Positions 1 through 64,000 of a DNA stretch of 64,000 nt are shown here, piece by piece. The DNA is from Acidipropionibacterium acidipropionici (GTDB lineage: Bacteria; Actinomycetota; Actinomycetes; Propionibacteriales; Propionibacteriaceae), in assembly GCF_001441165.1 (NCBI RefSeq), contig NZ_CP013126.1:434001-498000 (forward strand), given 5' to 3'. The position numbers and the translations under genes were made by a program. The notes under the pieces were generated by a model. The model was not told the origin of the DNA, searched no databases, and worked only from the letters and a program-made list of their open reading frames with translations. The first letter of the stretch is position 1, and each line of letters opens with the position of its first letter.

Positions 1-890
1 CAGCTCATATAGGCCTCGAGCATGGAGAACTCGGCCGAGTGGGTGGAGTCGATGCCCTCGTTGCGGAACACCCGGCCCATCTCGTAGACCCGGTCGACTC
101 CGCCGACCATGGCCCGCTTGAGGTAGAGCTCCAGGGCGATCCTCAGGCTCATGTCGATGCCGAAGGCGTTGAGGTGGGTGTTGAAGGGCCGTGCCGCGGC
201 GCCCCCGTGGACGAGCTGGAGGGTCGGCGTCTCCACCTCGAGGAAGCCGTCGTCCTCAAGGGAGCTGCGGATCGCGCGAGTGATGGCGGCGCGGGTGCGC
301 ACCATCTGACGGGACTCCTCGCGCACCACCAGGTCGGCGTAGCGGCGACGGACCCGGGCCTCCTCCGACAGGTCGGTGTGGAGGTTCGGCAGGGGACGCA
401 GCGCCTTCGCGGCCATCCTCCACTCCGAGGCCATCACGGACAGTTCGCCCCGGCGGGAGCGGACCACCCGGCCCCTGACCCATACGAAGTCTCCCAGGTC
501 GACGTCGGCCTTCCATCCGGCCAGCGCGTCGGCCCCGATCTCGGCCTTGGACAGCATCACCTGGAGCCGCTCCCCGTTGGAGGTTTCGGTGAAACCGTCC
601 CGGAGGGTCGCGAAGCACAGCTTGCCGGTGTTGCGCACGAAGACGACGCGGCCGCCGATGGTGACGACGTCGTCGGTCTCCTCGCCCTCGGCCAGGGTGG
701 GCTCTCCGTCAGCGCCGGTGTACTGGGACCGGATCTGCGAGAGGGTGTGGTCGCGCAGGAGATCGACCGGGTAGGCCTGGCCGCCACCCTCGATGATGCG
801 CGCCCGCTTGTCCATCCGGACCTTCATCTGTTCGGACACGTCGGGGGCGGTCGACGCCTGGGGGGTCTCGGGATTCTGCTCGTCACTCAC
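1..890 (-). CDS. lysS: lysyl-tRNA synthetase, N-terminal part (cut by window edge)
   Basis: Class II lysyl-tRNA synthetase, which charges tRNA-Lys in the cytoplasm. About 296 N-terminal residues are visible. After a short acidic leader they form the OB-fold anticodon-binding domain, with motifs such as [16 protein letters not shown] and LGDFVWVRG. The start of the catalytic domain follows ([28 protein letters not shown] and the EFSMLEAY stretch of motif 2). The C-terminal half lies beyond position 1. The start chosen is a GTG at 890. A TAGGCT -10 box lies 6 nt upstream and there is no Shine-Dalgarno sequence, so the transcript is probably leaderless. It is divergent from the YbjQ-type gene with only 35 bp between the start codons. 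Confidence 0.95.
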
Positions 891-896
891 CGTCAC

Positions 897-919
897 AGCC
901 TATCCGGCCCCGATACGAT
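897..919. promoter_or_regulatory. back-to-back leaderless -10 elements for lysS and the YbjQ-type gene
   Basis: In the 35-bp gap between the divergent start codons, a TAGGCT box on the minus strand (897-902) lies 6 nt before the lysS GTG. A TACGAT box on the plus strand (914-919) lies 6 nt before the other gene's ATG. Both distances fit transcription starting at the start codon itself. Any -35 element would have to lie inside the opposite gene's promoter or coding region. Confidence 0.5.
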
Positions 920-925
920 GAGCCC

Positions 926-1609
926 ATGAGCTCATCCCTGCCTCCCCCACAGCCGCAGCCCGGGTGGCAGCCGCCGTGGCAGGGCCAGCAACCTCCGCCC
1001 CAGCTGGGGGTTCCGCCGCAGGGCCCCCAGCCCACCCAGGGCCAGCCTCAACCGCCTCAGGGGCCGCCGCCCGGCTACCAGGTGCAGTACCCGCCCCAGG
1101 GCCCGTGGCCGAACCGGCACTCGAGCGCCGGGTATCCGCCCCAGCCGGGCCAGCGGCACCCTCAGCCGTCCCAGCCTCCGACACAGCACTCCCAGCAGTC
1201 ACAGTCCTCGCGCTCGGCACAGGGGATCTCGCCGGAGGACAGGCAGGTTCCCCCGCCGGCCCCGGTGCCGCCGGTGAGGATGCCCGAGCCGCCCCCGGTG
1301 TCGGCGTCCTTCCCCCGCCATGAGATCCCGGTACTCACCCTGGAGACCTTCCCCGGCCGCGAGATCGCCGAGGTGCTCGGCTCGGTGGAGGGCTGCGTCA
1401 CCCGCTCCCGGGAGCTGGAGCCGCGCGCCGATCTCTCGGAGATCCTCATGGTGACAAGGCAGGACGCCGTCGACGCGATGGTGATCCTGGCGCTACGGGC
1501 GGGGGCCGACGCCGTGCTGGGTCTGCGTTTCGACACCTCGGCGATCAGCGACGGGGCCTCGGAGATCTGCGCCTACGGGACGGCCGTGAAACTCGCCGAG
1601 CAGGGCTGA
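926..1609 (+). CDS. Pro/Gln-rich protein with C-terminal YbjQ (UPF0145) domain
   Basis: A 227-residue protein in two parts. Residues 1 to about 130 are a low-complexity region dominated by Pro, Gln and Gly. Residues from about 133 (IPVLTLETFPGREI) to the end match the YbjQ/UPF0145 fold: a conserved GREI, a VTRQDAVDAMVILA helix, GADAVLGLRFDTS and a final AYGTAVKL strand. YbjQ proteins form pentameric rings, but their role is unknown. Stand-alone homologues are about 105 residues, so the long disordered N-terminus is the unusual part. There is no signal peptide or membrane helix. The start ATG is preceded by TACGAT at 914-919, suggesting leaderless expression. Confidence 0.8.
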   Translation: MSSSLPPPQPQPGWQPPWQGQQPPPQLGVPPQGPQPTQGQPQPPQGPPPGYQVQYPPQGPWPNRHSSAGYPPQPGQRHPQPSQPPTQHSQQSQSSRSAQGISPEDRQVPPPAPVPPVRMPEPPPVSASFPRHEIPVLTLETFPGREIAEVLGSVEGCVTRSRELEPRADLSEILMVTRQDAVDAMVILALRAGADAVLGLRFDTSAISDGASEICAYGTAVKLAEQG

Positions 1610-1633
1610 CGTCGGCGCCCCGGGCGCGAGCAT

Positions 1634-1671
1634 TGTCGAGTTGATGTCCAATGAAGGGCATCAACTCGACA
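1634..1671. repeat. palindromic repeat family 1, copy A (38 bp)
   Basis: Inverted repeat TGTCGAGTTGATG / CATCAACTCGACA with perfect 13-bp arms and a 12-nt loop. It sits between two convergent genes. The same 38-bp layout recurs at 17255-17292 and 18951-18988. The loop here, read on the minus strand, ends TCATTGGA like copy C, so this copy is inverted. It probably acts as a bidirectional terminator. Confidence 0.85.
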
Positions 1672-1693
1672 CAGCTCCAAGGGTCCCGACGAT

Positions 1694-2419
1694 TCAGGAG
1701 ACGGTGAAGGGCTCCAGCAGCCCGACATACCGCTTGGGCAGCGGTGCCGCGTACTCCCCGCGGGCCGATCCCCGCACCCCGTTGCGCACCATGGTCTCCA
1801 CCAGCCCCACGCCGGCGCCGACCCCGTCGATCACCGGGGCGCCCGTCTCGGCGCTCACCCGGGCGGCCATCTCGGCCATCCCCGCACAGCCCAGGACAAT
1901 CGCCTCGACGCCGTCGTGGGTCAGCGCCTCCCGGGCCAGATCGGCGACCATGTCCTCGGCGGAGTCCACCGCCAGGACGGGCACCTCGCAGGCCAGCACC
2001 TCCCGGCAGCGGTCGGCGAAGCCGTAGGTCCGGGCCAGATCCCAGGCCCGTCCGGCGGTGCGCGAGAGGGTCGTCACGACGGCGAATCCGCGTGCCGCCA
2101 GGGCCGCCAGGTGCATCGCGGCCTGGGCGATCCCGATCACCGGACGCCCTGCGGCCAGCTCCCGGGCGGCGTCCATCCCCGGATCCCCGAAGCAGGCGAG
2201 CACGAAGCCGTCGACGCCGTCGGCCACTCCGCGCGCCACCTCGGTGAGCACCCCCGGGACCGCCAGCGCCTCGTCGTAGTGACCCTCGATGCTGGCCGGC
2301 CCCATCGTGGGGGTGACCGCCTCGATGATCGTCCCCGGCGCCGCGGCGGCCTTCGCGGAGGCCTCGATGGTGGCCGTCATCGAGGCCGAGGTGTTGGGAT
2401 TGATGACCCGGATTCTCAT
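1694..2419 (-). CDS. Asp/Glu/hydantoin racemase family protein, likely allantoin racemase
   Basis: A 241-residue cytoplasmic racemase of the cofactor-independent Asp/Glu/hydantoin family. The two catalytic cysteines are visible: Cys76 in ACFGDPG and Cys178 in LGCAGM. The N-terminal INPNTS motif is typical of hydantoin/allantoin racemases (HpxA-like). It lies next to an allantoin-type permease, allantoinase and allantoate amidohydrolase, so interconversion of (R)- and (S)-allantoin is the best guess; the substrate is inferred from context. An open frame extends to 2623, but the ATG at 2419 begins the conserved MRIRVINPNT sequence and lies just after the permease stop (2425). The two genes are probably one operon. 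Confidence 0.85.
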   Translation of the reverse strand: MRIRVINPNTSASMTATIEASAKAAAAPGTIIEAVTPTMGPASIEGHYDEALAVPGVLTEVARGVADGVDGFVLACFGDPGMDAARELAAGRPVIGIAQAAMHLAALAARGFAVVTTLSRTAGRAWDLARTYGFADRCREVLACEVPVLAVDSAEDMVADLAREALTHDGVEAIVLGCAGMAEMAARVSAETGAPVIDGVGAGVGLVETMVRNGVRGSARGEYAAPLPKRYVGLLEPFTVS

Positions 2420-2424
2420 GACCC

Positions 2425-3966
2425 TCAGGCTTCCACGTCGTCCGCAGCGCTCGCGGAGGCGTCCGCACGGTAGGTCTCGCGCAGCCCCTTCGACATGAGG
2501 AAGTAGGCCAGGGCACCGGCCGCGGCCCCGATGAACCAGGAGAAGTTCGCCAGGGTCTTGAAGGGCTCGACGGGGATGAGCACGATGCTCAGGGCGATGA
2601 CGCCGCCGATGATCGTGGCCCACACGGCGGTGGGGTTGATCCCCTTGCGGTAGTGGTAGCGGCCCTTCGGGTTCATCGTGTAGAGGTCGTCGGTGACGAT
2701 GTGCTGGTGGCGCACCAGGTAGTAGTCGGCGACCAGGATGCCGAAGAGCGGGCCGGTGAAGCTGGCCAGCACGTCGAGGGTGTAGTGGATCACCTCATCG
2801 CTGGAGTACAGGTTCCAGGGGGTGATGAGCACCGAACCGACCGCGGCGATCATGCCGCCGGCCCGCCAGGAGATCTTCTGCGGGGCGACGTGGGAGAAGT
2901 CGAAGGCCGGGCTGATGAAGTTCGCCACGATGTTGATGCCCACCGTCGCGATGGCGAAGGTCATGGCCCCCAGCACGATGGCGAAGGTGTTGTCGATCTT
3001 GCTGACCGTCTCGATGGGATCGGTGATGAGCTTGCCGTAGACCGGGATGGTGGCGGCGGCGCAGACCACGGTGAGGATCGAGAAGAATGTGAAGTTGACC
3101 GGCAGCCCCCAGAAGTTGCCCTTCTTGACGTCGCCCAGGGTGCGTCCGTAGCGGGAGATGTCGCCGAAGTTGAGCAGCGGGCCGGAGAAGTAGGCCACGA
3201 CGATGGAGGTGGCGATGACCATCTGGCCGACGGCCTGCCAGCCGGAGTACTTGACCGAGCCGAGGGTGAGGTCGATATTGCTCATCCCGGCCTTGACGAC
3301 CATGTAGATGGTCAGCGCGATCATCACGACGTAGACGGCGGGCCCGGCCCAGTCGATGAACTTGCGGATGGCGTTCATGCCGTTCCAGAAGACGAGGGCC
3401 TGGCCGATCCACAGCACGATGAAGGCTCCCCAGCCGACGGTCGACAGGCCGGCGAAGCCGTGCTGGGCGGCGTCGGCGTAGGGCACCAGGGAGGGCCACA
3501 GCTTGAGGGCGACGACGACCAGGGCGTCGGAGGCCAGGTAGGTCTGGATGCCGTACCACGCCACCGCGATGATCCCTCGCAGCACGGCGGGGACGTTGGC
3601 GCCGCGGACTCCGAAGGAGGCCCGTGCGATGACCGGGAAGGGTGCGCCGGCCCGCTGGGAGGGCTTGGCCACGAGGTTGGCCAGGGCCATCACCACGACG
3701 ATGCCGACGATGAGGCAGACGAAGACCTGCCAGCTGGCCAGTCCGAAGGCGAACAGGCTGCCGGCGGTGACGTAGCCGCCGACCGAGTGGACGTCGGACA
3801 TCCAGAATGCGAAGACGTTGTACCAGTTCCACTTCTTGTTGACCAGTGGAGCGAGGTCGTCGTTGTACAGGCTGGTGTGGTAGTCGGGGCCGACGTGGAT
3901 GTCGTCGGCGGACGTGGTGGCCGAGCCCGTGGAGGGCCCGCCGCCCTCGATCTCAGTAGTCGCCAT
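2425..3966 (-). CDS. NCS1 family nucleobase/allantoin permease
   Basis: A 513-residue inner-membrane transporter of the NCS1 (nucleobase:cation symporter-1) family, with about 12 membrane segments. The first is preceded by the family signature around NKKWNWYNVFAFWMSDVHSVGGY. The conserved RASFGVRGANVPA and WYGIQTYLAS segments follow, with FISPAFDFS further on. B. subtilis PucI is the allantoin permease of this family, and the neighbouring allantoin genes make allantoin the likely substrate. The start ATG at 3966 has a strong GGAGG Shine-Dalgarno sequence. It is first in a permease-racemase pair. Confidence 0.9.
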   Translation of the reverse strand: MATTEIEGGGPSTGSATTSADDIHVGPDYHTSLYNDDLAPLVNKKWNWYNVFAFWMSDVHSVGGYVTAGSLFAFGLASWQVFVCLIVGIVVVMALANLVAKPSQRAGAPFPVIARASFGVRGANVPAVLRGIIAVAWYGIQTYLASDALVVVALKLWPSLVPYADAAQHGFAGLSTVGWGAFIVLWIGQALVFWNGMNAIRKFIDWAGPAVYVVMIALTIYMVVKAGMSNIDLTLGSVKYSGWQAVGQMVIATSIVVAYFSGPLLNFGDISRYGRTLGDVKKGNFWGLPVNFTFFSILTVVCAAATIPVYGKLITDPIETVSKIDNTFAIVLGAMTFAIATVGINIVANFISPAFDFSHVAPQKISWRAGGMIAAVGSVLITPWNLYSSDEVIHYTLDVLASFTGPLFGILVADYYLVRHQHIVTDDLYTMNPKGRYHYRKGINPTAVWATIIGGVIALSIVLIPVEPFKTLANFSWFIGAAAGALAYFLMSKGLRETYRADASASAADDVEA

Positions 3967-4038
3967 GGGAACCTCCAGGGTTCATGATTGCGGGAATCGG
4001 AATGTGGGTGGGAACAGGGTGGTGGTTTTGAGACGGCA

Positions 4039-5337
4039 TCAGTCGGCGGCGTCGGCCGTCGCGAACCGCTCCTGGTATTCGTCGGGGTCGATCTCCTGGG
4101 CGCTGACCCGGGTCTTTCCGTCGAATACGTCACGGTCTATTTCGTCGGTGCCGGCGGCGACCAGTAGAGCGACGAGGGTGTCGCCGTTGACGTTGAGGAA
4201 GGTGCGGAACATGCCGGTGAACCAGTCCACGGCGATGAGCAGACCGACCGCCTGATAGGGCAGCCCGAGCGCCGACGCCAGGAACATTGCGACCACCGGG
4301 AACCCGCCGGGAACGGTGATCGTGCCCATGTTCAGCAGCACAGCAAGCACCATGCCGAGAATCACCTGGCCCGCCGACAGGTGCACCCCGCCGGCCTGTG
4401 CGAGGAGCATCACGACGATGGTGTAGTTGAGTACCGCGCCGTAGGAGCCCATAGTGAGGCCGATCGACAGGGTGAAGTTGGCCACCCGCTGGCTGACGCC
4501 GAACTTCTCCACGGCGCTGCGCAGGACTGTGGGGAAGGTGACCGCCGAACTCGTGGTGGTGACGGCCACCACGGTCTGCTCGGCAAGCTTCCCCGGAATC
4601 TTTGCGAGGCTCACGCCGGTGCGGGCGACAGTGATCAGAGTGAAGGCAACCATCAGGATGACGACACCCAGAAGCGTGGTGCCGAGGTACTTCAGGGCGG
4701 TGGTGACGACGCTGAAGCCGACCTCACCGGCCAAATCGGCCAGCAGGCAGAAGATGCCGATCGGGGCGACCTTCATCACGAAGCGGATCATGGTGAGGAC
4801 GACCTGCTGCACCTGCTCGAAGAAGGTGAGCACCTCGCGCCTGCCGGTCTTGGCGATGTAGCTGTTGAGAGCGGCCCCGAACAGCAGCGAGAACACGATG
4901 ATCGGCACCATGTCGCCTGCGGACATGGCGTCGACGACGTTCTTCGAGACGAAGTTGAGGACCGTCTCCTGCCACCCTGAGGTGGCACCGGCCTGCTGCT
5001 TCAGGCCGGGATCCAACTTGCCCTGGAAGACCATCCCGGCTCCCGGCTTGAACAGCACCGACAGCCCCCAGGCCAGCAGGGCCGAGACGCAGGACAGCCC
5101 GATGATCCATCCGAAGGTGCGCCCGGCGAGCTTTCCCGCCCTTTTGCCGCTCATAGCTCCAGTGGCCACGATCACCGAGCACATCACCAGCGGAACCATG
5201 GACATCTGGATCAGCCGGATGAACATGTCACCGACGAACTTGAGGTTGGCGGCCCACGGACCCACGGCGACCCCGAACACGACCCCCGCCACGGAGGCGA
5301 TGAGGATCTGCGTGGTCATGCTCTTCAGGTACTTCAT
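4039..5337 (-). CDS. dicarboxylate/amino acid:cation symporter (DAACS family)
   Basis: A 432-residue membrane symporter of the DctA/GltP family, about 8 helices plus re-entrant loops. Visible family motifs are TTTSSAVTFPTVLRSA (the serine-rich hairpin 1 region) and NMGTITVPGGFPVVAMFLA. The open frame runs upstream to 5454, but ATG 5337 starts the first helix (MKYLKSMTTQILIAS) and has an AGGAG 11 nt upstream. It is probably in the same transcript as the downstream permease, 72 nt away. Its substrate is unknown. In this cluster it could carry a C2-C4 keto or dicarboxylic acid linked to ureide breakdown (inference). Confidence 0.88.
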   Translation of the reverse strand: MKYLKSMTTQILIASVAGVVFGVAVGPWAANLKFVGDMFIRLIQMSMVPLVMCSVIVATGAMSGKRAGKLAGRTFGWIIGLSCVSALLAWGLSVLFKPGAGMVFQGKLDPGLKQQAGATSGWQETVLNFVSKNVVDAMSAGDMVPIIVFSLLFGAALNSYIAKTGRREVLTFFEQVQQVVLTMIRFVMKVAPIGIFCLLADLAGEVGFSVVTTALKYLGTTLLGVVILMVAFTLITVARTGVSLAKIPGKLAEQTVVAVTTTSSAVTFPTVLRSAVEKFGVSQRVANFTLSIGLTMGSYGAVLNYTIVVMLLAQAGGVHLSAGQVILGMVLAVLLNMGTITVPGGFPVVAMFLASALGLPYQAVGLLIAVDWFTGMFRTFLNVNGDTLVALLVAAGTDEIDRDVFDGKTRVSAQEIDPDEYQERFATADAAD

Positions 5338-5525
5338 GTCAGCCGCTCCTGAGGGTGGTCGCCGCCGAGGACGTACGAAACGATGATTTCTTGAACCCGA
5401 GATTTCCAAACGGATGTTCCATGCGGGTGACGAGACGGCCGTCTTCTGTTGCAATCACGTGTCAGTCGGCCGGGCGCGACGGAGCGAGATCACGGGGTCG
5501 AACACCGTGCGCGGCGAGGATTTCA

Positions 5526-5579
5526 CTCCCAACACGCCGTCGTGGCGCCCGTCCGGGACGCCGGACGGCGTGTTGGGAG
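5526..5579. repeat. palindromic repeat family 3, copy A (54 bp)
   Basis: Perfect 16-bp inverted arms CTCCCAACACGCCGTC / GACGGCGTGTTGGGAG enclose a GC-rich 22-nt centre. The same element, in the same orientation, occurs at 33817-33874 and 34437-34490. Here it lies between two divergent operons, not at a transcript end, so it is not simply a terminator. Confidence 0.85.
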
Positions 5580-5615
5580 CAGCACCCCCACACGGGAGAC
5601 GGACCCCGGAAGTCA

Positions 5616-5657
5616 GATGAAACACAAATTTCACACTTGCCCTGTATGTTTCACATC
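5616..5657. promoter_or_regulatory. candidate operator upstream of allB (TGAAA/TTTCA repeats)
   Basis: TGAAA-N6-TTTCA at 5618-5633 is an inverted repeat. Larger, looser arms GATGAAACA (5616-5624) and TGTTTCACATC (5648-5657 plus neighbours) flank it and overlap a possible TATGTT -10 box. The nearby RpiR/SIS regulator gene (9724) is the natural candidate to bind here. This is inferred from position and symmetry only. Confidence 0.35.
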
Positions 5658-5686
5658 AAGCTCAGCTCTCCACCCCGGAGGATCAC

Positions 5687-7003
5687 ATGGCAGACAGCTT
5701 CACGGTCTCGGCCCCGGCCGCCGTCCACGACGGGCACATCGGACCGGCCACCCTCACCGTCACCGACGGCGTCATCACCGCCATCGCCGACACCCAGACC
5801 CCCGGCGCCGATGTCCGCATCGCGCCCTCCGACGTCCTGCTGCCCGGCGCGGTCGACACCCACGTCCACCTCAACGAGCCCGGCCGCACCGAATGGGAGG
5901 GCTTTGCCACCGGCACCCGCGCAGCCGCGGCGGGCGGCGTCACCACCGTGCTCGACATGCCGCTCAACTCCATCCCGCCCACCACCACACCCGACGCCCT
6001 GGCCACCAAGCGGGAGGCCGCCGCCGGGAAGCTGTCGGTCGACCTGGGCTACTGGGGAGGGGCCGTCCCCCAGAACCTCGGACACCTCGAAGAGCTCTGG
6101 GAGGCCGGCGTCTTCGGGTTCAAGTGCTTCACCCTGCCCAGCGGGGTCGACGAGTTCGAGCCCCTGGACGCCGCCCAGCTCAGGACGGCGATGACCGAGA
6201 TAGCGGGCTTCGGCGGGCTGCTCATCGTCCACGCCGAGGATGCCCGCACCATCGACGCCGCCCCCTCCCCCCACTCGCGCGCCTACAGCGACTTCCTGCT
6301 GAGCCGCCCCGACGAGGCCGAACTCAAGGCCATCGGCCTGGTCATCGACACCATGCGCGAGACCGGATGCCGGGTCCACCTGCTCCACCTCTCCAGCGCC
6401 CGCGGCCTGGACCTGGTGGCCGCCGCGAAGGCCGAGGGGCTGCCGCTGACCGTCGAGACCTGCCCGCACTACCTCTGCCTGGCCGCCGAGTCGATCCCCG
6501 ACGGGACTCCGGAGTACAAGTGCTGCCCGCCGATCCGCGACCGCGGCAACCAGGACGCGCTGTGGCAGGGCCTGACCGAGGGCCTCATCGACATCGTCGT
6601 CACCGACCACTCCCCCACCACCCGGGCCAACAAGTACGCCTCCGGCGACGACCTGTCGGCGGCCTGGGGCGGGGTGGCCGGCGTCCAGGTGGGTTACACC
6701 GCCATGCTGGACGCGGCATCCCACGGCGTCGGCCTTGAGCGGATCGTCGAATGGATGTCCGAGGGCCCGGCCCGGATCATGGGAGTCCCCGCCAAGGGCA
6801 GCCTGACAGTCGGCCACGACGCCGACCTGGCCGTCTGGTCGGCCCGTCCCCAGACCATCGACGCCGCCGCGCTGAAACACCGCAACCCCATCTCCGCATG
6901 GCACGGGCACACCTTCGCCGGCACCATCACCGACGTCTGGCTACGGGGAGCGCTGCTCGGCCGGGATCCAGAGCCCAACGGCCACGAGATCTTCCGCGCG
7001 TGA
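5687..7003 (+). CDS. allB: allantoinase
   Basis: Zinc-dependent cyclic amidohydrolase that opens allantoin to allantoate. The 438 residues carry the full metal-site set: H59 and H61 (DTHVHLNEPG), Lys146, the lysine expected to be carboxylated (FGFKCFTLP), H182 (IVHAEDA), H234 (LLHLSSA) and D307 (VTDHSPTT). The motif AEDARTID and the run from KCCPPIR to ATP-like TDHSPTT are closer to allantoinases than to dihydropyrimidinases. A GGAGG ribosome-binding site lies just upstream of the ATG. It heads an operon with the aminotransferase and allantoate amidohydrolase. Confidence 0.95.
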   Translation: MADSFTVSAPAAVHDGHIGPATLTVTDGVITAIADTQTPGADVRIAPSDVLLPGAVDTHVHLNEPGRTEWEGFATGTRAAAAGGVTTVLDMPLNSIPPTTTPDALATKREAAAGKLSVDLGYWGGAVPQNLGHLEELWEAGVFGFKCFTLPSGVDEFEPLDAAQLRTAMTEIAGFGGLLIVHAEDARTIDAAPSPHSRAYSDFLLSRPDEAELKAIGLVIDTMRETGCRVHLLHLSSARGLDLVAAAKAEGLPLTVETCPHYLCLAAESIPDGTPEYKCCPPIRDRGNQDALWQGLTEGLIDIVVTDHSPTTRANKYASGDDLSAAWGGVAGVQVGYTAMLDAASHGVGLERIVEWMSEGPARIMGVPAKGSLTVGHDADLAVWSARPQTIDAAALKHRNPISAWHGHTFAGTITDVWLRGALLGRDPEPNGHEIFRA

Positions 7004-7037
7004 GGACCATCCGCGCGTGACCACCCACAGGAGAGAG

Positions 7038-8261
7038 ATGACACTCGACCAGCTGAACCCCCCCACCCGGCTCCTCATGGGGCCCGGGCCCATCAACGCC
7101 GACCCCCGGGTCGCCCGCGCCACCGCCTCGGCCCTCACCGGCCAGTTCGACCCGTGGATGACGGCGACGATGAACGAGACCATGGGCCTGTACCGGTCGG
7201 TGTTCTCCACCGCCAACGAGCAGACCTTCCCGGTCGACGGCACCTCCCGGGCCGCCATCGAGGCCGCCCTGGTGTCCCTGGTCTCACCCGGGCAGAAAGT
7301 CCTGGTGGCCGTGATGGGCCGCTTCGGGCTCCTGCTGAAGGAGATCGCCGAGAGGGCCGGGGCGCAGGTCGTCACCATCGAACGGCCCTGGGGCACCGTC
7401 TTCACCCTCGACGAGATCGAGGAGGGACTGCGCACCCACCGCCCCGACGTCTTCGCCACCGTCCAGGGGGACACCGCCACCACCATGAACCAGCCTCTGG
7501 AGGGGCTGGGGCAGCTGTGCCACCGCTACGGGGCGCTGTGCTACGTCGACGCCACGGCGTCGGTGGCCGGCAACACCCTGCTGGTCGACGAGTGGGAGCT
7601 CGACGTCGTCTCCGCCGGGCTGCAGAAGTGCCTGGGCGGGCCGTCCGGATCGGCCCCCATCACCATCTCCGAGCGGGCGCGCGAGGTGATCTCCTCGCGG
7701 CGTCACGTGGAGGCCGGGATCACCGAGGGGGCGGAGGGCCCCGGAGAGCGGATCCGCTCCAACTATCTCGACCTGGCGATGCTGATGGACTACTGGGGCC
7801 CCAGGCGCCTCAACCACCACACCGAATCCGGCCCGATGCTCTACGCCGCCCGCGAGTGCGCCCGCATCATCGCCGACGAGGGCATCGCGAACACCGTCGA
7901 GCGGCACCGGCTGCACGGCGCGGCGATGGCCGCCGGGCTGGCGGGCCTGGGGCTGGAGCTCTTCGGCGACCAGGCCCACCGGATGAACAACGTCATCGGG
8001 GTGAGGATCCCCGACGACGTCGGCGGCGATGCGCTGCGCGCCGCCCTGCTGGAGGATTTCGCGATCGAGATCGGCACCTCCTTCGGGCCGCTGGCAGGAG
8101 TGGTCTGGCGGGTCGGGGTGATGGGCTACAACGCCCGCCGCGACGCCGTCCTGACCACCCTGGCCGCTCTGGAGGCCGAACTGCGACGCTTCGGCCACCC
8201 CACCCCGGCCGGCGGCGGCCTCACAGCCGCGATGAGCTACTACCAGGAGCAGGAGTCATGA
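7038..8261 (+). CDS. pucG: (S)-ureidoglycine--glyoxylate aminotransferase (PucG-like)
   Basis: A PLP-dependent class V aminotransferase of 407 residues, related to alanine--glyoxylate transaminases. The Schiff-base lysine is K197 in SAGLQKCLGGPSG; LMGPGPIN and the VDATAS aspartate that holds PLP are also present. In B. subtilis, PucG moves the amino group of ureidoglycine to glyoxylate, giving oxalurate and glycine. Placement between allantoinase and allantoate amidohydrolase supports that role. Some homologues accept pyruvate or oxaloacetate, so the amino acceptor is open. An in-frame GTG at 7017 exists, but ATG 7038 has an AGGAGAG site ahead of it. Its stop overlaps the next ATG (ATGA). Confidence 0.88.
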   Translation: MTLDQLNPPTRLLMGPGPINADPRVARATASALTGQFDPWMTATMNETMGLYRSVFSTANEQTFPVDGTSRAAIEAALVSLVSPGQKVLVAVMGRFGLLLKEIAERAGAQVVTIERPWGTVFTLDEIEEGLRTHRPDVFATVQGDTATTMNQPLEGLGQLCHRYGALCYVDATASVAGNTLLVDEWELDVVSAGLQKCLGGPSGSAPITISERAREVISSRRHVEAGITEGAEGPGERIRSNYLDLAMLMDYWGPRRLNHHTESGPMLYAARECARIIADEGIANTVERHRLHGAAMAAGLAGLGLELFGDQAHRMNNVIGVRIPDDVGGDALRAALLEDFAIEIGTSFGPLAGVVWRVGVMGYNARRDAVLTTLAALEAELRRFGHPTPAGGGLTAAMSYYQEQES

Positions 8262-9586
8262 TCACGGGAACCTCATCGACCGGAACCATCGATGACGCCG
8301 AGCTCTCCGGGCGCGACATGACCCCCGCCCGCCGGATCATGGCGCGGGCCGACGAGCTGGCCCGCCACTCCGCCATGGACGGCGGCATCGAGAGGGTCTA
8401 CCTGAGCCCCGAGCACGCCGAGGTCGACGCCCTGGCCGCCGACTGGATGCGCGAGGCCGGCCTGGCCACCAGGCAGGACGCCTCCGGAGCCCGGGTGGGG
8501 CGTCTGGAGGGGTCCCGGCCCGGGCTGCCGGCCCTGATCCTGGGCTCGCATCTGGACACCGTCCCCGACGCCGGCCGGTACGACGGGCCTCTCGGGGTGC
8601 TGCTGGCCATCGAGGTGGCCAGGCGCATCCGGGAGTCGGGTCGGACTCTGCCCTTCGCCCTGGAGACCTATGCCTTCGCCGAGGAGGAGGGGGTCCGCTT
8701 CGGCGCCACCCTGCTGTGCTCCCGGGCCCTGGCGGGCACCTGGACCGAGGACCTGTGGGATCTCCGTGACGCCGACGGGGTGTCGCTGCGACAGGCTTTC
8801 ACGAGCTTCGGGCTGGACCCGGCACGGGTCGGCGATGCGGCCAGGTTCACAGCCGACCCCGGGGACTCTGAGGCCGGAGAGAAGGGCGTCGTCGGCTACC
8901 TGGAGGCCCACATCGAGCAGGGACCGCTGCTGGAGGCCGCCGACCGGCCGCTCGGCGTCGTCACCACCATCGCCGGGGCCCGCCGGATGGACATCACCGT
9001 CACCGGGGAGGCCCGCCACGCCGGCGGCACCCCCTATCCGCGACGCCGCGACGCCCTGGTCGGGGCCGCCGAGGCCGTCGTGGCGATCGAGCGGATCGGC
9101 AGGGATCGCGACGTCATCGCCACCGTCGGAAGGCTCCACGTGGAGCCCGGTGGGGTCAACGTCGTCCCCGGCCAGGTGGTATTCAGCCTCGATCTGCGGG
9201 CCGAGACCGACGAGAAGCGCGACGCCGCCTGGGAGGAGATCCGCGCCACCATGACCGAGATCTGCACCCGCCGCGGGCTGGAGCTGGGCGTCGACCAGTT
9301 CCACGAGGCGCGCTCGGTCACCTGCGCGCCATGGCTGGCCGACGCCGTCGCGGCGGGTATCCGGACCGCCACCGGATCCGATGAGGAACCGATGCGGATC
9401 TGGTCGCGGGCCGGCCACGACGCCATGGCCGTGGCGGACATGTGCGACATCGCCATGATGTTCATCCGCTGCCATGACGGCATCAGCCACGCCCCCGACG
9501 AATCGGTGCTGGAGGCCGACGTCGCGGTGGCCCTGGACGCCTACGAGGCGGCGGTCTGGAAGCTGGCGGATCAGTACGGGGCCTGA
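8258..9586 (+). CDS. allC: allantoate amidohydrolase
   Basis: M20-type metallo-amidase of 442 residues that removes the terminal carbamoyl group of allantoate, giving ureidoglycine, ammonia and CO2. Metal-site motifs are visible: GSHLDTVPDAG (H98), YDGPLGV (D109), AEEEG (E142-E144) and HIEQGP. A late CHDGISHAPDE segment carries the last histidine. The gene is translationally coupled to the aminotransferase by an ATGA overlap. N-carbamoyl-L-amino-acid hydrolases belong to the same family, but this neighbourhood favours allantoate. Confidence 0.9.
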   Translation: MITGTSSTGTIDDAELSGRDMTPARRIMARADELARHSAMDGGIERVYLSPEHAEVDALAADWMREAGLATRQDASGARVGRLEGSRPGLPALILGSHLDTVPDAGRYDGPLGVLLAIEVARRIRESGRTLPFALETYAFAEEEGVRFGATLLCSRALAGTWTEDLWDLRDADGVSLRQAFTSFGLDPARVGDAARFTADPGDSEAGEKGVVGYLEAHIEQGPLLEAADRPLGVVTTIAGARRMDITVTGEARHAGGTPYPRRRDALVGAAEAVVAIERIGRDRDVIATVGRLHVEPGGVNVVPGQVVFSLDLRAETDEKRDAAWEEIRATMTEICTRRGLELGVDQFHEARSVTCAPWLADAVAAGIRTATGSDEEPMRIWSRAGHDAMAVADMCDIAMMFIRCHDGISHAPDESVLEADVAVALDAYEAAVWKLADQYGA

Positions 9587-9588
9587 GA

Positions 9589-9667
9589 GGGCGCAATTTC
9601 TCGCTCCAGAAGCCGTCGAACGGCACCGGCATCGACGTTGACGCGCTTCTGGGACGAGAAATTGCCC
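9589..9667. repeat. palindromic element family 5 (79 bp, single copy here)
   Basis: Starts 2 nt after the allC stop. Outer arms GGGCGCAATTTCTCG and CGAGAAATTGCCC pair, and inner arms CCAGAAGC / GCTTCTGG extend the stem. The AT-rich CAATTTCTCG block stands out in this GC-rich DNA. It probably ends or attenuates the allB-pucG-allC transcript before the regulator gene. Confidence 0.75.
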
Positions 9668-9723
9668 GCCGCCGGACCGGCGGCGGGGCAGGATGGCCAC
9701 ACCCACCGATGATGGAGGCGACG

Positions 9724-10578
9724 ATGACCGGTGAACTCGGGGTCGACCGTGCTGGCGACGAGGAGTCCCCCGCCAGCCCCGTGGAGGAACGTATCCGCGA
9801 CGCCTTCCCCGGTCTCTCCGGCCAGGAGCAACGCGCCGCCACCACCATCCTGGAGCACCTGGACGACCTGGCCACCTACTCCTCGGCCGACCTGTCGCGG
9901 CTCTCGGGAGTCTCCCGGCCCACCCTGTCGCGGCTGTACCGGCGACTGGGCTACCAGGGATTCGCCGAACTGCGCGCCGAGGCCCGGGCGGCCCGGGGCG
10001 TGCCGATCGGGCCCTCGCGGGGCATCGAGGCCCATCTGGCCCAGGAGTCCCGCAACATCGCCCACCTGGGACGACTGGCCGACGGACGTCTCCAGGCGGC
10101 GGTGACCAGCATGATGGGTGCCACCGATCTGGTGATCATCGGGGAGCGCAACTCCTACCCGGTGGCCCTCCACCTGCGCGAGCAGCTCATTCAGCTGAGG
10201 CCCCGGACACGGCTCCTCCCACTGCCCGGCCAGACCCTGGCCGAGGAGCTGGTCGGGGTGGGCCCCGGCGACACCGTCGTCCTGGTGGGGCTGCGGCGTC
10301 GCGCCGGCGGATTCGACGCCCTGCTGAAGTTCTGCTGCGAGCTGCACGCCGACGTCGTCCTCATCGCCGACAACTCGGCTCTGCGTCACGCCGAGACGGT
10401 GAACCACTTCCTGCCCTGCTCGCTCAGCTCCTCGGGGCCCTTCAGCTCCTACGCCTCGGCGATGAGCCTGGTGGCGATGATCGCCAACGAGGCCAGCGCG
10501 ATGACGGGCCCCCAGGGGTCGCGGCGGGTCGGGCTCATCACCGACGGCTACGACGCCCTGGGCGAGATCGAGGACTGA
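9724..10578 (+). CDS. RpiR/MurR family regulator with SIS domain
   Basis: A 284-residue regulator. The N-terminal RpiR helix-turn-helix (about residues 20-90) contains LSGQEQRAATTILEHLDDLATYS and SRLSGVSRPTLSRLYRRLGY. A C-terminal SIS domain (about 105-260) normally binds a phosphosugar or another anionic ligand. ATG 9724 is preferred over 9709 because a GGAGG lies 5 nt upstream. It lies directly after the allantoin genes and is the best candidate for their local regulator, perhaps sensing a ureide (inference). B. subtilis uses a different regulator, PucR. Confidence 0.85.
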   Translation: MTGELGVDRAGDEESPASPVEERIRDAFPGLSGQEQRAATTILEHLDDLATYSSADLSRLSGVSRPTLSRLYRRLGYQGFAELRAEARAARGVPIGPSRGIEAHLAQESRNIAHLGRLADGRLQAAVTSMMGATDLVIIGERNSYPVALHLREQLIQLRPRTRLLPLPGQTLAEELVGVGPGDTVVLVGLRRRAGGFDALLKFCCELHADVVLIADNSALRHAETVNHFLPCSLSSSGPFSSYASAMSLVAMIANEASAMTGPQGSRRVGLITDGYDALGEIED

Positions 10579-10628
10579 GTTGTCAACGGAGGGGGCAGGC
10601 TCTCCGCGCTCGCCGGGGCTCGCCGCCT

Positions 10629-10643
10629 CCCGAACAATTCGGG
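10629..10643. terminator. small hairpin between convergent rpiR-type and TauE genes
   Basis: CCCGAA-CAA-TTCGGG is a 6-bp hairpin inside a GC-rich gap. Flanking GGAGGGGGCAGG and CCTCCCCCTC tracts could form a longer stem around it. It lies between convergent genes, so a terminator role is plausible. There is no T-tract. Confidence 0.35.
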
Positions 10644-10673
10644 CCCGCGACCGCGCTCGCATCCTCCCCCTCG

Positions 10674-10741
10674 ATGTCGTCAGAGAGTTTTCACTTCGGC
10701 AGCGGTATTCCACTGCCGAGGTCAAAACTCACTGACGACGT
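10674..10741. repeat. palindromic repeat family 2, copy A (68 bp, decayed)
   Basis: The left arm (GTCGTCAGAGAGTTTTCACT onward) matches the copy at 52972-53039 almost base for base, while the right arm has several changes. The length is exactly 68 bp with no spacer at the centre. It lies between convergent genes. Confidence 0.85.
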
Positions 10742-10765
10742 GCGGCTGGCGATTGTGATCCCGGA

Positions 10766-11518
10766 TCAGGAGAAGGTCCGCCAGCCCATGTAGATCGCCA
10801 TGGCGACGCCGAAGACGACGATGAAGATCCGGAAGAACTTCGCCGGGAGGCGCCGGGCCACCCAGGCACCCGCCAGGGCGCCGACCACCGAACCCACGGC
10901 GATGCATCCCGCATAGGCCCAGTCGATGTGTCCGGAGACGATGAAGAAGATCGCCGCGACGATGTTCACCAGGGTCTGGAGCAGATTCTTCAGACCGTTC
11001 TGCTCCTGGAGGCCTGCCTCCAGATACAGCCCCAGCACGCCGAGAAGGATGATCCCCTGGGCGGCCGAGAAGTATCCGCCGTAGATGCTGGCCAGCAGCA
11101 CCACGATGAGCAGGGGATGCCAGCGGGTGCCGTCCACCGGCTTCATGGCCGCCGCGATCCGCGGCTGGAAGGCCACCAGCAGGGCGGCAAAGAGAATGAG
11201 GAAGGGCACCACCGCCGAGAACACCGACGACGGCAGCCGGGTGAGCAGGAAGGCGCCGATGAGCGCCCCCACCACCGCCACCGCGCCCAGCCGCAGCAGC
11301 AGCGGCCGCAGCGCCGCCAGCTCCCGCCGGTACCCCCAGGATCCCGCGATCGAACCGGGAACCAGTCCGACGGTGTTGGCGATATTGGCGCTCACCGGCG
11401 GCAGACCGAACATCACCATCACGGGGTAGGTGACCAGCGATCCCGAGCCGACGACGGTGTTGATGAGCCCCGCGCCGGCACCTGCCAGGATCATCGCCAC
11501 GATCTGGAGAGCATCCAT
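10766..11518 (-). CDS. TauE/SafE family membrane permease
   Basis: A 250-residue membrane protein with about 7-8 helices. The TauE/SafE repeat signature appears early (AGLINTVVGSGSLVTYP) and again in the second half (GGYFSAAQGIILL). The family exports or imports small anions such as sulfite, sulfoacetate and other organic acids. Its ATG overlaps the stop of the GntR gene (ATGA), so the two are co-transcribed, and they are divergent from fdrA-allGH. Export of oxamate, the expected dead-end product of that pathway, is an attractive but unproved role. Confidence 0.85.
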   Translation of the reverse strand: MDALQIVAMILAGAGAGLINTVVGSGSLVTYPVMVMFGLPPVSANIANTVGLVPGSIAGSWGYRRELAALRPLLLRLGAVAVVGALIGAFLLTRLPSSVFSAVVPFLILFAALLVAFQPRIAAAMKPVDGTRWHPLLIVVLLASIYGGYFSAAQGIILLGVLGLYLEAGLQEQNGLKNLLQTLVNIVAAIFFIVSGHIDWAYAGCIAVGSVVGALAGAWVARRLPAKFFRIFIVVFGVAMAIYMGWRTFS

Positions 11519-12303
11519 CAGTGGGACTCCTTCTCAATCGGCGTGTTCTCAGTCGGCGTGTTCTCACTCAGCCTGTTCTCATCAGGCTGGTCGGACTCCT
11601 CGTCGAGCAGGGTCGGTTGCTCGTCTCCCCCACCCGAGGAGGCCAGGTTGGTATACCAGTCGTCGAAGAGCTCGAGACTCGGTTCACGGGTCGAGGTGAC
11701 GTGCAGATGGGCCAGCAGGCCCGCCGTCGCGGCGTCCCGATCGGCCAGGGCGTCGACCATCCGGGCGTGATCGTCGGCCAGCTCCGGGGCGCGCCCCACG
11801 ATGGTGCGCCGGAAGAGCCTCTCGATCCTGGTCTGCAGCGGCGCCATCAGCCCCACGAGCAGCCCGGACCCGGAGGCCTCGACGAGCAGATCGTGGAACC
11901 CGGCATTGGCCATCGCCCCGGCCCGGTTGTCCCCCGCCGCCGCGGCCCGCCGGGCCCGATCGAGGTACTCCCGCAGCTCCGCCAGCTGATCGTCGCTGCG
12001 ATGCTCGGCGGCCAGCCTCGCGACGAGCGGCTCCAGGGCCTCGCGGGCGTCGAAGAGTTCGGCGACGTCGCGCCGGTCGAACCGCGTCACCTCCAGCCCG
12101 GACCCCTGGGACCCGTCCTCACGGCGGGCCGGGGCGGCGAGCAGGTCGGACTCCAGGGCCATCAGGGCCTCGCGCACCGGCACGCGGGACACCCCCAGGC
12201 GCTCCGAGAGGGTGCGCTCGCGCAGCTTGGTGCCCGGCGGCAGCTCATTGCTGAGGATCATCTCGCGAAGTTGCGCGACGACCCTGTCACGAAGACTGTC
12301 CAT
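11518..12303 (-). CDS. GntR family regulator (FCD domain), probable regulator of the fdrA operon
   Basis: A 261-residue regulator. The N-terminal winged helix holds LRERTLSERLGVSRVPVREAL, the GntR recognition region. An all-helical FCD ligand domain follows (about 75-215), with family residues in FDAREALEPLVARLAA and NAGFHDLLVEASG. The final 40 residues are acidic and include three repeats of an S/TEN-type pentapeptide encoded by 15-bp tandem repeats (11533-11577). Start ATG 12303 lies 7 nt after a TATGGT -10 box, so the mRNA is likely leaderless; the in-frame ATG at 12315 falls inside that box. It is divergent from fdrA, with a GGTATACC operator between them. Confidence 0.85.
   Translation of the reverse strand: MDSLRDRVVAQLREMILSNELPPGTKLRERTLSERLGVSRVPVREALMALESDLLAAPARREDGSQGSGLEVTRFDRRDVAELFDAREALEPLVARLAAEHRSDDQLAELREYLDRARRAAAAGDNRAGAMANAGFHDLLVEASGSGLLVGLMAPLQTRIERLFRRTIVGRAPELADDHARMVDALADRDAATAGLLAHLHVTSTREPSLELFDDWYTNLASSGGGDEQPTLLDEESDQPDENRLSENTPTENTPIEKESH
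11533..11577. repeat. three tandem 15-bp repeats within the GntR gene
   Basis: Three consecutive units of the form CTCAATCGGCGTGTT, CTCAGTCGGCGTGTT and CTCACTCAGCCTGTT encode a repeated acidic pentapeptide near the C-terminus. The unit length is a multiple of three, so copy-number change would keep the frame. Confidence 0.8.
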
Positions 12304-12333
12304 GTGCCGAACCATACCCGCACCGGCGCCATC

Positions 12334-12343
12334 TGGTATACCG
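12334..12343. promoter_or_regulatory. GntR-type operator TGGTATACCG between gntR and fdrA
   Basis: The core GGTATACC (12335-12342) is a perfect palindrome of the TGGTnnACCA type bound by FCD-class GntR proteins. It lies about where the -35 region of the leaderless gntR promoter (-10 TATGGT at 12311-12316, minus strand) should be, and 31 bp before the fdrA ATG. One protein could therefore control both directions. Confidence 0.6.
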
Positions 12344-12373
12344 TGAAGGGCAATACGAGATGTCGGAGGTCGC

Positions 12374-14059
12374 ATGCTCACCACCATCGTCCAGCCCAAC
12401 CACTATCAGGACTCGGTCGCCCTGATGGTGCTCAGCCGCGCGGTCTCCGACCTGCCCGGCGTCACCAAGGCCTCGGCAATGATGGGCACCCCCGCCAACC
12501 GGGCGATCCTGGCCGACACCGGCTTCGACTCCCCCGAGCTGGCCACCGCCACCCCCGCCGACCTGGTGATCGGCATCGACGCCGTCGACGAGCAGAGCTG
12601 CGCAGACGCCGCGGCGCGGGCCGATGAGCTGCTCGCCGACCAGGGCTCGGCGGTCTCGGGCGCCGGCACCTCGCGGGTCCACAGCCTCGCCCGCGCCCGC
12701 ACCCTCCTGCCGGACGCCAACCTCGCCCTGGTCTCGGTACCCGGCGTCCACGCCGCCGCCGAGGCCCACCGGCTTCTGGACGCCGGCCTCAACGTCATGC
12801 TCTTCAGCGACAACGTCTCCCTCGACGACGAGGTCGCCCTCAAGTCCCGCGCCGACGAGCTCGGGCTGCTCGTCATGGGCCCCGACTGCGGCACCGCGGC
12901 CTTCGCCGGCGTCCCGCTGGCCTTCGGAAATGTGTGCGCCCCCGGACCGATCGGCGTCGTCGGAGCCTCGGGCACCGGCACCCAGGAGATCATGACCCAG
13001 GTGGACCGCCTGGGAGCGGGCATCAGCCACGCCATCGGCCTGGGCGGGCGGGACCTGTCGGCTCTGGTGGGCGGGCGCACCGCCCTGGCGGCGCTGCGGG
13101 CTCTGGACGCCGATCCGGCCACCGACGTCATCGTCCTGGTGAGCAAGCCCCCGGCACCGCAGGTGCGTGCCCGCGTCGAGGAGGTGGCGCAGCAGCTCTC
13201 CACACCCGTCGTCACCATGTTCCTGGGAGCCCGCGGCACCGGGCGCGACGGCAATATCACCGCCGCCTCCACCCTGGCCGACGCCGCCGCACGGGCCGTC
13301 GAACTGGCCGGGGTGGCCTCCTTCACCCGCCCCGATCCCGAGAAGGCCGGCCTGGTGGGCCTGTTCACCGGCGGCACACTGGCCGACGAGGCCGGCGTCA
13401 TCGTCTCCGAGGAACTCGGCCTGGACGTCGCCCTCAACAGCACCGGCCCCGGCGTCGTGCTGGACGCCGCCCCCCACCGGATCATCGATCTGGGCGACGA
13501 CGTCTACACCCAGGGCCGGCCCCACCCCATGATCGATCCCGCGCTGCGCGCCGAGAAGATCACCGAGGCCCTCGCCGAACCCTCCACCGCCGTCCTGCTG
13601 CTCGACGTCGTCATCGGCCACGGCTCGGCCGTCGACCCGGCCGGGGCGATCGCCGGACCCATCCGCGAGGGCCGGGAGAGGGCCGCCGCACAGGGCCGGC
13701 AGGTCCGCGTCGTCGCCTCGGTGTGCGGCACATCCCGCGACGAGCAGGGCCTTGACGCCCAGATCGGCACCCTGACCGACGCCGGGGCAACCGTCCTGGG
13801 CAGCAATGCGGCGGCCTCCCGGCATGCCGCGGCCCTCATCCGCCGGGCCCGGTCCCGGCGTCAGATCCCCACCCCGTCCCCCGTCCCGCCGCGGATCGCC
13901 GACCTGCTGGCCGGGCCGAAGGTCGTCAACGTGGGGCTCGCAGGTTTCGCCGAGGATCTGGCGGGACTGGACGTCCCCGTGGTCCAGTGGTCCTGGGCTC
14001 CCCCGGCCGGCGGCGACCCGCGTCTGGCCCGCATCGTCGAACGCCTCCTCGCCCGCTGA
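12374..14059 (+). CDS. fdrA: FdrA, succinyl-CoA-synthetase-like subunit of oxamate carbamoyltransferase
   Basis: 561 residues, close to E. coli FdrA (about 555). It has the acyl-CoA synthetase (SucD/SucC-like) layout. An N-terminal Rossmann-like part contains VMGPDCGTA and IGVVGASGTGTQE, and a second half has GLFTGGTLADEA. In E. coli, FdrA works with YlbE (AllG) and YlbF (AllH) as the oxamate carbamoyltransferase, splitting oxalurate with phosphate into oxamate and carbamoyl phosphate. All three genes plus carbamate kinase follow here in that order. The start has a GGAGG site. The GntR operator lies just upstream. Confidence 0.9.
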   Translation: MLTTIVQPNHYQDSVALMVLSRAVSDLPGVTKASAMMGTPANRAILADTGFDSPELATATPADLVIGIDAVDEQSCADAAARADELLADQGSAVSGAGTSRVHSLARARTLLPDANLALVSVPGVHAAAEAHRLLDAGLNVMLFSDNVSLDDEVALKSRADELGLLVMGPDCGTAAFAGVPLAFGNVCAPGPIGVVGASGTGTQEIMTQVDRLGAGISHAIGLGGRDLSALVGGRTALAALRALDADPATDVIVLVSKPPAPQVRARVEEVAQQLSTPVVTMFLGARGTGRDGNITAASTLADAAARAVELAGVASFTRPDPEKAGLVGLFTGGTLADEAGVIVSEELGLDVALNSTGPGVVLDAAPHRIIDLGDDVYTQGRPHPMIDPALRAEKITEALAEPSTAVLLLDVVIGHGSAVDPAGAIAGPIREGRERAAAQGRQVRVVASVCGTSRDEQGLDAQIGTLTDAGATVLGSNAAASRHAAALIRRARSRRQIPTPSPVPPRIADLLAGPKVVNVGLAGFAEDLAGLDVPVVQWSWAPPAGGDPRLARIVERLLAR

Positions 14060-14083
14060 GCCCGCCACCGCAGAAAGGCAGCA

Positions 14084-15394
14084 ATGACACACAGCGAGAA
14101 CCTCACCGACATCTCCCGCACCATCGACGACTTCGACTCGATCACCGACGCCAACAAGGCCGTCGTCGACGTCATGACCGCCGGCCAGCCCGTCCTGGTC
14201 GACGTCGCCCGGGCCCACACCCTCATCCCCGAGCTGGACACCGGCGAGAAGGTGCTGCTGCACGCCGGCCCGCCGATCGACTTCGAGCACATGCCCGAGA
14301 CCATCAAGGGGGCCTGCATCGGCGCCGCGCTGTTCGAGGGATGGGCATCCGACGAGGACGCGGCCCGCCGCGTGGTCGCCGAGCAGGTGCGCCTCATCCC
14401 CTGCCACCACGTCGGCGCGGTGGGCCCGATGGGCGGCATCACGAGTGCCCACATGGCGCTCATGAAGGTGGTCAACACCACCTACGGGAATGTCTCCTAC
14501 TCCACCCTCAACGAGGGCATCGGCAAGGTGCTGCGCTTCGGCGGCTACGACGCCGAGGTGATCGACCGCCTCGGCTGGATGCGCGACGTCCTCGGCCCGG
14601 CCCTCTCGTCGGCCCTGGCGACCACCGACGGCGGCTACCCGCTCGCCCCGGTGATGGCCCGGGCACTGACCATGGGCGACGAGATGCACCAGCGCAATAT
14701 CGCCGCCTCGGCGCTGTTCGCCAAGGACATGGCCCCGCTGCTGGCCCGCGCCGGGCTGCCGGGCGACACCGTCGCCGAGGTGAGCGACTTCCTGGGTCGC
14801 ACCGACCAGTTCTTCCTCAATGTGGCGATGGCCGCCTCGAAGGCCTGCGCCGATCCCGCCCGGCAGGTGCGGGCCGGATCTGTCGTGACCGCCATGTGCC
14901 GCAACGGATACGAGTTCGGCATCCGGGTCTCCGGGCTGGGCGACCGCTGGTTCACCGCCCCGGTCAACACCCCGTCGGGGCTCTTCTTCACCGGCTACGA
15001 CCAGTCCCAGGCCGCCCCCGACATGGGCGACTCGGCGATCATGGAGACCTTCGGACTGGGCGGGATGAGCATCGTCGCGGCCCCCGGCGTCACCCCCTTC
15101 CTGGGCGCCGGCGGCTTCTCCGAGGCACTGGCCACCACCGAGGAGATGGCCGAGGTGGTCACCGCCCACAACCCGAACATGCCCATCCCCACCTGGAACT
15201 TCCAGGGCGCCCCGACCGGCATCGACATCCGCCTGGTCGTCCAGACCGGCATCACCCCGATCATCAACTCCGGCATCGCCTCGAAGCACCCCGGCGTCGG
15301 CCAGATCGGCGCCGGCACCGTGCGCGCCCCGATGGGCTGCTTCACCCGGGCCGTGGAGGCCCTGGCCGAGGTCTACGGGGTCGACGTGTCATGA
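14084..15394 (+). CDS. allG: DUF1116 protein, oxamate carbamoyltransferase subunit AllG
   Basis: 436 residues matching the YlbE/DUF1116 family throughout. Conserved blocks include HAGPPIDFEHMPETIKGA, PCHHVGAVGPMGGITSAHM and a C-terminal TGITPIINSGIASKHPGVGQIGAG. It has no membrane segment or signal. It is the large partner of FdrA in the E. coli enzyme. The start has an AGAAAGG site 24 nt after the fdrA stop. Its stop codon overlaps the next ATG (ATGA), which fits subunits made together. Confidence 0.9.
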   Translation: MTHSENLTDISRTIDDFDSITDANKAVVDVMTAGQPVLVDVARAHTLIPELDTGEKVLLHAGPPIDFEHMPETIKGACIGAALFEGWASDEDAARRVVAEQVRLIPCHHVGAVGPMGGITSAHMALMKVVNTTYGNVSYSTLNEGIGKVLRFGGYDAEVIDRLGWMRDVLGPALSSALATTDGGYPLAPVMARALTMGDEMHQRNIAASALFAKDMAPLLARAGLPGDTVAEVSDFLGRTDQFFLNVAMAASKACADPARQVRAGSVVTAMCRNGYEFGIRVSGLGDRWFTAPVNTPSGLFFTGYDQSQAAPDMGDSAIMETFGLGGMSIVAAPGVTPFLGAGGFSEALATTEEMAEVVTAHNPNMPIPTWNFQGAPTGIDIRLVVQTGITPIINSGIASKHPGVGQIGAGTVRAPMGCFTRAVEALAEVYGVDVS

Positions 15395-16257
15395 CCGCCA
15401 CCCCGAAGGCCCCGGATCTGAGGATCCGGGCGCTCCAGGTCTCCGAGCCGGTGGCGCGCCTGGCCCGGCGCCCCGTGCCCCGCGCGGGGGAGGTGACCGG
15501 AGACCTGGCCGGGATCTACACCCACTCGGTCACCATCCGGATCCATGACGTCGCCGGCCCGGTGCTGGTGAGCCTCGCCGAGTCGCCCGTCGATACCGTG
15601 TGTCAGGCCCGCGTCTCATCGGCGTCGATGCGCCGGATGCGCAGCGCAGATCTCGGCAGCCCGGTCCTGCTGCGGGTCGCCGGCCACGACGTCGTCGCCA
15701 CCCGGATGGTCCCCTCGGGGATGCCCCGTCCCTTCGAGGCCCCGCCCTCCTGGTTCGACTCGGTGGAGGGAGACACCTACGGCCGGCCGCGGCTGGAGCG
15801 GGCCGCCCGGGCCCTGGCGACCGACCGCGACGCCGACGCCCTCGGCGAGCTCTGCGGTCTGGGGATCGGGCTGACCCCGTCCGGCGATGACGCCCTGGTC
15901 GGCCTGATCGCCGCCTCGACCTGCGCCGGGCTCGGCGCGCGGGCCAGACGCCGGCTGGCCGGGAGGCTGCGGGCGGGCCGGGAAACCGGACGCACCACCG
16001 AGACCGCGCTCTCAAGCCTGCGGCTGGCCCTGGCCGGGGACTTCTCACCGCCGGTGCTCGATCTCCTGAGGGCCCTCACCGGGGCCGGCTCCTCGGCCGG
16101 GAATCCGCCCGAGGCCGATGCGGTGGACCGGCTCGCCCACCACGGCCACAGCTCCGGGGCCGATCTCATGGCGGGGATCAACGCCCTCGCCGCAATGACC
16201 CGCACAACCGCCATGTCCTGCACACCAGAGGTCTCCGAAGAAGGAGAAGCGTCATGA
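15391..16257 (+). CDS. allH: DUF2877 protein, oxamate carbamoyltransferase subunit AllH
   Basis: 288 residues of the YlbF/DUF2877 family (E. coli AllH is about 271). The hallmark LGIGLTPSGDDALVGLIAA motif is present near the middle, followed by a TALSSLRLAL-type segment and, near the end, HHGHSSGADLMAGI. It overlaps both neighbours by 4 nt (ATGA at each end), so fdrA-allG-allH-kinase form one tightly coupled unit. The N-terminal 40 residues are the least conserved. Confidence 0.88.
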   Translation: MTATPKAPDLRIRALQVSEPVARLARRPVPRAGEVTGDLAGIYTHSVTIRIHDVAGPVLVSLAESPVDTVCQARVSSASMRRMRSADLGSPVLLRVAGHDVVATRMVPSGMPRPFEAPPSWFDSVEGDTYGRPRLERAARALATDRDADALGELCGLGIGLTPSGDDALVGLIAASTCAGLGARARRRLAGRLRAGRETGRTTETALSSLRLALAGDFSPPVLDLLRALTGAGSSAGNPPEADAVDRLAHHGHSSGADLMAGINALAAMTRTTAMSCTPEVSEEGEAS

Positions 16258-17231
16258 GAGTCGTCATCGGCGTCGGGGGCAATGCCATCGCGCCCCGTGG
16301 ACAGGCCAACACGGTCGCCGATCAGCGGGCGCAGATCCGTCGGGTCTGCGGCACCCTGCTCGACGTCGCCGCCGCCCATGAGCTGGTCATCACCCACGGC
16401 AACGGCCCCCAGGTCGGCATGCTCGCCCTCCAGAAGGATCCCGACGGGCGCGCCCCGCTGCCCCTGGACGTGCTGGGCGCCGAGACCCAGGGGATGATCG
16501 GCTACCTCATCGAGACCGAGTTGCGCAACGAGATGACCAGGCGCTCCCGGGCCCTCACCAAGCAGCAGCGCGCCCGGGCGCACCGCGACGGGGAGGTCAT
16601 CCGAAGCGGCGGCGCCCAGCGGCTGGTCACCACGGTGCTCACCCTGGCCGAGGTCTCACTCGACGATCCGGCCTTCGACCACCCCACGAAATTCGTCGGC
16701 CCCGTCTACACCCCCGAGCAGGCCCGGGCCCTGGCCGACGAGCACGGCTGGGTCTTCGCCGACGACGGCGGCCACCCGCGCCGGGTGGTGCCGAGCCCCC
16801 GGCCCCGCCGGATCATCCAGGTGGACTCCACCAAGCAGCTGCTGGCTGCCGGGCACATCGTCATCTGCACCGGCGGCGGGGGGATCCCGATCGCCCGCGA
16901 TCCCAAGGGCTACTACGTCGGCGTCGAGGCGGTGCTGGACAAGGACGCCAGCTCCGCCCTGTTCGCCGCCGAACTCAAGGCCGACGTGCTCGTGCTGGCC
17001 ACCGACGCCGACGCCGTGATGGCCGACTGGGGGACGCCTGATGCCCGACCGATCCGGCAGGCCAGCGTGGCCGAGCTGGAGGCCATGGACCTGGCCGAGG
17101 GGTCGATGGGGCCCAAGGTGAAGGCGGGCTGCGACTTCGTCGCCAAGCACGGCGGACGGGCGGTGATCGGCCGACTCTCGGACCTGGAGAAGCTCGTCGC
17201 CGGGACCGCCGGCACCTCGATCGTCGCCTGA
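16254..17231 (+). CDS. arcC: carbamate kinase (AllK/ArcC family)
   Basis: 325 residues. It transfers phosphate from carbamoyl phosphate to ADP, giving ATP and carbamate, which decays to ammonia and CO2. Family motifs seen in order: GVGGNAI, THGNGPQVG, AETQGMIGY, KFVGPVY, TGGGGIP, EAVLDKD, TDADAV and GSMGPKV. It ends the fdrA operon and is the only energy-yielding step of the pathway, the role E. coli gives to AllK. An arginine deiminase kinase (ArcC) would look similar, but no arcA or arcB is nearby. Confidence 0.93.
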   Translation: MRVVIGVGGNAIAPRGQANTVADQRAQIRRVCGTLLDVAAAHELVITHGNGPQVGMLALQKDPDGRAPLPLDVLGAETQGMIGYLIETELRNEMTRRSRALTKQQRARAHRDGEVIRSGGAQRLVTTVLTLAEVSLDDPAFDHPTKFVGPVYTPEQARALADEHGWVFADDGGHPRRVVPSPRPRRIIQVDSTKQLLAAGHIVICTGGGGIPIARDPKGYYVGVEAVLDKDASSALFAAELKADVLVLATDADAVMADWGTPDARPIRQASVAELEAMDLAEGSMGPKVKAGCDFVAKHGGRAVIGRLSDLEKLVAGTAGTSIVA

Positions 17232-17254
17232 CCGGCGTCATCGGGCCGAAGCAG

Positions 17255-17292
17255 TGTCGAGTTGATGCTGGTCATTCCGCATCAACTCGACA
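17255..17292. repeat. palindromic repeat family 1, copy B (38 bp)
   Basis: Perfect 13-bp arms TGTCGAGTTGATG / CATCAACTCGACA with a 12-nt loop beginning CTGGTCATT. It sits between the convergent carbamate kinase and flavodoxin genes and probably terminates both. Confidence 0.85.
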
Positions 17293-17304
17293 CAGCCCGC
17301 GGCG

Positions 17305-17799
17305 TCACCGTCCGACCGCCGCGGCGACCAGCTCTCCGGCCCACCGTCCGGCCCGCTCCAGCTCCCCATCGGCCAGGGGACCGGGAGTGCCCAGCACCTG
17401 GAAGTCCTGGCGCTCCGCATCGCGGACGCCGTGACGGCGCAGCTTCTTGACCATCTGCTTGGACGCCGACCCGGACATGAAGCCCCCGGTGACCGTCGAG
17501 AAGACGGCGACCCGCCCGGCGTCCAGGCTCGTCGGCAGGGCATCGATCCACTCGATCACGCCTGTGACGGGCTCCCGTCCGCCCTTGTCGCGGGCCTGGG
17601 AGCGGCTCGCGGGGGTCGGCAGGTTCATATTGTGGGTGGGCGCGCCGATCAGGACCAGACCCTCCCCCGCCGGCGCCGGTGCCGCGTCGGCCTGAACCAG
17701 GCTCACCTGCGCCCCTCCCTCGCGCAGCGCGGCGGCGATCGCCCCGGCCACCCTGGCGGTGTTGCCGAAGCACGACTCGACGATCATCAGAACATTCAT
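17305..17799 (-). CDS. flavodoxin-like protein
   Basis: 164-residue flavodoxin fold. The N-terminal IVESCFGNTARVA matches the FMN phosphate loop (normally T-x-T-G-N-T, here E-S-C-F-G-N-T), and GAPTHNMNLP is the second FMN loop. Short flavodoxins are one-electron carriers. The nifJ product encoded at 56572 is a family able to use flavodoxin, so they could work together. The longer open frame to 18102 is rejected because ATG 17799 has an AGGAGGA site. It shares a control region with a divergent TetR gene. Confidence 0.85.
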   Translation of the reverse strand: MNVLMIVESCFGNTARVAGAIAAALREGGAQVSLVQADAAPAPAGEGLVLIGAPTHNMNLPTPASRSQARDKGGREPVTGVIEWIDALPTSLDAGRVAVFSTVTGGFMSGSASKQMVKKLRRHGVRDAERQDFQVLGTPGPLADGELERAGRWAGELVAAAVGR

Positions 17800-17914
17800 C
17801 GGACTCCTCCTGCGGTTCTCGTCCATGCGCAGGCCCGCCGGGATCGTGCCCGTCTCGTCGGCCAGGCCCTTCTGCCTGGGCGGCACTTCTCCCTGGGTGG
17901 TCTGCGCATGGTAT

Positions 17915-17954
17915 TTGGTATTCGGAGTACCAAGTACCAACAGCGTACTAGTCT
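17915..17954. promoter_or_regulatory. TetR operator and leaderless promoter between flavodoxin and tetR
   Basis: TTGGTA...TACCAA (17915-17933) is an imperfect 19-bp palindrome, followed by a further GTACCAA half-site (17934-17940). A TAGTCT -10 box (17949-17954) ends 6 nt before the tetR ATG. The arrangement suits autorepression of tetR and control of the divergent flavodoxin gene. Confidence 0.55.
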
Positions 17955-17960
17955 GACCCC

Positions 17961-18926
17961 ATGACGGACAAGAGAACGGGGCGAACAGACAGGAGGACGG
18001 AACGGACAGAGGCACCGGACGTGCCACCGCACGACCCCCAGCACAATGCCTCAGCCAGTCCCCTGCACAAGCCGATGCGCACCGGTACCGGCCGGCGTAC
18101 ACGGCTCTCCGATGCGCAGACCGAGCGGAGGATGTTGGATGCCGGTGTCCGATTCGTCACCGCCAACGGCCTGTCGCTCAGCCTGGAGCACCTGTCGATG
18201 GAGGATCTCATCCGCGACGCCGGGGTCTCGCGCACCTCCTCCTACCGTCGCTGGCCCACCAAGGACCAGTTCGCCGCCAGCCTCCTGATGGAGATCGCCC
18301 GGGCCACCGAGCTCACCAGCGACACCGAGGCCCTCCTCGAAGCGCTCGCCGACGCCGACATCGCCGCGATCGACGTCTCCACCCCCGCCGGACGCCGCAC
18401 CGCCCTGGTCGAGGCACTTCGCGCCCTCATGCACACCGACCTGGTCACGATGCTCGACTCCCCCCGCTGGCGCAGCTACATGGTGCTGCGGGCCGGGCAT
18501 ATCGGTCTGGCGGACACCGAGCTGCGCACCCGGGTGGCCGAGGCCCTGACCGCCACCGAGCAGCGCTTCACCGCCACCAGGGCCCGCGCCTTCGCCGCTC
18601 TGTGCCGGATCATCGGCTATCACCTCGACGAGCCGGAGACCATGACCTGGGAGCAGCTCTCACTGACGGTCGGCGCGATGGCCACCGGCATGCTCATCCG
18701 CGGCTACTCCGACCCGACCCCCATCAGGACCGTGACGCCGCGGCGCGCCCTCGGCTCGCAGGTCGCCTCGCCGTGGAGCGCGGCGGCCCTGGGAGCGGTC
18801 GGGACGTTCATGGACGCCGTCGAACCCGATCCCGAGGTGACCTGGGACGCCGAGCATCTCGCCCAACTTCGCGCTCAGCTGGCCGATCTGCCCGCCATCG
18901 CCCTGCAGATCCTCACCGAGGAGTGA
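17961..18926 (+). CDS. TetR family transcriptional regulator
   Basis: 321 residues, long for the family. A basic, low-complexity N-terminal tail of about 45 residues precedes the helix-turn-helix (about 50-95), with LSLEHLSMEDLIRDAGVSRTSSYRRWPTKDQF. A helical ligand domain follows. ATG 17961 lies 6 nt after the TAGTCT -10 box and has no Shine-Dalgarno, so the tail is probably translated from a leaderless mRNA. The likely target is the divergent flavodoxin gene and its own promoter (inference from the shared palindrome). The ligand is unknown. Confidence 0.85.
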   Translation: MTDKRTGRTDRRTERTEAPDVPPHDPQHNASASPLHKPMRTGTGRRTRLSDAQTERRMLDAGVRFVTANGLSLSLEHLSMEDLIRDAGVSRTSSYRRWPTKDQFAASLLMEIARATELTSDTEALLEALADADIAAIDVSTPAGRRTALVEALRALMHTDLVTMLDSPRWRSYMVLRAGHIGLADTELRTRVAEALTATEQRFTATRARAFAALCRIIGYHLDEPETMTWEQLSLTVGAMATGMLIRGYSDPTPIRTVTPRRALGSQVASPWSAAALGAVGTFMDAVEPDPEVTWDAEHLAQLRAQLADLPAIALQILTEE

Positions 18927-18950
18927 TCACGGCCTGCCACCTCGGGGCTG

Positions 18951-18988
18951 TGTCGAGTTGATGCTGGTCATTGGACATCACCTCGACA
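18951..18988. repeat. palindromic repeat family 1, copy C (38 bp)
   Basis: Arms TGTCGAGTTGATG / CATCACCTCGACA (one mismatch) with a loop CTGGTCATTGGA almost identical to copies A (inverted) and B. It lies between the convergent TetR and HAD genes. Confidence 0.85.
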
Positions 18989-19001
18989 CAGCCCCGGATG
19001 A

Positions 19002-19655
19002 TCAGCGCAAGGTGACGTGCACCCCGTCGGACTCTTTCGTGAACCGCACCCACGACAGATCGTCGACCACGGCGTCGGCGTCCAGATCACCCGACGTCGT
19101 GGTGCGCAGCGCCAGGGTGGCGCAGCCCGCGGCCCGGGCGGCGTCCAGACCGGCCTGGGAATCCTCCACCACCAGGCACCGGGCCGGATCGGCGCCCAGC
19201 CGCGAGGCGGCCAGCAGCCACGGGTCCGGGGAGGGCTTTCCGTGCTCGACGTCGGTCCGGGTGATGACGACCGGCGGGGCAGGGATCCGCGAGGCCGCGA
19301 TCCGCACCTCCATGAGGTCGCGGTCACAGGAGGTGGCGATGGCCGAGGTGGCGGCGTCCAGGGCCCGCAGGGCATCGACCGCCCCGGGCATCGGGACCAC
19401 CCCGTCGATGTCGCCCAGCTCCAGTTCCCGGATCCGGGCCAGGGCCCGGGAGCGCCGGGCAGGTTCGATGAGCTCATTGACGATCTCGATCACCGGGACG
19501 CCGTGGCGGGCGTCATCGGGGTCGACTCCGAATTCGGCCGTCCACCTGGCCCAGCACCGCTCCACCACAGCGGTGGAGTCGATGAGGGTCCCGTCGGAGT
19601 CGAAGAGCACGGCCTCGAAGTCGCAGCCGGCCAGTGGTCCCAGATCCTCGCCCAT
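19002..19655 (-). CDS. HAD superfamily hydrolase (phosphatase/phosphoglucomutase-like)
   Basis: 217 residues with the four HAD motifs: FDSDGTL (nucleophile Asp and acid/base Asp near residues 18-20), TSCD (motif II), the K of EHGKPSPDPW (motif III) and VVEDSQAGLDAA (motif IV). The helical cap lies between motifs I and II, as in beta-phosphoglucomutase and sugar phosphatases. The upstream open frame runs through two repeat elements, so ATG 19655, preceded by GGAGGATGGGGGC, is taken as the start. The substrate cannot be told from the sequence, and there is no operon partner. Confidence 0.85.
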   Translation of the reverse strand: MGEDLGPLAGCDFEAVLFDSDGTLIDSTAVVERCWARWTAEFGVDPDDARHGVPVIEIVNELIEPARRSRALARIRELELGDIDGVVPMPGAVDALRALDAATSAIATSCDRDLMEVRIAASRIPAPPVVITRTDVEHGKPSPDPWLLAASRLGADPARCLVVEDSQAGLDAARAAGCATLALRTTTSGDLDADAVVDDLSWVRFTKESDGVHVTLR

Positions 19656-19705
19656 GCCCCCATCCTCCCCCACTTCCTCCGCCCGCAGTATGCCCGGGCC
19701 GCGAT

Positions 19706-19783
19706 CGGGAATGAGTTCTGCCACCACAGCGTCACCGCGTGGATAATCCACCCCGCGGCCCGGACATGGCAGGACTCGTCCAG
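19706..19783. repeat. palindromic repeat family 4, copy A (about 78 bp)
   Basis: Outer arms GAGTTCTGCCA / TGGCAGGACTC and an inner palindrome GTGGATAATCCAC. The first 51 bp (19706-19756) are identical to 19797-19847, making two tandem copies 91 bp apart. A third, diverged copy is at 32061-32136. Confidence 0.85.
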
Positions 19784-19796
19784 GAGTCCCGACCCC

Positions 19797-19875
19797 CGGG
19801 AATGAGTTCTGCCACCACAGCGTCACCGCGTGGATAATCCACCCCGCCCCTGCGACAGGGCAGAACTCGTCGGGA
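19797..19875. repeat. palindromic repeat family 4, copy B (about 79 bp)
   Basis: The second tandem copy. Outer arms GAGTTCTGCC / GGCAGAACTC are perfect here, with the same inner GTGGATAATCCAC. It lies directly upstream of the TetR operator and promoter. Confidence 0.85.
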
Positions 19876-19903
19876 TCGGCCCCCTCCGACCGGCCCGCCG
19901 CTT

Positions 19904-19930
19904 GTGAGTGACCACTCACTCACATATGCT
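19904..19930 (+). promoter_or_regulatory. TetR operator and leaderless promoter for the ABC exporter operon
   Basis: GTGAGTG-AC-CACTCAC (19904-19919) has perfect 7-bp arms and overlaps the expected -35. TATGCT (19925-19930) is a -10 box ending 8 nt before the GTG start at 19939. The TetR protein encoded next probably binds here and represses itself and the exporter. Confidence 0.6.
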
Positions 19931-19938
19931 GCATCGAC

Positions 19939-20616
19939 GTGACCAGAGCCCGCCCCATGCCCCCCGAGCAGCGTCGCGCCTCCATCATCGACGCCACCCA
20001 CGCCCTGCTCGTCGAGCGCGGCATCACCTTCACCACCCGCGAGGTGGCCGAGGCCGCCGGCATCGCCGAGGGCACCGTCTTCCGGCATTTCAGCTCGAAG
20101 GACGACCTCATCCGAGCGGTCATCGACGATGCCTTCGACCCGGCTCCCCTGTGCCGGGAGATCGACGCCACCGACCCGAGCCTGGATCTGGCCCGCGCCG
20201 TCCACCACGCTCTGAGCCTCATGCAGCGCCGGTTCCACTCGATCACCGGGGTGATGACGGCTCTTCACCCCGCCCACCGGCCGCCCCCGCCCCCGGGCCC
20301 GGGCCACCCCGGCCCCGGCGATCCCCATCACGGGGTGCGCGCCTGGCACGCCGCCGTGATCGAGTCGTTGACCGGGATCCTGGGCCGCTACAGTGACCGG
20401 CTGCGGGTCCCCGTCGGCCAGGCCTGCACCCTTCTCGTGGCCTCGGTCCTGGTCGACACCGGGCTGGCACCGGTCGCGGTCCACCGGTTCTCCGCCACCG
20501 AACTCACCGACATCCTCCTCAACGGCATCGCGGTCGCCCCCACCGGGACCGATCCGCACCCCATGGCCCACTCCACCTCCCTCCACGTTCGTCCTCAGGA
20601 GTCCCCTTGCTCGTGA
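19939..20616 (+). CDS. TetR family regulator of the adjacent ABC exporter
   Basis: 225 residues. The N-terminal TetR helix-turn-helix (about 15-60) includes TTREVAEAAGIAEGTVFRHFSSKDDL. A helical C-terminal domain is interrupted by a Pro/Gly-rich insert near residues 110-130. The start is a GTG at 19939 behind a TATGCT -10 box, with no Shine-Dalgarno; ATG 19957 is a possible alternative. The stop overlaps the start of the first ABC gene, so the repressor and exporter form one operon. Drug-inducible efflux is the usual logic for this layout. Confidence 0.85.
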   Translation: MTRARPMPPEQRRASIIDATHALLVERGITFTTREVAEAAGIAEGTVFRHFSSKDDLIRAVIDDAFDPAPLCREIDATDPSLDLARAVHHALSLMQRRFHSITGVMTALHPAHRPPPPPGPGHPGPGDPHHGVRAWHAAVIESLTGILGRYSDRLRVPVGQACTLLVASVLVDTGLAPVAVHRFSATELTDILLNGIAVAPTGTDPHPMAHSTSLHVRPQESPCS

Positions 20617-22343
20617 AACTCGTCGGCCGGTACATCCGGCCGTACCGGTGGCAGGTTCTCGTCATCCTGCTGCTCCAGATCGGCGCCCAGGTGGCCTCGC
20701 TCACTCTGCCGACCATCAACGCCGACATCATCAACAAGGGTGTCGTCGCCCTGGACACCGGCTTCGTGAAGTCGCACTCGGCCATCATGCTGGCGCTCGC
20801 GGCCGCTCAGGCGGTCTGCCAGGTGGCGGCCATCTACCTGGCCGGCATGACGGCCATGGGGCTGGGCCGCGACATCCGCGACACGGTGTTCAACCGCACC
20901 ATCGAGTTCTCCTCCCGCGAGGTCAACAGGTTCGGCGCCCCCTCGCTCATTACCCGCACCACCAACGACGTCCAGCAGGTTCAGATGCTGGTCTTCTTCG
21001 TGCTGGGCATCATCATCGGCGCCCCGATCACCATGATCGTCGGCGTCGTGATGGCCCTGCGCGCCGACGTCGGCCTGTCCTGGATCATCGTCGTGGCGGT
21101 GGTGCTGCTCGGCGCCGTCATCGGCACGCTGATGACCAGGCTGGGGCCGCTGTTCCGCAGCCTCCAGAAGCGCATCGACGATCTCAACCGGGTCACCCGC
21201 GAGCAGATCACCGGCGTCCGGGTGGTCCGCGCCTTCGTCCGCGAGCCCTACGAGGCCGAGCGCTTCGACACCACGAACGGCAATCTGCGCGACATCCAGG
21301 TGTCGGTCGGCCGGTTGATGGCGGCGATGTTCCCCTCGGTGATGTTCATCATGAACATCTCCCAGATCGGGGTGTTCTGGTTCGCTTCCTCCCGGATCGA
21401 CTCCGGCGAGCTCGAGGTCGGCGCCCTGACCTCGTTCACCACCTACCTCATTCAGATCCTCATGAGCGTGATGATGGCCGTGATGATGATCATCTTCTGG
21501 CCGCGGGCCTCGGTCTGCGCCACCCGCATCCAGGAGGTGCTCGACACCGAGTCCTCCGTCGCCCCGCCCAGCAACCCCGTCACCGAGACCACCGAACCCG
21601 GAACCGTGGCCTTCCACGACGTCGAGTTCAGCTACCCCGGCGCCGATGCCCCGGTGCTCTCGGGCATCGACTTCACCATGACCCGGGGCACCACGACCGC
21701 GATCATCGGCTCCACCGGTGCGGGCAAGACCACCCTGGTCAATCTCATCCCGAGGCTCTTCGACGTCACCGGCGGCTCGGTGCTCGTCGACGGCGTCGAC
21801 GTCCGGGCTCTGGACCCGCATCTGCTGGAGCGGGCCGTCGGCCTGGTGCCGCAGAAGCCCTACCTGTTCACCGGCACCGTCGCCTCCAACCTGCGCGACG
21901 GCGATCCCGAGGCCGGCGACGAGGACCTGTGGGAGGCGCTGCGGATCGCCCAGGCCGATGACTTCGTCTCCGAGATGCCAGAAGGCCTCGACGCCCCCAT
22001 CGCCCAGGGAGGCACCAATGTCTCCGGCGGCCAGCGTCAGCGGCTCTCGATCGCCCGGGCACTGGTCAAGAAGGCCGACGTCTACGTCTTCGACGACTCC
22101 TTCTCGGCCCTGGACGTCACCACCGACGCGCGGCTGCGCGCCGCCCTGGACGAATCGATAACCGATGCGGCCATCCTGATGGTCGCCCAGCGGGTCTCCA
22201 CGATCCGCAACGCCGACCAGATCCTGGTCCTCGACGACGGCCGGCTGGTCGGAAAGGGCACCCACGAGGAACTCATGGAGACCTGCCCGACCTACCTCGA
22301 GATCGTCAACTCCCAGCTCTCCGCCGAGGAGGCAGCAGCATGA
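20607..22343 (+). CDS. ABC exporter half-transporter with degenerate catalytic site (subunit 1)
   Basis: 578 residues: six membrane helices (about 1-310) fused to a nucleotide-binding domain (about 340-578). The domain has Walker A GSTGAGKTT, Q-loop LVPQKPYLF, an intact signature NVSGGQRQR and Walker B VYVFDDSFSALD. In Walker B the catalytic Glu is replaced by Asp (second D of FDD), as in one half of heterodimeric exporters such as BmrCD or TmrAB. The TTG start has an AGGAG 5 nt upstream and overlaps the TetR stop; GTG 20613 is the alternative. The substrate is unknown. Confidence 0.9.
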   Translation: MLVKLVGRYIRPYRWQVLVILLLQIGAQVASLTLPTINADIINKGVVALDTGFVKSHSAIMLALAAAQAVCQVAAIYLAGMTAMGLGRDIRDTVFNRTIEFSSREVNRFGAPSLITRTTNDVQQVQMLVFFVLGIIIGAPITMIVGVVMALRADVGLSWIIVVAVVLLGAVIGTLMTRLGPLFRSLQKRIDDLNRVTREQITGVRVVRAFVREPYEAERFDTTNGNLRDIQVSVGRLMAAMFPSVMFIMNISQIGVFWFASSRIDSGELEVGALTSFTTYLIQILMSVMMAVMMIIFWPRASVCATRIQEVLDTESSVAPPSNPVTETTEPGTVAFHDVEFSYPGADAPVLSGIDFTMTRGTTTAIIGSTGAGKTTLVNLIPRLFDVTGGSVLVDGVDVRALDPHLLERAVGLVPQKPYLFTGTVASNLRDGDPEAGDEDLWEALRIAQADDFVSEMPEGLDAPIAQGGTNVSGGQRQRLSIARALVKKADVYVFDDSFSALDVTTDARLRAALDESITDAAILMVAQRVSTIRNADQILVLDDGRLVGKGTHEELMETCPTYLEIVNSQLSAEEAAA

Positions 22344-24406
22344 GCAGCACATCACGGACGGCGGCTGGCCACCAGGGCCCGCAGAAGACCGGGGCCCTCA
22401 GCAAGGACGAGCAGCAGCACATCGCCCGCCAGGCTTCCCGCCAGCGAGGCGGCGGCCACGGGCCCGGGGGCGGCGGGCGGATCGCCGAGAAGGCGGTGGA
22501 CTTCGGCCCCTCCCTCAAGCGCCTCCTCAAGGAGCTGGCGCTCAACAAGGTGGTCATCGGGATCATCGTCGTGGTCGCCGCCATCTCGGTGGCCCTCAAC
22601 GTCATCGGCCCCAAGATCCTGGGCCGGGCCACCGACGTCATCTTCGGCGGGGTCATCGGCAAGCAGCTCGGCAACCGCATCCCCCAGGCCCGGGGGATGA
22701 CGGCCGACCAGTTCATCGCGATGGTCGAGAAATCCGGCCAGAGCGGCCAGCTCGGCAAGTTCGTCGACGTCCTGCGCCAGTACGACGACATCGTGATCGG
22801 TCACGGCGTCGACTTCCACAAGCTGGGCCTGGTGGTGCTGGCGGCTCTGGGCGTCTACGTCATCTCGGCGCTGCTGATGTTCCTCCAGGGGTTCCTTCTC
22901 AACACCGCCGTCCAGCAGGCCATCTACCGGCTGCGCCGCAAGTTCTCGGCCAAGCTGGACAAACTGCCGCTGTCCTACTTCGACAAGCAGCCCCGCGGCG
23001 AGCTCATGAGCCGGATGTCCAATGACATCGACAATGTCGCCCAGACCCTCCAGCAGACCCTCCAGCAGTTGCTCAACGCCGTTCTCATGGTGATCGGCGT
23101 GCTCATCATGATGTTCTGGGTCTCGCCTCTGCTGGCCGTCATCAGCATCGTCGTCATCCCGGTCTCCGGGGTGGTCGCCGCCCTCATCGGCAAGCGCTCC
23201 CAGGTGCAGTTCGCGCACGTGTGGAAGTCCACCGGCGAGCTCAACGCGGTGGTCGAGGAGGCCTACACGGGGCACGCCCTGGTGAAGGCCTTCGGCCGCC
23301 AGGAGGCGGTCGGATCCACCTTCCACGACCGCAACGACGAGCTCTACCAGGCCTCCTTCAAGGCCCAGTTCATCTCGGGCATCATCCAGCCGGTGATGTT
23401 CCTGATCGGCAACATCAACTACGTCATCGTGGTGCTGGTCGGCTGCCTGAGGGTCACCAGCGGGCAGATGCCGCTGGGCGATGTGCAGGCGTTCATCCAG
23501 TACTCCCGGATGTTCACCCAGCCCATCACCCAGATCGCCTCGATGGCGAACCTGCTGCAGTCCGGCGTCGCCTCGGCCGAGCGGGTCTTCGAGGTCTTCG
23601 ACGCCGAAGAGATGAGCGCCGAGGCCGACGGGAAGCTCGTGGCGACCCGGGGCCGGGTGGCCTTCGAGGACGTCAGCTTCTCCTACTCCCCCGACGTCCC
23701 GCTCATCACCGACCTGTCCATGGTCGCCGAGCCCGGGCAGACGGTGGCGATCGTGGGACCCACCGGGGCGGGCAAGACGACCCTGGTGAATCTGCTGATG
23801 CGCTTCTACGAGATCGACGGCGGCCGGATCACCCTGGACGGCACCGACATCCGCACGGTGCCCCGGGCCGACCTGCGCTCCAGGATCGGCATGGTGCTCC
23901 AGGACACCTGGCTGTTCGGCGGCACGATCCGCGACAACATCGCCTACGGCCGTCCCGACGCCTCCGAGGAGGACATCGTCCGGGCCGCCAAGGCCGCCTA
24001 TGTGGACCGCTTCGTGCACTCCCTGCCCGACGGCTACGACACCGTGATCGACGAGGAGGGATCCAACGTCTCGGTGGGCGAGAAGCAGCTCATCACGATC
24101 GCCCGGGCCTTCCTGGCGGCCCCCGAGCTGCTCATCCTCGACGAGGCCACCAGCTCGGTGGACACCCGCACCGAGGTGCTGGTGCAGAAGGCCATGAACC
24201 GGCTGCGCTCGGGGCGCACGAGCTTCGTCATCGCCCACCGGCTCTCCACGATCCGCGACGCCGACCTCATCCTGGTGATGCAGCACGGCGCGATCGTGGA
24301 GCAAGGTTCCCACTCCGACCTGATGGCCGCCGAGGGCGCCTACTACGACCTCTACGAGTCGCAGTTCAACGCCGCGGCCGACGAGGAGGAGCAGCCGGTC
24401 CGCTGA
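22340..24406 (+). CDS. ABC exporter half-transporter, catalytic partner (subunit 2)
   Basis: 688 residues. A 45-residue Gln/Gly/His-rich N-terminal tail is followed by the six-helix membrane domain, with an unusually long first external loop (about residues 95-155). The nucleotide-binding domain has Walker A GPTGAGKTT and Walker B LLILDEATSSVD with the catalytic Glu. Its signature is altered to NVSVGEKQL instead of LSGGQ. It therefore supplies the active Walker B and the degenerate signature, complementing subunit 1. The ATGA overlap with subunit 1 supports a heterodimer. Multidrug or lipid export is likely. Confidence 0.9.
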   Translation: MSSTSRTAAGHQGPQKTGALSKDEQQHIARQASRQRGGGHGPGGGGRIAEKAVDFGPSLKRLLKELALNKVVIGIIVVVAAISVALNVIGPKILGRATDVIFGGVIGKQLGNRIPQARGMTADQFIAMVEKSGQSGQLGKFVDVLRQYDDIVIGHGVDFHKLGLVVLAALGVYVISALLMFLQGFLLNTAVQQAIYRLRRKFSAKLDKLPLSYFDKQPRGELMSRMSNDIDNVAQTLQQTLQQLLNAVLMVIGVLIMMFWVSPLLAVISIVVIPVSGVVAALIGKRSQVQFAHVWKSTGELNAVVEEAYTGHALVKAFGRQEAVGSTFHDRNDELYQASFKAQFISGIIQPVMFLIGNINYVIVVLVGCLRVTSGQMPLGDVQAFIQYSRMFTQPITQIASMANLLQSGVASAERVFEVFDAEEMSAEADGKLVATRGRVAFEDVSFSYSPDVPLITDLSMVAEPGQTVAIVGPTGAGKTTLVNLLMRFYEIDGGRITLDGTDIRTVPRADLRSRIGMVLQDTWLFGGTIRDNIAYGRPDASEEDIVRAAKAAYVDRFVHSLPDGYDTVIDEEGSNVSVGEKQLITIARAFLAAPELLILDEATSSVDTRTEVLVQKAMNRLRSGRTSFVIAHRLSTIRDADLILVMQHGAIVEQGSHSDLMAAEGAYYDLYESQFNAAADEEEQPVR

Positions 24407-24419
24407 TCGGGCCCGGTGA

Positions 24420-24498
24420 GTCCCCGGATTCCCCTCGCACCACAGGTTCTCGTCCCGGTAGGGAGGCAGGAGCCGGTCGCGCGGGGAATCCGGGGATT
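24420..24498. repeat. palindromic repeat family 6, copy A (about 79 bp)
   Basis: Arms GTCCCCGGATTCCCC / GGGGAATCCGGGGAT around a centre containing GGTTCTCGTCCC. Read on the minus strand, the element at 61286-61362 has the same order of blocks. It lies between the convergent exporter and LacI genes. Confidence 0.8.
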
Positions 24499-24505
24499 CC
24501 TCGTC

Positions 24506-25546
24506 TCAGGAGGAGCGCACAGGCCCGGAGGACTCGCGCACGACCACCGAGGTGGGAATGATGACGGGACCGGCGGGGCCCTCGGGGCTCCTGCCGTTGA
24601 TCTCGTCGAGCAGTCTGGCCACGGCCCGCCGGCCCACCTCCTCGAAGTCCTGGTGGACGGTGGTGAGCGGGGGCCAGAAGGAGGCGGACTCCGGGATGTC
24701 GTCGAAGCCCACGACGCTGATGTCCTCGGGCACCCGCCGCCCGGCCTCGTGGAGGGCCCTCAGCACGCCCAGGGCCATCTGGTCATTGGCGACGACGACG
24801 GCGGTGATGTCCGGATCCCGGGCCAGCTCGCGTCCGGCGACGTAACCGTCCTCCGGCGTCCAGTCCCCCCGGATCACCGGCGGCATCGTCAGGCCCGCGG
24901 AGGCCAGGGCCTCGGCCCACACCTGTTCGCGCTGACGCCCCGGGTAGGAGTCGGTGGGGCCGCCGATGAAGCGGAACTCGCGGTGCCCCAGGGCGAGCAG
25001 GTGCTCGATGAGGGCCCGGCTGCCGCCCTTCTGGTCGTTGTCGACGTAGGGGAAGTCGCCGGTGGCAGCGCCGGAGGAGACCACCACGACGGGCAGCCCC
25101 GGCGGGATGGTCAGTTCGGTCGAGTCGGTCATCGGGATCTCGATGAGGGGGATGACGCCGTCGACGGCCTGGTCCAGCAGCTCGTCGAAGGCGTGCAGGA
25201 TGTCTGGCCGGGTGGGCCGGGCCACCGGCACGAGGGTCACCGAGAAGCCCTGTTCCCCGGCGGCGTTGACGATGGCCGAGAGGGTGCGGACGTTGCCGTG
25301 GGTCTTCAGGTTGAAGGCCGTGACCCCGATGGTCCCGAACTGGCCCGAGCGCAGCGCACGGGCGGCCTTGTTGGGCCGGTAGCCGAGCTCGCGCATGGCG
25401 GCGAGCACCTTGTCCCGGGTGGCGGGCTCCACATTGTCCATCGCATTGGCGACCCGGGAGACGGTCTGTCCCGACACCCCGGCGCGGCGTGCGACGTCGG
25501 CCTGGGAGACTCTTCGGCCGCCGCTCCTGTGCGTCCTTGCATCCAC
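24506..25546 (-). CDS. LacI family transcriptional regulator of the adjacent sugar locus
   Basis: 346 residues. The LacI helix-turn-helix is at about residues 12-35 (VSQADVARRAGVSGQTVSRVANAM), followed by the hinge helix (NKAARALRSGQ). The periplasmic-binding-like sugar domain ends with VVGFDDIPESASFWPPLTTV. Start GTG 25546 has an AGGAGG 6 nt upstream; the frame's farther GTG (25582) lacks one. It is divergent from the sugar ABC genes. A perfect GTGTTGACGTCAACAC operator lies between them, with the central CG typical of LacI sites. The inducer is probably a galactoside, given the GH35 enzyme downstream. Confidence 0.9.
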   Translation of the reverse strand: MDARTHRSGGRRVSQADVARRAGVSGQTVSRVANAMDNVEPATRDKVLAAMRELGYRPNKAARALRSGQFGTIGVTAFNLKTHGNVRTLSAIVNAAGEQGFSVTLVPVARPTRPDILHAFDELLDQAVDGVIPLIEIPMTDSTELTIPPGLPVVVVSSGAATGDFPYVDNDQKGGSRALIEHLLALGHREFRFIGGPTDSYPGRQREQVWAEALASAGLTMPPVIRGDWTPEDGYVAGRELARDPDITAVVVANDQMALGVLRALHEAGRRVPEDISVVGFDDIPESASFWPPLTTVHQDFEEVGRRAVARLLDEINGRSPEGPAGPVIIPTSVVVRESSGPVRSS

Positions 25547-25591
25547 GTCAAACCTCCTGGTGTGCGGCTCCCCGATTCTCACAGGCCCGGG

Positions 25592-25607
25592 GTGTTGACG
25601 TCAACAC
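25592..25607. promoter_or_regulatory. LacI-type operator O1, perfect 16-bp palindrome
   Basis: GTGTTGACGTCAACAC is fully symmetric, with the central CG typical of LacI-family sites. It lies between the divergent lacI-type gene and the sugar importer operon. Confidence 0.75.
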
Positions 25608-25627
25608 ATGAGTACGCCTAGAGTTCA

Positions 25628-25641
25628 TGGCGACGTCAACA
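25628..25641. promoter_or_regulatory. LacI-type operator O2
   Basis: TGGCGACGTCAACA matches 12 of 14 positions of the O1 core. Its centre lies 35 bp from O1, about 31 bp before the permease ATG. Two sites at this distance could bind two repressor dimers or one looped tetramer. Confidence 0.55.
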
Positions 25642-25665
25642 TCAACGATGATCAGTGAGGGACGC

Positions 25666-26601
25666 ATGGCTTCAATGACGGTAGCCGCAGCTCCACCCGA
25701 TGGTGGGGGCAGCGACGCGGAACAGGCGCTCCGCAAGGACCGCAGACGCTGGACGGGATGGCTGTTCATCATCCCCTTCCTGCTGGTCTTCGCGGCCTTC
25801 CTCGTCGCGCCGCTCGTCTACTCGGTCTACCTGAGCCTCTTCCAGGACAGGCTGATCGGCGGCACCTCCTTCGTCGGACTGGACAACTACAAGGCGGTCT
25901 TCACCGACGCGAAGTTCTGGTCGGCACTGCGCCGGGTGGCGATCTTCCTGCTCGTCCAGGTGCCCATCATGACGGTGCTGGCCCTGATCGCCGCCCTGGG
26001 CATCGACTCGGGCCGGCTCAGGGGATCGGGCTCCTACCGGATCCTGCTCTTCCTGCCCTACGCCGTCCCCGGCGTCGTCGCGACCCTCATCTGGGGCTTC
26101 ATGTACGGCGACAAGTTCGGCCTCACGGCGTCGGTCAACGACCTGCTGGGCACCCACCTCGCACCACTGGCCTCCAGCTGGATCCTGCTGTCGATCGGCA
26201 ACATCGTCACCTGGGAGTTCATGGGCTACAACATGCTCATCTTCTACTCCTCGCTGAAGGTGATCCCGACCGAGCTCTACGAGGCCGCCGAGGTGGACGG
26301 CGCCGGAGCGATGTCGATCGTCCGGTACATCAAGCTCCCGGCGCTGCGAGGCTCGATCGTCATCTCGATCATCTTCTCGATCATCGGCAGCTTCCAGCTG
26401 TTCAACGAACCGAACCTGCTGCAGCCGCTGGCTCCCAACGCCATCACGACGAACTTCACGCCGAACCTGTACGCCTACAACCTGTCGTTCGCGGGCCAGC
26501 AGATCAACTACGCCGCCACCGTCGCCATCGTGATGGGCGTCATCACCGCGGTCATCGCCTACGTCGTGCAGCTGCGCGGCTCCCGGAAGGAGGTCATGTG
26601 A
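25666..26601 (+). CDS. sugar ABC transporter permease (first subunit, MalF-like)
   Basis: 311 residues with six membrane helices after a basic N-terminus (RKDRRRWTGWLFIIPFLL). The EAA loop that docks the ATPase is visible as YEAAEVDGAGAMSIVRYIKLPAL. It belongs to the CUT1 carbohydrate uptake family. ATG 25666 follows a GAGGGA site closely (3 nt). The alternatives are the frame start at 25627, which would overlap operator O2, and ATG 25675. Its stop overlaps the next start by one base. Confidence 0.88.
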   Translation: MASMTVAAAPPDGGGSDAEQALRKDRRRWTGWLFIIPFLLVFAAFLVAPLVYSVYLSLFQDRLIGGTSFVGLDNYKAVFTDAKFWSALRRVAIFLLVQVPIMTVLALIAALGIDSGRLRGSGSYRILLFLPYAVPGVVATLIWGFMYGDKFGLTASVNDLLGTHLAPLASSWILLSIGNIVTWEFMGYNMLIFYSSLKVIPTELYEAAEVDGAGAMSIVRYIKLPALRGSIVISIIFSIIGSFQLFNEPNLLQPLAPNAITTNFTPNLYAYNLSFAGQQINYAATVAIVMGVITAVIAYVVQLRGSRKEVM

Positions 26602-27485
26602 TGAGCGCCTCCAACCCGACGCGCCACCTGGCCCGCGATCCTCGCCAGCGTCACTCCGTCATCCTGACCGTCGCGATCCTGCTCTTCACCGTCTACTCGC
26701 TCGTCCCGCTGCTGTGGCTCATCATCAACGCCACCAAGACCCAGGGAGCCCTGTTCAGCTCCTTCGGGCTGTGGTTCAGCGGCGACTTCTCGCTGTGGAG
26801 CAATATCGTCGGCACCTTCACCTACGACAACGGGATCTTCCTGCACTGGTTGTTCAACACCCTGCTCTACGTGGTCGTCGGTGCCGGCGGGGCGACGATC
26901 CTGGCTACCCTCGGCGGCTACGGCCTGGCCAAGTACAACTTCCCCGGACGCCGCGGCGTCTTCGCCGTCGTGCTGGGCGCAGTCGCCGTGCCGGGTGCGG
27001 CCGTGGCGGTGCCCACCTTCCTGATGTTCAGCAAGCTCGGGCTCACCAACACCCCGTGGGCGGTCATCCTGCCCTCCCTCATCAGCCCCTTCGGGCTGTA
27101 CCTGGTCTGGACCTTCGCCACCGACGCCGTGCCCACCGAGATCCTCGAGGCCGCGCGCATCGACGGCGCCGGTGAGTTCCGCACCTTCTTCACCATCTCC
27201 CTGAAGCTCCTGGGGCCCGGCATCGTCACTGTGGCGCTGTTCGCGATCGTCGCCACCTGGAACAACTACTTCCTGCCGTTGATCATGATCAACGACCCGA
27301 AGTGGTATCCGCTGACGGTGGGCCTGAGCCAGTGGACCGCACAGGCCACCGGTGCCGCGGCGCAGCCGATCTACAACTTGGTGATCGCCGGGGCCCTCCT
27401 CACGATTCTGCCGATCGTCATCATCTTCCTGCTCCTGCAGCGCTACTGGCAGTCCGGCCTGACCGCCGGAAGCGTCAAGGGGTGA
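26601..27485 (+). CDS. sugar ABC transporter permease (second subunit, MalG-like)
   Basis: 294 residues, six membrane helices. The EAA loop reads LEAARIDGAGEFRTFFTISLKLL, and the C-terminus ends with RYWQSGLTAGSVKG, a common CUT1 ending. It starts in a TGATG overlap with the first permease, behind a GGAGG-type site in the upstream gene. It forms the heterodimeric membrane channel with the first subunit. No ATP-binding gene is present in this operon, so a shared ATPase of the MsiK type, encoded elsewhere, is expected (inference from other actinobacteria). Confidence 0.9.
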   Translation: MSASNPTRHLARDPRQRHSVILTVAILLFTVYSLVPLLWLIINATKTQGALFSSFGLWFSGDFSLWSNIVGTFTYDNGIFLHWLFNTLLYVVVGAGGATILATLGGYGLAKYNFPGRRGVFAVVLGAVAVPGAAVAVPTFLMFSKLGLTNTPWAVILPSLISPFGLYLVWTFATDAVPTEILEAARIDGAGEFRTFFTISLKLLGPGIVTVALFAIVATWNNYFLPLIMINDPKWYPLTVGLSQWTAQATGAAAQPIYNLVIAGALLTILPIVIIFLLLQRYWQSGLTAGSVKG

Positions 27486-27577
27486 TGACGCCCCGCAGAC
27501 CGGATCGCCACTGAACCGCCCATTGACCCCTGTTTCCCAAGAACCCGACCATCTCGATCCAACGAAGGAATCCTGAC

Positions 27578-28936
27578 ATGAGCAGATACCTCACCACCCG
27601 CCGCGGCTTCCTCGCCGGCCTGGGCGCCGTCGCCGTGGGCGCCGGCCTGGCAGCCTGCGGAGGCTCCGGCTCCGGCTCCGGCAGCTCCTCGGCCAAGGCC
27701 ACCGGGAACGCCGATGCCGTCGACGCGGCCCTCAAGAAGGGCGGCACCATCACCTACTGGTCCTGGACCCCGTCGGGCAAGGACCAGGTGGCCGCCTTCA
27801 TGAAGAAGTACCCCAACGTGACGGTCAAGCTCGTCAACCCGGGCACCGCCGCCACCACCTACACCAAGCTGCAGAACGCCATCACCGCCAAGTCCGGTGT
27901 GCCCGATGTCTGCCAGATCGAGTACTACGCGCTCGCCCAGTTCGCGCTGCCCGGCGCCCTGTACGACCTCAACCAGGTCGGCTTCGGCAGCTTCAAGACC
28001 GACTACTCGACCGGCCCGTGGGGATCGGTCAACCAGAACAACAAGCTCATCGGCCTGCCGCAGGACTCGGGCCCGATGGCGATGTTCTACAACAAGGAGG
28101 TCTTCGACAAGCACAAGCTCACCGTGCCCAAGACCTGGGACGAGTACGTCGAGGTCGCCGAGAAGCTGCACGCGGCCGATCCGAAGGCCTGGATCACCTC
28201 GGACTCCGGCGACGCCGGCTTCACCACCTCGATGATCTGGCAGGCCGGCGGCAAGCCCTTCAAGGCCAGCGGCACCGACGTCACCATCAACCTGGCCGAC
28301 GAGGGCACCAAGAAGTGGACCGCGGTGTGGAACAAGCTCGTCGAGGGAAAGCTCCTCTCCCAGATCGCCGGATGGTCGGACGAGTGGTTCCAGGGACTGG
28401 GCAACGGCACCCTGGCCACCCTTCTCAGCGGCGCCTGGATGCCCGGCAACTTCATCGCCTCGGTGGCCGCCGGCAAGGGCAAGTGGCGGGTCGCCCCGAT
28501 GCCGACCTATGACGGCACCGCGGTCAACGCCGAGAACGGCGGATCGGCCCAGTGCGTGATGGCCCAGAGCCAGAACTCCGCCCTGGCGGCCGGATTCCTG
28601 CGCTGGCTCAACCACGAGCAGGAGAGCATCGACATCTTCATGAAGAGTGGCGGCTTCCCGTCGACCACCAAGGACCTGCAGAGCTCCGACTTCCTCAGTG
28701 ACGCGCCGGAGTACTTCGGCGGGCAGAAGATCAACGAGGTGCTCGCCGCGGGCGCCAAGAACGTTCGCTCCGGATGGCAGTACCTGCCCTACCAGGTGTA
28801 CGGCAACAGCGTCTTCGCCGACACCGTCGGCCAGTCGTACGCCAAGTTCACCAGCCTGGACACCGGCCTGGCGAACTGGCAGAAGGCCCTGGTCGAGTAC
28901 GGCAACAAGCAGGGCTTCACCGTCAAGACGGCGTGA
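27578..28936 (+). CDS. sugar-binding lipoprotein of an ABC importer
   Basis: 452 residues, family 1 extracellular solute-binding protein. The signal peptide has a twin-arginine motif (TTRRGFLAG, residues 6-14) and a lipobox LAAC with Cys27 as the lipidation site. It is thus exported by Tat and anchored outside the membrane. A Gly/Ser linker follows, then the binding domain, with TYWSWTPSGKDQVAAFMKKYP and QDSGPMAMFYNKEVFDKH. The latter two segments are typical of CUT1 binding proteins. An AAGGA site precedes the ATG. It delivers an oligosaccharide, probably a galactoside, to the two permeases. Confidence 0.9.
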   Translation: MSRYLTTRRGFLAGLGAVAVGAGLAACGGSGSGSGSSSAKATGNADAVDAALKKGGTITYWSWTPSGKDQVAAFMKKYPNVTVKLVNPGTAATTYTKLQNAITAKSGVPDVCQIEYYALAQFALPGALYDLNQVGFGSFKTDYSTGPWGSVNQNNKLIGLPQDSGPMAMFYNKEVFDKHKLTVPKTWDEYVEVAEKLHAADPKAWITSDSGDAGFTTSMIWQAGGKPFKASGTDVTINLADEGTKKWTAVWNKLVEGKLLSQIAGWSDEWFQGLGNGTLATLLSGAWMPGNFIASVAAGKGKWRVAPMPTYDGTAVNAENGGSAQCVMAQSQNSALAAGFLRWLNHEQESIDIFMKSGGFPSTTKDLQSSDFLSDAPEYFGGQKINEVLAAGAKNVRSGWQYLPYQVYGNSVFADTVGQSYAKFTSLDTGLANWQKALVEYGNKQGFTVKTA

Positions 28937-28955
28937 CCTCAGCTGGCCCCGATCG

Positions 28956-29010
28956 CTCCCGGCGCGCCATGATCCGGCACCACTGGTGCCCGGACGCGGC
29001 GTGCCGGGAG
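28956..29010 (+). terminator. intercistronic hairpin between binding protein and beta-galactosidase genes
   Basis: Arms CTCCCGGCGCGCC / GGCGTGCCGGGAG (13 bp with one G-T pair) surround a second small palindrome, GGCACCA-C-TGGTGCC. There is no T-tract. It would stabilise the upstream mRNA or reduce read-through, making the binding protein more abundant than the enzyme. Confidence 0.5.
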
Positions 29011-29069
29011 TGAATGGGGCTGCCCGGATCAGCCGGCCGATTCGCAAGGACACCCCCTCAAGGACATCG

Positions 29070-30845
29070 ATGACCACCTTCACCATCGGCGAGCACGACT
29101 TCCTGCTCGACGGCCGTCCCCACCGCATCCTCTCCGGTGCGATCCACTACTTTCGGATCCATCCCGACCAGTGGGCCGACCGGATCCACAAGGCGCGCCT
29201 CATGGGGCTCAACACCATCGAGACCTATGTGGCGTGGAATGCTCACGAGCCGGTGGAGGGGCAGTGGTCCTGGGAGGGCGGGCTGGATTTGGCGGCCTTC
29301 CTGAAGGCGGTGGCCGACGAGGGTATGCACGCCATCGTGAGGCCGGCCCCCTATATCTGCGCCGAATGGGACAACGGGGGGCTGCCGGCCTGGCTCTTCG
29401 GGGAGAAGGCCGCCGGGGTGCGCCGCGACGAGCCCGTCTTCATGGCTGCGGTCCAGGCCTATCTGCGGCGGGTCTACGAGGTGATCGAGCCCCTTCAGAT
29501 CCACCACGGCGGTCCGGTGATCCTGGTCCAGATCGAGAACGAGTACGGCGCCTACGGCAGCGATCCCGAGTACCTGCGCAAGCTCGTCGACATCACCTCC
29601 TCGGCAGGCATCACCGTGCCGTTGACGACGGTGGACCAGCCCGAGGACGGCATGCTCGCCGCGGGCTCGCTGCCCGGGCTGCTGCGCACCGGGTCCTTCG
29701 GGTCCCGCTCGCCCGAGCGCCTGGCCACCCTGCGTCGCCACCAGCCCACCGGCCCGCTGATGTGCATGGAGTACTGGAACGGCTGGTTCGACGACTGGGG
29801 GACCCCCCACCACACCACGGACGCCGAGGCCTCCGCCGCCGATCTGGACGCACTACTGGGCAGCGGCGCCTCGGTGAACCTCTACATGCTCTGCGGGGGC
29901 ACCAACTTCGGGCTCACCAACGGGGCCAACGACAAGGGCACCTACGAACCCATCGTCACCAGTTACGACTACGACGCCCCGCTGGACGAGGCCGGCCACC
30001 CGACCGCCAAGTACTGGGCCTTCCGGGAGGTGATCGGGCGGTACACCGAGCTCCCCGGCGAGGTGCCCCCGGGCTCCTCCCCCGCCCCGGTGCTCGATTC
30101 GCCGTTCTCGGCCGGGATCGATCTGCTCGACGCCGTCGAGGCCTCCGGCACCTGGGCCCGGCGCGACCATCTTCCGACCATGGACGAGATGGGCCAGTTC
30201 CGGGGGCAGGCCGTCTACCGCACGCGGATCGAACCGCGGGCCGACGCCGAGCTGTCGGTCGCCGAGGTCCGGGACCGGGCCCTCGTCCTGATCGACGGGA
30301 GTCTCGTCGGGGCCCTCGACCGGGCCCGCAAGGTCTGCTCGGTGGCCCTTCCGGCCGGGTCCCACGAGCTGACCCTGCTCGTCGAGGACCAGGGCCGGGT
30401 CGACTACGGGCCGCGCCTCGGGGAGCCCAAGGGTCTCATCGGCCCGGCCGTGCTGCGCCCCGGCGGGGCGGGCGAACCTGTTGAGATCACCGACTGGAGC
30501 TACCTGCCGGTGCCCGGGGATCCCCGCCCCCTGCTGAGCGGCGAGCCGGTCTGCGGCCGTGCGGCCCGCGACGGACGTCCCGTGCTGCGACGCGGCGAGC
30601 TGGCCGTCGCCGAGCCCGCCGACCTGTTCCTGGACACCGGAGGATGGGGAGCCGGGGTCGTGTGGTTCAACGAGGTGTGCCTGGGCAGGTTCTGGGATCT
30701 CGGCCCCCAGCGGACGCTGTACGTGCCGTCCCCGCTGGTGCGCACCGGGCCCAACGACGTCGTCGTGCTGGATCTGCACCCTCGTGCCGGCGCCCGGATC
30801 GCCACCCTCGCCGAGCCGATCCTGGATTCCCCCATCGCAGGCTGA
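29070..30845 (+). CDS. beta-galactosidase, glycoside hydrolase family 35
   Basis: 591 residues. An N-terminal TIM barrel (about 1-330) starts with the GH35 signature FLLDGRPHRILSGAIHYFR. The acid/base is E158 in VQIENEYGAYG, and the nucleophile is E234 in CMEYWNGWFD. Two jelly-roll-like domains make up the rest, including a GxWGxGxVWFNE-type sheet near the C-terminus. There is no signal peptide, so it acts in the cytoplasm on imported galactosides. An AAGGA lies 5 nt before ATG 29070; longer open frames upstream overlap the binding-protein gene. Its stop is only 3 bp from the convergent dehydrogenase stop. Confidence 0.92.
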   Translation: MTTFTIGEHDFLLDGRPHRILSGAIHYFRIHPDQWADRIHKARLMGLNTIETYVAWNAHEPVEGQWSWEGGLDLAAFLKAVADEGMHAIVRPAPYICAEWDNGGLPAWLFGEKAAGVRRDEPVFMAAVQAYLRRVYEVIEPLQIHHGGPVILVQIENEYGAYGSDPEYLRKLVDITSSAGITVPLTTVDQPEDGMLAAGSLPGLLRTGSFGSRSPERLATLRRHQPTGPLMCMEYWNGWFDDWGTPHHTTDAEASAADLDALLGSGASVNLYMLCGGTNFGLTNGANDKGTYEPIVTSYDYDAPLDEAGHPTAKYWAFREVIGRYTELPGEVPPGSSPAPVLDSPFSAGIDLLDAVEASGTWARRDHLPTMDEMGQFRGQAVYRTRIEPRADAELSVAEVRDRALVLIDGSLVGALDRARKVCSVALPAGSHELTLLVEDQGRVDYGPRLGEPKGLIGPAVLRPGGAGEPVEITDWSYLPVPGDPRPLLSGEPVCGRAARDGRPVLRRGELAVAEPADLFLDTGGWGAGVVWFNEVCLGRFWDLGPQRTLYVPSPLVRTGPNDVVVLDLHPRAGARIATLAEPILDSPIAG

Positions 30846-30848
30846 GGA

Positions 30849-31991
30849 TCACATCGAGGAGTCGATGATCTCGACGACCTCGTCATGGGTGAGGACGATG
30901 GGGTTGCCCTTCATGGAGGAGGCGCGCAGCGCGGCGTCCGCGGCCTCGTCGATCTGGGAGCGCTGCAGTCCGAGCGCCTCGAGTCCGGGCACCTGGAGGT
31001 CGGAGACGATGTCGGCGATCCATTCCACGCCATCGGCCGCCCTGGCGTCATGGCGGCCGGTGAGGATCCGGGCCGCGCGGTCGTACTTACGCAGCGCGGG
31101 GTTGTCGAAGTCCCGGCGGATCATGGATTCGACATTGACCCGGGTGGCGGCGGCCAGCACGGCGGCGCAGATGTCTCCGTGGGCGCCCCCGGTCATCCCG
31201 CCCAGCGGGGCGGCCAGGCCGTGAGCGGCGCCGAGCTTGGCGTTGGCGAGGCTGATTCCGCCGAACAGCGAGCACAGGCTCATGTCGGTGCGGGCCTCGA
31301 CGTCGGTGCCGTCCAACCAGGCGCGCCGCAGCCCGGAGGCGGCCCGGCGCATCCCCTCAGCAGCCAGCTGGTCGGTGAGCACGTTCGCCTTGACCGAGAC
31401 GTAGGGCTCCAGGCACTGGGTGAGGGCGTCGAAACCGGAGGCGGCGGTGACCGAGGGCGGGGTGTCGATCGTCAGTTCCGGGTCGATCAGGGCGATGTCG
31501 GGGATCATCGCCGGTGAGCGCAGGCTGGCCTTGATGCCGTGCTCGGGGGAGATGATCGGGGAGTTGGCGGTGACCTCGGCACCGGCGCCGGCGGTGGTCG
31601 GGCAGGCCACCACCGGGATGGAACGGGATTCCAGCGGGACACCTCGTCCGACGACCTCGATGTGGTCGAGGACCGATCCCTCGTTGCGGGCGAGGATCCC
31701 GACGGACTTGGCGGTGTCGATGGCCGATCCGCCGCCCACCGCGACGATGACGTCGGGGCCGAACTCGCGGGCGGTGGCCACGGCGTCCTCCACCTGCGGG
31801 ATGGTGGGTTCTCCGTGGCTGAGCACCCGCACCCGGTCGGATCCCAGGGCCTCAAGGCCCGGCAGGTCGGCGGCGTGGCTGCCGGTCACCAGCATCACGC
31901 GGGGCCCGAATCCGGCGACCAGGCCGGGCAGCTCCTTGGATCTCCCGGCACCGAAGACGATGCGGCCAGCGGTCGCGAAGTTGAACTCCAT
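30849..31991 (-). CDS. iron-containing alcohol dehydrogenase family protein
   Basis: 380 residues. An N-terminal NAD-binding part carries GGGSAIDTAKSVGIL, and TTAGAGAEVTANSPI follows. The C-terminal metal-binding half contains FDALTQCLEPYVS, AAHGLAAPLGG and GAHGDICA. In many family members the first of these reads DALTH, where the His binds iron; here it is Gln. A subgroup of the family shares this change, so metal choice may differ. ATG 31991 has a GAGGAAG site; the frame's upstream codons are not conserved. The substrate is unknown, and fermentative aldehyde reduction is a fair guess. Confidence 0.88.
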   Translation of the reverse strand: MEFNFATAGRIVFGAGRSKELPGLVAGFGPRVMLVTGSHAADLPGLEALGSDRVRVLSHGEPTIPQVEDAVATAREFGPDVIVAVGGGSAIDTAKSVGILARNEGSVLDHIEVVGRGVPLESRSIPVVACPTTAGAGAEVTANSPIISPEHGIKASLRSPAMIPDIALIDPELTIDTPPSVTAASGFDALTQCLEPYVSVKANVLTDQLAAEGMRRAASGLRRAWLDGTDVEARTDMSLCSLFGGISLANAKLGAAHGLAAPLGGMTGGAHGDICAAVLAAATRVNVESMIRRDFDNPALRKYDRAARILTGRHDARAADGVEWIADIVSDLQVPGLEALGLQRSQIDEAADAALRASSMKGNPIVLTHDEVVEIIDSSM

Positions 31992-32060
31992 CGGTCTTCC
32001 TCTCACACAGCCTTGTCGGTCACCGCCCATCATGCCCTGATCCGGCCGGGCCCTGATCGG

Positions 32061-32136
32061 ATAGCGAGTTCTGCCATGTCAGCAGCCCCGGACCGACTAT
32101 CCACTTCGCGGCCCCCAGATGGCAGTTCTCAGACGG
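32061..32136. repeat. palindromic repeat family 4, copy C (about 76 bp, diverged)
   Basis: Outer arms GAGTTCTGCCAT / ATGGCAGTTCTC, with internal blocks ACTATCCACTTCGCGGCCC that recall the other two copies. It lies between two minus-strand genes, just after the MFS gene. Confidence 0.7.
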
Positions 32137-32144
32137 GGGCGTGG

Positions 32145-33644
32145 TCAGTCACGCTTCTTGAGCCCCATGTGCTCGGCGACCAGGACGACGACGGCGACCG
32201 CGGCGAGGACGGCCAGCCCGCCGGCCGAGCCGCTCCGGGTGCCGTGCTGGAAGGCGGCTGTACCGGAGGTCAGCCCGGACTGCCGGACGGCGACGATGGT
32301 CGACAGCACGGTCATCGACAGGGCCCCGGCGAATTGCTGGCAGGTGTTCATCATCGCGGTCGCATCGGGAGTGAGGTGCTGGGCGACGTGGGCCATTCCG
32401 TGGGTCTGGGTATCGGCGAAGGCCAGCCCGAAGCCGAGCATGAACAGCAGGTACATGGCGGCCAGCAGGAAGAGATTGACCCCCACCCCGAACAGTGCCA
32501 GCAGCACCGCGGCGACCAGTGCGACGACGGCGCCGGTCATGATCGGCACCCGGGCACCGACGTGGTCGAGGATCACGCCACCCAGGGGCGCGAAGGCCGC
32601 CCCCACGACGGCGGCCGGCAGCACCGCGAGGCCGGCCACCAGGGAGGTGTGACCCATCGCCATCTGCGCGTAGGTGGGCAGCACGTAGCCCAGGCCCAGG
32701 GTGATGAACTGCAGGCATGCGAAGGCGACCAGGCTCCAGGCGTAGGTGCCGTCGCGCAGCACGTTGAGATGGATCAGGGGATGCTCGGAGCGGTTGGCGG
32801 CGCGTACGAACAGGGCCAGGCAGACCAGGCCGACGAACGGCAGCCCGATCGCAACCGCCAGGGCCGCGGCCCCCGCCGAGCCCGAGCTCACCAGGGCGCC
32901 GATCCGCTCGATGCCCAGGACGAGGCCCACCAGGCCCAGCGCCAGCAGCACGAGCTGCCCGATGGCCAGGGTCTCCTTGCGGGTGGGGGTGGCCTGCTGG
33001 ATGGAGCGGGTTCCCACGATGAGGGCGATGACCAGCAGGGGGATGTTGAGCCAGAAGATGGGACGCCAGCCGGCCAGGGTGCCGATCGCACCGCCAAGGG
33101 TGGGGCCGAGTGCCGGAGCGATACCGAGGATGAGACCGCCGACGCCCATCAGCATCCCGACCTTGGGGCGGGGAGCCTGCATCATGATGATGCTGAACAT
33201 GAGCGGGGTGGCGATGCCGGTGCCGATGCCCTGGAGGAGCCGGCCGGCCAGTAGCACCGGGTAGGCGGGCGCCATCGCGGCCACCACAGCGCCGGCCATC
33301 ACAGTGACGGCGGCGGTGATGAACAGGGACCGGGCGGTGAAGCGGCGCTGGAGGTATCCCGACAGCGGCATGATCACCGAGACGACGAGCAGGTAGCCGG
33401 TGGTCATCCAGGACACCGCGCTCATGGTGATGCCGAAATCGCTCATCAGGGCGGGGAAGAGGATGTTGACGACGGTCTCCAGCAGCAGGCCGAGGAAGGA
33501 CAGGATGGCAGTGGCGACGATCGAGCCGACGAGCTTCCCGGAGATCTTGTGCCGGGCCCGGCCTGCCGGATCGGTAGAGGCACTGGCCTCGTGTCCGTCC
33601 TCGGGGAGACCGGAGGGGCGATTGTGCTGTGTGTCGACGGACAC
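32145..33644 (-). CDS. MFS multidrug exporter, DHA2-like (14 helices)
   Basis: 499-residue drug:H+ antiporter of the EmrB/QacA type. Family motifs: the helix-1 motif ETVVNILFPALMSDFGIT (motif D1-like), the loop 2-3 segment GYLQRRFTARSLF, and GILLG/antiporter motif C as GIAPALGPTLGGAIG. The membrane segments add up to about 14, with an external loop near the middle. The frame's first ATG (33674) lacks a ribosome-binding site. GTG 33644 is chosen because AGGAAA lies about 7 nt ahead. There is no regulator next to it, and the substrate is unknown. Confidence 0.88.
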   Translation of the reverse strand: MSVDTQHNRPSGLPEDGHEASASTDPAGRARHKISGKLVGSIVATAILSFLGLLLETVVNILFPALMSDFGITMSAVSWMTTGYLLVVSVIMPLSGYLQRRFTARSLFITAAVTVMAGAVVAAMAPAYPVLLAGRLLQGIGTGIATPLMFSIIMMQAPRPKVGMLMGVGGLILGIAPALGPTLGGAIGTLAGWRPIFWLNIPLLVIALIVGTRSIQQATPTRKETLAIGQLVLLALGLVGLVLGIERIGALVSSGSAGAAALAVAIGLPFVGLVCLALFVRAANRSEHPLIHLNVLRDGTYAWSLVAFACLQFITLGLGYVLPTYAQMAMGHTSLVAGLAVLPAAVVGAAFAPLGGVILDHVGARVPIMTGAVVALVAAVLLALFGVGVNLFLLAAMYLLFMLGFGLAFADTQTHGMAHVAQHLTPDATAMMNTCQQFAGALSMTVLSTIVAVRQSGLTSGTAAFQHGTRSGSAGGLAVLAAVAVVVLVAEHMGLKKRD

Positions 33645-33816
33645 TGGAAGTTTCCTTTCGTGGCACGTCGACATGCGCTCAGGGGCACGGCGGGGCTGCG
33701 CCCGACGTGCGTCCTACGTCGGCGTGCGGGCGCAGGTCGAGACTGTAACCTCCTGGTGCCGATCTTCGTAAGTCCGCCCTCAGCGAACACCTTGGCGCAC
33801 TCACCGGCGGAGCGTT

Positions 33817-33874
33817 CACTCCCGACACGCCGTCACGGCGCTCGGCAGTGCCTGGGGACGGCGTGTTGGGAGTG
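33817..33874. repeat. palindromic repeat family 3, copy B
   Basis: Arms CACTCCCGACACGCCGTC / GACGGCGTGTTGGGAGTG, in the same orientation as copies A and C. It lies downstream of the small gene at 33889-34326 and upstream of the MFS gene. Confidence 0.85.
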
Positions 33875-33888
33875 TGTGCTCCCGAAAC

Positions 33889-34326
33889 TCAGGCGCGTCC
33901 TGCGTCGAACCCGGGCCCGCCCAGCAACCACAGCACGGCCCTGGCATAGGCGGTCTCGGGGTCCGGTGCGCCGTGCCGGGACTCCGGTCCCCCGCCTCCC
34001 GGGACCGCCTCCTCGAGGGTCACGACCCATCGGTCGCGCACCCTGGTCAGGGACTGGAAGGTGTCCCCCAGAAGGGCTCGCAGCTGATCCTCGCGGGGTA
34101 TCCACACGACGTCGTCCTGGGCGATGGAGTCCAGCGCCCATTCGGTGGTGCCGTTGAACCGCACCAGCCCGTGACCTGCGACGTGCCCGACCTCCACCAC
34201 CATCTCGGCGACCATGAAGACGTCGTCGAGCAGGCCCTCGCGCGCAATGACGAAACGGTCTCCAGGGACGGGCACCCACTTCGGGGCGACCTCCGACACT
34301 CTGCGTGCCAGGTCCAGGCTGATCAT
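33889..34326 (-). CDS. small conserved actinobacterial protein of unknown function
   Basis: 145 residues, soluble, no signal peptide. It begins MISLDLARRVSE and contains PVPGDRFVI, VFMVAEMVVEV, FNGTTEWALDSIAQDDVVWIPREDQLRALLG. I recognise this as a protein type common in actinobacteria. It is sometimes labelled 'pilus assembly protein CpaE', although it lacks the CpaE ATPase and no pilus genes are near, so I give no function. ATG 34326 has a GGAGGAG site. The gene is flanked on both sides by family-3 palindromes. Confidence 0.7.
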   Translation of the reverse strand: MISLDLARRVSEVAPKWVPVPGDRFVIAREGLLDDVFMVAEMVVEVGHVAGHGLVRFNGTTEWALDSIAQDDVVWIPREDQLRALLGDTFQSLTRVRDRWVVTLEEAVPGGGGPESRHGAPDPETAYARAVLWLLGGPGFDAGRA

Positions 34327-34436
34327 CGTCGACTCCTCCTCGATGACGCCGCGCACTGGGCAGTTCCCTGACGACGTCACCCTCCATTCGAGCACCTGGC
34401 CGGGGCCGGGACCACCGGCCATCGGTGGAGGAATCA

Positions 34437-34490
34437 CTCCCAACACGCCGTTTCAGCGCCCGCCCGGGCCGGAGGACGGCGTATTGGGAG
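34437..34490. repeat. palindromic repeat family 3, copy C (54 bp)
   Basis: Arms CTCCCAACACGCCGT / ACGGCGTATTGGGAG, exactly 54 bp like copy A and in the same orientation. It lies between the divergent small gene and the amino-acid permease. Confidence 0.85.
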
Positions 34491-34664
34491 CGGACGCTCC
34501 GGGACGGGTCGGACAGCGGACGCTCCGGGCCAGGCCGGTCGCAGGGTGGCCAGTTCGGCCCGGGCCAGGCCGGACGCCTAGACTGGTCGGCCGGGCTTTC
34601 GTACAGCCCCCGCTCCCGGCCGGCCCCCAGCCGGGGCGTCCGATACCACCAGGAAATGAGACCC

Positions 34665-36314
34665 ATGGCCGAGGTCAGGACCCACGAGGTCACCGCACAC
34701 ACAGATACCGAGATGGCTCAGGATCAGGCGAAAGTCCTGCAACGGACCCTCAGCCGGTTCGACATCGTCTTCCTCATCGTCTCGGCGGTGGTCGGGCTCG
34801 AGATGCTCGGCTCGGTCTCGGCGGAGGGCCCGCAGACCTTCACCTGGCTAGTCTTCCTCATCATCGTCTTCCTGGTCCCCTACGCCCTGATCTTCGCCGA
34901 GACGGGCTCGGCCTTCGTCGGCGAGGGCGGCGTCTATCTGTGGACCCGCAAGGCCTTCGGGCGCCCGGCGGCCGCGGTGGCCTCGGCCTTCACCTGGATC
35001 ACCCAGCCGGTGTGGGTGGGCGGATCGATGGCCTTCCTCAACGCCGAGGCGGCCCGCAACCACGTCGCCCACTTCGCCTCGGGCTCGGCCGTCGACTACA
35101 TCTTCAAGCTGGTCTTCATCTGGTTGACAGTGCTGGCCGCCGTCCTGTCGCTGAAGAAGGCGAAGTGGATCCCGACCGCCGGGGCCTTCTTCAAGATCAC
35201 CTTCCTGGTGCTGTTCATCATCACCGCCGGGGTGTACGCCACCAAGAACGGCGTCCAGCCGCTGACCCTGGGCAGCTTCTCCCCCACCGTTCAGGGATTC
35301 ATCACCCTCACCCCGCTGCTGATCTTCGCCTTCCTCGGTTTCGAGGGCTCCTCCAGCGCCTCCGGGGAGATGAAGAACGCCCAGCACGACGTCTCCGCGT
35401 CGGTGCTGCGTTCCTCGGCGATGGCCGGGATCTTCTACCTCATTCCGGTGTTCACCATCCTGCTGGTGGTGCCGCGCAGCCAGATCGACGGCGTCTCCGG
35501 ACTGCTCAACGCCGTCTCGGCCGTCTTCTCGGTCTACGGCCCCGCCTCCGAGACCATGATGATGGTCGCGGTGGCGCTGTTCATGTGCGCCAATATCGGC
35601 CAGGGCGCGGCCTGGATGATCATGTCCGACCGGATGCAGGCGATGGCCGCGGCCGACGGCTCCTTCTTCGGCGGCTTCTTCGGCAAGTTCCACCCCACCC
35701 TGGGCACCCCGGTGCGGGTCAACCTGCTCTCGGGCACCGTCTCGACGGTCTTCATGCTCGCCGCGATGCAGCTCACCGGCTCCAGTGCCTCGCTGTTCAA
35801 CGTGGTGCTGGGCGTGGCGATCACCACCTACCTGTTCAGCTACCTGCTCATCATCCCGGCGGCGGCGAAGCTGCGCCTGCACTTCCCCGACGCCGAGCGG
35901 CCCTTCAAGGTGCCCGGCCCCAACTGGGTGTTCGTGGGCATTTGCGTCATCACGACCGCCCTGGTGGCCTTCGGCTCCTGGGTGACGGTCTTCCCCGGCA
36001 CCCTGGAGGCCCTGCTGGGCCTGCCCCACGACCTGTCCCAGGCCCAAGGCGTCCCCTACGCCGCCTTCGAGGCCCTCACCCTGGGCACCATCGCCTTCAT
36101 CGTCATCCTGTCGCTGGCCGGGTATGCGCGCGGCGCCCGGCTGCGCCGGGCCTTCGGGTACTCCTCGAAGCCCAACCCGGTCGGGACCGACGGCGTCACC
36201 GCCACCAGCGCGACCGCCAGCAGCTCCACCGCCAGCAGCGCGGCCGACGGCACCGGAACGGGGTCCGGCCAGATCGGCGATCAGGATGCCGAGGAGTTCG
36301 CGCTGCGGCCCTGA
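34665..36314 (+). CDS. APC superfamily amino-acid permease
   Basis: 549-residue membrane transporter with about 12 helices. The first contains FDIVFLIVSAVVGLEMLGS, the APC unwound helix region. ETGSAFVGEGGVYLWTRKAFG and FAFLGFEGSSSASGEMKNAQHDV are the conserved APC loops. The last 55 residues are a Ser/Thr/Ala-rich cytoplasmic tail. ATG 34665 is chosen, with AGGA 10 nt upstream; ATG 34656 would be only 1 nt from it. The substrate (amino acid or amine, uniport or exchange) cannot be told. Confidence 0.85.
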   Translation: MAEVRTHEVTAHTDTEMAQDQAKVLQRTLSRFDIVFLIVSAVVGLEMLGSVSAEGPQTFTWLVFLIIVFLVPYALIFAETGSAFVGEGGVYLWTRKAFGRPAAAVASAFTWITQPVWVGGSMAFLNAEAARNHVAHFASGSAVDYIFKLVFIWLTVLAAVLSLKKAKWIPTAGAFFKITFLVLFIITAGVYATKNGVQPLTLGSFSPTVQGFITLTPLLIFAFLGFEGSSSASGEMKNAQHDVSASVLRSSAMAGIFYLIPVFTILLVVPRSQIDGVSGLLNAVSAVFSVYGPASETMMMVAVALFMCANIGQGAAWMIMSDRMQAMAAADGSFFGGFFGKFHPTLGTPVRVNLLSGTVSTVFMLAAMQLTGSSASLFNVVLGVAITTYLFSYLLIIPAAAKLRLHFPDAERPFKVPGPNWVFVGICVITTALVAFGSWVTVFPGTLEALLGLPHDLSQAQGVPYAAFEALTLGTIAFIVILSLAGYARGARLRRAFGYSSKPNPVGTDGVTATSATASSSTASSAADGTGTGSGQIGDQDAEEFALRP

Positions 36315-36379
36315 CCCCCGCAGGCCCTGGCGCACAGACCCCCGACCTCACAATCCCTGATCCCGCAGACCCTGGCGCA

Positions 36380-36385
36380 TAGGCT
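36380..36385 (+). promoter_or_regulatory. leaderless -10 box of the flavin-reductase-like gene
   Basis: TAGGCT ends 7 nt before the ATG at 36393, with no Shine-Dalgarno. The short gap before it carries an imperfect direct repeat, CCCGCAGGCCCTGGCGCA and CCCGCAGACCCTGGCGCA. Confidence 0.45.
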
Positions 36386-36392
36386 CGGGCCC

Positions 36393-36896
36393 ATGAGCAT
36401 CCACTCGGCCAATCCCTTCGCCGACCCGATCAACGAGCCCGCCCGGCAGCTGCGCGGCCGACTGGGGGCGCGGGTCACCGTCTGGGCGGCCGGGGACCTG
36501 GACGGCGACGCCGCCGGGCTCACCGTCTCCTCGATGATGGTGGTGCCCGGCGATCCCTGGCGGGTGACCGGCCTGGTGAACGTCGACTCCGACCTGGCCG
36601 AAGTGATCGCCGGGACCCGGCGGGTGACGGTCACCCTGCTCGACGGCCCCGACGAGGAGATCTCCGACACCTTCTCCGGCGCCCTTCCCTCACTGGGCGG
36701 CCCCTTCCGTCGCGGCGACTGGCTGGACTCCCCCTGGGGCCCGCACCTGGCCGGGCGCACCTGGGCCGGTGCACAGATCGAGGAGACCCGTCCGCTGGGC
36801 TGGCTGAACCAGGTCACCGGGGCGCTGCGCGAGGTCGGGATCACCGACGCCGCCGCCCCCCTCCACCACATCCGGGGCCGCTACCGGGTGCTGTGA
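36393..36896 (+). CDS. flavin reductase-like (FMN-binding split barrel) protein
   Basis: 167 residues resembling the flavin reductase-like domain. GARVTVWAAGDLDGDAAGLTVSSMMVVPGDPW corresponds to the 'G(V/I)xVxT ... G(L/M)T(V/A)SSx' FMN-binding region. The segment after VNVDSDLAEVI and the W-rich C-terminus are less typical. It could be a flavin reductase partner of an oxygenase or a pyridoxamine-oxidase-like barrel. The start ATG is leaderless. Its stop lies one base from the stop of the convergent LuxR gene, so no separate terminator exists between them. Confidence 0.65.
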   Translation: MSIHSANPFADPINEPARQLRGRLGARVTVWAAGDLDGDAAGLTVSSMMVVPGDPWRVTGLVNVDSDLAEVIAGTRRVTVTLLDGPDEEISDTFSGALPSLGGPFRRGDWLDSPWGPHLAGRTWAGAQIEETRPLGWLNQVTGALREVGITDAAAPLHHIRGRYRVL

Positions 36897-36897
36897 G

Positions 36898-38437
36898 CTA
36901 CTTCAGCAGGCCCAGCTCGCGGGCCCTCGCGATCGCCTCGGCGCGGCTGCCGACCCCCAGCTTGCGGTAGATCGAACGGACGTGGGTCTTGATGGTGTTC
37001 ACCGAGGTGAAGGTGGTCCCGGCCACCTTCGCCAGGGTCTGCCCGGTGGTCAGCTCCCGCAGCACCCGAAGCTCCGTCCGGGTGAGGTGCACCACCTCCA
37101 TCCGGATCGGCGCGCTCCGGTTCATCAGATCCCCGGGCGCCGGGGGCGCCAGACCGCACAGTTCGCACAACCGGGCGTACTCCTGCGAGGGGACCCGTGC
37201 CCGCATCGCCGCGCAGAAGCGGTCGTCGAGCCGGCTGAAGGAGCCGAACGCCTCGCCCGCCCGGTCCTCGTCCCCGCATCTCAGCAGGGCCACCGCCCTC
37301 AGGAGGAGCAGTTCGCGCAGGTCCCGCACGGGCCAGGTCACCGCGTCGCGCGGCGCTGTCGGCCAGCCGGAGGGCCTCCTCGGGATGACCTGACAACAGG
37401 TGGACGCGGGCCATCGGCACCAGGGCCCGGACCAGCCCGGACTCCTCGGCCGCGGCGAGCACCCGGTTGCCCTCCCCCAGTGCGACGAGGCAGTCGAGCA
37501 GGGCACGCAGCAGGATGCCGCCGCAGATCGCCGAGTGGGACACGTCATGGTCGTGGGTGAAGGCCGCCGCACGCAGCGCGGCATAGGCACGCTGGGGATT
37601 GCCGAGAACCAGTTCGACGGCGGTCTCCTGGACCGCGAGGAAGGGCCAGAGCTCGACGGGCTGGGGGGCCGGACCGGCCAGCTCCGCGGCCCGCCGCGCG
37701 GCCGGGAGGTCCAAGGCGTCGGCGGCCAGGATGCCTCGTGCGATGTACTCGCCGAGGTAGGTCATGTGCGACGCCCAGCCCTCCCGGTCCTGGTACTGCC
37801 CGAGCCTGCCCAGCCAGGTCTCGGCCACCTCGAAGTGGCCCTCCACGGCGGCCAGCATCGCGGAGTTCCCAGCGGCCTCGGCCCCGGCGAAGTGGAGACG
37901 GGGCGGTTCCCCTCGCTTCGTCCAGGCGCGGCGGTAGGACGTCATCGCCGTCGCGAACTCCCCCATCAAGGTCTGGGTGATCCCGCGGTGCAGCGCGAGC
38001 TGGCCGGGACGGATCCAGATTCCCGGGCCGACCTCGGCGCCGTTCCTCAGGGCGGCGACCCGGCGCTCGACGAAGGCACCGATCTCCTCGGCCCTGGCGA
38101 GGTCTCCCGCAGCCCTCACACCGACGATGAGGATCCTGCCGTAGCCGATGAGATCGTCGATGCTCGAGGTGGTCTGGACCGCCTTGGCGCAGTACTCGCT
38201 CACCCCGGCGCTGGAGGCCACCAGGCCGTACTCCTCGCGTTCGCTGCCGGCCCGGGTGGTCAGGTGCCAGCTCATGATGGAGGCGTTGAGCAGGATCGGG
38301 TCCGAGAGGATCTGCTGGCGGTCCAGACGTGAGAGGACCCCCTGGATCTGGTCGGCCTGCTCCGGCGTCATGGCCAGCCAGACATCCGCGGCCAGTCTCC
38401 TGACCCGCTCGATCTCGTCCTCCAGGCCATCGGTCAC
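36898..38437 (-). pseudogene. LuxR-type regulator with single-base frameshift (second of a tandem pair)
   Basis: An intact gene would give about 512 residues. The frame starts at GTG 38437 and gives about 370 residues of helical repeats (e.g. WLAMTPEQADQIQ), like its neighbour. At the GGG run 37330-37332 the homology jumps to another frame. There, VRDLRELLLLRAVALLRCGDEDRAGEAF and a full LuxR helix-turn-helix (VNTIKTHVRSIYRKLGVGSRAEA) end at 36898. One extra base explains the shift. As written, the product keeps its N-terminal domain but loses the DNA-binding domain. It could be a true pseudogene or a sequencing error in a homopolymer. Confidence 0.8.
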
Positions 38438-38502
38438 AGCGTCAGCATCCTGCCACCCCGGCGGTGCTGTCCACCCGGCCCCTTCCGGAGAGGCCGTGGC
38501 GC

Positions 38503-40128
38503 TCAGAGCAGCCCGAGCGCATCGGCCCGCCACAGGGCGTCGGCGCGGTTCGTGACGCCGAGTTTGCGGTAGATCGAGCTGACATGGGTCTTGACGGTGT
38601 TCGGGGAGGTGAAGGACGCCTCGGCCGCCTGGGCGATCGTCCGGCCGTCGGCGAGCAGACGCAGCACCTGCAGCTCGGTGACGGTGAGATTCACCGGCCC
38701 CGGGGGTTCTCCCCGTCCCTGGCACCCCACCCGCGTCCCGGGGCCGCCCTGGCCGAGTGCGGTGGCCGTCCCGGCCAGATCGGCCAGGTCCTGGGGGTCC
38801 ATCCGGGCGCGCATCCCGGCGGTGCAGTCGTTGTCTGCCCGCTGGAAGATCGAGTAGACGTGAGCGGCCTCGTCGGCCCGGTCGAGCTTCATCAGGGACA
38901 CCGCCCGGATGAGCCGCAGCTCACGGATGTCGCGCACCGACAGGTCGTCGCGGCGGATCCCCTGGGCGGCCAGCCGTGCGGCATCACCGTGGCGGCCGGT
39001 CCGCAGATACGCGTGGGCCACCGGGACGAAGGTCCGGGCGGGCTCGCCGGCCTCCTCGGCGACCTGCATCGCGGTCCGGTACTCCCCTTCGGCCACCAGA
39101 ACGTCCAGATAGGCACGCAGCAGGATGTGCCCGCAGTAGGTGCTGTCGCTCAGCCGGTGGTTGTGGGCGAAGGCGGCGGCCCGCAGCTGCTCATGGGCCC
39201 GGTAGGGCTCTCCGAATGCCAGTTCGGCGGCGCAGTGGGCCACTGCGGCGAAGGGCCAGAGCTCGGCCTGGACGCTGGCCGGGCCGGCCAGCTCGAGGGC
39301 AGTCTCGGCCGCGGGCCGATCGAGCCGGTCGACGGCCAGCAGAGCCCTGGCGACGTATTCGCCCAGGTAGACCAGATAGCCGGACCAGCCCGACCGGTCG
39401 GTGAACGCCGCGGTGCGTTCCAGCCACTGACCGGCGAGGTCGATGTGGCCTTCCAGCACGCTGAGCATCGCGGCATTGGCGGCGGCATTGGCGCCGGCGA
39501 AGTGGCGGTAGGGAGGCTCCCCCATCTGGCTGTAGGCGGTGGAGTAGAGGGTCATCGCCCGGGCGAAGTCGCCGCGCAGGGTGGCGGTGAGGCCGCGCTG
39601 CATCGACAGCTGGCCGGGCCGGGTGGCCGGGCGGGTGGTGAGCCCCCGGCCCTGCCGACCGAGCTCCTCGAGCCGCTGCTCCACGGACTCGCCGATCTGC
39701 TCGGCGCCGTCCAGGTCGCCCTGGATGCGGTAGCCGATGACCAGGGCGGAGCCTATCGCGACGACCTCGTCGGAGGAGGTCGCGTTCCGCAGCACGGCGG
39801 CCGCATACCCGGACATGTCCGCGCTGGTCTCGACGAGACCCCGCTGGTCTGGTTCGGCACCGGCCCTCTCGGTCAGGTGCTCACTGAGCAGGAGGGCGTT
39901 GAACAACCAGGGATCGGAGATGATGTGCTGCGGGTTCGCACCGCGCAGGGTGGTGTGGATCTGCTCGGCCTGTTCGGGGGTCAGGGCGTACCAGACCTTC
40001 GTGACGAGATCGACGATGCGGCGCGCCTCTGCCTCGCTCGGCCCGGAGGTTGCCCCTGGCAGGTCGACGCCGTGCTCGTCATCAACCACCTTGCCGCACC
40101 ATCCTTCGTCGCGATCCGGGCCGCTCAC
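38503..40128 (-). CDS. LuxR-type transcriptional regulator (helical-repeat sensor, C-terminal HTH)
   Basis: 541 residues. A long helical, probably TPR-like region (about 30-440) is followed by a LuxR/GerE helix-turn-helix at the C-terminus (VTELQVLRLLADGRTIAQAA and PNTVKTHVSSIYRKLGVTNRA). The usual MalT-type ATPase is absent. The start GTG at 40128 overlaps the BlaI stop (GTGA), so the two are translationally coupled; GTG 40089 is a weaker alternative. The next gene downstream is a paralogue, so this is a tandem duplication. Position beside BlaI and opposite cydABDC suggests control of respiration (inference). Confidence 0.8.
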   Translation of the reverse strand: MSGPDRDEGWCGKVVDDEHGVDLPGATSGPSEAEARRIVDLVTKVWYALTPEQAEQIHTTLRGANPQHIISDPWLFNALLLSEHLTERAGAEPDQRGLVETSADMSGYAAAVLRNATSSDEVVAIGSALVIGYRIQGDLDGAEQIGESVEQRLEELGRQGRGLTTRPATRPGQLSMQRGLTATLRGDFARAMTLYSTAYSQMGEPPYRHFAGANAAANAAMLSVLEGHIDLAGQWLERTAAFTDRSGWSGYLVYLGEYVARALLAVDRLDRPAAETALELAGPASVQAELWPFAAVAHCAAELAFGEPYRAHEQLRAAAFAHNHRLSDSTYCGHILLRAYLDVLVAEGEYRTAMQVAEEAGEPARTFVPVAHAYLRTGRHGDAARLAAQGIRRDDLSVRDIRELRLIRAVSLMKLDRADEAAHVYSIFQRADNDCTAGMRARMDPQDLADLAGTATALGQGGPGTRVGCQGRGEPPGPVNLTVTELQVLRLLADGRTIAQAAEASFTSPNTVKTHVSSIYRKLGVTNRADALWRADALGLL

Positions 40129-40553
40129 TCAGCGGCCCGCTCCATCTCACTCCTGCCCGGCTCCTCATTGTCGCGGGACGGGGGTCCGCCCAGCACCGAC
40201 GCGGCACGGTCAAGGGCCGCGGCCAGCGCGCCGAGTTCGGTCGGGTCCAAGGTGGGCACCAGGGCGGCGAGGACCTCGCAACGATCGGCCCCGGCCTCGT
40301 CCAGCACCTGCCCGAGCTCACCGGCCATGAAATCGGCCTTGGAGCGGGCTGGCCGGTAGATCCAGGCCCGGGACTCCTGATGGCGGGCGACCACATGCTT
40401 CTTGGCGAGTCTGTCGAGGACCGTCATCACCGTCGTGTAGGCGATCTTGCCGTCGGCCAGCAGGACCTCGTGGACGTCGCGGACCGACATCGGGTCCTCC
40501 CTGCTCCACAGCACCTCCATGATGCGGTGTTCGAGATCCCCCAGCACGGCCAT
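40125..40553 (-). CDS. BlaI/MecI/CopY family repressor
   Basis: 142 residues. The winged helix covers about residues 1-75 (LGDLEHRIMEVLWSREDPMSVRDVHEVL, IAYTTVMTVLDRLAKKHVV). A helical dimerisation domain follows. These repressors are usually inactivated by a BlaR-type protease, but none is encoded here. ATG 40553 follows a TACACT -10 box by 6 nt, so the mRNA is likely leaderless. It heads an operon with two LuxR-type genes and is divergent from cydABDC, the most obvious target. No beta-lactamase gene is nearby. Confidence 0.88.
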   Translation of the reverse strand: MAVLGDLEHRIMEVLWSREDPMSVRDVHEVLLADGKIAYTTVMTVLDRLAKKHVVARHQESRAWIYRPARSKADFMAGELGQVLDEAGADRCEVLAALVPTLDPTELGALAAALDRAASVLGGPPSRDNEEPGRSEMERAAE

Positions 40554-40708
40554 GAGGTCAGTGTAGCGACCTCGGTGGTTGGATACGACGTCGCGTAGTA
40601 CGGAGCCCGGAGCGCCGACCCCGGTGCGAGCCTGACACCGGCGTCCGATAGCCTCTCAGGCGCGGCGTCGCGTGGACTCCTACCGTCAGTAATAGTAGGT
40701 TTCGCCCT
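40554..40708. promoter_or_regulatory. divergent blaI / cydA promoter region with candidate operator
   Basis: The blaI -10 is TACACT (minus strand, 40560-40565). The cydA -10 is TAGGTT (40696-40701), 7 nt before its ATG. CCTAC (40679-40683) and GTAGG (40695-40699) form an inverted repeat that overlaps the cydA -10. A looser GTGTAGCGAC / GTCGCGTAGTAC pair lies at the blaI end. Both pairs contain the GTAG/CTAC half-sites one might expect for a BlaI-type protein. Confidence 0.45.
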
Positions 40709-42223
40709 ATGGATGCCCAACTGATCGCCCGATGGCAATTCGGGATCACGACGGTCTACCACTTCCTCTTCGTGCCGATCACCATCGCCCTGTCGATGCT
40801 GGTCGCAGTGCTGCAGACGATCTGGTACAAGACCAGTAACGACAGGTACCTGAAGCTCACGAAGTTCTTCGGGCATCTCTTCCTCATCAATTTTGCCCTG
40901 GGCGTGGTGACGGGCATCGTCCAGGAGTTCCAGTTCGGCATGAACTGGTCGGAGTACTCCCGCTTCGTCGGCGACATCTTCGGCGCCCCGCTGGCGCTGG
41001 AAGCCCTGCTGGCCTTCTTCATGGAGTCCACCTTCATCGGCCTGTGGATCTTCGGCTGGGACAAACTGCCCAAGCTGGCACATCTGGCCTGCATGTACCT
41101 CACAGCGATCGGCACCATGATCTCCGCGGTCTTCATCCTGGCCGCCAACTCGTGGATGCAGAACCCCGTCGGGGCGACGTACAACCCGGCCACCCGTCGT
41201 GCCGAGCTCACCGATTTCGGCGCCCTGTTCACCAATCCGGTGTTCAAGGCCACCATCTTCCATCAGTTGTCGGCCTCCTACATGGTCGCCGGAGCCCTGG
41301 TCGCCTCGATCTCCTTCTGGCACCTGTCGAAGGTCGCCCGCGGACGGCGGACCTCGCAGCTCAGTGACGCCGTCGAGGTCGAGGAGGCGCGCACCTGGCG
41401 CTGGGCCACCAAGTTCGGGGCCTGGGTGCTCATCATCGCCGGCGTGGGCATCGTGGTCTCCGGCGACTACCAGGGCAAGGTGATGACCGACGCCCAGCCG
41501 ATGAAGATGGCCGCGGCCGAGGGCGCCTACGAGCAGACCTCCGACTTCTCGATACTGACCATCGGCACTCTCGACGGCTCTGAGGAGGTCTTCGCCATCA
41601 AGATCCCGGGCATGCTCGGCTTCCTCGGCAACGGCAAGTGGGGGTCGACGATCCAGGGCATCGACGACCTCAAGAACGTCGACATGAACCAGTACACCTA
41701 CCGGCGCAAGGACGGCACCCAGACCGAGCTGCAGTCGTCCTACCAGGAGGTGCTGAGGAGCCACGTCGCCAAGGACGGCATCAAGCTCGAGCCGAACATC
41801 CCGGTGTCCTACTGGACCTTCCGGATCATGATCACCCTCGGCATGATCGCGATCCTGGCCGGGCTGGTGATGCTCGTCTGGCTGGCGAAGGACCGCAACC
41901 CGGTGCACCGCCGATGGCTCAGCCTCGTCCTGGTGCTCATCCCCCTCACCCCGCTGTTCGCGAACTCCTTCGGCTGGATCTTCACCGAGATGGGCCGCCA
42001 GCCGTGGATCGTGGCCGGCGTCCTGCCCACCCTGCCGGCGGTCTCGCCGGGGGTCTCGGCGGGCACCGTGCTCTTCTCGACCATCCTGTACACCCTGCTC
42101 TACGGGGTGCTGGCGGTCGTGGAGGTCGGCCTGTTCTGGAAGGCCATCAAGGAGGGCCTGCCCGACGTGGCCAAGGCCGATCTCGATCAGGACGAGGATG
42201 AACCCTTGTCCTACGCCTACTGA
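40709..42223 (+). CDS. cydA: cytochrome bd ubiquinol/menaquinol oxidase subunit I
   Basis: 504-residue membrane subunit carrying the haems. H18 (VYHFLFVPITIALS) is the expected haem b595/d ligand region. IFHQLSASYMVAG holds the b558 histidine, and GWIFTEMGRQPWIV is the conserved late helix. The Q-loop between helices 6 and 7 (KIPGMLGFL region) is of moderate length. It reduces oxygen with quinol at high affinity without pumping protons. The start looks leaderless. It heads cydABDC. Confidence 0.95.
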   Translation: MDAQLIARWQFGITTVYHFLFVPITIALSMLVAVLQTIWYKTSNDRYLKLTKFFGHLFLINFALGVVTGIVQEFQFGMNWSEYSRFVGDIFGAPLALEALLAFFMESTFIGLWIFGWDKLPKLAHLACMYLTAIGTMISAVFILAANSWMQNPVGATYNPATRRAELTDFGALFTNPVFKATIFHQLSASYMVAGALVASISFWHLSKVARGRRTSQLSDAVEVEEARTWRWATKFGAWVLIIAGVGIVVSGDYQGKVMTDAQPMKMAAAEGAYEQTSDFSILTIGTLDGSEEVFAIKIPGMLGFLGNGKWGSTIQGIDDLKNVDMNQYTYRRKDGTQTELQSSYQEVLRSHVAKDGIKLEPNIPVSYWTFRIMITLGMIAILAGLVMLVWLAKDRNPVHRRWLSLVLVLIPLTPLFANSFGWIFTEMGRQPWIVAGVLPTLPAVSPGVSAGTVLFSTILYTLLYGVLAVVEVGLFWKAIKEGLPDVAKADLDQDEDEPLSYAY

Positions 42224-42234
42224 GGGGTTGCCCA

Positions 42235-43311
42235 ATGTTCCCCATTCTTGAGATCGCCCATTCCCCGCTCACCCCGGTCTGGTTCGTCCTCATCGCGGTG
42301 CTGTGGACCGGATTCTTCTTCCTGGAGGGATTCGACTTCGGCGTCGCCATGCTGCTGCCCTTCCTCGGCAAGGACGACCGCGACCGCCGCACCATGATCA
42401 ACACCATCGGCCCCACCTGGGACGGCAACGAGGTGTGGCTCATCACCGCCGGCGGCGCCATGTTCGCCGCTTTCCCGGGCTGGTACGCGACGATGTTCTC
42501 GGGGCTCTACCTGCCCCTGCTGCTCGTGCTGTTCGGGCTGATCCTGCGCGGCGTCTCCTTCGAGTACCGCAGCAAGCACCCGACCTCCCGGTGGCGCACC
42601 TCCTTCGACTGGATGGCCACCATCGGCTCCTTCCTGCCGACCCTCGTGCTGGGCGTCGGATTCGCGAACTTCGTCCGCGGCATCGCGCTGGGCCCCAGCC
42701 CCACCCTCAACGGCGACGCCCCCCTGGTGACGACCTCCTTCTGGGGGCTGTTCACCCCCTTCGCGCTGATCGGCGGGATCCTCTTCGTGGTGCTCTTCTG
42801 CGCCCACGGGGCCGGTTTCGTGGCGCTGAAGACCACCGGCCACATGCACCAGCGGGCCGGCCGCACGGCGTCGACCCTGGGTTGGGTGGCAGCGGCTGTG
42901 ATGGCCGCCTGGGCGCTCATGTTCAACCTCATGTACGCCCCCGAGGGATCCCTCCAGCACACCCTCACCTGGGTGCTCGGGATCCTGGCGGTGCTCCTGG
43001 TGGTGGTGGCCGCGACCCTGTCGGGACGCGGGCGCGACGGTTTCGCCTTCGTCCTCAACGGCGCCGCGATCGCCGCGATGATGGCGGCGATGTTCATCAA
43101 GATGTGGGGCAATATCGGCTTCCGTCCGGTTGGCGTCGGCTTCGACATGTGGATCGCCTCCTCGACCCCCTACACGTTGAAGATCATGACGATCAGCACG
43201 GCGATCTTCCTGCCTCTCGTGCTGGCCTACCAGATCTGGAGCTACTGGGTCTTCCGCAAGCGCATCTCGAAGGAAGCCATCCCCTCGGACGCCGTGCCGG
43301 CGTCGGCCTGA
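42235..43311 (+). CDS. cydB: cytochrome bd oxidase subunit II
   Basis: 358-residue membrane subunit with about 8 helices. Typical sequence starts WFVLIAVLWTGFFFLEGFDFGVAMLLPFLG, followed by TIGPTWDGNEVWLITAGGAMFAAFPGWYA. It pairs with CydA and is needed for haem assembly. It starts 11 nt after cydA behind a GAGGGGTTG stretch. Confidence 0.95.
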   Translation: MFPILEIAHSPLTPVWFVLIAVLWTGFFFLEGFDFGVAMLLPFLGKDDRDRRTMINTIGPTWDGNEVWLITAGGAMFAAFPGWYATMFSGLYLPLLLVLFGLILRGVSFEYRSKHPTSRWRTSFDWMATIGSFLPTLVLGVGFANFVRGIALGPSPTLNGDAPLVTTSFWGLFTPFALIGGILFVVLFCAHGAGFVALKTTGHMHQRAGRTASTLGWVAAAVMAAWALMFNLMYAPEGSLQHTLTWVLGILAVLLVVVAATLSGRGRDGFAFVLNGAAIAAMMAAMFIKMWGNIGFRPVGVGFDMWIASSTPYTLKIMTISTAIFLPLVLAYQIWSYWVFRKRISKEAIPSDAVPASA

Positions 43312-43317
43312 TCGCTG

Positions 43318-45015
43318 GTGGCCCCGCCGCTGGATCCGAGGCTGATCCGCAGAGCCCGGGCGACCGTGCCCTTCCTGGTGGCGCTGTGCGTCACCGGGGT
43401 GGTCACGGCCGGCCTGGTGCTCGCCCAGGCGTGGCTGCTGTCCCGGTCGGTCTCCTCGATCTTCGCGACCCACCGGATGGACGGGGTGGGTCGCTGGGCC
43501 GCGCTGCTGGCGCTGGTGTTCTGCGGCAGGGGGTTGACGTCGTGGGCCACCGAGTGGTTGTCCCACCGGGCCTCGGCGGCGGTGAAGTCGCAGCTGCGCG
43601 GTGATCTGCTGCGCGCCAGGCTGGCCCGGCCCACCGACTCCTCGACGCCGTCCGGCACCCTCATCACCCTCATCACGACCGGCCTGGACGCCCTGGACGG
43701 GTTCTACTCGAAGTACCTGCCGCAGCTGGTGCTGGCAGTCATCGTGCCGGTGGTGCTGGCGGTGGCGATCGGCACCCGCGATGTGGTGAGCGTGGTGATC
43801 ATCGCGGTGACGATCCCGCTGATCCCGCTGTTCATGGCCCTCATCGGCTGGCGGACGGAGGCCGCGGTCCGCAAGAGGTTCCGCGTCCAGACCCGGTTGG
43901 CGAACCACTTCGCCGACCTCATGAGCGGCCTGCCCACCCTGCAGGTCTTCGGCCGGGCGCGGGCCCAGCTGGAGGGGCTGCGCCGCACCGAGGAGGCCAA
44001 CCGCACCGAGACGATGAGGACCCTGCGGATCAGCTTCCTGTCCTCCTTCGCCCTGGAGCTGCTCGCCACCCTGTCGGTGGCGCTGGTGGCGGTGACCATC
44101 GGATTCCGGGTGGCCGCCGGCGGAATGGACCTGCGGACCTCCCTGTTCATCCTCATCCTGGCTCCCGAGGTGTACCTGCCGGTGCGCGAGGTGGGAGCCC
44201 GCTACCACGACTCGGCCGACGGGATGGCGGCGGCCGAGGCGGCCTTCGCGGTGATCGACCGGGCCGGGGAGCCCCGCACCTCTGAGTCCTCCCCCTCCAG
44301 TCCTCCCGCCTCTGATTCCCCTTCTCCCGCCTCCTCCCCCGGATCGATGGATGTGCCCTCCCCCCACGACGTGCCGGTGGTGCTCGAGGGGCTGCGTCAC
44401 ACCTATCCCGGCGCCGGCGCCCCGGCACTGGACGGCCTGGACCTGCGCATCGAACCCGGTGCACTGGTGGCCCTGGCCGGGCACTCCGGCGGCGGGAAGA
44501 CGACGGCACTGGACTGCCTCCTGGGGTTCCTGACCCCCGATTCAGGACACATCCGGGTGGGCGAGGTCGATCTTGTGGGAGCCTCGCCGGACACCTGGCG
44601 GGCCTGGCGCCGACGCCTGGCCTACGTCTCCCAGGACCCGGCGATGATCCGCGGCACCCTGGCCGGCAACCTGCGCCTGGGAGCCGCCGGGGCCACCGAC
44701 GGGCAGCTGCGCGACGCCCTGGACCGCTGCGGCGCCGACTCCCTGGCACTCGGGAAGGGGGTCGACGACGACGCCGAGGGCCTGTCGGCCGGGGAGCGGC
44801 GCCGGGTCGCGATGGCCCGCGCGCTGCTGCGCGTCGAGCTGGGCGGGGCCGGGATGCTGATCCTCGACGAGCCCACCGCCGGCCTGGACGACGCCGCCGA
44901 GGCGAGGGTGCTGGAGACGGTGCGGGGCCTAGGAGCCTCGGTGCTGGTGGTGAGCCACCGGGCCGCTGTACTGGAGGGGGCCGACGCCGTCGTCACCCTG
45001 GAGGCGCACTCATGA
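43318..45015 (+). CDS. cydD: thiol reductant ABC exporter subunit CydD
   Basis: 565 residues: a six-helix membrane domain and a nucleotide-binding domain with Walker A GHSGGGKTTALD, signature GLSAGERRRVAMARAL and Walker B GMLILDEPTAGLDD. A Pro/Ser-rich linker (SPSSPPASDSPSPASSP) near residue 325-345 joins the two. CydDC exports glutathione or cysteine-type reductants needed to assemble cytochrome bd; the cargo in actinobacteria is not settled. GTG 43318 is the start, 6 nt after cydB. Confidence 0.93.
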   Translation: MAPPLDPRLIRRARATVPFLVALCVTGVVTAGLVLAQAWLLSRSVSSIFATHRMDGVGRWAALLALVFCGRGLTSWATEWLSHRASAAVKSQLRGDLLRARLARPTDSSTPSGTLITLITTGLDALDGFYSKYLPQLVLAVIVPVVLAVAIGTRDVVSVVIIAVTIPLIPLFMALIGWRTEAAVRKRFRVQTRLANHFADLMSGLPTLQVFGRARAQLEGLRRTEEANRTETMRTLRISFLSSFALELLATLSVALVAVTIGFRVAAGGMDLRTSLFILILAPEVYLPVREVGARYHDSADGMAAAEAAFAVIDRAGEPRTSESSPSSPPASDSPSPASSPGSMDVPSPHDVPVVLEGLRHTYPGAGAPALDGLDLRIEPGALVALAGHSGGGKTTALDCLLGFLTPDSGHIRVGEVDLVGASPDTWRAWRRRLAYVSQDPAMIRGTLAGNLRLGAAGATDGQLRDALDRCGADSLALGKGVDDDAEGLSAGERRRVAMARALLRVELGGAGMLILDEPTAGLDDAAEARVLETVRGLGASVLVVSHRAAVLEGADAVVTLEAHS

Positions 45016-46790
45016 GCAGGGCATCGGCATGGCGCCCGGCTGCCCGGCTGCTGCGCAGCCTCATCGGCGATTCCGAGCACGGCGTGGAGCACGGCCGCCG
45101 TCTGCTCGCCCTCTCGGTGATCCTGGCGGCCTGCGCGTCGGGCGCCTCGGTGGCGCTGATGGGTGTGTCCGGCTGGCTGCTGTCGCGGGCCGCCGAACTG
45201 CCCCCGGTTCTCTATCTGGAGGCGGCCGCGGTGGGGGTGCGGTTCTTCGGCATCTCGCGTGGCGTCTTCCGCTACGCCGAGCGACTCATCGGCCACGATC
45301 TGGCGCTGCGGATGCAGGGCGGTCTGCGGATGCGGGTCTACGACCACATTTCCCGCACCACCCTGCTGGGGCGACGCCGTGGGGACCTGCTGGTGAGGGT
45401 GACCGCCGACGTCGAGGCGATTCTGGATCTGGTGGTGCGGGTGGTGGTGCCCGCCTGCGCGGCCTCCCTGGTGATCATCGGGACGACGGTGCTGATCGGG
45501 CGGTTCTCGATCGGTTCGGCAGCCGTGCTCCTGGTCTCGGCGATCCTCGCCGGGGTGGTGATGCCCTGGCTCACCCAGAGGCTGTCCCGGGCGGCCGACG
45601 AGTCGATGATTCCGCTGCGGGGCCTGCTGGCCGACCGCACCCGGGAACTCGCCCACGCCGCCCCGGATCTGGTGGCCCTGGGTGTTGAGGGCCGGGCCCT
45701 GGACGGCGTGCTGGAGGTCGATGCCCGGCTCCGGGCGGCCGAACGGAGGGCGGCGCTGGTCCGCGGGCTGGCCACCGGGGGCCAGGTGCTGGCGGCCGGG
45801 GTGGCGGTGATCGGGGCCCTGCTGATCGGTGGACAGGCGGTCGCCGACGGCCGGATGGGCGGACGGATCCTGGCGGTCCTGGTGCTGACGCCCTTGGCCC
45901 TTCACGAGGTCTTCTCCAGCTTCAACGCGGCCGCGCAGACCTTCACCCGGGCCGCGGCGGCCCTGCACCGGGTCGACGACGTGCTCCAGGAGGAGCCGAT
46001 CGGGTCCGGGGACTCCACGAAGGCCGATCTCCCGGGTTCAGATGGATCCGATCTCCCCGGGTCCGGTGCCAGCAGATCCGGTACCGACCGGCCCGCCTCA
46101 CCCGCTGACGGGGGTTCCCGGCCCGCCTTGACCCTGCCCAGCCTGGCCATGCGCGACCTGGCGATCGGCTGGCCCGGTGGGCCGCCGGTGCGTGAGGGCC
46201 TGAATCTGGACATCGGGCCCGGGGAGAGAGTCGCGGTGGCCGGGCCCTCGGGGATCGGCAAGACCACCCTGGCCGCCACTGTGATGGGGCTCATCCCGCC
46301 AGTACTCGGCACCGTGGAGACCACCGGACCGGTGCGCTACCTGGCCCAGGACGCCCACGTCTTCGCCACCACCATCGCCGAGAATGTGCGGATCGGTTGC
46401 CGCGACGCCACCGATGCGGAGATCGCCGAGGCGCTGCGGCGCGCCGGGCTGGGGCTGCCGGCCGATCGGGTCGTCGGCGAGGACGGTGCGACCCTGTCGG
46501 GCGGTGAGGCGCAGCGGCTGGCGATGGCACGGGTGCTCGTGACCCATGACCGGAGCGCGGACAGCAGTGATGGCCAGACCTCAAGCTCCCTAGCCCCCCG
46601 GGCCACTCCCCCACTCCTCATTCTCGACGAGCCGACGGAGCATCTGGACTCCGAGACCGCTACGCAACTGATGGACGACCTGTGGGCCACCACCGCGGCC
46701 ACCGCTGACTCCCCCGGGGCAGCCATGATGGTCATCACCCACGACCGCACCGTCATGGACCGCTGCGACCGGGTGCTGCGCCTGGGGTGA
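45012..46790 (+). CDS. cydC: thiol reductant ABC exporter subunit CydC
   Basis: 592 residues: membrane domain with LMGVSGWLLSRAAELPPVLYLEAA, then a low-complexity Ser/Gly/Asp linker (about 335-370). The nucleotide-binding domain has Walker A GPSGIGKTTLA, signature TLSGGEAQRLAMARVL and Walker B LLILDEPTEHLD. It overlaps cydD by 4 nt (ATGA), and the two form the exporter heterodimer. It ends the cyd operon, before a strong hairpin. Confidence 0.93.
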   Translation: MSRASAWRPAARLLRSLIGDSEHGVEHGRRLLALSVILAACASGASVALMGVSGWLLSRAAELPPVLYLEAAAVGVRFFGISRGVFRYAERLIGHDLALRMQGGLRMRVYDHISRTTLLGRRRGDLLVRVTADVEAILDLVVRVVVPACAASLVIIGTTVLIGRFSIGSAAVLLVSAILAGVVMPWLTQRLSRAADESMIPLRGLLADRTRELAHAAPDLVALGVEGRALDGVLEVDARLRAAERRAALVRGLATGGQVLAAGVAVIGALLIGGQAVADGRMGGRILAVLVLTPLALHEVFSSFNAAAQTFTRAAAALHRVDDVLQEEPIGSGDSTKADLPGSDGSDLPGSGASRSGTDRPASPADGGSRPALTLPSLAMRDLAIGWPGGPPVREGLNLDIGPGERVAVAGPSGIGKTTLAATVMGLIPPVLGTVETTGPVRYLAQDAHVFATTIAENVRIGCRDATDAEIAEALRRAGLGLPADRVVGEDGATLSGGEAQRLAMARVLVTHDRSADSSDGQTSSSLAPRATPPLLILDEPTEHLDSETATQLMDDLWATTAATADSPGAAMMVITHDRTVMDRCDRVLRLG

Positions 46791-46816
46791 TCCGCACTCC
46801 CGGCCCCGGACACACC

Positions 46817-46860
46817 TGGGGCGCCGCCCCGGCTCTGTTGTGAGCCGGAACGGCGCCCCA
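46817..46860. terminator. strong hairpin between convergent cydC and lldG
   Basis: Outer arms TGGGGCGCCG / CGGCGCCCCA and inner arms CCGGCTC / GAGCCGG give a long, nearly perfect stem around TGTTGT. There is no T-tract, as is common in GC-rich actinobacteria. It should act in both directions. Confidence 0.7.
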
Positions 46861-46895
46861 GGCGCGTCCTCACCTCTCAGGTGACCTCATCGTGA

Positions 46896-47573
46896 TCAGG
46901 CGTCGTCCACCACGATCACGTAGAGCTTGCGCGGCCCGTGCACACCGTCGACCCTCGACAGCTCGATGTCGCTGGTCGCCGACCCACCCGAGATCCACGT
47001 GAGCGGGTGTCCCTCGTGCACGGCGGGCTTGACGATCTGCATGGCCTCGGGAACGTCGGAGACGACCTGGCTGGCCCGCACCACGCACACGTGGCGGTCG
47101 GGCACCAGGGTGATCGCCCGGCGTCCCTGGTCGGCGACATGGGTCAGCACGATGGTGCCGGTGTCGGCGACCCCGGCGGCCGCGGCCGTCACGACGGCCT
47201 CGGACTCGTTGAGGGTCTCCTTGCTCAACTGCGGATCGTCGACCCGGGCCTCCAGGCCGGCGGCCCGGATGGCGTAGATCCAGTCGGCGTCGAGGCCGGC
47301 CGGCACCACAGCGCTCATCCGCGCACCGGTGGCCCGCAGCCCGTCGACGACGGCCTGGGGCACCTCGGTGGCCTTCACCCGCACCACGGTGGCCGAGTAG
47401 TCGATGACCTTCTGCACGAAGGTGCCGACGACGTCGTCCATCTCGATGCCGGTGCCGTACTCCCAGTCGATCGGGACGTCGGTCTCCGGGTTCTTGTCGG
47501 TGATGTCGGCTGTCGCCCGGCGGATCCTGGCCAGAATCTCGGTGCGGGCCGCAGCGTCCTGGGCGGTGCTCAT
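46896..47573 (-). CDS. lldG: lactate utilisation protein LldG/LutC
   Basis: 225 residues of the LutC/YkgG family (DUF162). Typical segments: VDYSATVVRVKATEV-like, AAAAGVADTGTIVLTH and RAITLVPDRHVCVV near the end, plus SGGSATSDIELSRVDGVHGP, the family's most conserved motif. It works with LldE and LldF to oxidise L-lactate to pyruvate. ATG 47573 overlaps the lldF stop (TGATG). It is last in lldPEFG. Confidence 0.93.
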   Translation of the reverse strand: MSTAQDAAARTEILARIRRATADITDKNPETDVPIDWEYGTGIEMDDVVGTFVQKVIDYSATVVRVKATEVPQAVVDGLRATGARMSAVVPAGLDADWIYAIRAAGLEARVDDPQLSKETLNESEAVVTAAAAGVADTGTIVLTHVADQGRRAITLVPDRHVCVVRASQVVSDVPEAMQIVKPAVHEGHPLTWISGGSATSDIELSRVDGVHGPRKLYVIVVDDA

Positions 47574-49108
47574 CACTTGCCCTCCTGTCGGTTCTTCTTC
47601 CACCAGCTGCGGAAGGTGTCGGTGGGCGGCGCCTGGACGTCGCGGTACTTGAGCCAGCGCTCGGCCACCGGCACCGGGATCGGCCCCAGGGGCTTGCCGT
47701 GCAGCACGCCGCCGGCCCCACGGGTGGCCATCTGGACCCCCTCGAAGCGCTTGGCATTGCCGAAGATCCAGCCGGCGGTCTTCATGAGGTTGCGCTCGAC
47801 AGTGCCCTCGGCGTCATGGCCGAAGCGATCGGCCTTCTCGGCGTCGGCCACCCGATGGCGCAGGTGCAGGATGATGTCGGTGAAGGGGATCTTCACCGGA
47901 CACACCTCATTGCAGGCCCCGCACAGCGAACACGCGTAGGGCATGCCGCGGTCGACCGGATCGTCGACGCCGCGCAGCTGCGGGGTGAGGCTGATGCCGA
48001 TCGGGCCCGGGTACACCGAGCCGTAGGCGTGGCCGCCGGCCCTCTCGTAGACCGGGCAGGTGTTGATGCAGGAGGCGCAGCGGATGCACCGCAGCACCTC
48101 TCGTCCCACCTTGTCGGCCAGCACGTTGGTGCGGCCGTTGTCCATGAAGATGACGTGCTGCTCCTGGGGGCCGTCGCCCTCGGTGACACCGCTCCACACC
48201 GAGTTGTACGGATTCATCCGCTCACCGGTGGCCGAGCGGGGCAGCAGCTTGAGGAAGACCTCGAGGTCGTCGAAGCTCGGCAGCACCTTCTCGATGCCCA
48301 CCATCGACACCAGGGTGTCGGGCAGGGTGAGGCACATCCGGCCGTTGCCCTCGGACTCCACGATCACCAGGGAGCCGGTGTCGGCGCACACAAAGTTGCC
48401 GCCGGAGACCGCCATCTTGGCGCGCAGGAACTTCTCGCGCAGGTGCAGGCGGGCCGCATTGGCCAGCTCCGGCGGATTCTCCGAGACGTCCTCGGGGGCC
48501 GGGCGCCCGTAGTTCTTCATCTCCCGCAGGAAGATCTCGCGCACCTCGGCACGGTTGCGGTGGATGGCCGGCACCACGATGTGGGAGGGACGGTCATGGC
48601 CCAGCTGGACGATGAGCTCGGCCAGGTCGGTCTCCCAGGCCGCGATGCCCTGCTCCTCCAGGTACTCGTTGAGGTCGGTCTCCTGGGTGGTGATCGACTT
48701 GATCTTCACCACCTCGTCGACGCCCTTGGCCTTGGCGATCTCGGCGACGATCCGGTTGGCCTCCTCGCCATCACGGGCCCAGTGGACGTGGACGCCGTTG
48801 GCCTCCAGGTTCTTCTCGGCCTCCTCGAGGTAGTGGTCGAGGTGCCGCGAGACGCGGTTCTTGATCGCGGTGGCGGCGTCGCGCAGCTCCTCCCAGTCCG
48901 GGGACTCGGAGACGCGCAGGGCCCGCTTGTTGCGGATCGTGGTGGTGGCGTTGCGCATGTTCTTGCGCTGGACGCTGTGCTCCAGCTCGGTCTTGACGGC
49001 CTTCTGGAACTTCGGCATCCCCAGGAAGGTGCCGCCGTTGTCCGGTGCGGGCGTCAACCGGGCGACGCCATGATTGCCCTCGGTGATACGACGCAGTTCG
49101 GTACCCAT
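47573..49108 (-). CDS. lldF: iron-sulfur lactate utilisation protein LldF/LutB
   Basis: 511 residues. An N-terminal DUF162 domain shared with LutC contains KIKSITTQETDLNEYLEEQG and VCADTGSLVIVESEGN. A ferredoxin-like part follows, with two 4Fe-4S motifs, C341IRCASC...CP and C393SLCGAC...CP. A C-terminal DUF3390-like tail ends in WWKKNRQ. It passes electrons from lactate to the quinone pool as part of the LldEFG complex. It starts 4 nt after lldE. Confidence 0.94.
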   Translation of the reverse strand: MGTELRRITEGNHGVARLTPAPDNGGTFLGMPKFQKAVKTELEHSVQRKNMRNATTTIRNKRALRVSESPDWEELRDAATAIKNRVSRHLDHYLEEAEKNLEANGVHVHWARDGEEANRIVAEIAKAKGVDEVVKIKSITTQETDLNEYLEEQGIAAWETDLAELIVQLGHDRPSHIVVPAIHRNRAEVREIFLREMKNYGRPAPEDVSENPPELANAARLHLREKFLRAKMAVSGGNFVCADTGSLVIVESEGNGRMCLTLPDTLVSMVGIEKVLPSFDDLEVFLKLLPRSATGERMNPYNSVWSGVTEGDGPQEQHVIFMDNGRTNVLADKVGREVLRCIRCASCINTCPVYERAGGHAYGSVYPGPIGISLTPQLRGVDDPVDRGMPYACSLCGACNEVCPVKIPFTDIILHLRHRVADAEKADRFGHDAEGTVERNLMKTAGWIFGNAKRFEGVQMATRGAGGVLHGKPLGPIPVPVAERWLKYRDVQAPPTDTFRSWWKKNRQEGK

Positions 49109-49112
49109 GTCG

Positions 49113-49910
49113 TCAGTCCTCCTCGGTGTTGGCCAGGATCTCGGCCAGGTGGATGGCCTTGACGCCCGAGTTCTGGCGGGAGAGCACCCCGCCGATGTTC
49201 ATCAGACAGGAGTTGTCACCGGCGACCACGTACTCGGCCTCCGTCTCGCGGACGTGGCGGGCCTTGTCATTGGCCATCGCGGCGCTCATGTCGGGGTTCT
49301 TGACGCAGAAGGTGCCGCCGAATCCGCAGCACTGCTCCTTCATCGGCAGCGGCACCAGCGTCATCCCCTTGACGTTGCTCAGCAGCCGGTAGGGCTTGTC
49401 GCCGAGCTTGATGAATCGCAGCCCGTGGCAGGACGGGTGGTAAGTGACCCGGTGCGGGAAGTAGGCGCCGACGTCGTCGACCCCCAGCACGTCGATGAGG
49501 AACTCGGGGAGGTCGAAGATCTTCGAGCTCACCTCGTCCACCTCGCGGATGAGGCCCTTGTCGCCGGTGTGCCGGGCCAGCATCGGGTGCTGCTCGCGGA
49601 CCGCACCGGTGCACGAGCCCGACGGCGCCACCACGTAGTCGTAGCCCTCGAAGGCCTTGACATACTGCTTGACCGCCGGCACCGACTCGTCGAAGTAGCC
49701 CGAGTTGGTGGTCATCTGGCCGCAGCAGGTCTGCGCCCTGGGGAACTCCACCGAGCAGCCGAGCCGCTCGAGGATCTTGACGACAGCCTGTCCCGTCTGG
49801 GGGAACATGACGTCATTGATGCAGGTGATGAACAGTCCGACCGTCATCCCGGCGCCGGGTCGCCCCGGTGCGGCGGCCGTACCGCTCTGGGGGGCAGTAG
49901 TTGTTGTCAT
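49113..49910 (-). CDS. lldE: lactate utilisation Fe-S protein LldE/LutA
   Basis: 265 residues with two CCG domains typical of heterodisulfide-reductase-like subunits: PRAQTCCGQ and KEQCCGFGGTFCVKNP. Other cysteines (FITCIND, SGSCTG, HPSCHGLR) complete the cluster sites. An N-terminal low-complexity extension of about 20 residues precedes the usual TVGLFITC start. A GGAGGT site lies 7 nt upstream of the ATG. Confidence 0.93.
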   Translation of the reverse strand: MTTTTAPQSGTAAAPGRPGAGMTVGLFITCINDVMFPQTGQAVVKILERLGCSVEFPRAQTCCGQMTTNSGYFDESVPAVKQYVKAFEGYDYVVAPSGSCTGAVREQHPMLARHTGDKGLIREVDEVSSKIFDLPEFLIDVLGVDDVGAYFPHRVTYHPSCHGLRFIKLGDKPYRLLSNVKGMTLVPLPMKEQCCGFGGTFCVKNPDMSAAMANDKARHVRETEAEYVVAGDNSCLMNIGGVLSRQNSGVKAIHLAEILANTEED

Positions 49911-49937
49911 GAGTGTTACCTCCGGTTGTCAGGACAG

Positions 49938-51629
49938 TCAGGGCAGGAGCCATGCGAGCACGGGCGTGGACATGAGTCCGGCCAGGATGCACATGAGAAC
50001 GATCAGCAGGATCGAGTACTTGAACACCTTGCGCAGGATGACCGACTCCCCGCCCGCAAGACCGATGGCGGTGGCCGCCACGGTGAGCGACTGGGGGGAG
50101 ATCATCTTCCCGACCACACCGCCGGCGGCACCGGTGCCGACCAGCAGATGCTTCATGCCCTCGACACCAAGATAGCTTCCCTGACCGATCTGCTGACCGA
50201 CGGTCGACTGAAGGTTGGAGAAGAGGATGTTGGCCGAGGTGTCCGAGCCGGTGACGTAGGTGCCGATCCAGCCCAGCGACGGAGCCAGGAAGGGGTAGAT
50301 CGCGCCGGCGCCGGCGATGAACAGGCCGAGTGCCAAGGTCTGGCCGGAGTCGCCCATGACGTAGGCCAGAGCCACCACCATGCCGATGGTCAGGGCCGAG
50401 AAGCGCATCTTCTTGATGTTGACCCACAGCTCACCGAAGATCTGGCCGATCGGCATGCGGTAGATCAGGCCGACCAGGACGGCGACGATGAACAGCAGGA
50501 ACCACGGCTGGGAGGTGATCTGCCAGGTGTAGGTCTGGTGTGCAGCGGCCTTGTCAGCGGCGTTCATCAGATTGCCGGACAGGCCGGGCCACTTCATCGG
50601 GATGTCCGCCTTGCCCAGCACAGCCTTGATCGAGGGGATCGCCGCGACGGCGAAGACCACGATCACCAGGATGTAGGGCACCAGAGCCATGAGGATCCGC
50701 TGGCCGGTGAGGTCGGAGGTGTCGACCTTCTGAGGCTCGACGGGCTCGGTCTCCACGCTGGGGTCCATCGGGACGCCGATCCGCTGCCCGGCCTCACGGC
50801 CGCCCTTCGGCTTCCAGACCTTGAGGAAGAGCATCGCCAGGCCGACCGTGATGATGGCGGCGAAGACCTCGGTGAGGTTGAACAGTGCGGTCGAGGCGAC
50901 GACCCACTTGGTGGCCCCGAAGACGATGCCGCAGAACAGGCCGAACGGCCACACCTCCTTGACGCCCTTGGCGCCGTCCATGATGGCCAGCATCAGGAAG
51001 GGCACCACCAGGCCCAGCAGCGCGCAGATCCGGGCGGAGACGGGGGCGACGTCGCCCACATCGAGCCCGGCGGTCGCGGCCGCCTGGATCACCGGCAGCC
51101 CGACAGCGCCGAAGGCGACCGGGACGGTGTTGGCGACCAGGGCGGTGACGGCGCCGCGCAGCTTGCCGAAGCCGATGCCGATCAGCATGGCGGCGGCGAT
51201 CGCCACCGGCGCGCCGAATCCGGCGAGAGCCTCCAGCAGACCGCCGAAGCAGAACGCGATGAGGATGCCGAGCACCCGCGGATCGTCACTGATGAGGAAG
51301 AAGGTCTTGCGCAGGTCGTCGAAGCGCCCGGAGACCACGGTCAGCTGGTACATCCAGATCGCGGCGACCAGGATCGCGACGATCGGCAGGATTCCGTAGA
51401 GGAATCCTTCGGCGCTGCTGGAGAAGGCCATGCCGAACGGCATCTTGAAGGCTGTGATGGCGACCACCAGGGCCACCGCCCAGGAGAAGATGCCGGCCCA
51501 GTGGGCCTTCCACTTCAGCGCGCCCAGCGTGATGAGCATGGCCAGCACGGGCAGGAAGGCGACCAGTGCGGACAGCCACTGGTGACCCAAGGGGTTGGTA
51601 TCTGGCCTGAAGGCCTCGAGTAGAACCAT
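49938..51629 (-). CDS. lldP: L-lactate permease
   Basis: 563-residue LctP family transporter with about 12-14 helices. Signature segments: EALAGFGAPVAIAAAMLIGIGF, GLPVIQAA and, near the end, SPSLGWIGTYVTGSDTSANILFS-type loop GWIGTYVTGSDTS. It imports lactate with a proton. ATG 51629 follows GGAG by 5 nt; the longer open frame to 51749 would cover the LldR operator. It is first gene of lldPEFG. Confidence 0.94.
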   Translation of the reverse strand: MVLLEAFRPDTNPLGHQWLSALVAFLPVLAMLITLGALKWKAHWAGIFSWAVALVVAITAFKMPFGMAFSSSAEGFLYGILPIVAILVAAIWMYQLTVVSGRFDDLRKTFFLISDDPRVLGILIAFCFGGLLEALAGFGAPVAIAAAMLIGIGFGKLRGAVTALVANTVPVAFGAVGLPVIQAAATAGLDVGDVAPVSARICALLGLVVPFLMLAIMDGAKGVKEVWPFGLFCGIVFGATKWVVASTALFNLTEVFAAIITVGLAMLFLKVWKPKGGREAGQRIGVPMDPSVETEPVEPQKVDTSDLTGQRILMALVPYILVIVVFAVAAIPSIKAVLGKADIPMKWPGLSGNLMNAADKAAAHQTYTWQITSQPWFLLFIVAVLVGLIYRMPIGQIFGELWVNIKKMRFSALTIGMVVALAYVMGDSGQTLALGLFIAGAGAIYPFLAPSLGWIGTYVTGSDTSANILFSNLQSTVGQQIGQGSYLGVEGMKHLLVGTGAAGGVVGKMISPQSLTVAATAIGLAGGESVILRKVFKYSILLIVLMCILAGLMSTPVLAWLLP

Positions 51630-52042
51630 CGAAACTCCATCGTTCCGCCGTGTGTGCAGGGATCGTATGCGGCGGTACCCCTGCTCCCGGCGCGAGAGCA
51701 TTGGTCCTACCAGAGCACTACGGTACGTCGTAGCCGCCGAGAGCGTCAAGAACTTCGTGCAGGCCGAAGTGGCCCGGGTGAACCTTCGTTCATGAATGCA
51801 CCTGTTGCACCGCGGAATTACTGGCTCCGCGGCATTTACGCGCCGTTACGGGTTCACAATTCAACGGTGCTGAAATTGACCTGAGGGACGACGTCGCCGT
51901 TGCCCGGGCCGCCGAGGGAGTCGATAACCTGTGAACATTCCGACGCCGGATCGGCCACCGGGGCCACAATGGGCTGTACGACCGCCGGTTGCGGCCGCGG
52001 TCCCCGGGCCGCCCGCTCCGGCACGACCCGAGGCAGGCAGAG
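51630..52042. promoter_or_regulatory. divergent lldP / lldR control region with LldR operator
   Basis: A 413-bp gap. TGGT-CCT-ACCA at 51702-51712 is a clean FadR/LldR-type operator, 72 bp upstream of the lldP start. A GCACTACGGTACGTCGTAG stretch follows at 51714-51732. The AT-richer 51780-51880 segment probably contains the lldR promoter. I see no gene here. Confidence 0.6.
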
Positions 52043-52897
52043 ATGACGCACGCGGAGCGCGACCACGACAGCACGCGGAGCGCGGCGGAGGAGGACGGCT
52101 CGCAGACCGGCAGGCCGGCGAGCGGTGAGGAGGCCGCCGATCCGCGCAACCGCGCCACCGACTTCAAGGAGGGGCCGGAGACGGAACAGGAGGGCGACCG
52201 GATCCGCGCCTCCCGCGGATTCGACGTCGCGCTGAGCCACATCGACTCCCAGATCCTCGCCGGCGTCTACGCCAACGGCACCAGGCTGCCGGCCGAGCGG
52301 GACCTCGCCGCCGAACTGGGAGTCAGCCGCGGCGCGGTGAGGGAGGCGATCCGCGTCCTCCAGGCCCAGGGAATCCTCGTCTCGGGCACCGGGCGGGGCA
52401 ACGGCACCCGCGTCCAGGCCCGCCCCAGCAACGCGATCGGTCGAATCCTGCGCCTCCAGCTCGCCCTCGACGTCGTCTCCTTCGCCGATCTCACCGAGAC
52501 CCGGGTGGCTCTGGAGCGGGCTGCCTGCGCCGCGGCCGCCAGACGCCGGGAGCCCGAGCCGCTGGCCAGGGCCGCCGAGCTGCTGGAGCAGATGCGTCAC
52601 GTGGAGAGCCCCGACCCCTTCAACGAACTCGACACGGCCTTCCACGTCGCCCTGGCGGAGGCCGGGGACAACACCCTCATGAGCAACCTGACGGTGGCGA
52701 TCCGCAAGTCGGTGGGGACCCCCATCAGCTCCGCGGAGCACGCCCTGACCAGCTGGCCCGCGCTGCGGGAGATGCTGGTCTCCCAGCACGACGAGATGCT
52801 GAAGGCCATCGCTGCCGGGGACGGCGAACGGGCAGCCCAGGTGAGCGAGGAGCACATCCGGGTCGCCTACCAGAAACTCCTCTACGGCATGAACTGA
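52043..52897 (+). CDS. lldR: GntR family regulator (FCD), probable lactate-responsive LldR
   Basis: 284 residues. A charged 60-residue N-terminal extension is followed by a GntR winged helix (RLPAERDLAAELGVSRGAVREAIRVLQAQGIL) and an FCD ligand domain (about 140-270). The latter has the metal/ligand region FNELDTAFHVALAEAGDNTLM. It is divergent from lldPEFG, and a TGGT-N3-ACCA operator lies between them, as for E. coli and Corynebacterium LldR. The start at ATG 52043 is preferred over 51989 for its nearby AGGCAGG. The long N-terminus is unusual for LldR. Confidence 0.85.
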   Translation: MTHAERDHDSTRSAAEEDGSQTGRPASGEEAADPRNRATDFKEGPETEQEGDRIRASRGFDVALSHIDSQILAGVYANGTRLPAERDLAAELGVSRGAVREAIRVLQAQGILVSGTGRGNGTRVQARPSNAIGRILRLQLALDVVSFADLTETRVALERAACAAAARRREPEPLARAAELLEQMRHVESPDPFNELDTAFHVALAEAGDNTLMSNLTVAIRKSVGTPISSAEHALTSWPALREMLVSQHDEMLKAIAAGDGERAAQVSEEHIRVAYQKLLYGMN

Positions 52898-53231
52898 CGG
52901 CCCCCGCCGTCCCCTCCCCCTGTCCCACGACCCGCCCCCCCATCCCCACGTCACCACCGCCCCCCATCCCCACGTCGTCAGAGAGTTTTCACTTCGGCAG
53001 CGGAATTCCGCTGCCGAAGTGAAAACTCTCTGACGACGTCACGTGGACGAGGCCGGGGCAGTGATCCAGAGCATGCGGCACCGAGGTCAGCGAGTGTCCC
53101 GCCGGCCCGGAAGGCCGGATTCCGACGTGGGCGGAACAGTTATCCACAGGCTTCGACGCCGGACGGAAACACTGTCCACAGAGTGCGTCCGGGGTCTGGT
53201 GCACCGCCTCGCCCTGTGGCTCACTCATCTC
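52898..53231. other. gene-free interval with direct repeat, perfect palindrome and a DnaA-box-like site
   Basis: This 334-bp stretch holds two direct repeats (CGCCCCCCCATCCCCACGTC at 52933-52952 and a 19-bp version at 52958-52976) and the 68-bp palindrome at 52972-53039. TTATCCACA at 53140-53148 is a perfect consensus DnaA box, and CTGTCCACA at 53172-53180 matches 7 of 9. The frame of the next gene is open from 53043, but I see no conserved coding before 53232. Confidence 0.6.
52972..53039. repeat. perfect 68-bp palindrome without spacer (family 2, copy B)
   Basis: Every base of the left half (52972-53005) pairs with the right half (53006-53039); the centre is CGGAATTCCG. Copies A (10674-10741) and C (54342-54409) have the same length but are decayed. 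Spacerless palindromes this long can extrude as cruciforms and are normally attacked by SbcCD. Confidence 0.95.
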
Positions 53232-54272
53232 ATGGCAGACGACTCACGACAGGTGCAGAGGATCAGCGACATGCGTCGCCTTCACTTTACCTACGACAAG
53301 ATCAAGAAGGGGCTCCGCGACGGGTCCTTGACCCAGGTCCGTCACGGGGCGGTGGTCGACGGACCGATCCAGCAGACCGCGCGGGCACGTCAGCTGGAAC
53401 TCATCGACGCGACGGTCCCGGTGCTCGCCGGGCCCAGGTGGGCGTTGAGCCACACCTCAGCGGTCGCTCTCCTCGGTCTTCCGATGACCCGCGACGGCGC
53501 CGAATCCGTGTGGATCACCAGAAGTTCGGACGCCAGCACCCAGCACCACCCCCCGCTCATCGTCAGGGCGTGCGAATTCGGCGACGATGAGGTGATCGAC
53601 GTCAACGGCCTCCTGGTCACCACTCCCGAACGGACTGCCATGGACATGGCGCGCCAGTTCGGATTCGTCACCGGCACCATGATCGCCGACGCCGTCCTTC
53701 GGGGAGGAAGCACGCCGAACAAGCTTCTCAGCATCGTCACCCGGGCGCCACGACGTCCGGGCAATGCCATCGCCCGCGACGTCGCGGGTTTCGCCGACCG
53801 ACGCTCAGAGAGCCCTGGCGAGTCGCTGATGCGCGCGGTCCTGGAGCGGGAGAGGTGTGCACCGACCGACCTCCAGATCGACATCTTCGACGAGCACGGG
53901 CGGTTCGTCGCACGGTGCGACTTCGACTGGCTGGAGTACGGGGTCGTCGGGGAGTACGACGGGCCCCAGAAGTACTTCCGGAACCTGAAGCCCGGGCAGA
54001 GCATCTCCGACGCTATCGTCGCCGAGAAGGCTCGGGAGGCTGACATCCGAGACCAAGGCCTGGAGGTCGTTCGGTTCTGTCTGGAAGATCTGAGGAATCC
54101 GAGGGCCGCGGCGGCGAGACTGCGTCGACTGTGCAGACAGCGCGGACTTCTGAAGACACCCTGGACGAACCCAGTGCCCCTGGCCCCGCCGGACGACGGG
54201 CCCTGGCAGCGCGGAGCCCTGCAGATCCCATGGACCGGGATCCCCGAAGCGCCCCCGACCGACAGCCCCTGA
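53232..54272 (+). CDS. AbiEi-like winged-helix protein fused to a PD-(D/E)XK/DUF559-type domain
   Basis: 346 residues. The N-terminal part (about 10-60, MRRLHFTYDKIKKGLRDGSLTQVRHG) resembles the AbiEi antitoxin winged helix. The middle has VTTPERTAMDMAR, common in this family. The C-terminal domain (about 215-300) looks like a Vsr/DUF559 nuclease fold: ARCDFDWLEYGVVGEYDGPQKY gives the D...E-x-DG-x-x-K pattern, and VRFCLEDLRNP follows. No AbiEii toxin is next to it, so it is an orphan, and its function is unknown. ATG 53271 with an AGAGGA site is an alternative start. Confidence 0.7.
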   Translation: MADDSRQVQRISDMRRLHFTYDKIKKGLRDGSLTQVRHGAVVDGPIQQTARARQLELIDATVPVLAGPRWALSHTSAVALLGLPMTRDGAESVWITRSSDASTQHHPPLIVRACEFGDDEVIDVNGLLVTTPERTAMDMARQFGFVTGTMIADAVLRGGSTPNKLLSIVTRAPRRPGNAIARDVAGFADRRSESPGESLMRAVLERERCAPTDLQIDIFDEHGRFVARCDFDWLEYGVVGEYDGPQKYFRNLKPGQSISDAIVAEKAREADIRDQGLEVVRFCLEDLRNPRAAAARLRRLCRQRGLLKTPWTNPVPLAPPDDGPWQRGALQIPWTGIPEAPPTDSP

Positions 54273-54709
54273 CATGCGTCACACCGCGCATCGGGTCGTG
54301 GCGTCCCGACCCCAGGGGAGGTGGCGATGCCTGCGAGGTCGACGTCGGCAGAGAGTTTTCACCCTGGCAGTGGAATACCGCTGCCGGAGTGCAAATTCGC
54401 TGCCCAGGTCGAGTGGGGCGGGAGCAGGGACAGCAGGACGGGGACCGGAAGGGGCAGACCAGCGCCGGACGGCAGTCACACCCCCTTTCCGGTAAGCGCT
54501 ATCCCCTTACCACAAGGCCCTCGAGAACCCCATTTACGCAAGGGGCGATGGGCATATATGCATAACCGGGACCCCCGTGTGAACGATCTCCCGACGGGGT
54601 CCTACTATCTCTCGTAGTTGAGGATCGGGAGCGCACAGCGCCCCGGCCCCACGACTCAGCATTGATCCACAGAGCAGTCGGCACAGCCACTACGAGGGAG
54701 AAGTCAGGC
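54273..54709. promoter_or_regulatory. upstream region of the GltD-like/nifJ operon
   Basis: 437 bp. A family-2 repeat occupies 54342-54409. GGTAAG-N9-CTTACC (54491-54511) is an inverted repeat. GCATATATGC (54552-54561) is a short palindrome in an AT-rich spot that could hold a -10. GGACCCCCGT / ACGGGGTCC (54569-54602) can form a hairpin in the leader. GAGGGAG (54694-54700) is the ribosome-binding site. Confidence 0.4.
54342..54409. repeat. palindromic repeat family 2, copy C (68 bp, decayed)
   Basis: Same 68-bp layout as copy B, with changes in both arms. The block GCAGAGAGTTTTCAC is kept. It follows the AbiEi-like gene, so copies B and C bracket that gene in direct orientation. Confidence 0.75.
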
Positions 54710-56542
54710 ATGACCACGGAAACTCCGATCACCCCTGGAGGTCTGGCGCCAGATCGCCAGGACCTCACCCACAGGCCCGATCTGGCCACCACCACAGGGC
54801 GCGTCGCCCCGGTGCGGGCCCGTCGCCCCGTCTACCTGGACATGCTTCCCCCCTGCAACGCCGGATGCCCCGCCGGCGAGAACATCCAGGAGTGGCTGCG
54901 CCTCATCAAGGCCCACGACGAGGAGAGGGCGTGGCGGCAGCTCACCGCCGACAACCCCTTCCCCGCCATCCACGGCCGCGTCTGCTACCACCCCTGCGAG
55001 GTGGCCTGTAACCGCGCCGACCTCGACGGCGCCGTCTCCATCCATTCGGTGGAGCGCTACCTGGGCGATCTGGCCATCGAGAAGGGCTGGACCTTCAAGA
55101 AGCCCGAGCAGCGCTCGGGTCACCGCGTGCTGGTGATCGGCGCCGGCCCCGCCGGACTTTCCGCCGCCTACCACCTGGCCATGATGGGCCACGACGTCGA
55201 GATCCACGACGGCGGCGACTCCGCCGGCGGCATGATGCGCTACGGCATCCCGGAGTACCGGCTGCCCCGTGAGGTGCTCGACGCCGAGATCGGCCGACTG
55301 ACCGACATCGGCGTCAAGATCGTCCTGAACCACAACGTCACCGATCTGGCCGAGGAGAAGGCCCGCGGCCGCTTCGACGCCGTCTTCGTGGCCATCGGCG
55401 CCCACCTGTCCAAGCGCGTCGACATCCCCAACCAGGACGCCTCCCGGATGGTCGACGCCGTGAGCTTCCTCCACCAGGTCGGCTCCGGCGAGAAGCCGAT
55501 GATCGGACGCCGGGTCGCCGTCTACGGCGGCGGCAACACCGCCATGGACGCCGCCCGCGTGGCCAAGCGGCTGGGCGCCGAGGAGTCCATCGTCGTCTAC
55601 CGCCGCACCGCCGCCCAGATGCCGGCCCACGACGAGGAGCGCGAGGAGGCCGAGCGCGAGGGCGTCCAGATGAACTGGCTGCGCACCATCACCGACGTCG
55701 GCGACGACCTCACGGTCGAGGTCATGGAGCTCGACGAGGACGGCAAACCCCACGGCACCGGCCGTTACGAGAAGCTCGAGGCCGACACCGTCATCCTGGC
55801 TCTCGGCCAGGAGGCCGACACCGGCTTTCTCCACAAGCTGCCCGGCATGAGGTTCAAGAACGACGTCGTCGACGTCAACCCCTCCACCCTCATGACCGAC
55901 GTCCCCGGCGTCTTCGCCGGCGGCGACACCGTCCCCTCCGAGCGCACCGTCACGGTGGGCACCGGCCACGGCAAGCGGGCCGCCCGCCAGATCGACCAGT
56001 GGCTGCGCCGCGACGAGTCCTACCCGGCCCCCAAGGAGAACGTGGTCGGTTTCAACGACCTCAACGTCTGGTACTTCGGCGATCACATGCGCCGCCACCA
56101 GCCCGAGCTCGACCCCACCCAGCGCGTCAACTTCGACGAGGTGGTCAAGGGCCTGGACGACTCCCAGGCGCACTTCGAGGCCGGCCGCTGCCTGTCCTGC
56201 GGGAACTGCTTCGAGTGCGACGGATGCTTCGGCTCCTGCCCCGAGGACGCCATCATCAAGCTCGGCCCGGGTCACCGCTACGAGTACGACTACAACAAGT
56301 GCACCGGCTGCGCCACCTGCTTCGACCAGTGCCCGGTCCACGCGATCCAGATGGTTCCGGAGAACACGCCGATCGAGTCAATCCCCGGTGCCGGCAACCC
56401 CACCCCGGGATGGGCCGTCAGGCCCGAGCCCAGTCCGGCGGTCTACGGCCCTGAAGCCCGTAGGAATGTCTCCGGCGGTGCTGCACAACCTGTCGCCTCC
56501 GGCGATACCGCGCCCGCCGTCGACACCACCCCCCAGAACTGA
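54710..56542 (+). CDS. GltD-like NAD(P)-dependent flavoprotein with C-terminal 4Fe-4S domains
   Basis: 610 residues. The N-terminal Fe-S helical domain has PPCNAGCPAGENIQ and CYHPCEVACNR. A FAD site (VLVIGAGPAGLSAAYHLA) and a NAD(P) site (VAVYGGGNTAMDAARVAKRLG) follow, as in the small subunit of glutamate synthase. A C-terminal ferredoxin part (CLSCGNCFECDGCFGSCP, CTGCATCFDQCP) is not found in ordinary GltD. No gltB is nearby. It lies 29 nt before nifJ, so it probably moves electrons between reduced ferredoxin or the oxidoreductase and NAD(P). The last 60 residues are low-complexity. Confidence 0.85.
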   Translation: MTTETPITPGGLAPDRQDLTHRPDLATTTGRVAPVRARRPVYLDMLPPCNAGCPAGENIQEWLRLIKAHDEERAWRQLTADNPFPAIHGRVCYHPCEVACNRADLDGAVSIHSVERYLGDLAIEKGWTFKKPEQRSGHRVLVIGAGPAGLSAAYHLAMMGHDVEIHDGGDSAGGMMRYGIPEYRLPREVLDAEIGRLTDIGVKIVLNHNVTDLAEEKARGRFDAVFVAIGAHLSKRVDIPNQDASRMVDAVSFLHQVGSGEKPMIGRRVAVYGGGNTAMDAARVAKRLGAEESIVVYRRTAAQMPAHDEEREEAEREGVQMNWLRTITDVGDDLTVEVMELDEDGKPHGTGRYEKLEADTVILALGQEADTGFLHKLPGMRFKNDVVDVNPSTLMTDVPGVFAGGDTVPSERTVTVGTGHGKRAARQIDQWLRRDESYPAPKENVVGFNDLNVWYFGDHMRRHQPELDPTQRVNFDEVVKGLDDSQAHFEAGRCLSCGNCFECDGCFGSCPEDAIIKLGPGHRYEYDYNKCTGCATCFDQCPVHAIQMVPENTPIESIPGAGNPTPGWAVRPEPSPAVYGPEARRNVSGGAAQPVASGDTAPAVDTTPQN

Positions 56543-56571
56543 GCCCGAGAGCGAAGAGAGAAGAACCAGAA

Positions 56572-59500
56572 ATGGAACGCACCCGGATCATCGCCGACGG
56601 CAACACCGCCGCGGCGTCCGTCGCCTACCGCTGCAACGAGCTCTGCTCGATCTACCCGATCACCCCCTCCTCGCCGATGGCCGAGACCGCCGACGAGTGG
56701 TCCGCCGCCAAGCGCACCAATATCTGGGGAGACATCCCCACCGTCATGGAGATGCAGTCCGAGGGAGGTGCGGCCGGCGCCCTCCACGGAGCCCTCCAGG
56801 GCGGCGCGCTGACCACCACCTTCACGGCCTCCCAGGGCCTGCTCCTCATGATCCCGAATATGTACAAGATCGCCGGTGAGCTCACCAGCACGGTCTTCCA
56901 CGTGGCCGCCCGCTCGCTGGCCGCCCAGGGTCTGTCGATCTTCGGCGATCACCAGGACGTCATGGCCTGTCGCCAGACCGGCTTCGCGATGCTCTGCTCG
57001 GCCACCGTCCAGGAGTGCCACGACATGGCGCTCATCTCCCAGGCCGCGACGATGCACTCGCGGGTCCCCTTCATGCACTTCTTCGAGGGGTTCCGCACCT
57101 CCCACGAGCTCAATGTGCTGGAGACCCTCTCGGATGACGACATCCGCGAGTTCATCACCGACGATCTGGTGCACGCCCACCGCGACCGCGCCCTGTCGCC
57201 GGCCCACCCCTTCATCCGCGGCACCGCCCAGAACCCGGACATCCACTTCCAGGCCCGTGAGGCCGCCAACAAGTACTACGAGAAGGTTCCGGGCATCGTC
57301 TCCGGGCTGCTCGACCAGTTCGCCGAGCTCACCGGACGCCGGTACGACCTCGTCGAGTACTACGGCGATCCGCAGGCCGAAGAGGTCATCGTGTGCATGG
57401 GCTCGGGCGCCAAGACCGTCCAGCACACCATCGACCACCTCAACAAGCAGGGCCACAAGGTGGGCCTGCTCCTGGTGCGGCTGTTCCGTCCCTTCCCGGC
57501 CTCCGAGATCGTCAAGGCGATCCCCGAGACGGCCCGCACCGTCGGCGTCCTGGACCGCACCAAGGAGCCCGGCTCCGAGGGCGAGCCGCTCTTCCTCGAC
57601 GTGGTGAGCGCCCTGTCCCAGGCCGTCTCCCGCGGCACCCGCAAGACGATGCCGATCGTCTCTGGAGGCCGCTACGGCATCTCCTCGAAGGACTTCACCC
57701 CCGGCATGGTGGCCGGCATCGTCGACGAGCTGGAGCTGGACCACCCGCGTCAGCGCTTCACCGTCGGCATCGACGACGACGTCACCCACCTGTCGCTGCC
57801 CTGGCACCACCTCAACATCGAGAGCCCCAACGTCGTGCGGGCCCTGTTCTACGGCATGGGTTCGGACGGCACCGTCGGCGCCAACAAGAACACCATCAAG
57901 ATCCTCGGCTCCGAGCCGGGGACCTACGCCCAGGGCTACTTCGAGTACGACTCCCGCAAGTCGGGTTCGAGGACCACCTCGCACCTGCGCTTCGGGCCCG
58001 AGCCCATCGAGTCCCCCTACTTCGTCGACCAGGCGGACTTCATCGGCGTCCACAACTTCAACATCCTGAAGTCCATCGACGTCCTCAAGGCGGCCCACGA
58101 GGGCACCACGGTGCTGCTCAACGCCCCCTACGACGCCTCCGAGGTCTGGGACCAGATCCCCGACTCGGCGCAGCGCCAGATCATCGACAAGAAGATCAAG
58201 CTGTGGACCATCGACGCCCTGCCGGTGGCCCGGAAGGTGGGCCTGCGCAACCGCACCAACACCATCCTGCAGACCTGCTTCTTCGCCATCTCCGGCGTGC
58301 TTCCGCGCGAGGAGGCGATCGTCAAGATCAAGGACTCGATCCAGAAGACCTACGGCAAGAAGTCCCAGAAGATCGTCGAGATGAACCATGCCGCCGTCGA
58401 CGCCTCGCTGGAGCACCTCCAGCAGGTGACGGTGCCCGATCAGGTCACCGCGGCCCACGGGCTCATCGCGCCGGTCCGCGAGGACGCCCCCGATTTCGTG
58501 AAGGACGTCACCGCCCGGATGATCGAGGGCGTCGGCGATCTGCTGCCGGTCTCCAAGGTCCCCGACGACGGCACCTACCCCGCCGGTACCACCAAGTACG
58601 AGCAGCGGACGCTGTCCGATCTCATCGCCGAGTGGGATCCCGACGAGTGCATCCAGTGCGGCAACTGCGCCTTCGTGTGCCCGCACGGCGTCATCCGTTC
58701 GAAGTACTACCCGGAGTCGGCGCTGGAGGGGGCCCCGAGCACCTTCCAGACCGCCTCGCTGAACGCGGCCGGTCTGCCGGAGTCCAACTACACCCTGCAG
58801 ATCGTGCCCGACCAGTGCACCGGCTGCGGGCTGTGCGTGGAGGCCTGCCCGGTCAAGCCCACGGCCCATCCGGACCGCAAGGCCATCAACCTGGCCGAGC
58901 ACCTGGACAAGACCGAGCAGCGCAAGAACGTCGAGTTCTTCGAGACCCTGCCGGTCAACGACCGCTCCCGCGTCGACTTCGCCACGGTGCGCGGCACCCA
59001 GTTCCTGGAGCCTCTCTTCGAGTTCTCCGGGGCCTGCGCCGGCTGCGGCGAGACGCCCTACGTCAAGCTGGTCAGCCAGCTCTTCGGCGACCGCGCCGAG
59101 GTGGCCAACGCCACCGGCTGCTCCTCGATCTACGGCGGCAACCTGCCGACGACGCCGTGGGGCAAGAACGCCGACGGGCGTGGCCCGGCCTGGTCGAACT
59201 CGCTGTTCGAGGACAATGCCGAGTTCGGCCTGGGCATGCGGCTGGCGGCCGACGTCCAGACCGGGCTGGCCAAGACCCGGCTCAAGCAGTTGGCAGAAGG
59301 CATCGACCCGGAGCTGGTGGACGGCCTGCTCAACGCCCCGCAGCTCACCGAGCACGACCTGCAGTCCCAGCAGGAGCGGGTGCACACCCTGCAGTCGGTG
59401 CTGTCGGAGATGGAGCCGACGCCGCAGGTCCGCGACCTCACCTCGGTCGCCGATCACCTGCTGCGCCGTTCGGTGTGGATCATCGGCGGTGACGGCTGGG

Positions 59501-60171
59501 CCTACGACATCGGTTCGGGCGGCGTCGACCACGTGCTCGCCTCGGGCCGCGACGTCAACATCCTGGTGCTGGACACCGAGGTGTACTCGAACACCGGCGG
59601 CCAGGCCTCCAAGTCGACCCCGATGGGTGCGGTGGCGAAGTTCGCCACCGCGGGCAAGCCCACCTCGAAGAAGGACCTGGCGATGCAGGCCATCGCCTAC
59701 GGCTCGGTGTATGTGGCCCGGGTGGCTCTGGGCGCCGATCCTCAGCAGACCCTGCGGGCCTTCCGCGAGGCGGAGGCCTATCCCGGCCCGTCGATCATCA
59801 TCGCCTACAGCCACTGCATCTCCCACGGCTACGACCTCAAGTACGGCCTGGACCAGCAGTACAAGGCGGTGCACTGCGGGCACTGGCCGCTGATGCGCTA
59901 CAACCCGGTGCTGGCCGAGGCGGGTCGCAACCCGTTCCTGCTGGACTCCCCGCGGCCCGACGTCACCTGGCGCGAGTACGCCAAGCGGGAGCTGCGGTAC
60001 AAGATGCTCGCCAAGTCCGATCCGGACGGGGCCGAGCGTTTCCTCGACCTGGATCAGCGGTCGGTGGAGCGTCGCTGGGCCGAGTACGAGGAGATGGCCA
60101 CCCGCGGTGCCGAGAGGTTCTCCTTCGACGCCCGGACCTCCGAGTTCGCCGCCGCGTCGACGCGCTCCTGA
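56572..60171 (+). CDS. nifJ: pyruvate:ferredoxin (flavodoxin) oxidoreductase
   Basis: 1199-residue single-chain enzyme converting pyruvate and CoA to acetyl-CoA and CO2 with reduced ferredoxin or flavodoxin. Domain order is the normal one: domain I (YPITPSSPMAE), domain II, the gamma domain (YGMGSDGTVGANKNTIKI), and two 4Fe-4S clusters (CIQCGNCAFVCP, CTGCGLCVEACP). The thiamine-diphosphate domain follows (CAGCGETPYVKL, ATGCSSIYGGN, GDGWAYDIGSGG). It is oxygen-sensitive in most species. The flavodoxin gene at 17305 could encode its acceptor. Confidence 0.96.
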   Translation: MERTRIIADGNTAAASVAYRCNELCSIYPITPSSPMAETADEWSAAKRTNIWGDIPTVMEMQSEGGAAGALHGALQGGALTTTFTASQGLLLMIPNMYKIAGELTSTVFHVAARSLAAQGLSIFGDHQDVMACRQTGFAMLCSATVQECHDMALISQAATMHSRVPFMHFFEGFRTSHELNVLETLSDDDIREFITDDLVHAHRDRALSPAHPFIRGTAQNPDIHFQAREAANKYYEKVPGIVSGLLDQFAELTGRRYDLVEYYGDPQAEEVIVCMGSGAKTVQHTIDHLNKQGHKVGLLLVRLFRPFPASEIVKAIPETARTVGVLDRTKEPGSEGEPLFLDVVSALSQAVSRGTRKTMPIVSGGRYGISSKDFTPGMVAGIVDELELDHPRQRFTVGIDDDVTHLSLPWHHLNIESPNVVRALFYGMGSDGTVGANKNTIKILGSEPGTYAQGYFEYDSRKSGSRTTSHLRFGPEPIESPYFVDQADFIGVHNFNILKSIDVLKAAHEGTTVLLNAPYDASEVWDQIPDSAQRQIIDKKIKLWTIDALPVARKVGLRNRTNTILQTCFFAISGVLPREEAIVKIKDSIQKTYGKKSQKIVEMNHAAVDASLEHLQQVTVPDQVTAAHGLIAPVREDAPDFVKDVTARMIEGVGDLLPVSKVPDDGTYPAGTTKYEQRTLSDLIAEWDPDECIQCGNCAFVCPHGVIRSKYYPESALEGAPSTFQTASLNAAGLPESNYTLQIVPDQCTGCGLCVEACPVKPTAHPDRKAINLAEHLDKTEQRKNVEFFETLPVNDRSRVDFATVRGTQFLEPLFEFSGACAGCGETPYVKLVSQLFGDRAEVANATGCSSIYGGNLPTTPWGKNADGRGPAWSNSLFEDNAEFGLGMRLAADVQTGLAKTRLKQLAEGIDPELVDGLLNAPQLTEHDLQSQQERVHTLQSVLSEMEPTPQVRDLTSVADHLLRRSVWIIGGDGWAYDIGSGGVDHVLASGRDVNILVLDTEVYSNTGGQASKSTPMGAVAKFATAGKPTSKKDLAMQAIAYGSVYVARVALGADPQQTLRAFREAEAYPGPSIIIAYSHCISHGYDLKYGLDQQYKAVHCGHWPLMRYNPVLAEAGRNPFLLDSPRPDVTWREYAKRELRYKMLAKSDPDGAERFLDLDQRSVERRWAEYEEMATRGAERFSFDARTSEFAAASTRS

Positions 60172-60182
60172 ACCTGATGGCG

Positions 60183-60216
60183 CCGGGGGCCCGGAGCTTC
60201 GGTTCCGGGCCCCCGG
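60183..60216 (+). terminator. very stable UUCG-tetraloop hairpin after nifJ
   Basis: Perfect 13-bp arms CCGGGGGCCCGGA / TCCGGGCCCCCGG close on GCTTCGGT, which gives a C(UUCG)G tetraloop. It sits between nifJ and the DHODH-like gene, 12 nt after the stop. It would act as an attenuator or an mRNA-stabilising element within the operon. Confidence 0.65.
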
Positions 60217-60250
60217 CCCCGGTTCTTCACACCTATCGAGAGGCACATCA

Positions 60251-61261
60251 ATGAGCGTCGATCTGAGTACCACCTACCTCGGCCTTGACCTGCGGTCCCC
60301 GCTGGTCGCCTCGGCCGGACCCATCCAGCAGAATCTCGACGGCGTGCGCGCCCTAGCCGACTCGGGTGTGGGCGCGATCGTCATGTACTCCCTGTTCGAG
60401 GAGCAGGTGCGTCATGAGGAGGCCCGCCAGGCCGAGATCGAGCTGGAGTATGCCGACTCCTTCGCGGAGTCGCTGTCCTTCTTCCCCACCGTCCCCAGCA
60501 ATGCGGGCGGCATCACCAACGAGTACCTGGCCCACCTGCGGGCCTGCGCCAAGGCCGTCGACATCCCGGTCATCGGCTCTCTCAACGGGGCCACCAACGG
60601 CGGCTGGGTGGACACCGCCCGCCGGATGGAGGACGCCGGGGCGGCGGCCGTGGAGTGCAACATCTACATGGTTCCCGGCGACGTCGCCATGACCGGTCCG
60701 CAGGTGGAGGAGCGCCACCTGGAGATCGTGAAGGCGGTCCGCGAGGCGGTCGGCATCCCGGTGGCCGTGAAGCTGTCGCCGTTCTTCTCGGCTCCCGGCA
60801 ACATGATCTCCAGGCTCGATGAGGCTGGCGCGGACGGCCTGGTGCTGTTCAACCGCTTCCTGCAGCCCGATATCGACGTCGAGAAGCTCGAGGTGGTCCC
60901 CGGGGTGTGGCTGAGCCACCAGTCCGACTCCCGGATCCCGCTCACCTGGATCGCCAGCCTGTCGGGGCGCCTGCACGCCTCCCTGGCTGCGACCTCGGGG
61001 GTGGAGACCAGTGACGACGTCATCAAGTACCTGCTGGCCGGGGCCGACGTCGTGATGACGACCTCGGCCCTGGTGCGCCACGGCGCCTCCTACGCCCAGG
61101 CCCTGCTCAACGGCCTGGAGGAGTGGCTGGCCCGCAAGGAGCTCACCCTCGACCAGGCCCGTGGCCTCCTGGCGGTGCCGTCGGACGCCTCCAGCTCGGA
61201 GTACGAGCGCAACGGCTACGTGGCCGCCCTGGAGAAGGCCAAGGCCACCTACGGGGCCTGA
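60251..61261 (+). CDS. dihydroorotate dehydrogenase-like flavoprotein
   Basis: 336-residue TIM-barrel flavoprotein of the DHODH type. It begins LSTTYLGLDLRSPLVASAGPI and contains VKLSPFFSAPGNM (FMN/substrate lysine region), IGSLNGAT and GADVVMTTSALVRHG. True pyrimidine enzymes have a CPN/NCSCPN active-site loop; here the corresponding spot reads VECNIYMVPGD, so the substrate may differ. It follows nifJ and the GltD-like gene, an association suggesting a redox role linked to ferredoxin. GAGAGG precedes the ATG; upstream in-frame codons overlap nifJ. Confidence 0.85.
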   Translation: MSVDLSTTYLGLDLRSPLVASAGPIQQNLDGVRALADSGVGAIVMYSLFEEQVRHEEARQAEIELEYADSFAESLSFFPTVPSNAGGITNEYLAHLRACAKAVDIPVIGSLNGATNGGWVDTARRMEDAGAAAVECNIYMVPGDVAMTGPQVEERHLEIVKAVREAVGIPVAVKLSPFFSAPGNMISRLDEAGADGLVLFNRFLQPDIDVEKLEVVPGVWLSHQSDSRIPLTWIASLSGRLHASLAATSGVETSDDVIKYLLAGADVVMTTSALVRHGASYAQALLNGLEEWLARKELTLDQARGLLAVPSDASSSEYERNGYVAALEKAKATYGA

Positions 61262-61285
61262 TCGGCCCTGATCCGGTACTGATCC

Positions 61286-61362
61286 GTCCCCGGATCCACC
61301 GCGCAACCGACCTTTTCGCCCGGAAGGGACGAGAACCCTGGTTGCGAGGTGGATCCGGGGAC
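61286..61362. repeat. palindromic repeat family 6, copy B (77 bp)
   Basis: Perfect 15-bp arms GTCCCCGGATCCACC / GGTGGATCCGGGGAC; inner GCGCAACC / GGTTGCG also pair. In inverted orientation its block order matches the element at 24420-24498. It lies between convergent genes. Confidence 0.85.
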
Positions 61363-61394
61363 GTCCTTCGTCGTGCCAGGACCCGGGCCGCGTT

Positions 61395-61859
61395 TCAGCC
61401 GACGGTCTCGCGCAGCCGGTTCTCCATCTGGGCGGCCAGATCCGGCCAGGTGATGAGGCCCGCCCGCATCGTGTTCTCGAGGTCGTGCACCCAGGACAGG
61501 TCGATGCCGGCCCACGGCGTCGCGGCGGAAAGGGCCTGAAGGCCGACCATCGCCTGAGCCCCGCCGGTGGTCAGCTCGACCAGCCTGACGGGCCATTCGA
61601 TCTCGGCGCGGATCCTCTCCTCGGCGTCGTGCCAGGCGTCCTCGTCGACCGTCGCGTCGCAGTAGCACCAGTCCTTGCGGACGTACAGGGAGATCACCGG
61701 ATCCCAGCTCTCCTGGTGCCAGGCCAGGGGTCTCGAGACCCCGGCGCACCCCAGAATCTCCTCGATCCGCTGACAGTGATCGACGAGCACCGCCCCGAGC
61801 GGAGTCTGATCGGCATGGAGCTCCACATCCTGCTTGCTCGGATACTCACCGATGGTCAT
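61395..61859 (-). CDS. hypothetical protein
   Basis: 154 residues, acidic, soluble, no signal peptide and no family that I recognise. Notable features are a Trp-rich stretch (LAWHQESWDPVISLYVRKDWCYCD) and a C-terminal WPVRLVELTTGGAQAMVGLQAL. Codon use matches the neighbours, so it looks like a real gene. ATG 61859 has a GAGGTGA site 5 nt upstream; GTG 61868 is an alternative. It lies downstream of, and on the same strand as, the Rpf/RlpA-like gene, but a strong hairpin separates them. Confidence 0.6.
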   Translation of the reverse strand: MTIGEYPSKQDVELHADQTPLGAVLVDHCQRIEEILGCAGVSRPLAWHQESWDPVISLYVRKDWCYCDATVDEDAWHDAEERIRAEIEWPVRLVELTTGGAQAMVGLQALSAATPWAGIDLSWVHDLENTMRAGLITWPDLAAQMENRLRETVG

Positions 61860-61947
61860 TCCCTTCACCTCGCCTCATTGCGTCATCCGGGGACCTCTCA
61901 GGATACTCCGGCAGGCGTCACAGCGGGCCAGCAGGGGCAGATGCGAA

Positions 61948-61976
61948 CGGCCCCGGAGGGAATCCCTCCGGGGCCG
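61948..61976 (-). terminator. terminator of the Rpf/RlpA-like gene
   Basis: CGGCCCCGGAGGGA and TCCCTCCGGGGCCG are perfect 14-base arms around a single base, 30 nt past the stop on the minus strand. No T-tract follows. Confidence 0.7.
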
Positions 61977-62005
61977 CCACTGCTCGATCACATCGAGTGC
62001 TCAGC

Positions 62006-63169
62006 TCACTTCGAGTAGCGGACCGTCGCCACTCCGTCTCCGCCGATGGCGTTCATCGCGGCGGTCGACAGGTCGAGGCAGCGCCCGGCGATGTAGGGCC
62101 CGCGGTCGTTGATCCGCACGGTGACGGTCTTGTTGTTCGACAGGTTCGTGACCCGGATGACGGTGCCCAGGGGCAGGGTCTTGTGGGCCGCGGTCATGGC
62201 CGAGGGATCGAAGGTCTCACCGGAGGCGGTGGGGCCGCCGGCGGTGCCGTCGCCCTCGCCGTAGGTGGAGGCCTGGCAGGTCTCGCCGCTGGTCACCGGG
62301 GTGCCGCTCGACGAGGAGGAGGAAGAAGAAGAGCTCTTGGGCGCCTTGGTGCCGACCTTCGTCACCTGGGTGACGGGGGCCTTGGACTGCTTGGTGGCCG
62401 TCTTCTTCTGGGAGACGAGCTTGCCGTCCTTGTAGGTCATCACCCAGGTCTCGACGTTCTCGCCGTTGACGCCCTTGGTGGTGATCTCGGTGTCGCCCTT
62501 GGTCATCGAGGAGTCCTTGACGGACTTCTTGTCGAAGCCGACCGAGACCTTCTTGGTGGTCTGCTTCTTGTCGATCTGCGCCCAGGTGATCGCCATGCCC
62601 TTGGTGAGCGGGGCGTTGAGCCCGTGGTTCACCTCGTCGTCGGAGTCGTACTGAACGCCGGCCTTCTTGAGGGCGTCGCCGACGGTGCCGACGAGCTTCA
62701 CCTTGTGCTGCTTGCCCTTGGCGGTGACGGTGACGTCCTTGGCGGTCTTCACGTCGAAGTCGAGGCCCTTGCGGGAGATTCCGGCCGAGCGGCTCACCGA
62801 GACCACATTGAGCGGATCGTCGAGGTTCAGCTGGCGCAGCGCGGTGTCCACCGAACGGGCGGTGGTCCAGCGGGAGACCTTGCTGCCGTCGACGTTGACG
62901 TTGAGCTTGCGACCGTAGTTGACGGCGATGCGGGTGCCGTCGGCGGTGCGGGTGCCCAGCGAGGGCTGGACGGAATCGTGGGAGTTCACCTTGATGCCCT
63001 GGGCCTCGAGGGCCTGGGCGACGGTGCCCGGCTTGACCTTCGTCTGCTGGGAGACGCCGTCGATGCTGATGGTGACATCGTTACGGTCCAGGACCTTGGC
63101 CATGGTGAGTCCGCCTGCGCTGGTGAGCGTGACGGCGCCTGCGACGGCTGCGGCAACTACTTTAGACAT
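62006..63169 (-). CDS. Rpf-like cell-wall protein: three DUF348 repeats, G5 domain, RlpA-like barrel
   Basis: 387 residues, exported. An N-terminal hydrophobic signal segment (VVAAAVAGAVTLTSAGG) is followed by three DUF348 repeats (about 28-190) and a G5 domain (about 190-265). A run of ten serines follows, then a C-terminal double-psi beta-barrel. The barrel has RlpA-type motifs: TCQASTYGEGDGTAGGPTASGE and VRINDRGPYIAGRCLDLS, with the catalytic Asp. The transglycosylase-like domain of classic Rpf is absent. It probably cleaves or binds peptidoglycan during growth or separation. A GAAGAAG site precedes the ATG. Confidence 0.88.
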   Translation of the reverse strand: MSKVVAAAVAGAVTLTSAGGLTMAKVLDRNDVTISIDGVSQQTKVKPGTVAQALEAQGIKVNSHDSVQPSLGTRTADGTRIAVNYGRKLNVNVDGSKVSRWTTARSVDTALRQLNLDDPLNVVSVSRSAGISRKGLDFDVKTAKDVTVTAKGKQHKVKLVGTVGDALKKAGVQYDSDDEVNHGLNAPLTKGMAITWAQIDKKQTTKKVSVGFDKKSVKDSSMTKGDTEITTKGVNGENVETWVMTYKDGKLVSQKKTATKQSKAPVTQVTKVGTKAPKSSSSSSSSSSGTPVTSGETCQASTYGEGDGTAGGPTASGETFDPSAMTAAHKTLPLGTVIRVTNLSNNKTVTVRINDRGPYIAGRCLDLSTAAMNAIGGDGVATVRYSK

Positions 63170-63345
63170 TCAACTTCTTCGACGTCGGGGGGCTTGGGGC
63201 CCGCGTATCTGGGAACTTGATCGGCCGGAGGCCCTGGGGGGCCGGCGACTCGCTCAGACTACGGCATCGGCGCGAGAAAACCAAAAAATTCCTGAGAATC
63301 GTTCAGACTCGCCGGTCCGGGCGATGTTCACAGGACTGCACAGAA

Positions 63346-63384
63346 GGGCCCCACGATGCGCTCTGCGGCAGCATCGTGGGGCCC
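63346..63384 (-). terminator. terminator of the P-type ATPase gene
   Basis: Perfect 14-bp arms GGGCCCCACGATGC / GCATCGTGGGGCCC with an 11-nt loop, about 25 nt past the stop on the minus strand. The rest of the 63170-63345 interval holds the likely promoter of the wall protein; I see no riboswitch in it. Confidence 0.75.
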
Positions 63385-63408
63385 TCCGAAGGGTTGCCTC
63401 TCAGGCTC

Positions 63409-64000
63409 TCAGACTCTGTACCTCGTCAGCCTCAGGCTATTGGTCACCACGAAGACCGAGGACAAGGCCATCGCCGCACCGGCCACCATCGGGTTGAGGT
63501 AGCCCAGCGCTGCGACCGGGATGGCCACCACGTTGTAGGCGAAGGCCCAGAACAGGTTCTGGTGGATCGTCCTCAGGGTGGCCCGCGAGAGCCCCAGGGC
63601 GTCGACGGCCAGGCCGAGATCGCCGCGGGTCAGGGTGATGTCGCTGGCGGCGATGGCGACGTCGGTGCCCGATCCCATCGAGACGCCCAGATCGGCTCCG
63701 GCCAGGGCCGCGGCGTCGTTGACGCCGTCGCCGATCATCGCGACCCTCCTGCCCTGGCCCTGGAGCTCCTCGATCACCGAGAGTTTGTCGGCGGGCCTCA
63801 CGTCGGCGTGCACCTCGTCGATGCCCACCTGTGCGGCGACGTGACGGGCGGCCCCCTCGTTGTCGCCGGTGAGCAGGACGGTGCGCACCCCGGCACGGCG
63901 CAGCCGCGAGATGGCGTCGGCGGAGGTGTCGCGGACGGTGTCGGCGACCAGCAGGGCGCCGAGCAGCTGCCCGGAGGCGGCGACCATGACGACGGTGCGC
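63409..64000 (-). CDS. heavy-metal P-type ATPase, C-terminal part (cut by window edge)
   Basis: The last 197 or so residues of a P1B-type ATPase. The P domain is visible with LTGDNEGAARHVA, VHADVRPADKLSVIEEL and the hinge MIGDGVNDAAALAGADLGVSMG. The final two helices follow, with NLFWAFAYNVVAIPVAALGYLNPMVAGAAMALSSVFVVTNSLRL. The helix motifs (N...YN and the MSSVxVVxNSLRL pattern) are those of Cu(I) exporters such as CopA. The metal-binding and CPC regions lie outside the window. Confidence 0.9.
   Translation of the reverse strand, partial: RTVVMVAASGQLLGALLVADTVRDTSADAISRLRRAGVRTVLLTGDNEGAARHVAAQVGIDEVHADVRPADKLSVIEELQGQGRRVAMIGDGVNDAAALAGADLGVSMGSGTDVAIAASDITLTRGDLGLAVDALGLSRATLRTIHQNLFWAFAYNVVAIPVAALGYLNPMVAGAAMALSSVFVVTNSLRLTRYRV

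Follow-up and report, generated by a model that had tools for sequence, protein, structure and literature searches.

Why should a perfect palindrome of 68 bp stand directly beside a nuclease-like gene and a DnaA-box-like site? The locus lies in the window, by which we mean the whole 64,000-nucleotide stretch of DNA analysed here (G000:C1:434001-498000, where G000 denotes the genome of the window). The first-pass annotation had framed it as a lone cruciform that chanced to border the gene and the box. Comparison with four congeners (among the congeners are A. jensenii DSM 20535, A. thoenii DSM 20276 and an Acidipropionibacterium MAG) and with more distant relatives replaces that frame with another, in which palindromes, gene and box belong to one recurrent unit. 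Its order is a 68-bp palindrome, DnaA boxes and promoter, a gene for an AbiEi-like protein with a Vsr/EDxHD-like nuclease domain, and a second 68-bp palindrome.

A gene between matched palindromes

The left palindrome of the unit (52972-53039; all palindromes are given without strand) equals its own reverse complement across 68 bases, with two 34-bp arms paired at 34 of 34 positions, a spacer of zero and CGGAATTCCG at the centre, exactly as had been described. As single-stranded DNA it is predicted to fold into one hairpin of -43.2 kcal/mol, compared with -9.6 ± 2.35 kcal/mol for shuffled sequences (z = -14.3). A scan of the entire window with 34-bp arms returned six sites with at least 22 paired positions, the one at 52972 being the only perfect one. 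The two decayed relatives listed previously are also present: a solo palindrome of the same subfamily (10674-10741, equivalent to G000 444674), with 28/34 pairs and lying in a gap between convergent genes, and the right palindrome of the unit (54342-54409), imperfect with 25/34 pairs and identical to the left one at 55 of 68 positions. Searches of Rfam with the palindrome gave no match above the gathering score and only sub-threshold hairpin-like miRNA families. For SbcCD, each of the five genomes gave no more than an SbcD-like match below cut-off (E about 1e-11), which spans model positions 1-89 of 252.

Any such sequence carries the general risk that it arose by chance, or that the assembly mirrored a single arm, as the annotation had warned. 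Here we regard both possibilities as negligible. Perfect 34/34 copies that are independent of this one and different in sequence were found in other species, A. jensenii and A. thoenii among them, which makes an assembly artefact unlikely and leaves the warning unsupported. The copies carry compensatory changes in their arms, and no comparable site, with 28/34 pairs or more, was found in 4 Mb of mononucleotide-shuffled congener sequence (5 x 800 kb).

Over the first 10 arm positions, arm identity is 0.667 at an offset of 19, as against 0.24-0.30 at all other offsets from 8 to 24. Given this sharp 19-bp internal period, the element reads R(10)-S(9)-R(10)-core(10)-R'(10)-S'(9)-R'(10). In the left palindrome the repeat units occupy 52972-52981, 52991-53000, 53011-53020 and 53030-53039, with the core at 53001-53010 and 9-bp spacers separating the repeat units within each arm.

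The 52972 and 54342 copies bracket a gene for a 346-aa protein on the plus strand (53232-54272), so that the AbiEi/nuclease-like gene reported at this border is confirmed. It is the only gene between the palindromes, with no partner gene, and its downstream neighbour beyond the unit is conserved in every congener, none of which has the unit at this spot. The window protein reaches no Pfam or NCBIfam family and has no Y1 (HUH) match. Its AbiEi-type region (residues about 1-190) is recognised by PADLOC (AbiEi, 4.2e-9), Pfam AbiEi_4 is present in 25 of its 39 relatives, and the predicted structure (modelled with nine sequences, mean pLDDT 80) matches the AbiEi antitoxin 6y8q with an E-value of 1.8e-4 and a probability of 1.00. 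The predicted C-terminal domain (residues about 191-305) matches the catalytic domain of the homing endonuclease I-Bth0305I (3r3p; probability 1.00, TM 0.74 by target, Foldseek E 0.096) and also Vsr (1vsr; TM 0.55). Residues E197, D230, E241 and D243 are invariant among the 39 relatives and K247 is nearly so. As modelled, the protein resembles an AbiEi-type DNA-binding fold joined to a Vsr/EDxHD-like nuclease domain, the E-value of the nuclease fold being weak.

The DnaA-box-like site mentioned in the annotation proves to be an exact DnaA-box word, TTATCCACA, at 53140-53148 on the plus strand, and it is kept upstream of homologous genes. A second box, CTGTCCACA (53172-53180, plus strand), follows 32 bp after the first in the same orientation, with one mismatch to the actinobacterial TTGTCCACA. 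The high-affinity DnaA box is TTATCCACA in E. coli and TTGTCCACA in Mycobacterium and Streptomyces (PMC4285127), and the pattern TTNTCCACA covers both. Among 82 gene loci of the family, 26 have this pattern in the 220 bp upstream of the gene and none has it downstream, where a mean of 0.2 is expected from shuffles and 0.7 from its density in 800 kb of a congener; the shorter TCCACAG lies upstream of 44 of the 82 and likewise downstream of none. Box pairs at these loci are usually 28-33 bp apart in the same orientation. Since the palindromes vary from gene to gene while the box stays constant, the boxes are likely to be read by a host factor, most simply DnaA.

Nearly all homologous genes in the congeners also lie between two palindromes of their own type. 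The A. thoenii gene has ACGTTCGTCCTCGAATCTGGCGTTCGTCCTGGAA and its mirror on one side and, on the other, a second perfect copy that differs at mirrored positions; the flanking palindromes of the genes in G003 and G001, two further examples, are of the types TCGAATGCAGGGAAACTTGGCGAATGCAGTGGAA and ACGCAGCGCC, respectively. Profile searches, both family-wide and phylum-wide, extend the association to other genera of the Propionibacteriaceae and to other families of the Actinomycetota. When the best palindrome on each flank was taken, 53 of the 82 gene loci, which are interrelated and do not represent independent events, were paired at 18 or more of the 31 outer positions in each flank and showed a left-right identity of at least 40/68. 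With shuffled flanks the number was 0/82 (top identity 38/68), and when left and right flanks were drawn from different loci, 40 identities were reached in 2 of 400 draws. The other 29 loci include intact genes without detectable palindromes, and some that visibly have matched repeats. An intact homologous copy at G000 546570 has no palindromes.

In pairwise comparisons the identity of the repeat R follows that of the protein (Spearman 0.50, with none of 500 permutations as high), the corresponding value for the spacer S being 0.16, and the correlation for R is similar for all three protein domains. Further repeat arrangements were seen in A. jensenii. On contig C35 (stretch L094, about 7540-8030), R half-sites with a 31-bp period run forward on the left and reverse on the right toward a central palindrome, a layout like that of an iteron array around a symmetric centre, and on contig C11 a run with a 19-bp period ends in a palindrome.

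Solo palindromes and their distribution

A covariance model built on 14 copies located 27 palindrome loci in the 3.65-Mb genome of the window and also picked up copies in each of the four congeners. With few exceptions the copies measure 68 bp; arm pairing is high to position 34 and then drops to about 0.4 or below, which gives a fixed length and a sharp end. Across the 14 copies, changes on both sides were seen at 15 of 32 pairs, compared with 7.1 in shuffles. Related copies of very different sequence are still 68-bp palindromes, and the shape is therefore kept while the sequence changes. The proposal that the 52972 copy is actively maintained gains support from these two-sided changes and from the fact that several species have perfect copies that differ in sequence. 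That it is recent, as was also proposed, is not established, most other copies of its subfamily in the genome being just 54-64/68 identical to the gene-flanking pair.

By the calls of a rough gene caller, 26 of the 27 copies are intergenic, with neighbouring genes that are convergent in 8 cases, tandem in 13 and divergent in 5. Judged by sequence, the solo palindromes resemble the gene-flanking pair of the same genome. The biggest solo set in G000 is of the type of the window palindrome, all seven solos in G003 match the type of its own gene, and most solos in A. jensenii do the same. In another genus (g17), G083, which has a cognate gene, holds about 20 copies, and three congeners of it hold none. 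A second G000 subfamily comprises about eleven solos that have no cognate gene in that genome. At G000:C1:201713-202515 a related gene survives as a remnant, broken up by frame changes and a stop, and no palindromes were detected in its vicinity; it is possibly the lost partner of this orphan subfamily.

The positions of the copies are uneven, with 25 of the 27 found by the model lying within 0.15-2.07 Mb and two in the remainder of the 3.65-Mb chromosome. The two palindromes at G000 850777 and 850838 belong to different subfamilies and have a few bases in common, and a cluster is formed by those at 1086043, 1086137 and 1086528; both arrangements suggest insertion at or beside existing palindromes. 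Another family of 68-bp palindromes, GCTATGCGCC...GTTGGCCCTCC, is present in multiple copies in G001 (3041682, 3392917, 227703 and 289448). A different, spaced inverted repeat of the GACGGCGTGTTGGGAG type recurs at 33809-33882 of the window and at G001 127177 and 186539.

Presence and absence were compared between species, with one genome per species. At the window locus, the gene and both palindromes are missing between the same two neighbour genes in all four congeners, and in A. thoenii the equivalent gap holds a solo palindrome, near-perfect or perfect, that matches in type the pair around the gene of A. thoenii itself. Three G000 palindromes, at 444674 (window 10674), 517179 and 1028971, are missing in the sister species G001, and a fourth, at 3369153, is present in both. 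Units across the genus lie in different neighbourhoods, one pair excepted. No target-site duplication was detected, flank identity over 3-12 bp at five offsets being the same as in the shuffled control. Neither a junction nor an empty site could be placed to the base in the G000/G001 and G002/G004 comparisons, because the intergenic DNA is too diverged.

Explanations for the unit

The unit might represent a classic homing endonuclease gene, in which a target is cut, break repair inserts the gene and the palindromes are duplicated target sites. The predicted C-terminal fold is nearest to I-Bth0305I and Vsr, and I-Bth0305I binds as a dimer to a target of nearly 60 bp (PMC3943268). This origin is nevertheless unlikely: insertion normally destroys the target, yet the palindrome, here the presumed target, stands intact on both sides, no interrupted intron, intein or conserved host gene was seen, and the solos are multicopy and occupy non-homologous sites. 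It is also distinctly improbable that the palindromes are operators or bidirectional terminators and the gene an AbiEi-like autoregulator whose regulon includes the other sites. The promoters of AbiEi antitoxins do contain inverted repeats to which the antitoxin binds (PMC7319586), and the intergenic location of nearly all copies would suit such a role, but the copies occur in all three gene orientations and are not followed by a T tract, sites are present or absent between sister species, the palindrome also lies downstream of the gene with a sequence that varies from gene to gene, and the protein has a conserved nuclease-like domain. An intrinsic terminator at the palindrome was rejected, the T tract being missing and no terminator being found there.

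The copies are short, dispersed, intergenic and multicopy, with defined ends, as would be expected of miniature inverted-repeat elements moved by an unrelated transposase, the AbiEi-like gene being passenger cargo. We give this little credence. Target-site duplications were not found, the same gene family lies between palindromes in many genera, the sequence of the repeat tracks that of the AbiEi-like protein, and the sole Y1 transposase of G000 is missing from the four congeners. That transposase gene, IS200-like and found only in G000 (609308-609622), is unassociated with the palindromes. With a single Y1 protein in G000 and no such protein in the four congeners, a RAYT or IS200 element was rejected as the driver. 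A plasmid or phage origin was likewise rejected, with no DNA match and just weak, distant protein matches.

The unit is probably an analogue of REP/RAYT systems that is based on an unrelated nuclease, with the palindrome as the cognate element of the gene that it brackets; we infer that the protein binds this element, cuts it and spreads it. The solo palindromes are then best explained as non-autonomous copies of the unit's element. In the mechanism that we envisage, the AbiEi-type region would read the 10-bp repeat, and the four repeats of a palindrome, a direct pair at a distance of 19 bp and its mirror image, would seat a dimer or higher oligomer on the symmetric 68-bp site. The nuclease domain would nick or cut at the palindrome, possibly once it has extruded as a hairpin or where the replication fork exposes hairpins. 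As the hairpin is repaired or replicated, the palindrome, or at times the gene unit as a whole, would be copied to intergenic sites, and the arms would stay identical. The DnaA boxes may couple expression of the gene to replication.

If this reading is correct, it would provide a large and essentially unannotated protein family with a function, and would show the REP/RAYT way of life, with one gene and many cognate palindromes, arising twice, the second time on an unrelated nuclease. It would make the long-standing puzzle of how long perfect palindromes persist in bacterial genomes open to experiment. Natural protein-DNA specificity pairs would also be at hand, in the form of dozens of proteins that each have a particular 10-bp repeat.

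Comparison with known systems

The N-terminal and middle regions of the protein match AbiEi models and 6y8q, as in the AbiE type IV toxin-antitoxin system. Unlike AbiE, the unit has no adjacent AbiEii (DUF1814) toxin gene between its palindromes, and a nuclease-like domain follows the AbiEi region. With the EDxHD homing endonucleases (I-Bth0305I) and Vsr the protein appears to share the fold of the catalytic domain, as predicted by modelling, and a very long target bound by a dimer is on record for I-Bth0305I. It differs from them in its N-terminal AbiEi region, in its location outside a group I intron or phage and in its two intact flanking palindromes.

IS200/IS605 elements are small units with hairpin ends that generate no target-site duplication. 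The present units are similarly small, with hairpin or palindromic ends and no target-site duplication, but their protein lacks an HUH/Y1 domain.

REP/RAYT systems have a gene between palindromes, many extragenic cognate solos, co-variation of gene and palindrome, and genome-specific types (PMC3116915, PMC8266576). All of these features, together with clusters of tandem repeats in some genomes, are common to REPs or REPINs with TnpAREP (RAYT) and to the unit described here. However, RAYTs, relatives of IS200/IS605, are single-strand nucleases of the HUH type, whereas the protein here is AbiEi plus Vsr/EDxHD-like. REPs are 20-50 nt long, usually with a GTAG tag, while the present palindromes have 68 bp, an internal period of 19 bp and, in aligned copies, no constant GTAG foot. 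RAYT genes show no evidence of mobility, and the palindrome units here are found at different loci.

A search of the open-access literature on DUF559, AbiEi or Vsr with palindromes, and on propionibacterial palindromic repeats, judged by titles and abstracts, returned no description of such a palindrome family. Each known system that we compared lacks at least one defining feature or stayed unconfirmed. We tentatively put forward a possible new class of replication-coupled selfish element in Actinomycetota, in which a DnaA-regulated AbiEi-EDxHD nuclease would copy 68-bp palindromes via hairpin or break-repair intermediates, re-perfect the arms each time and diversify the recognition repeat along with the protein. 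Some may prefer the more cautious wording that the unit is a second, unrelated version of the REP/RAYT lifestyle.
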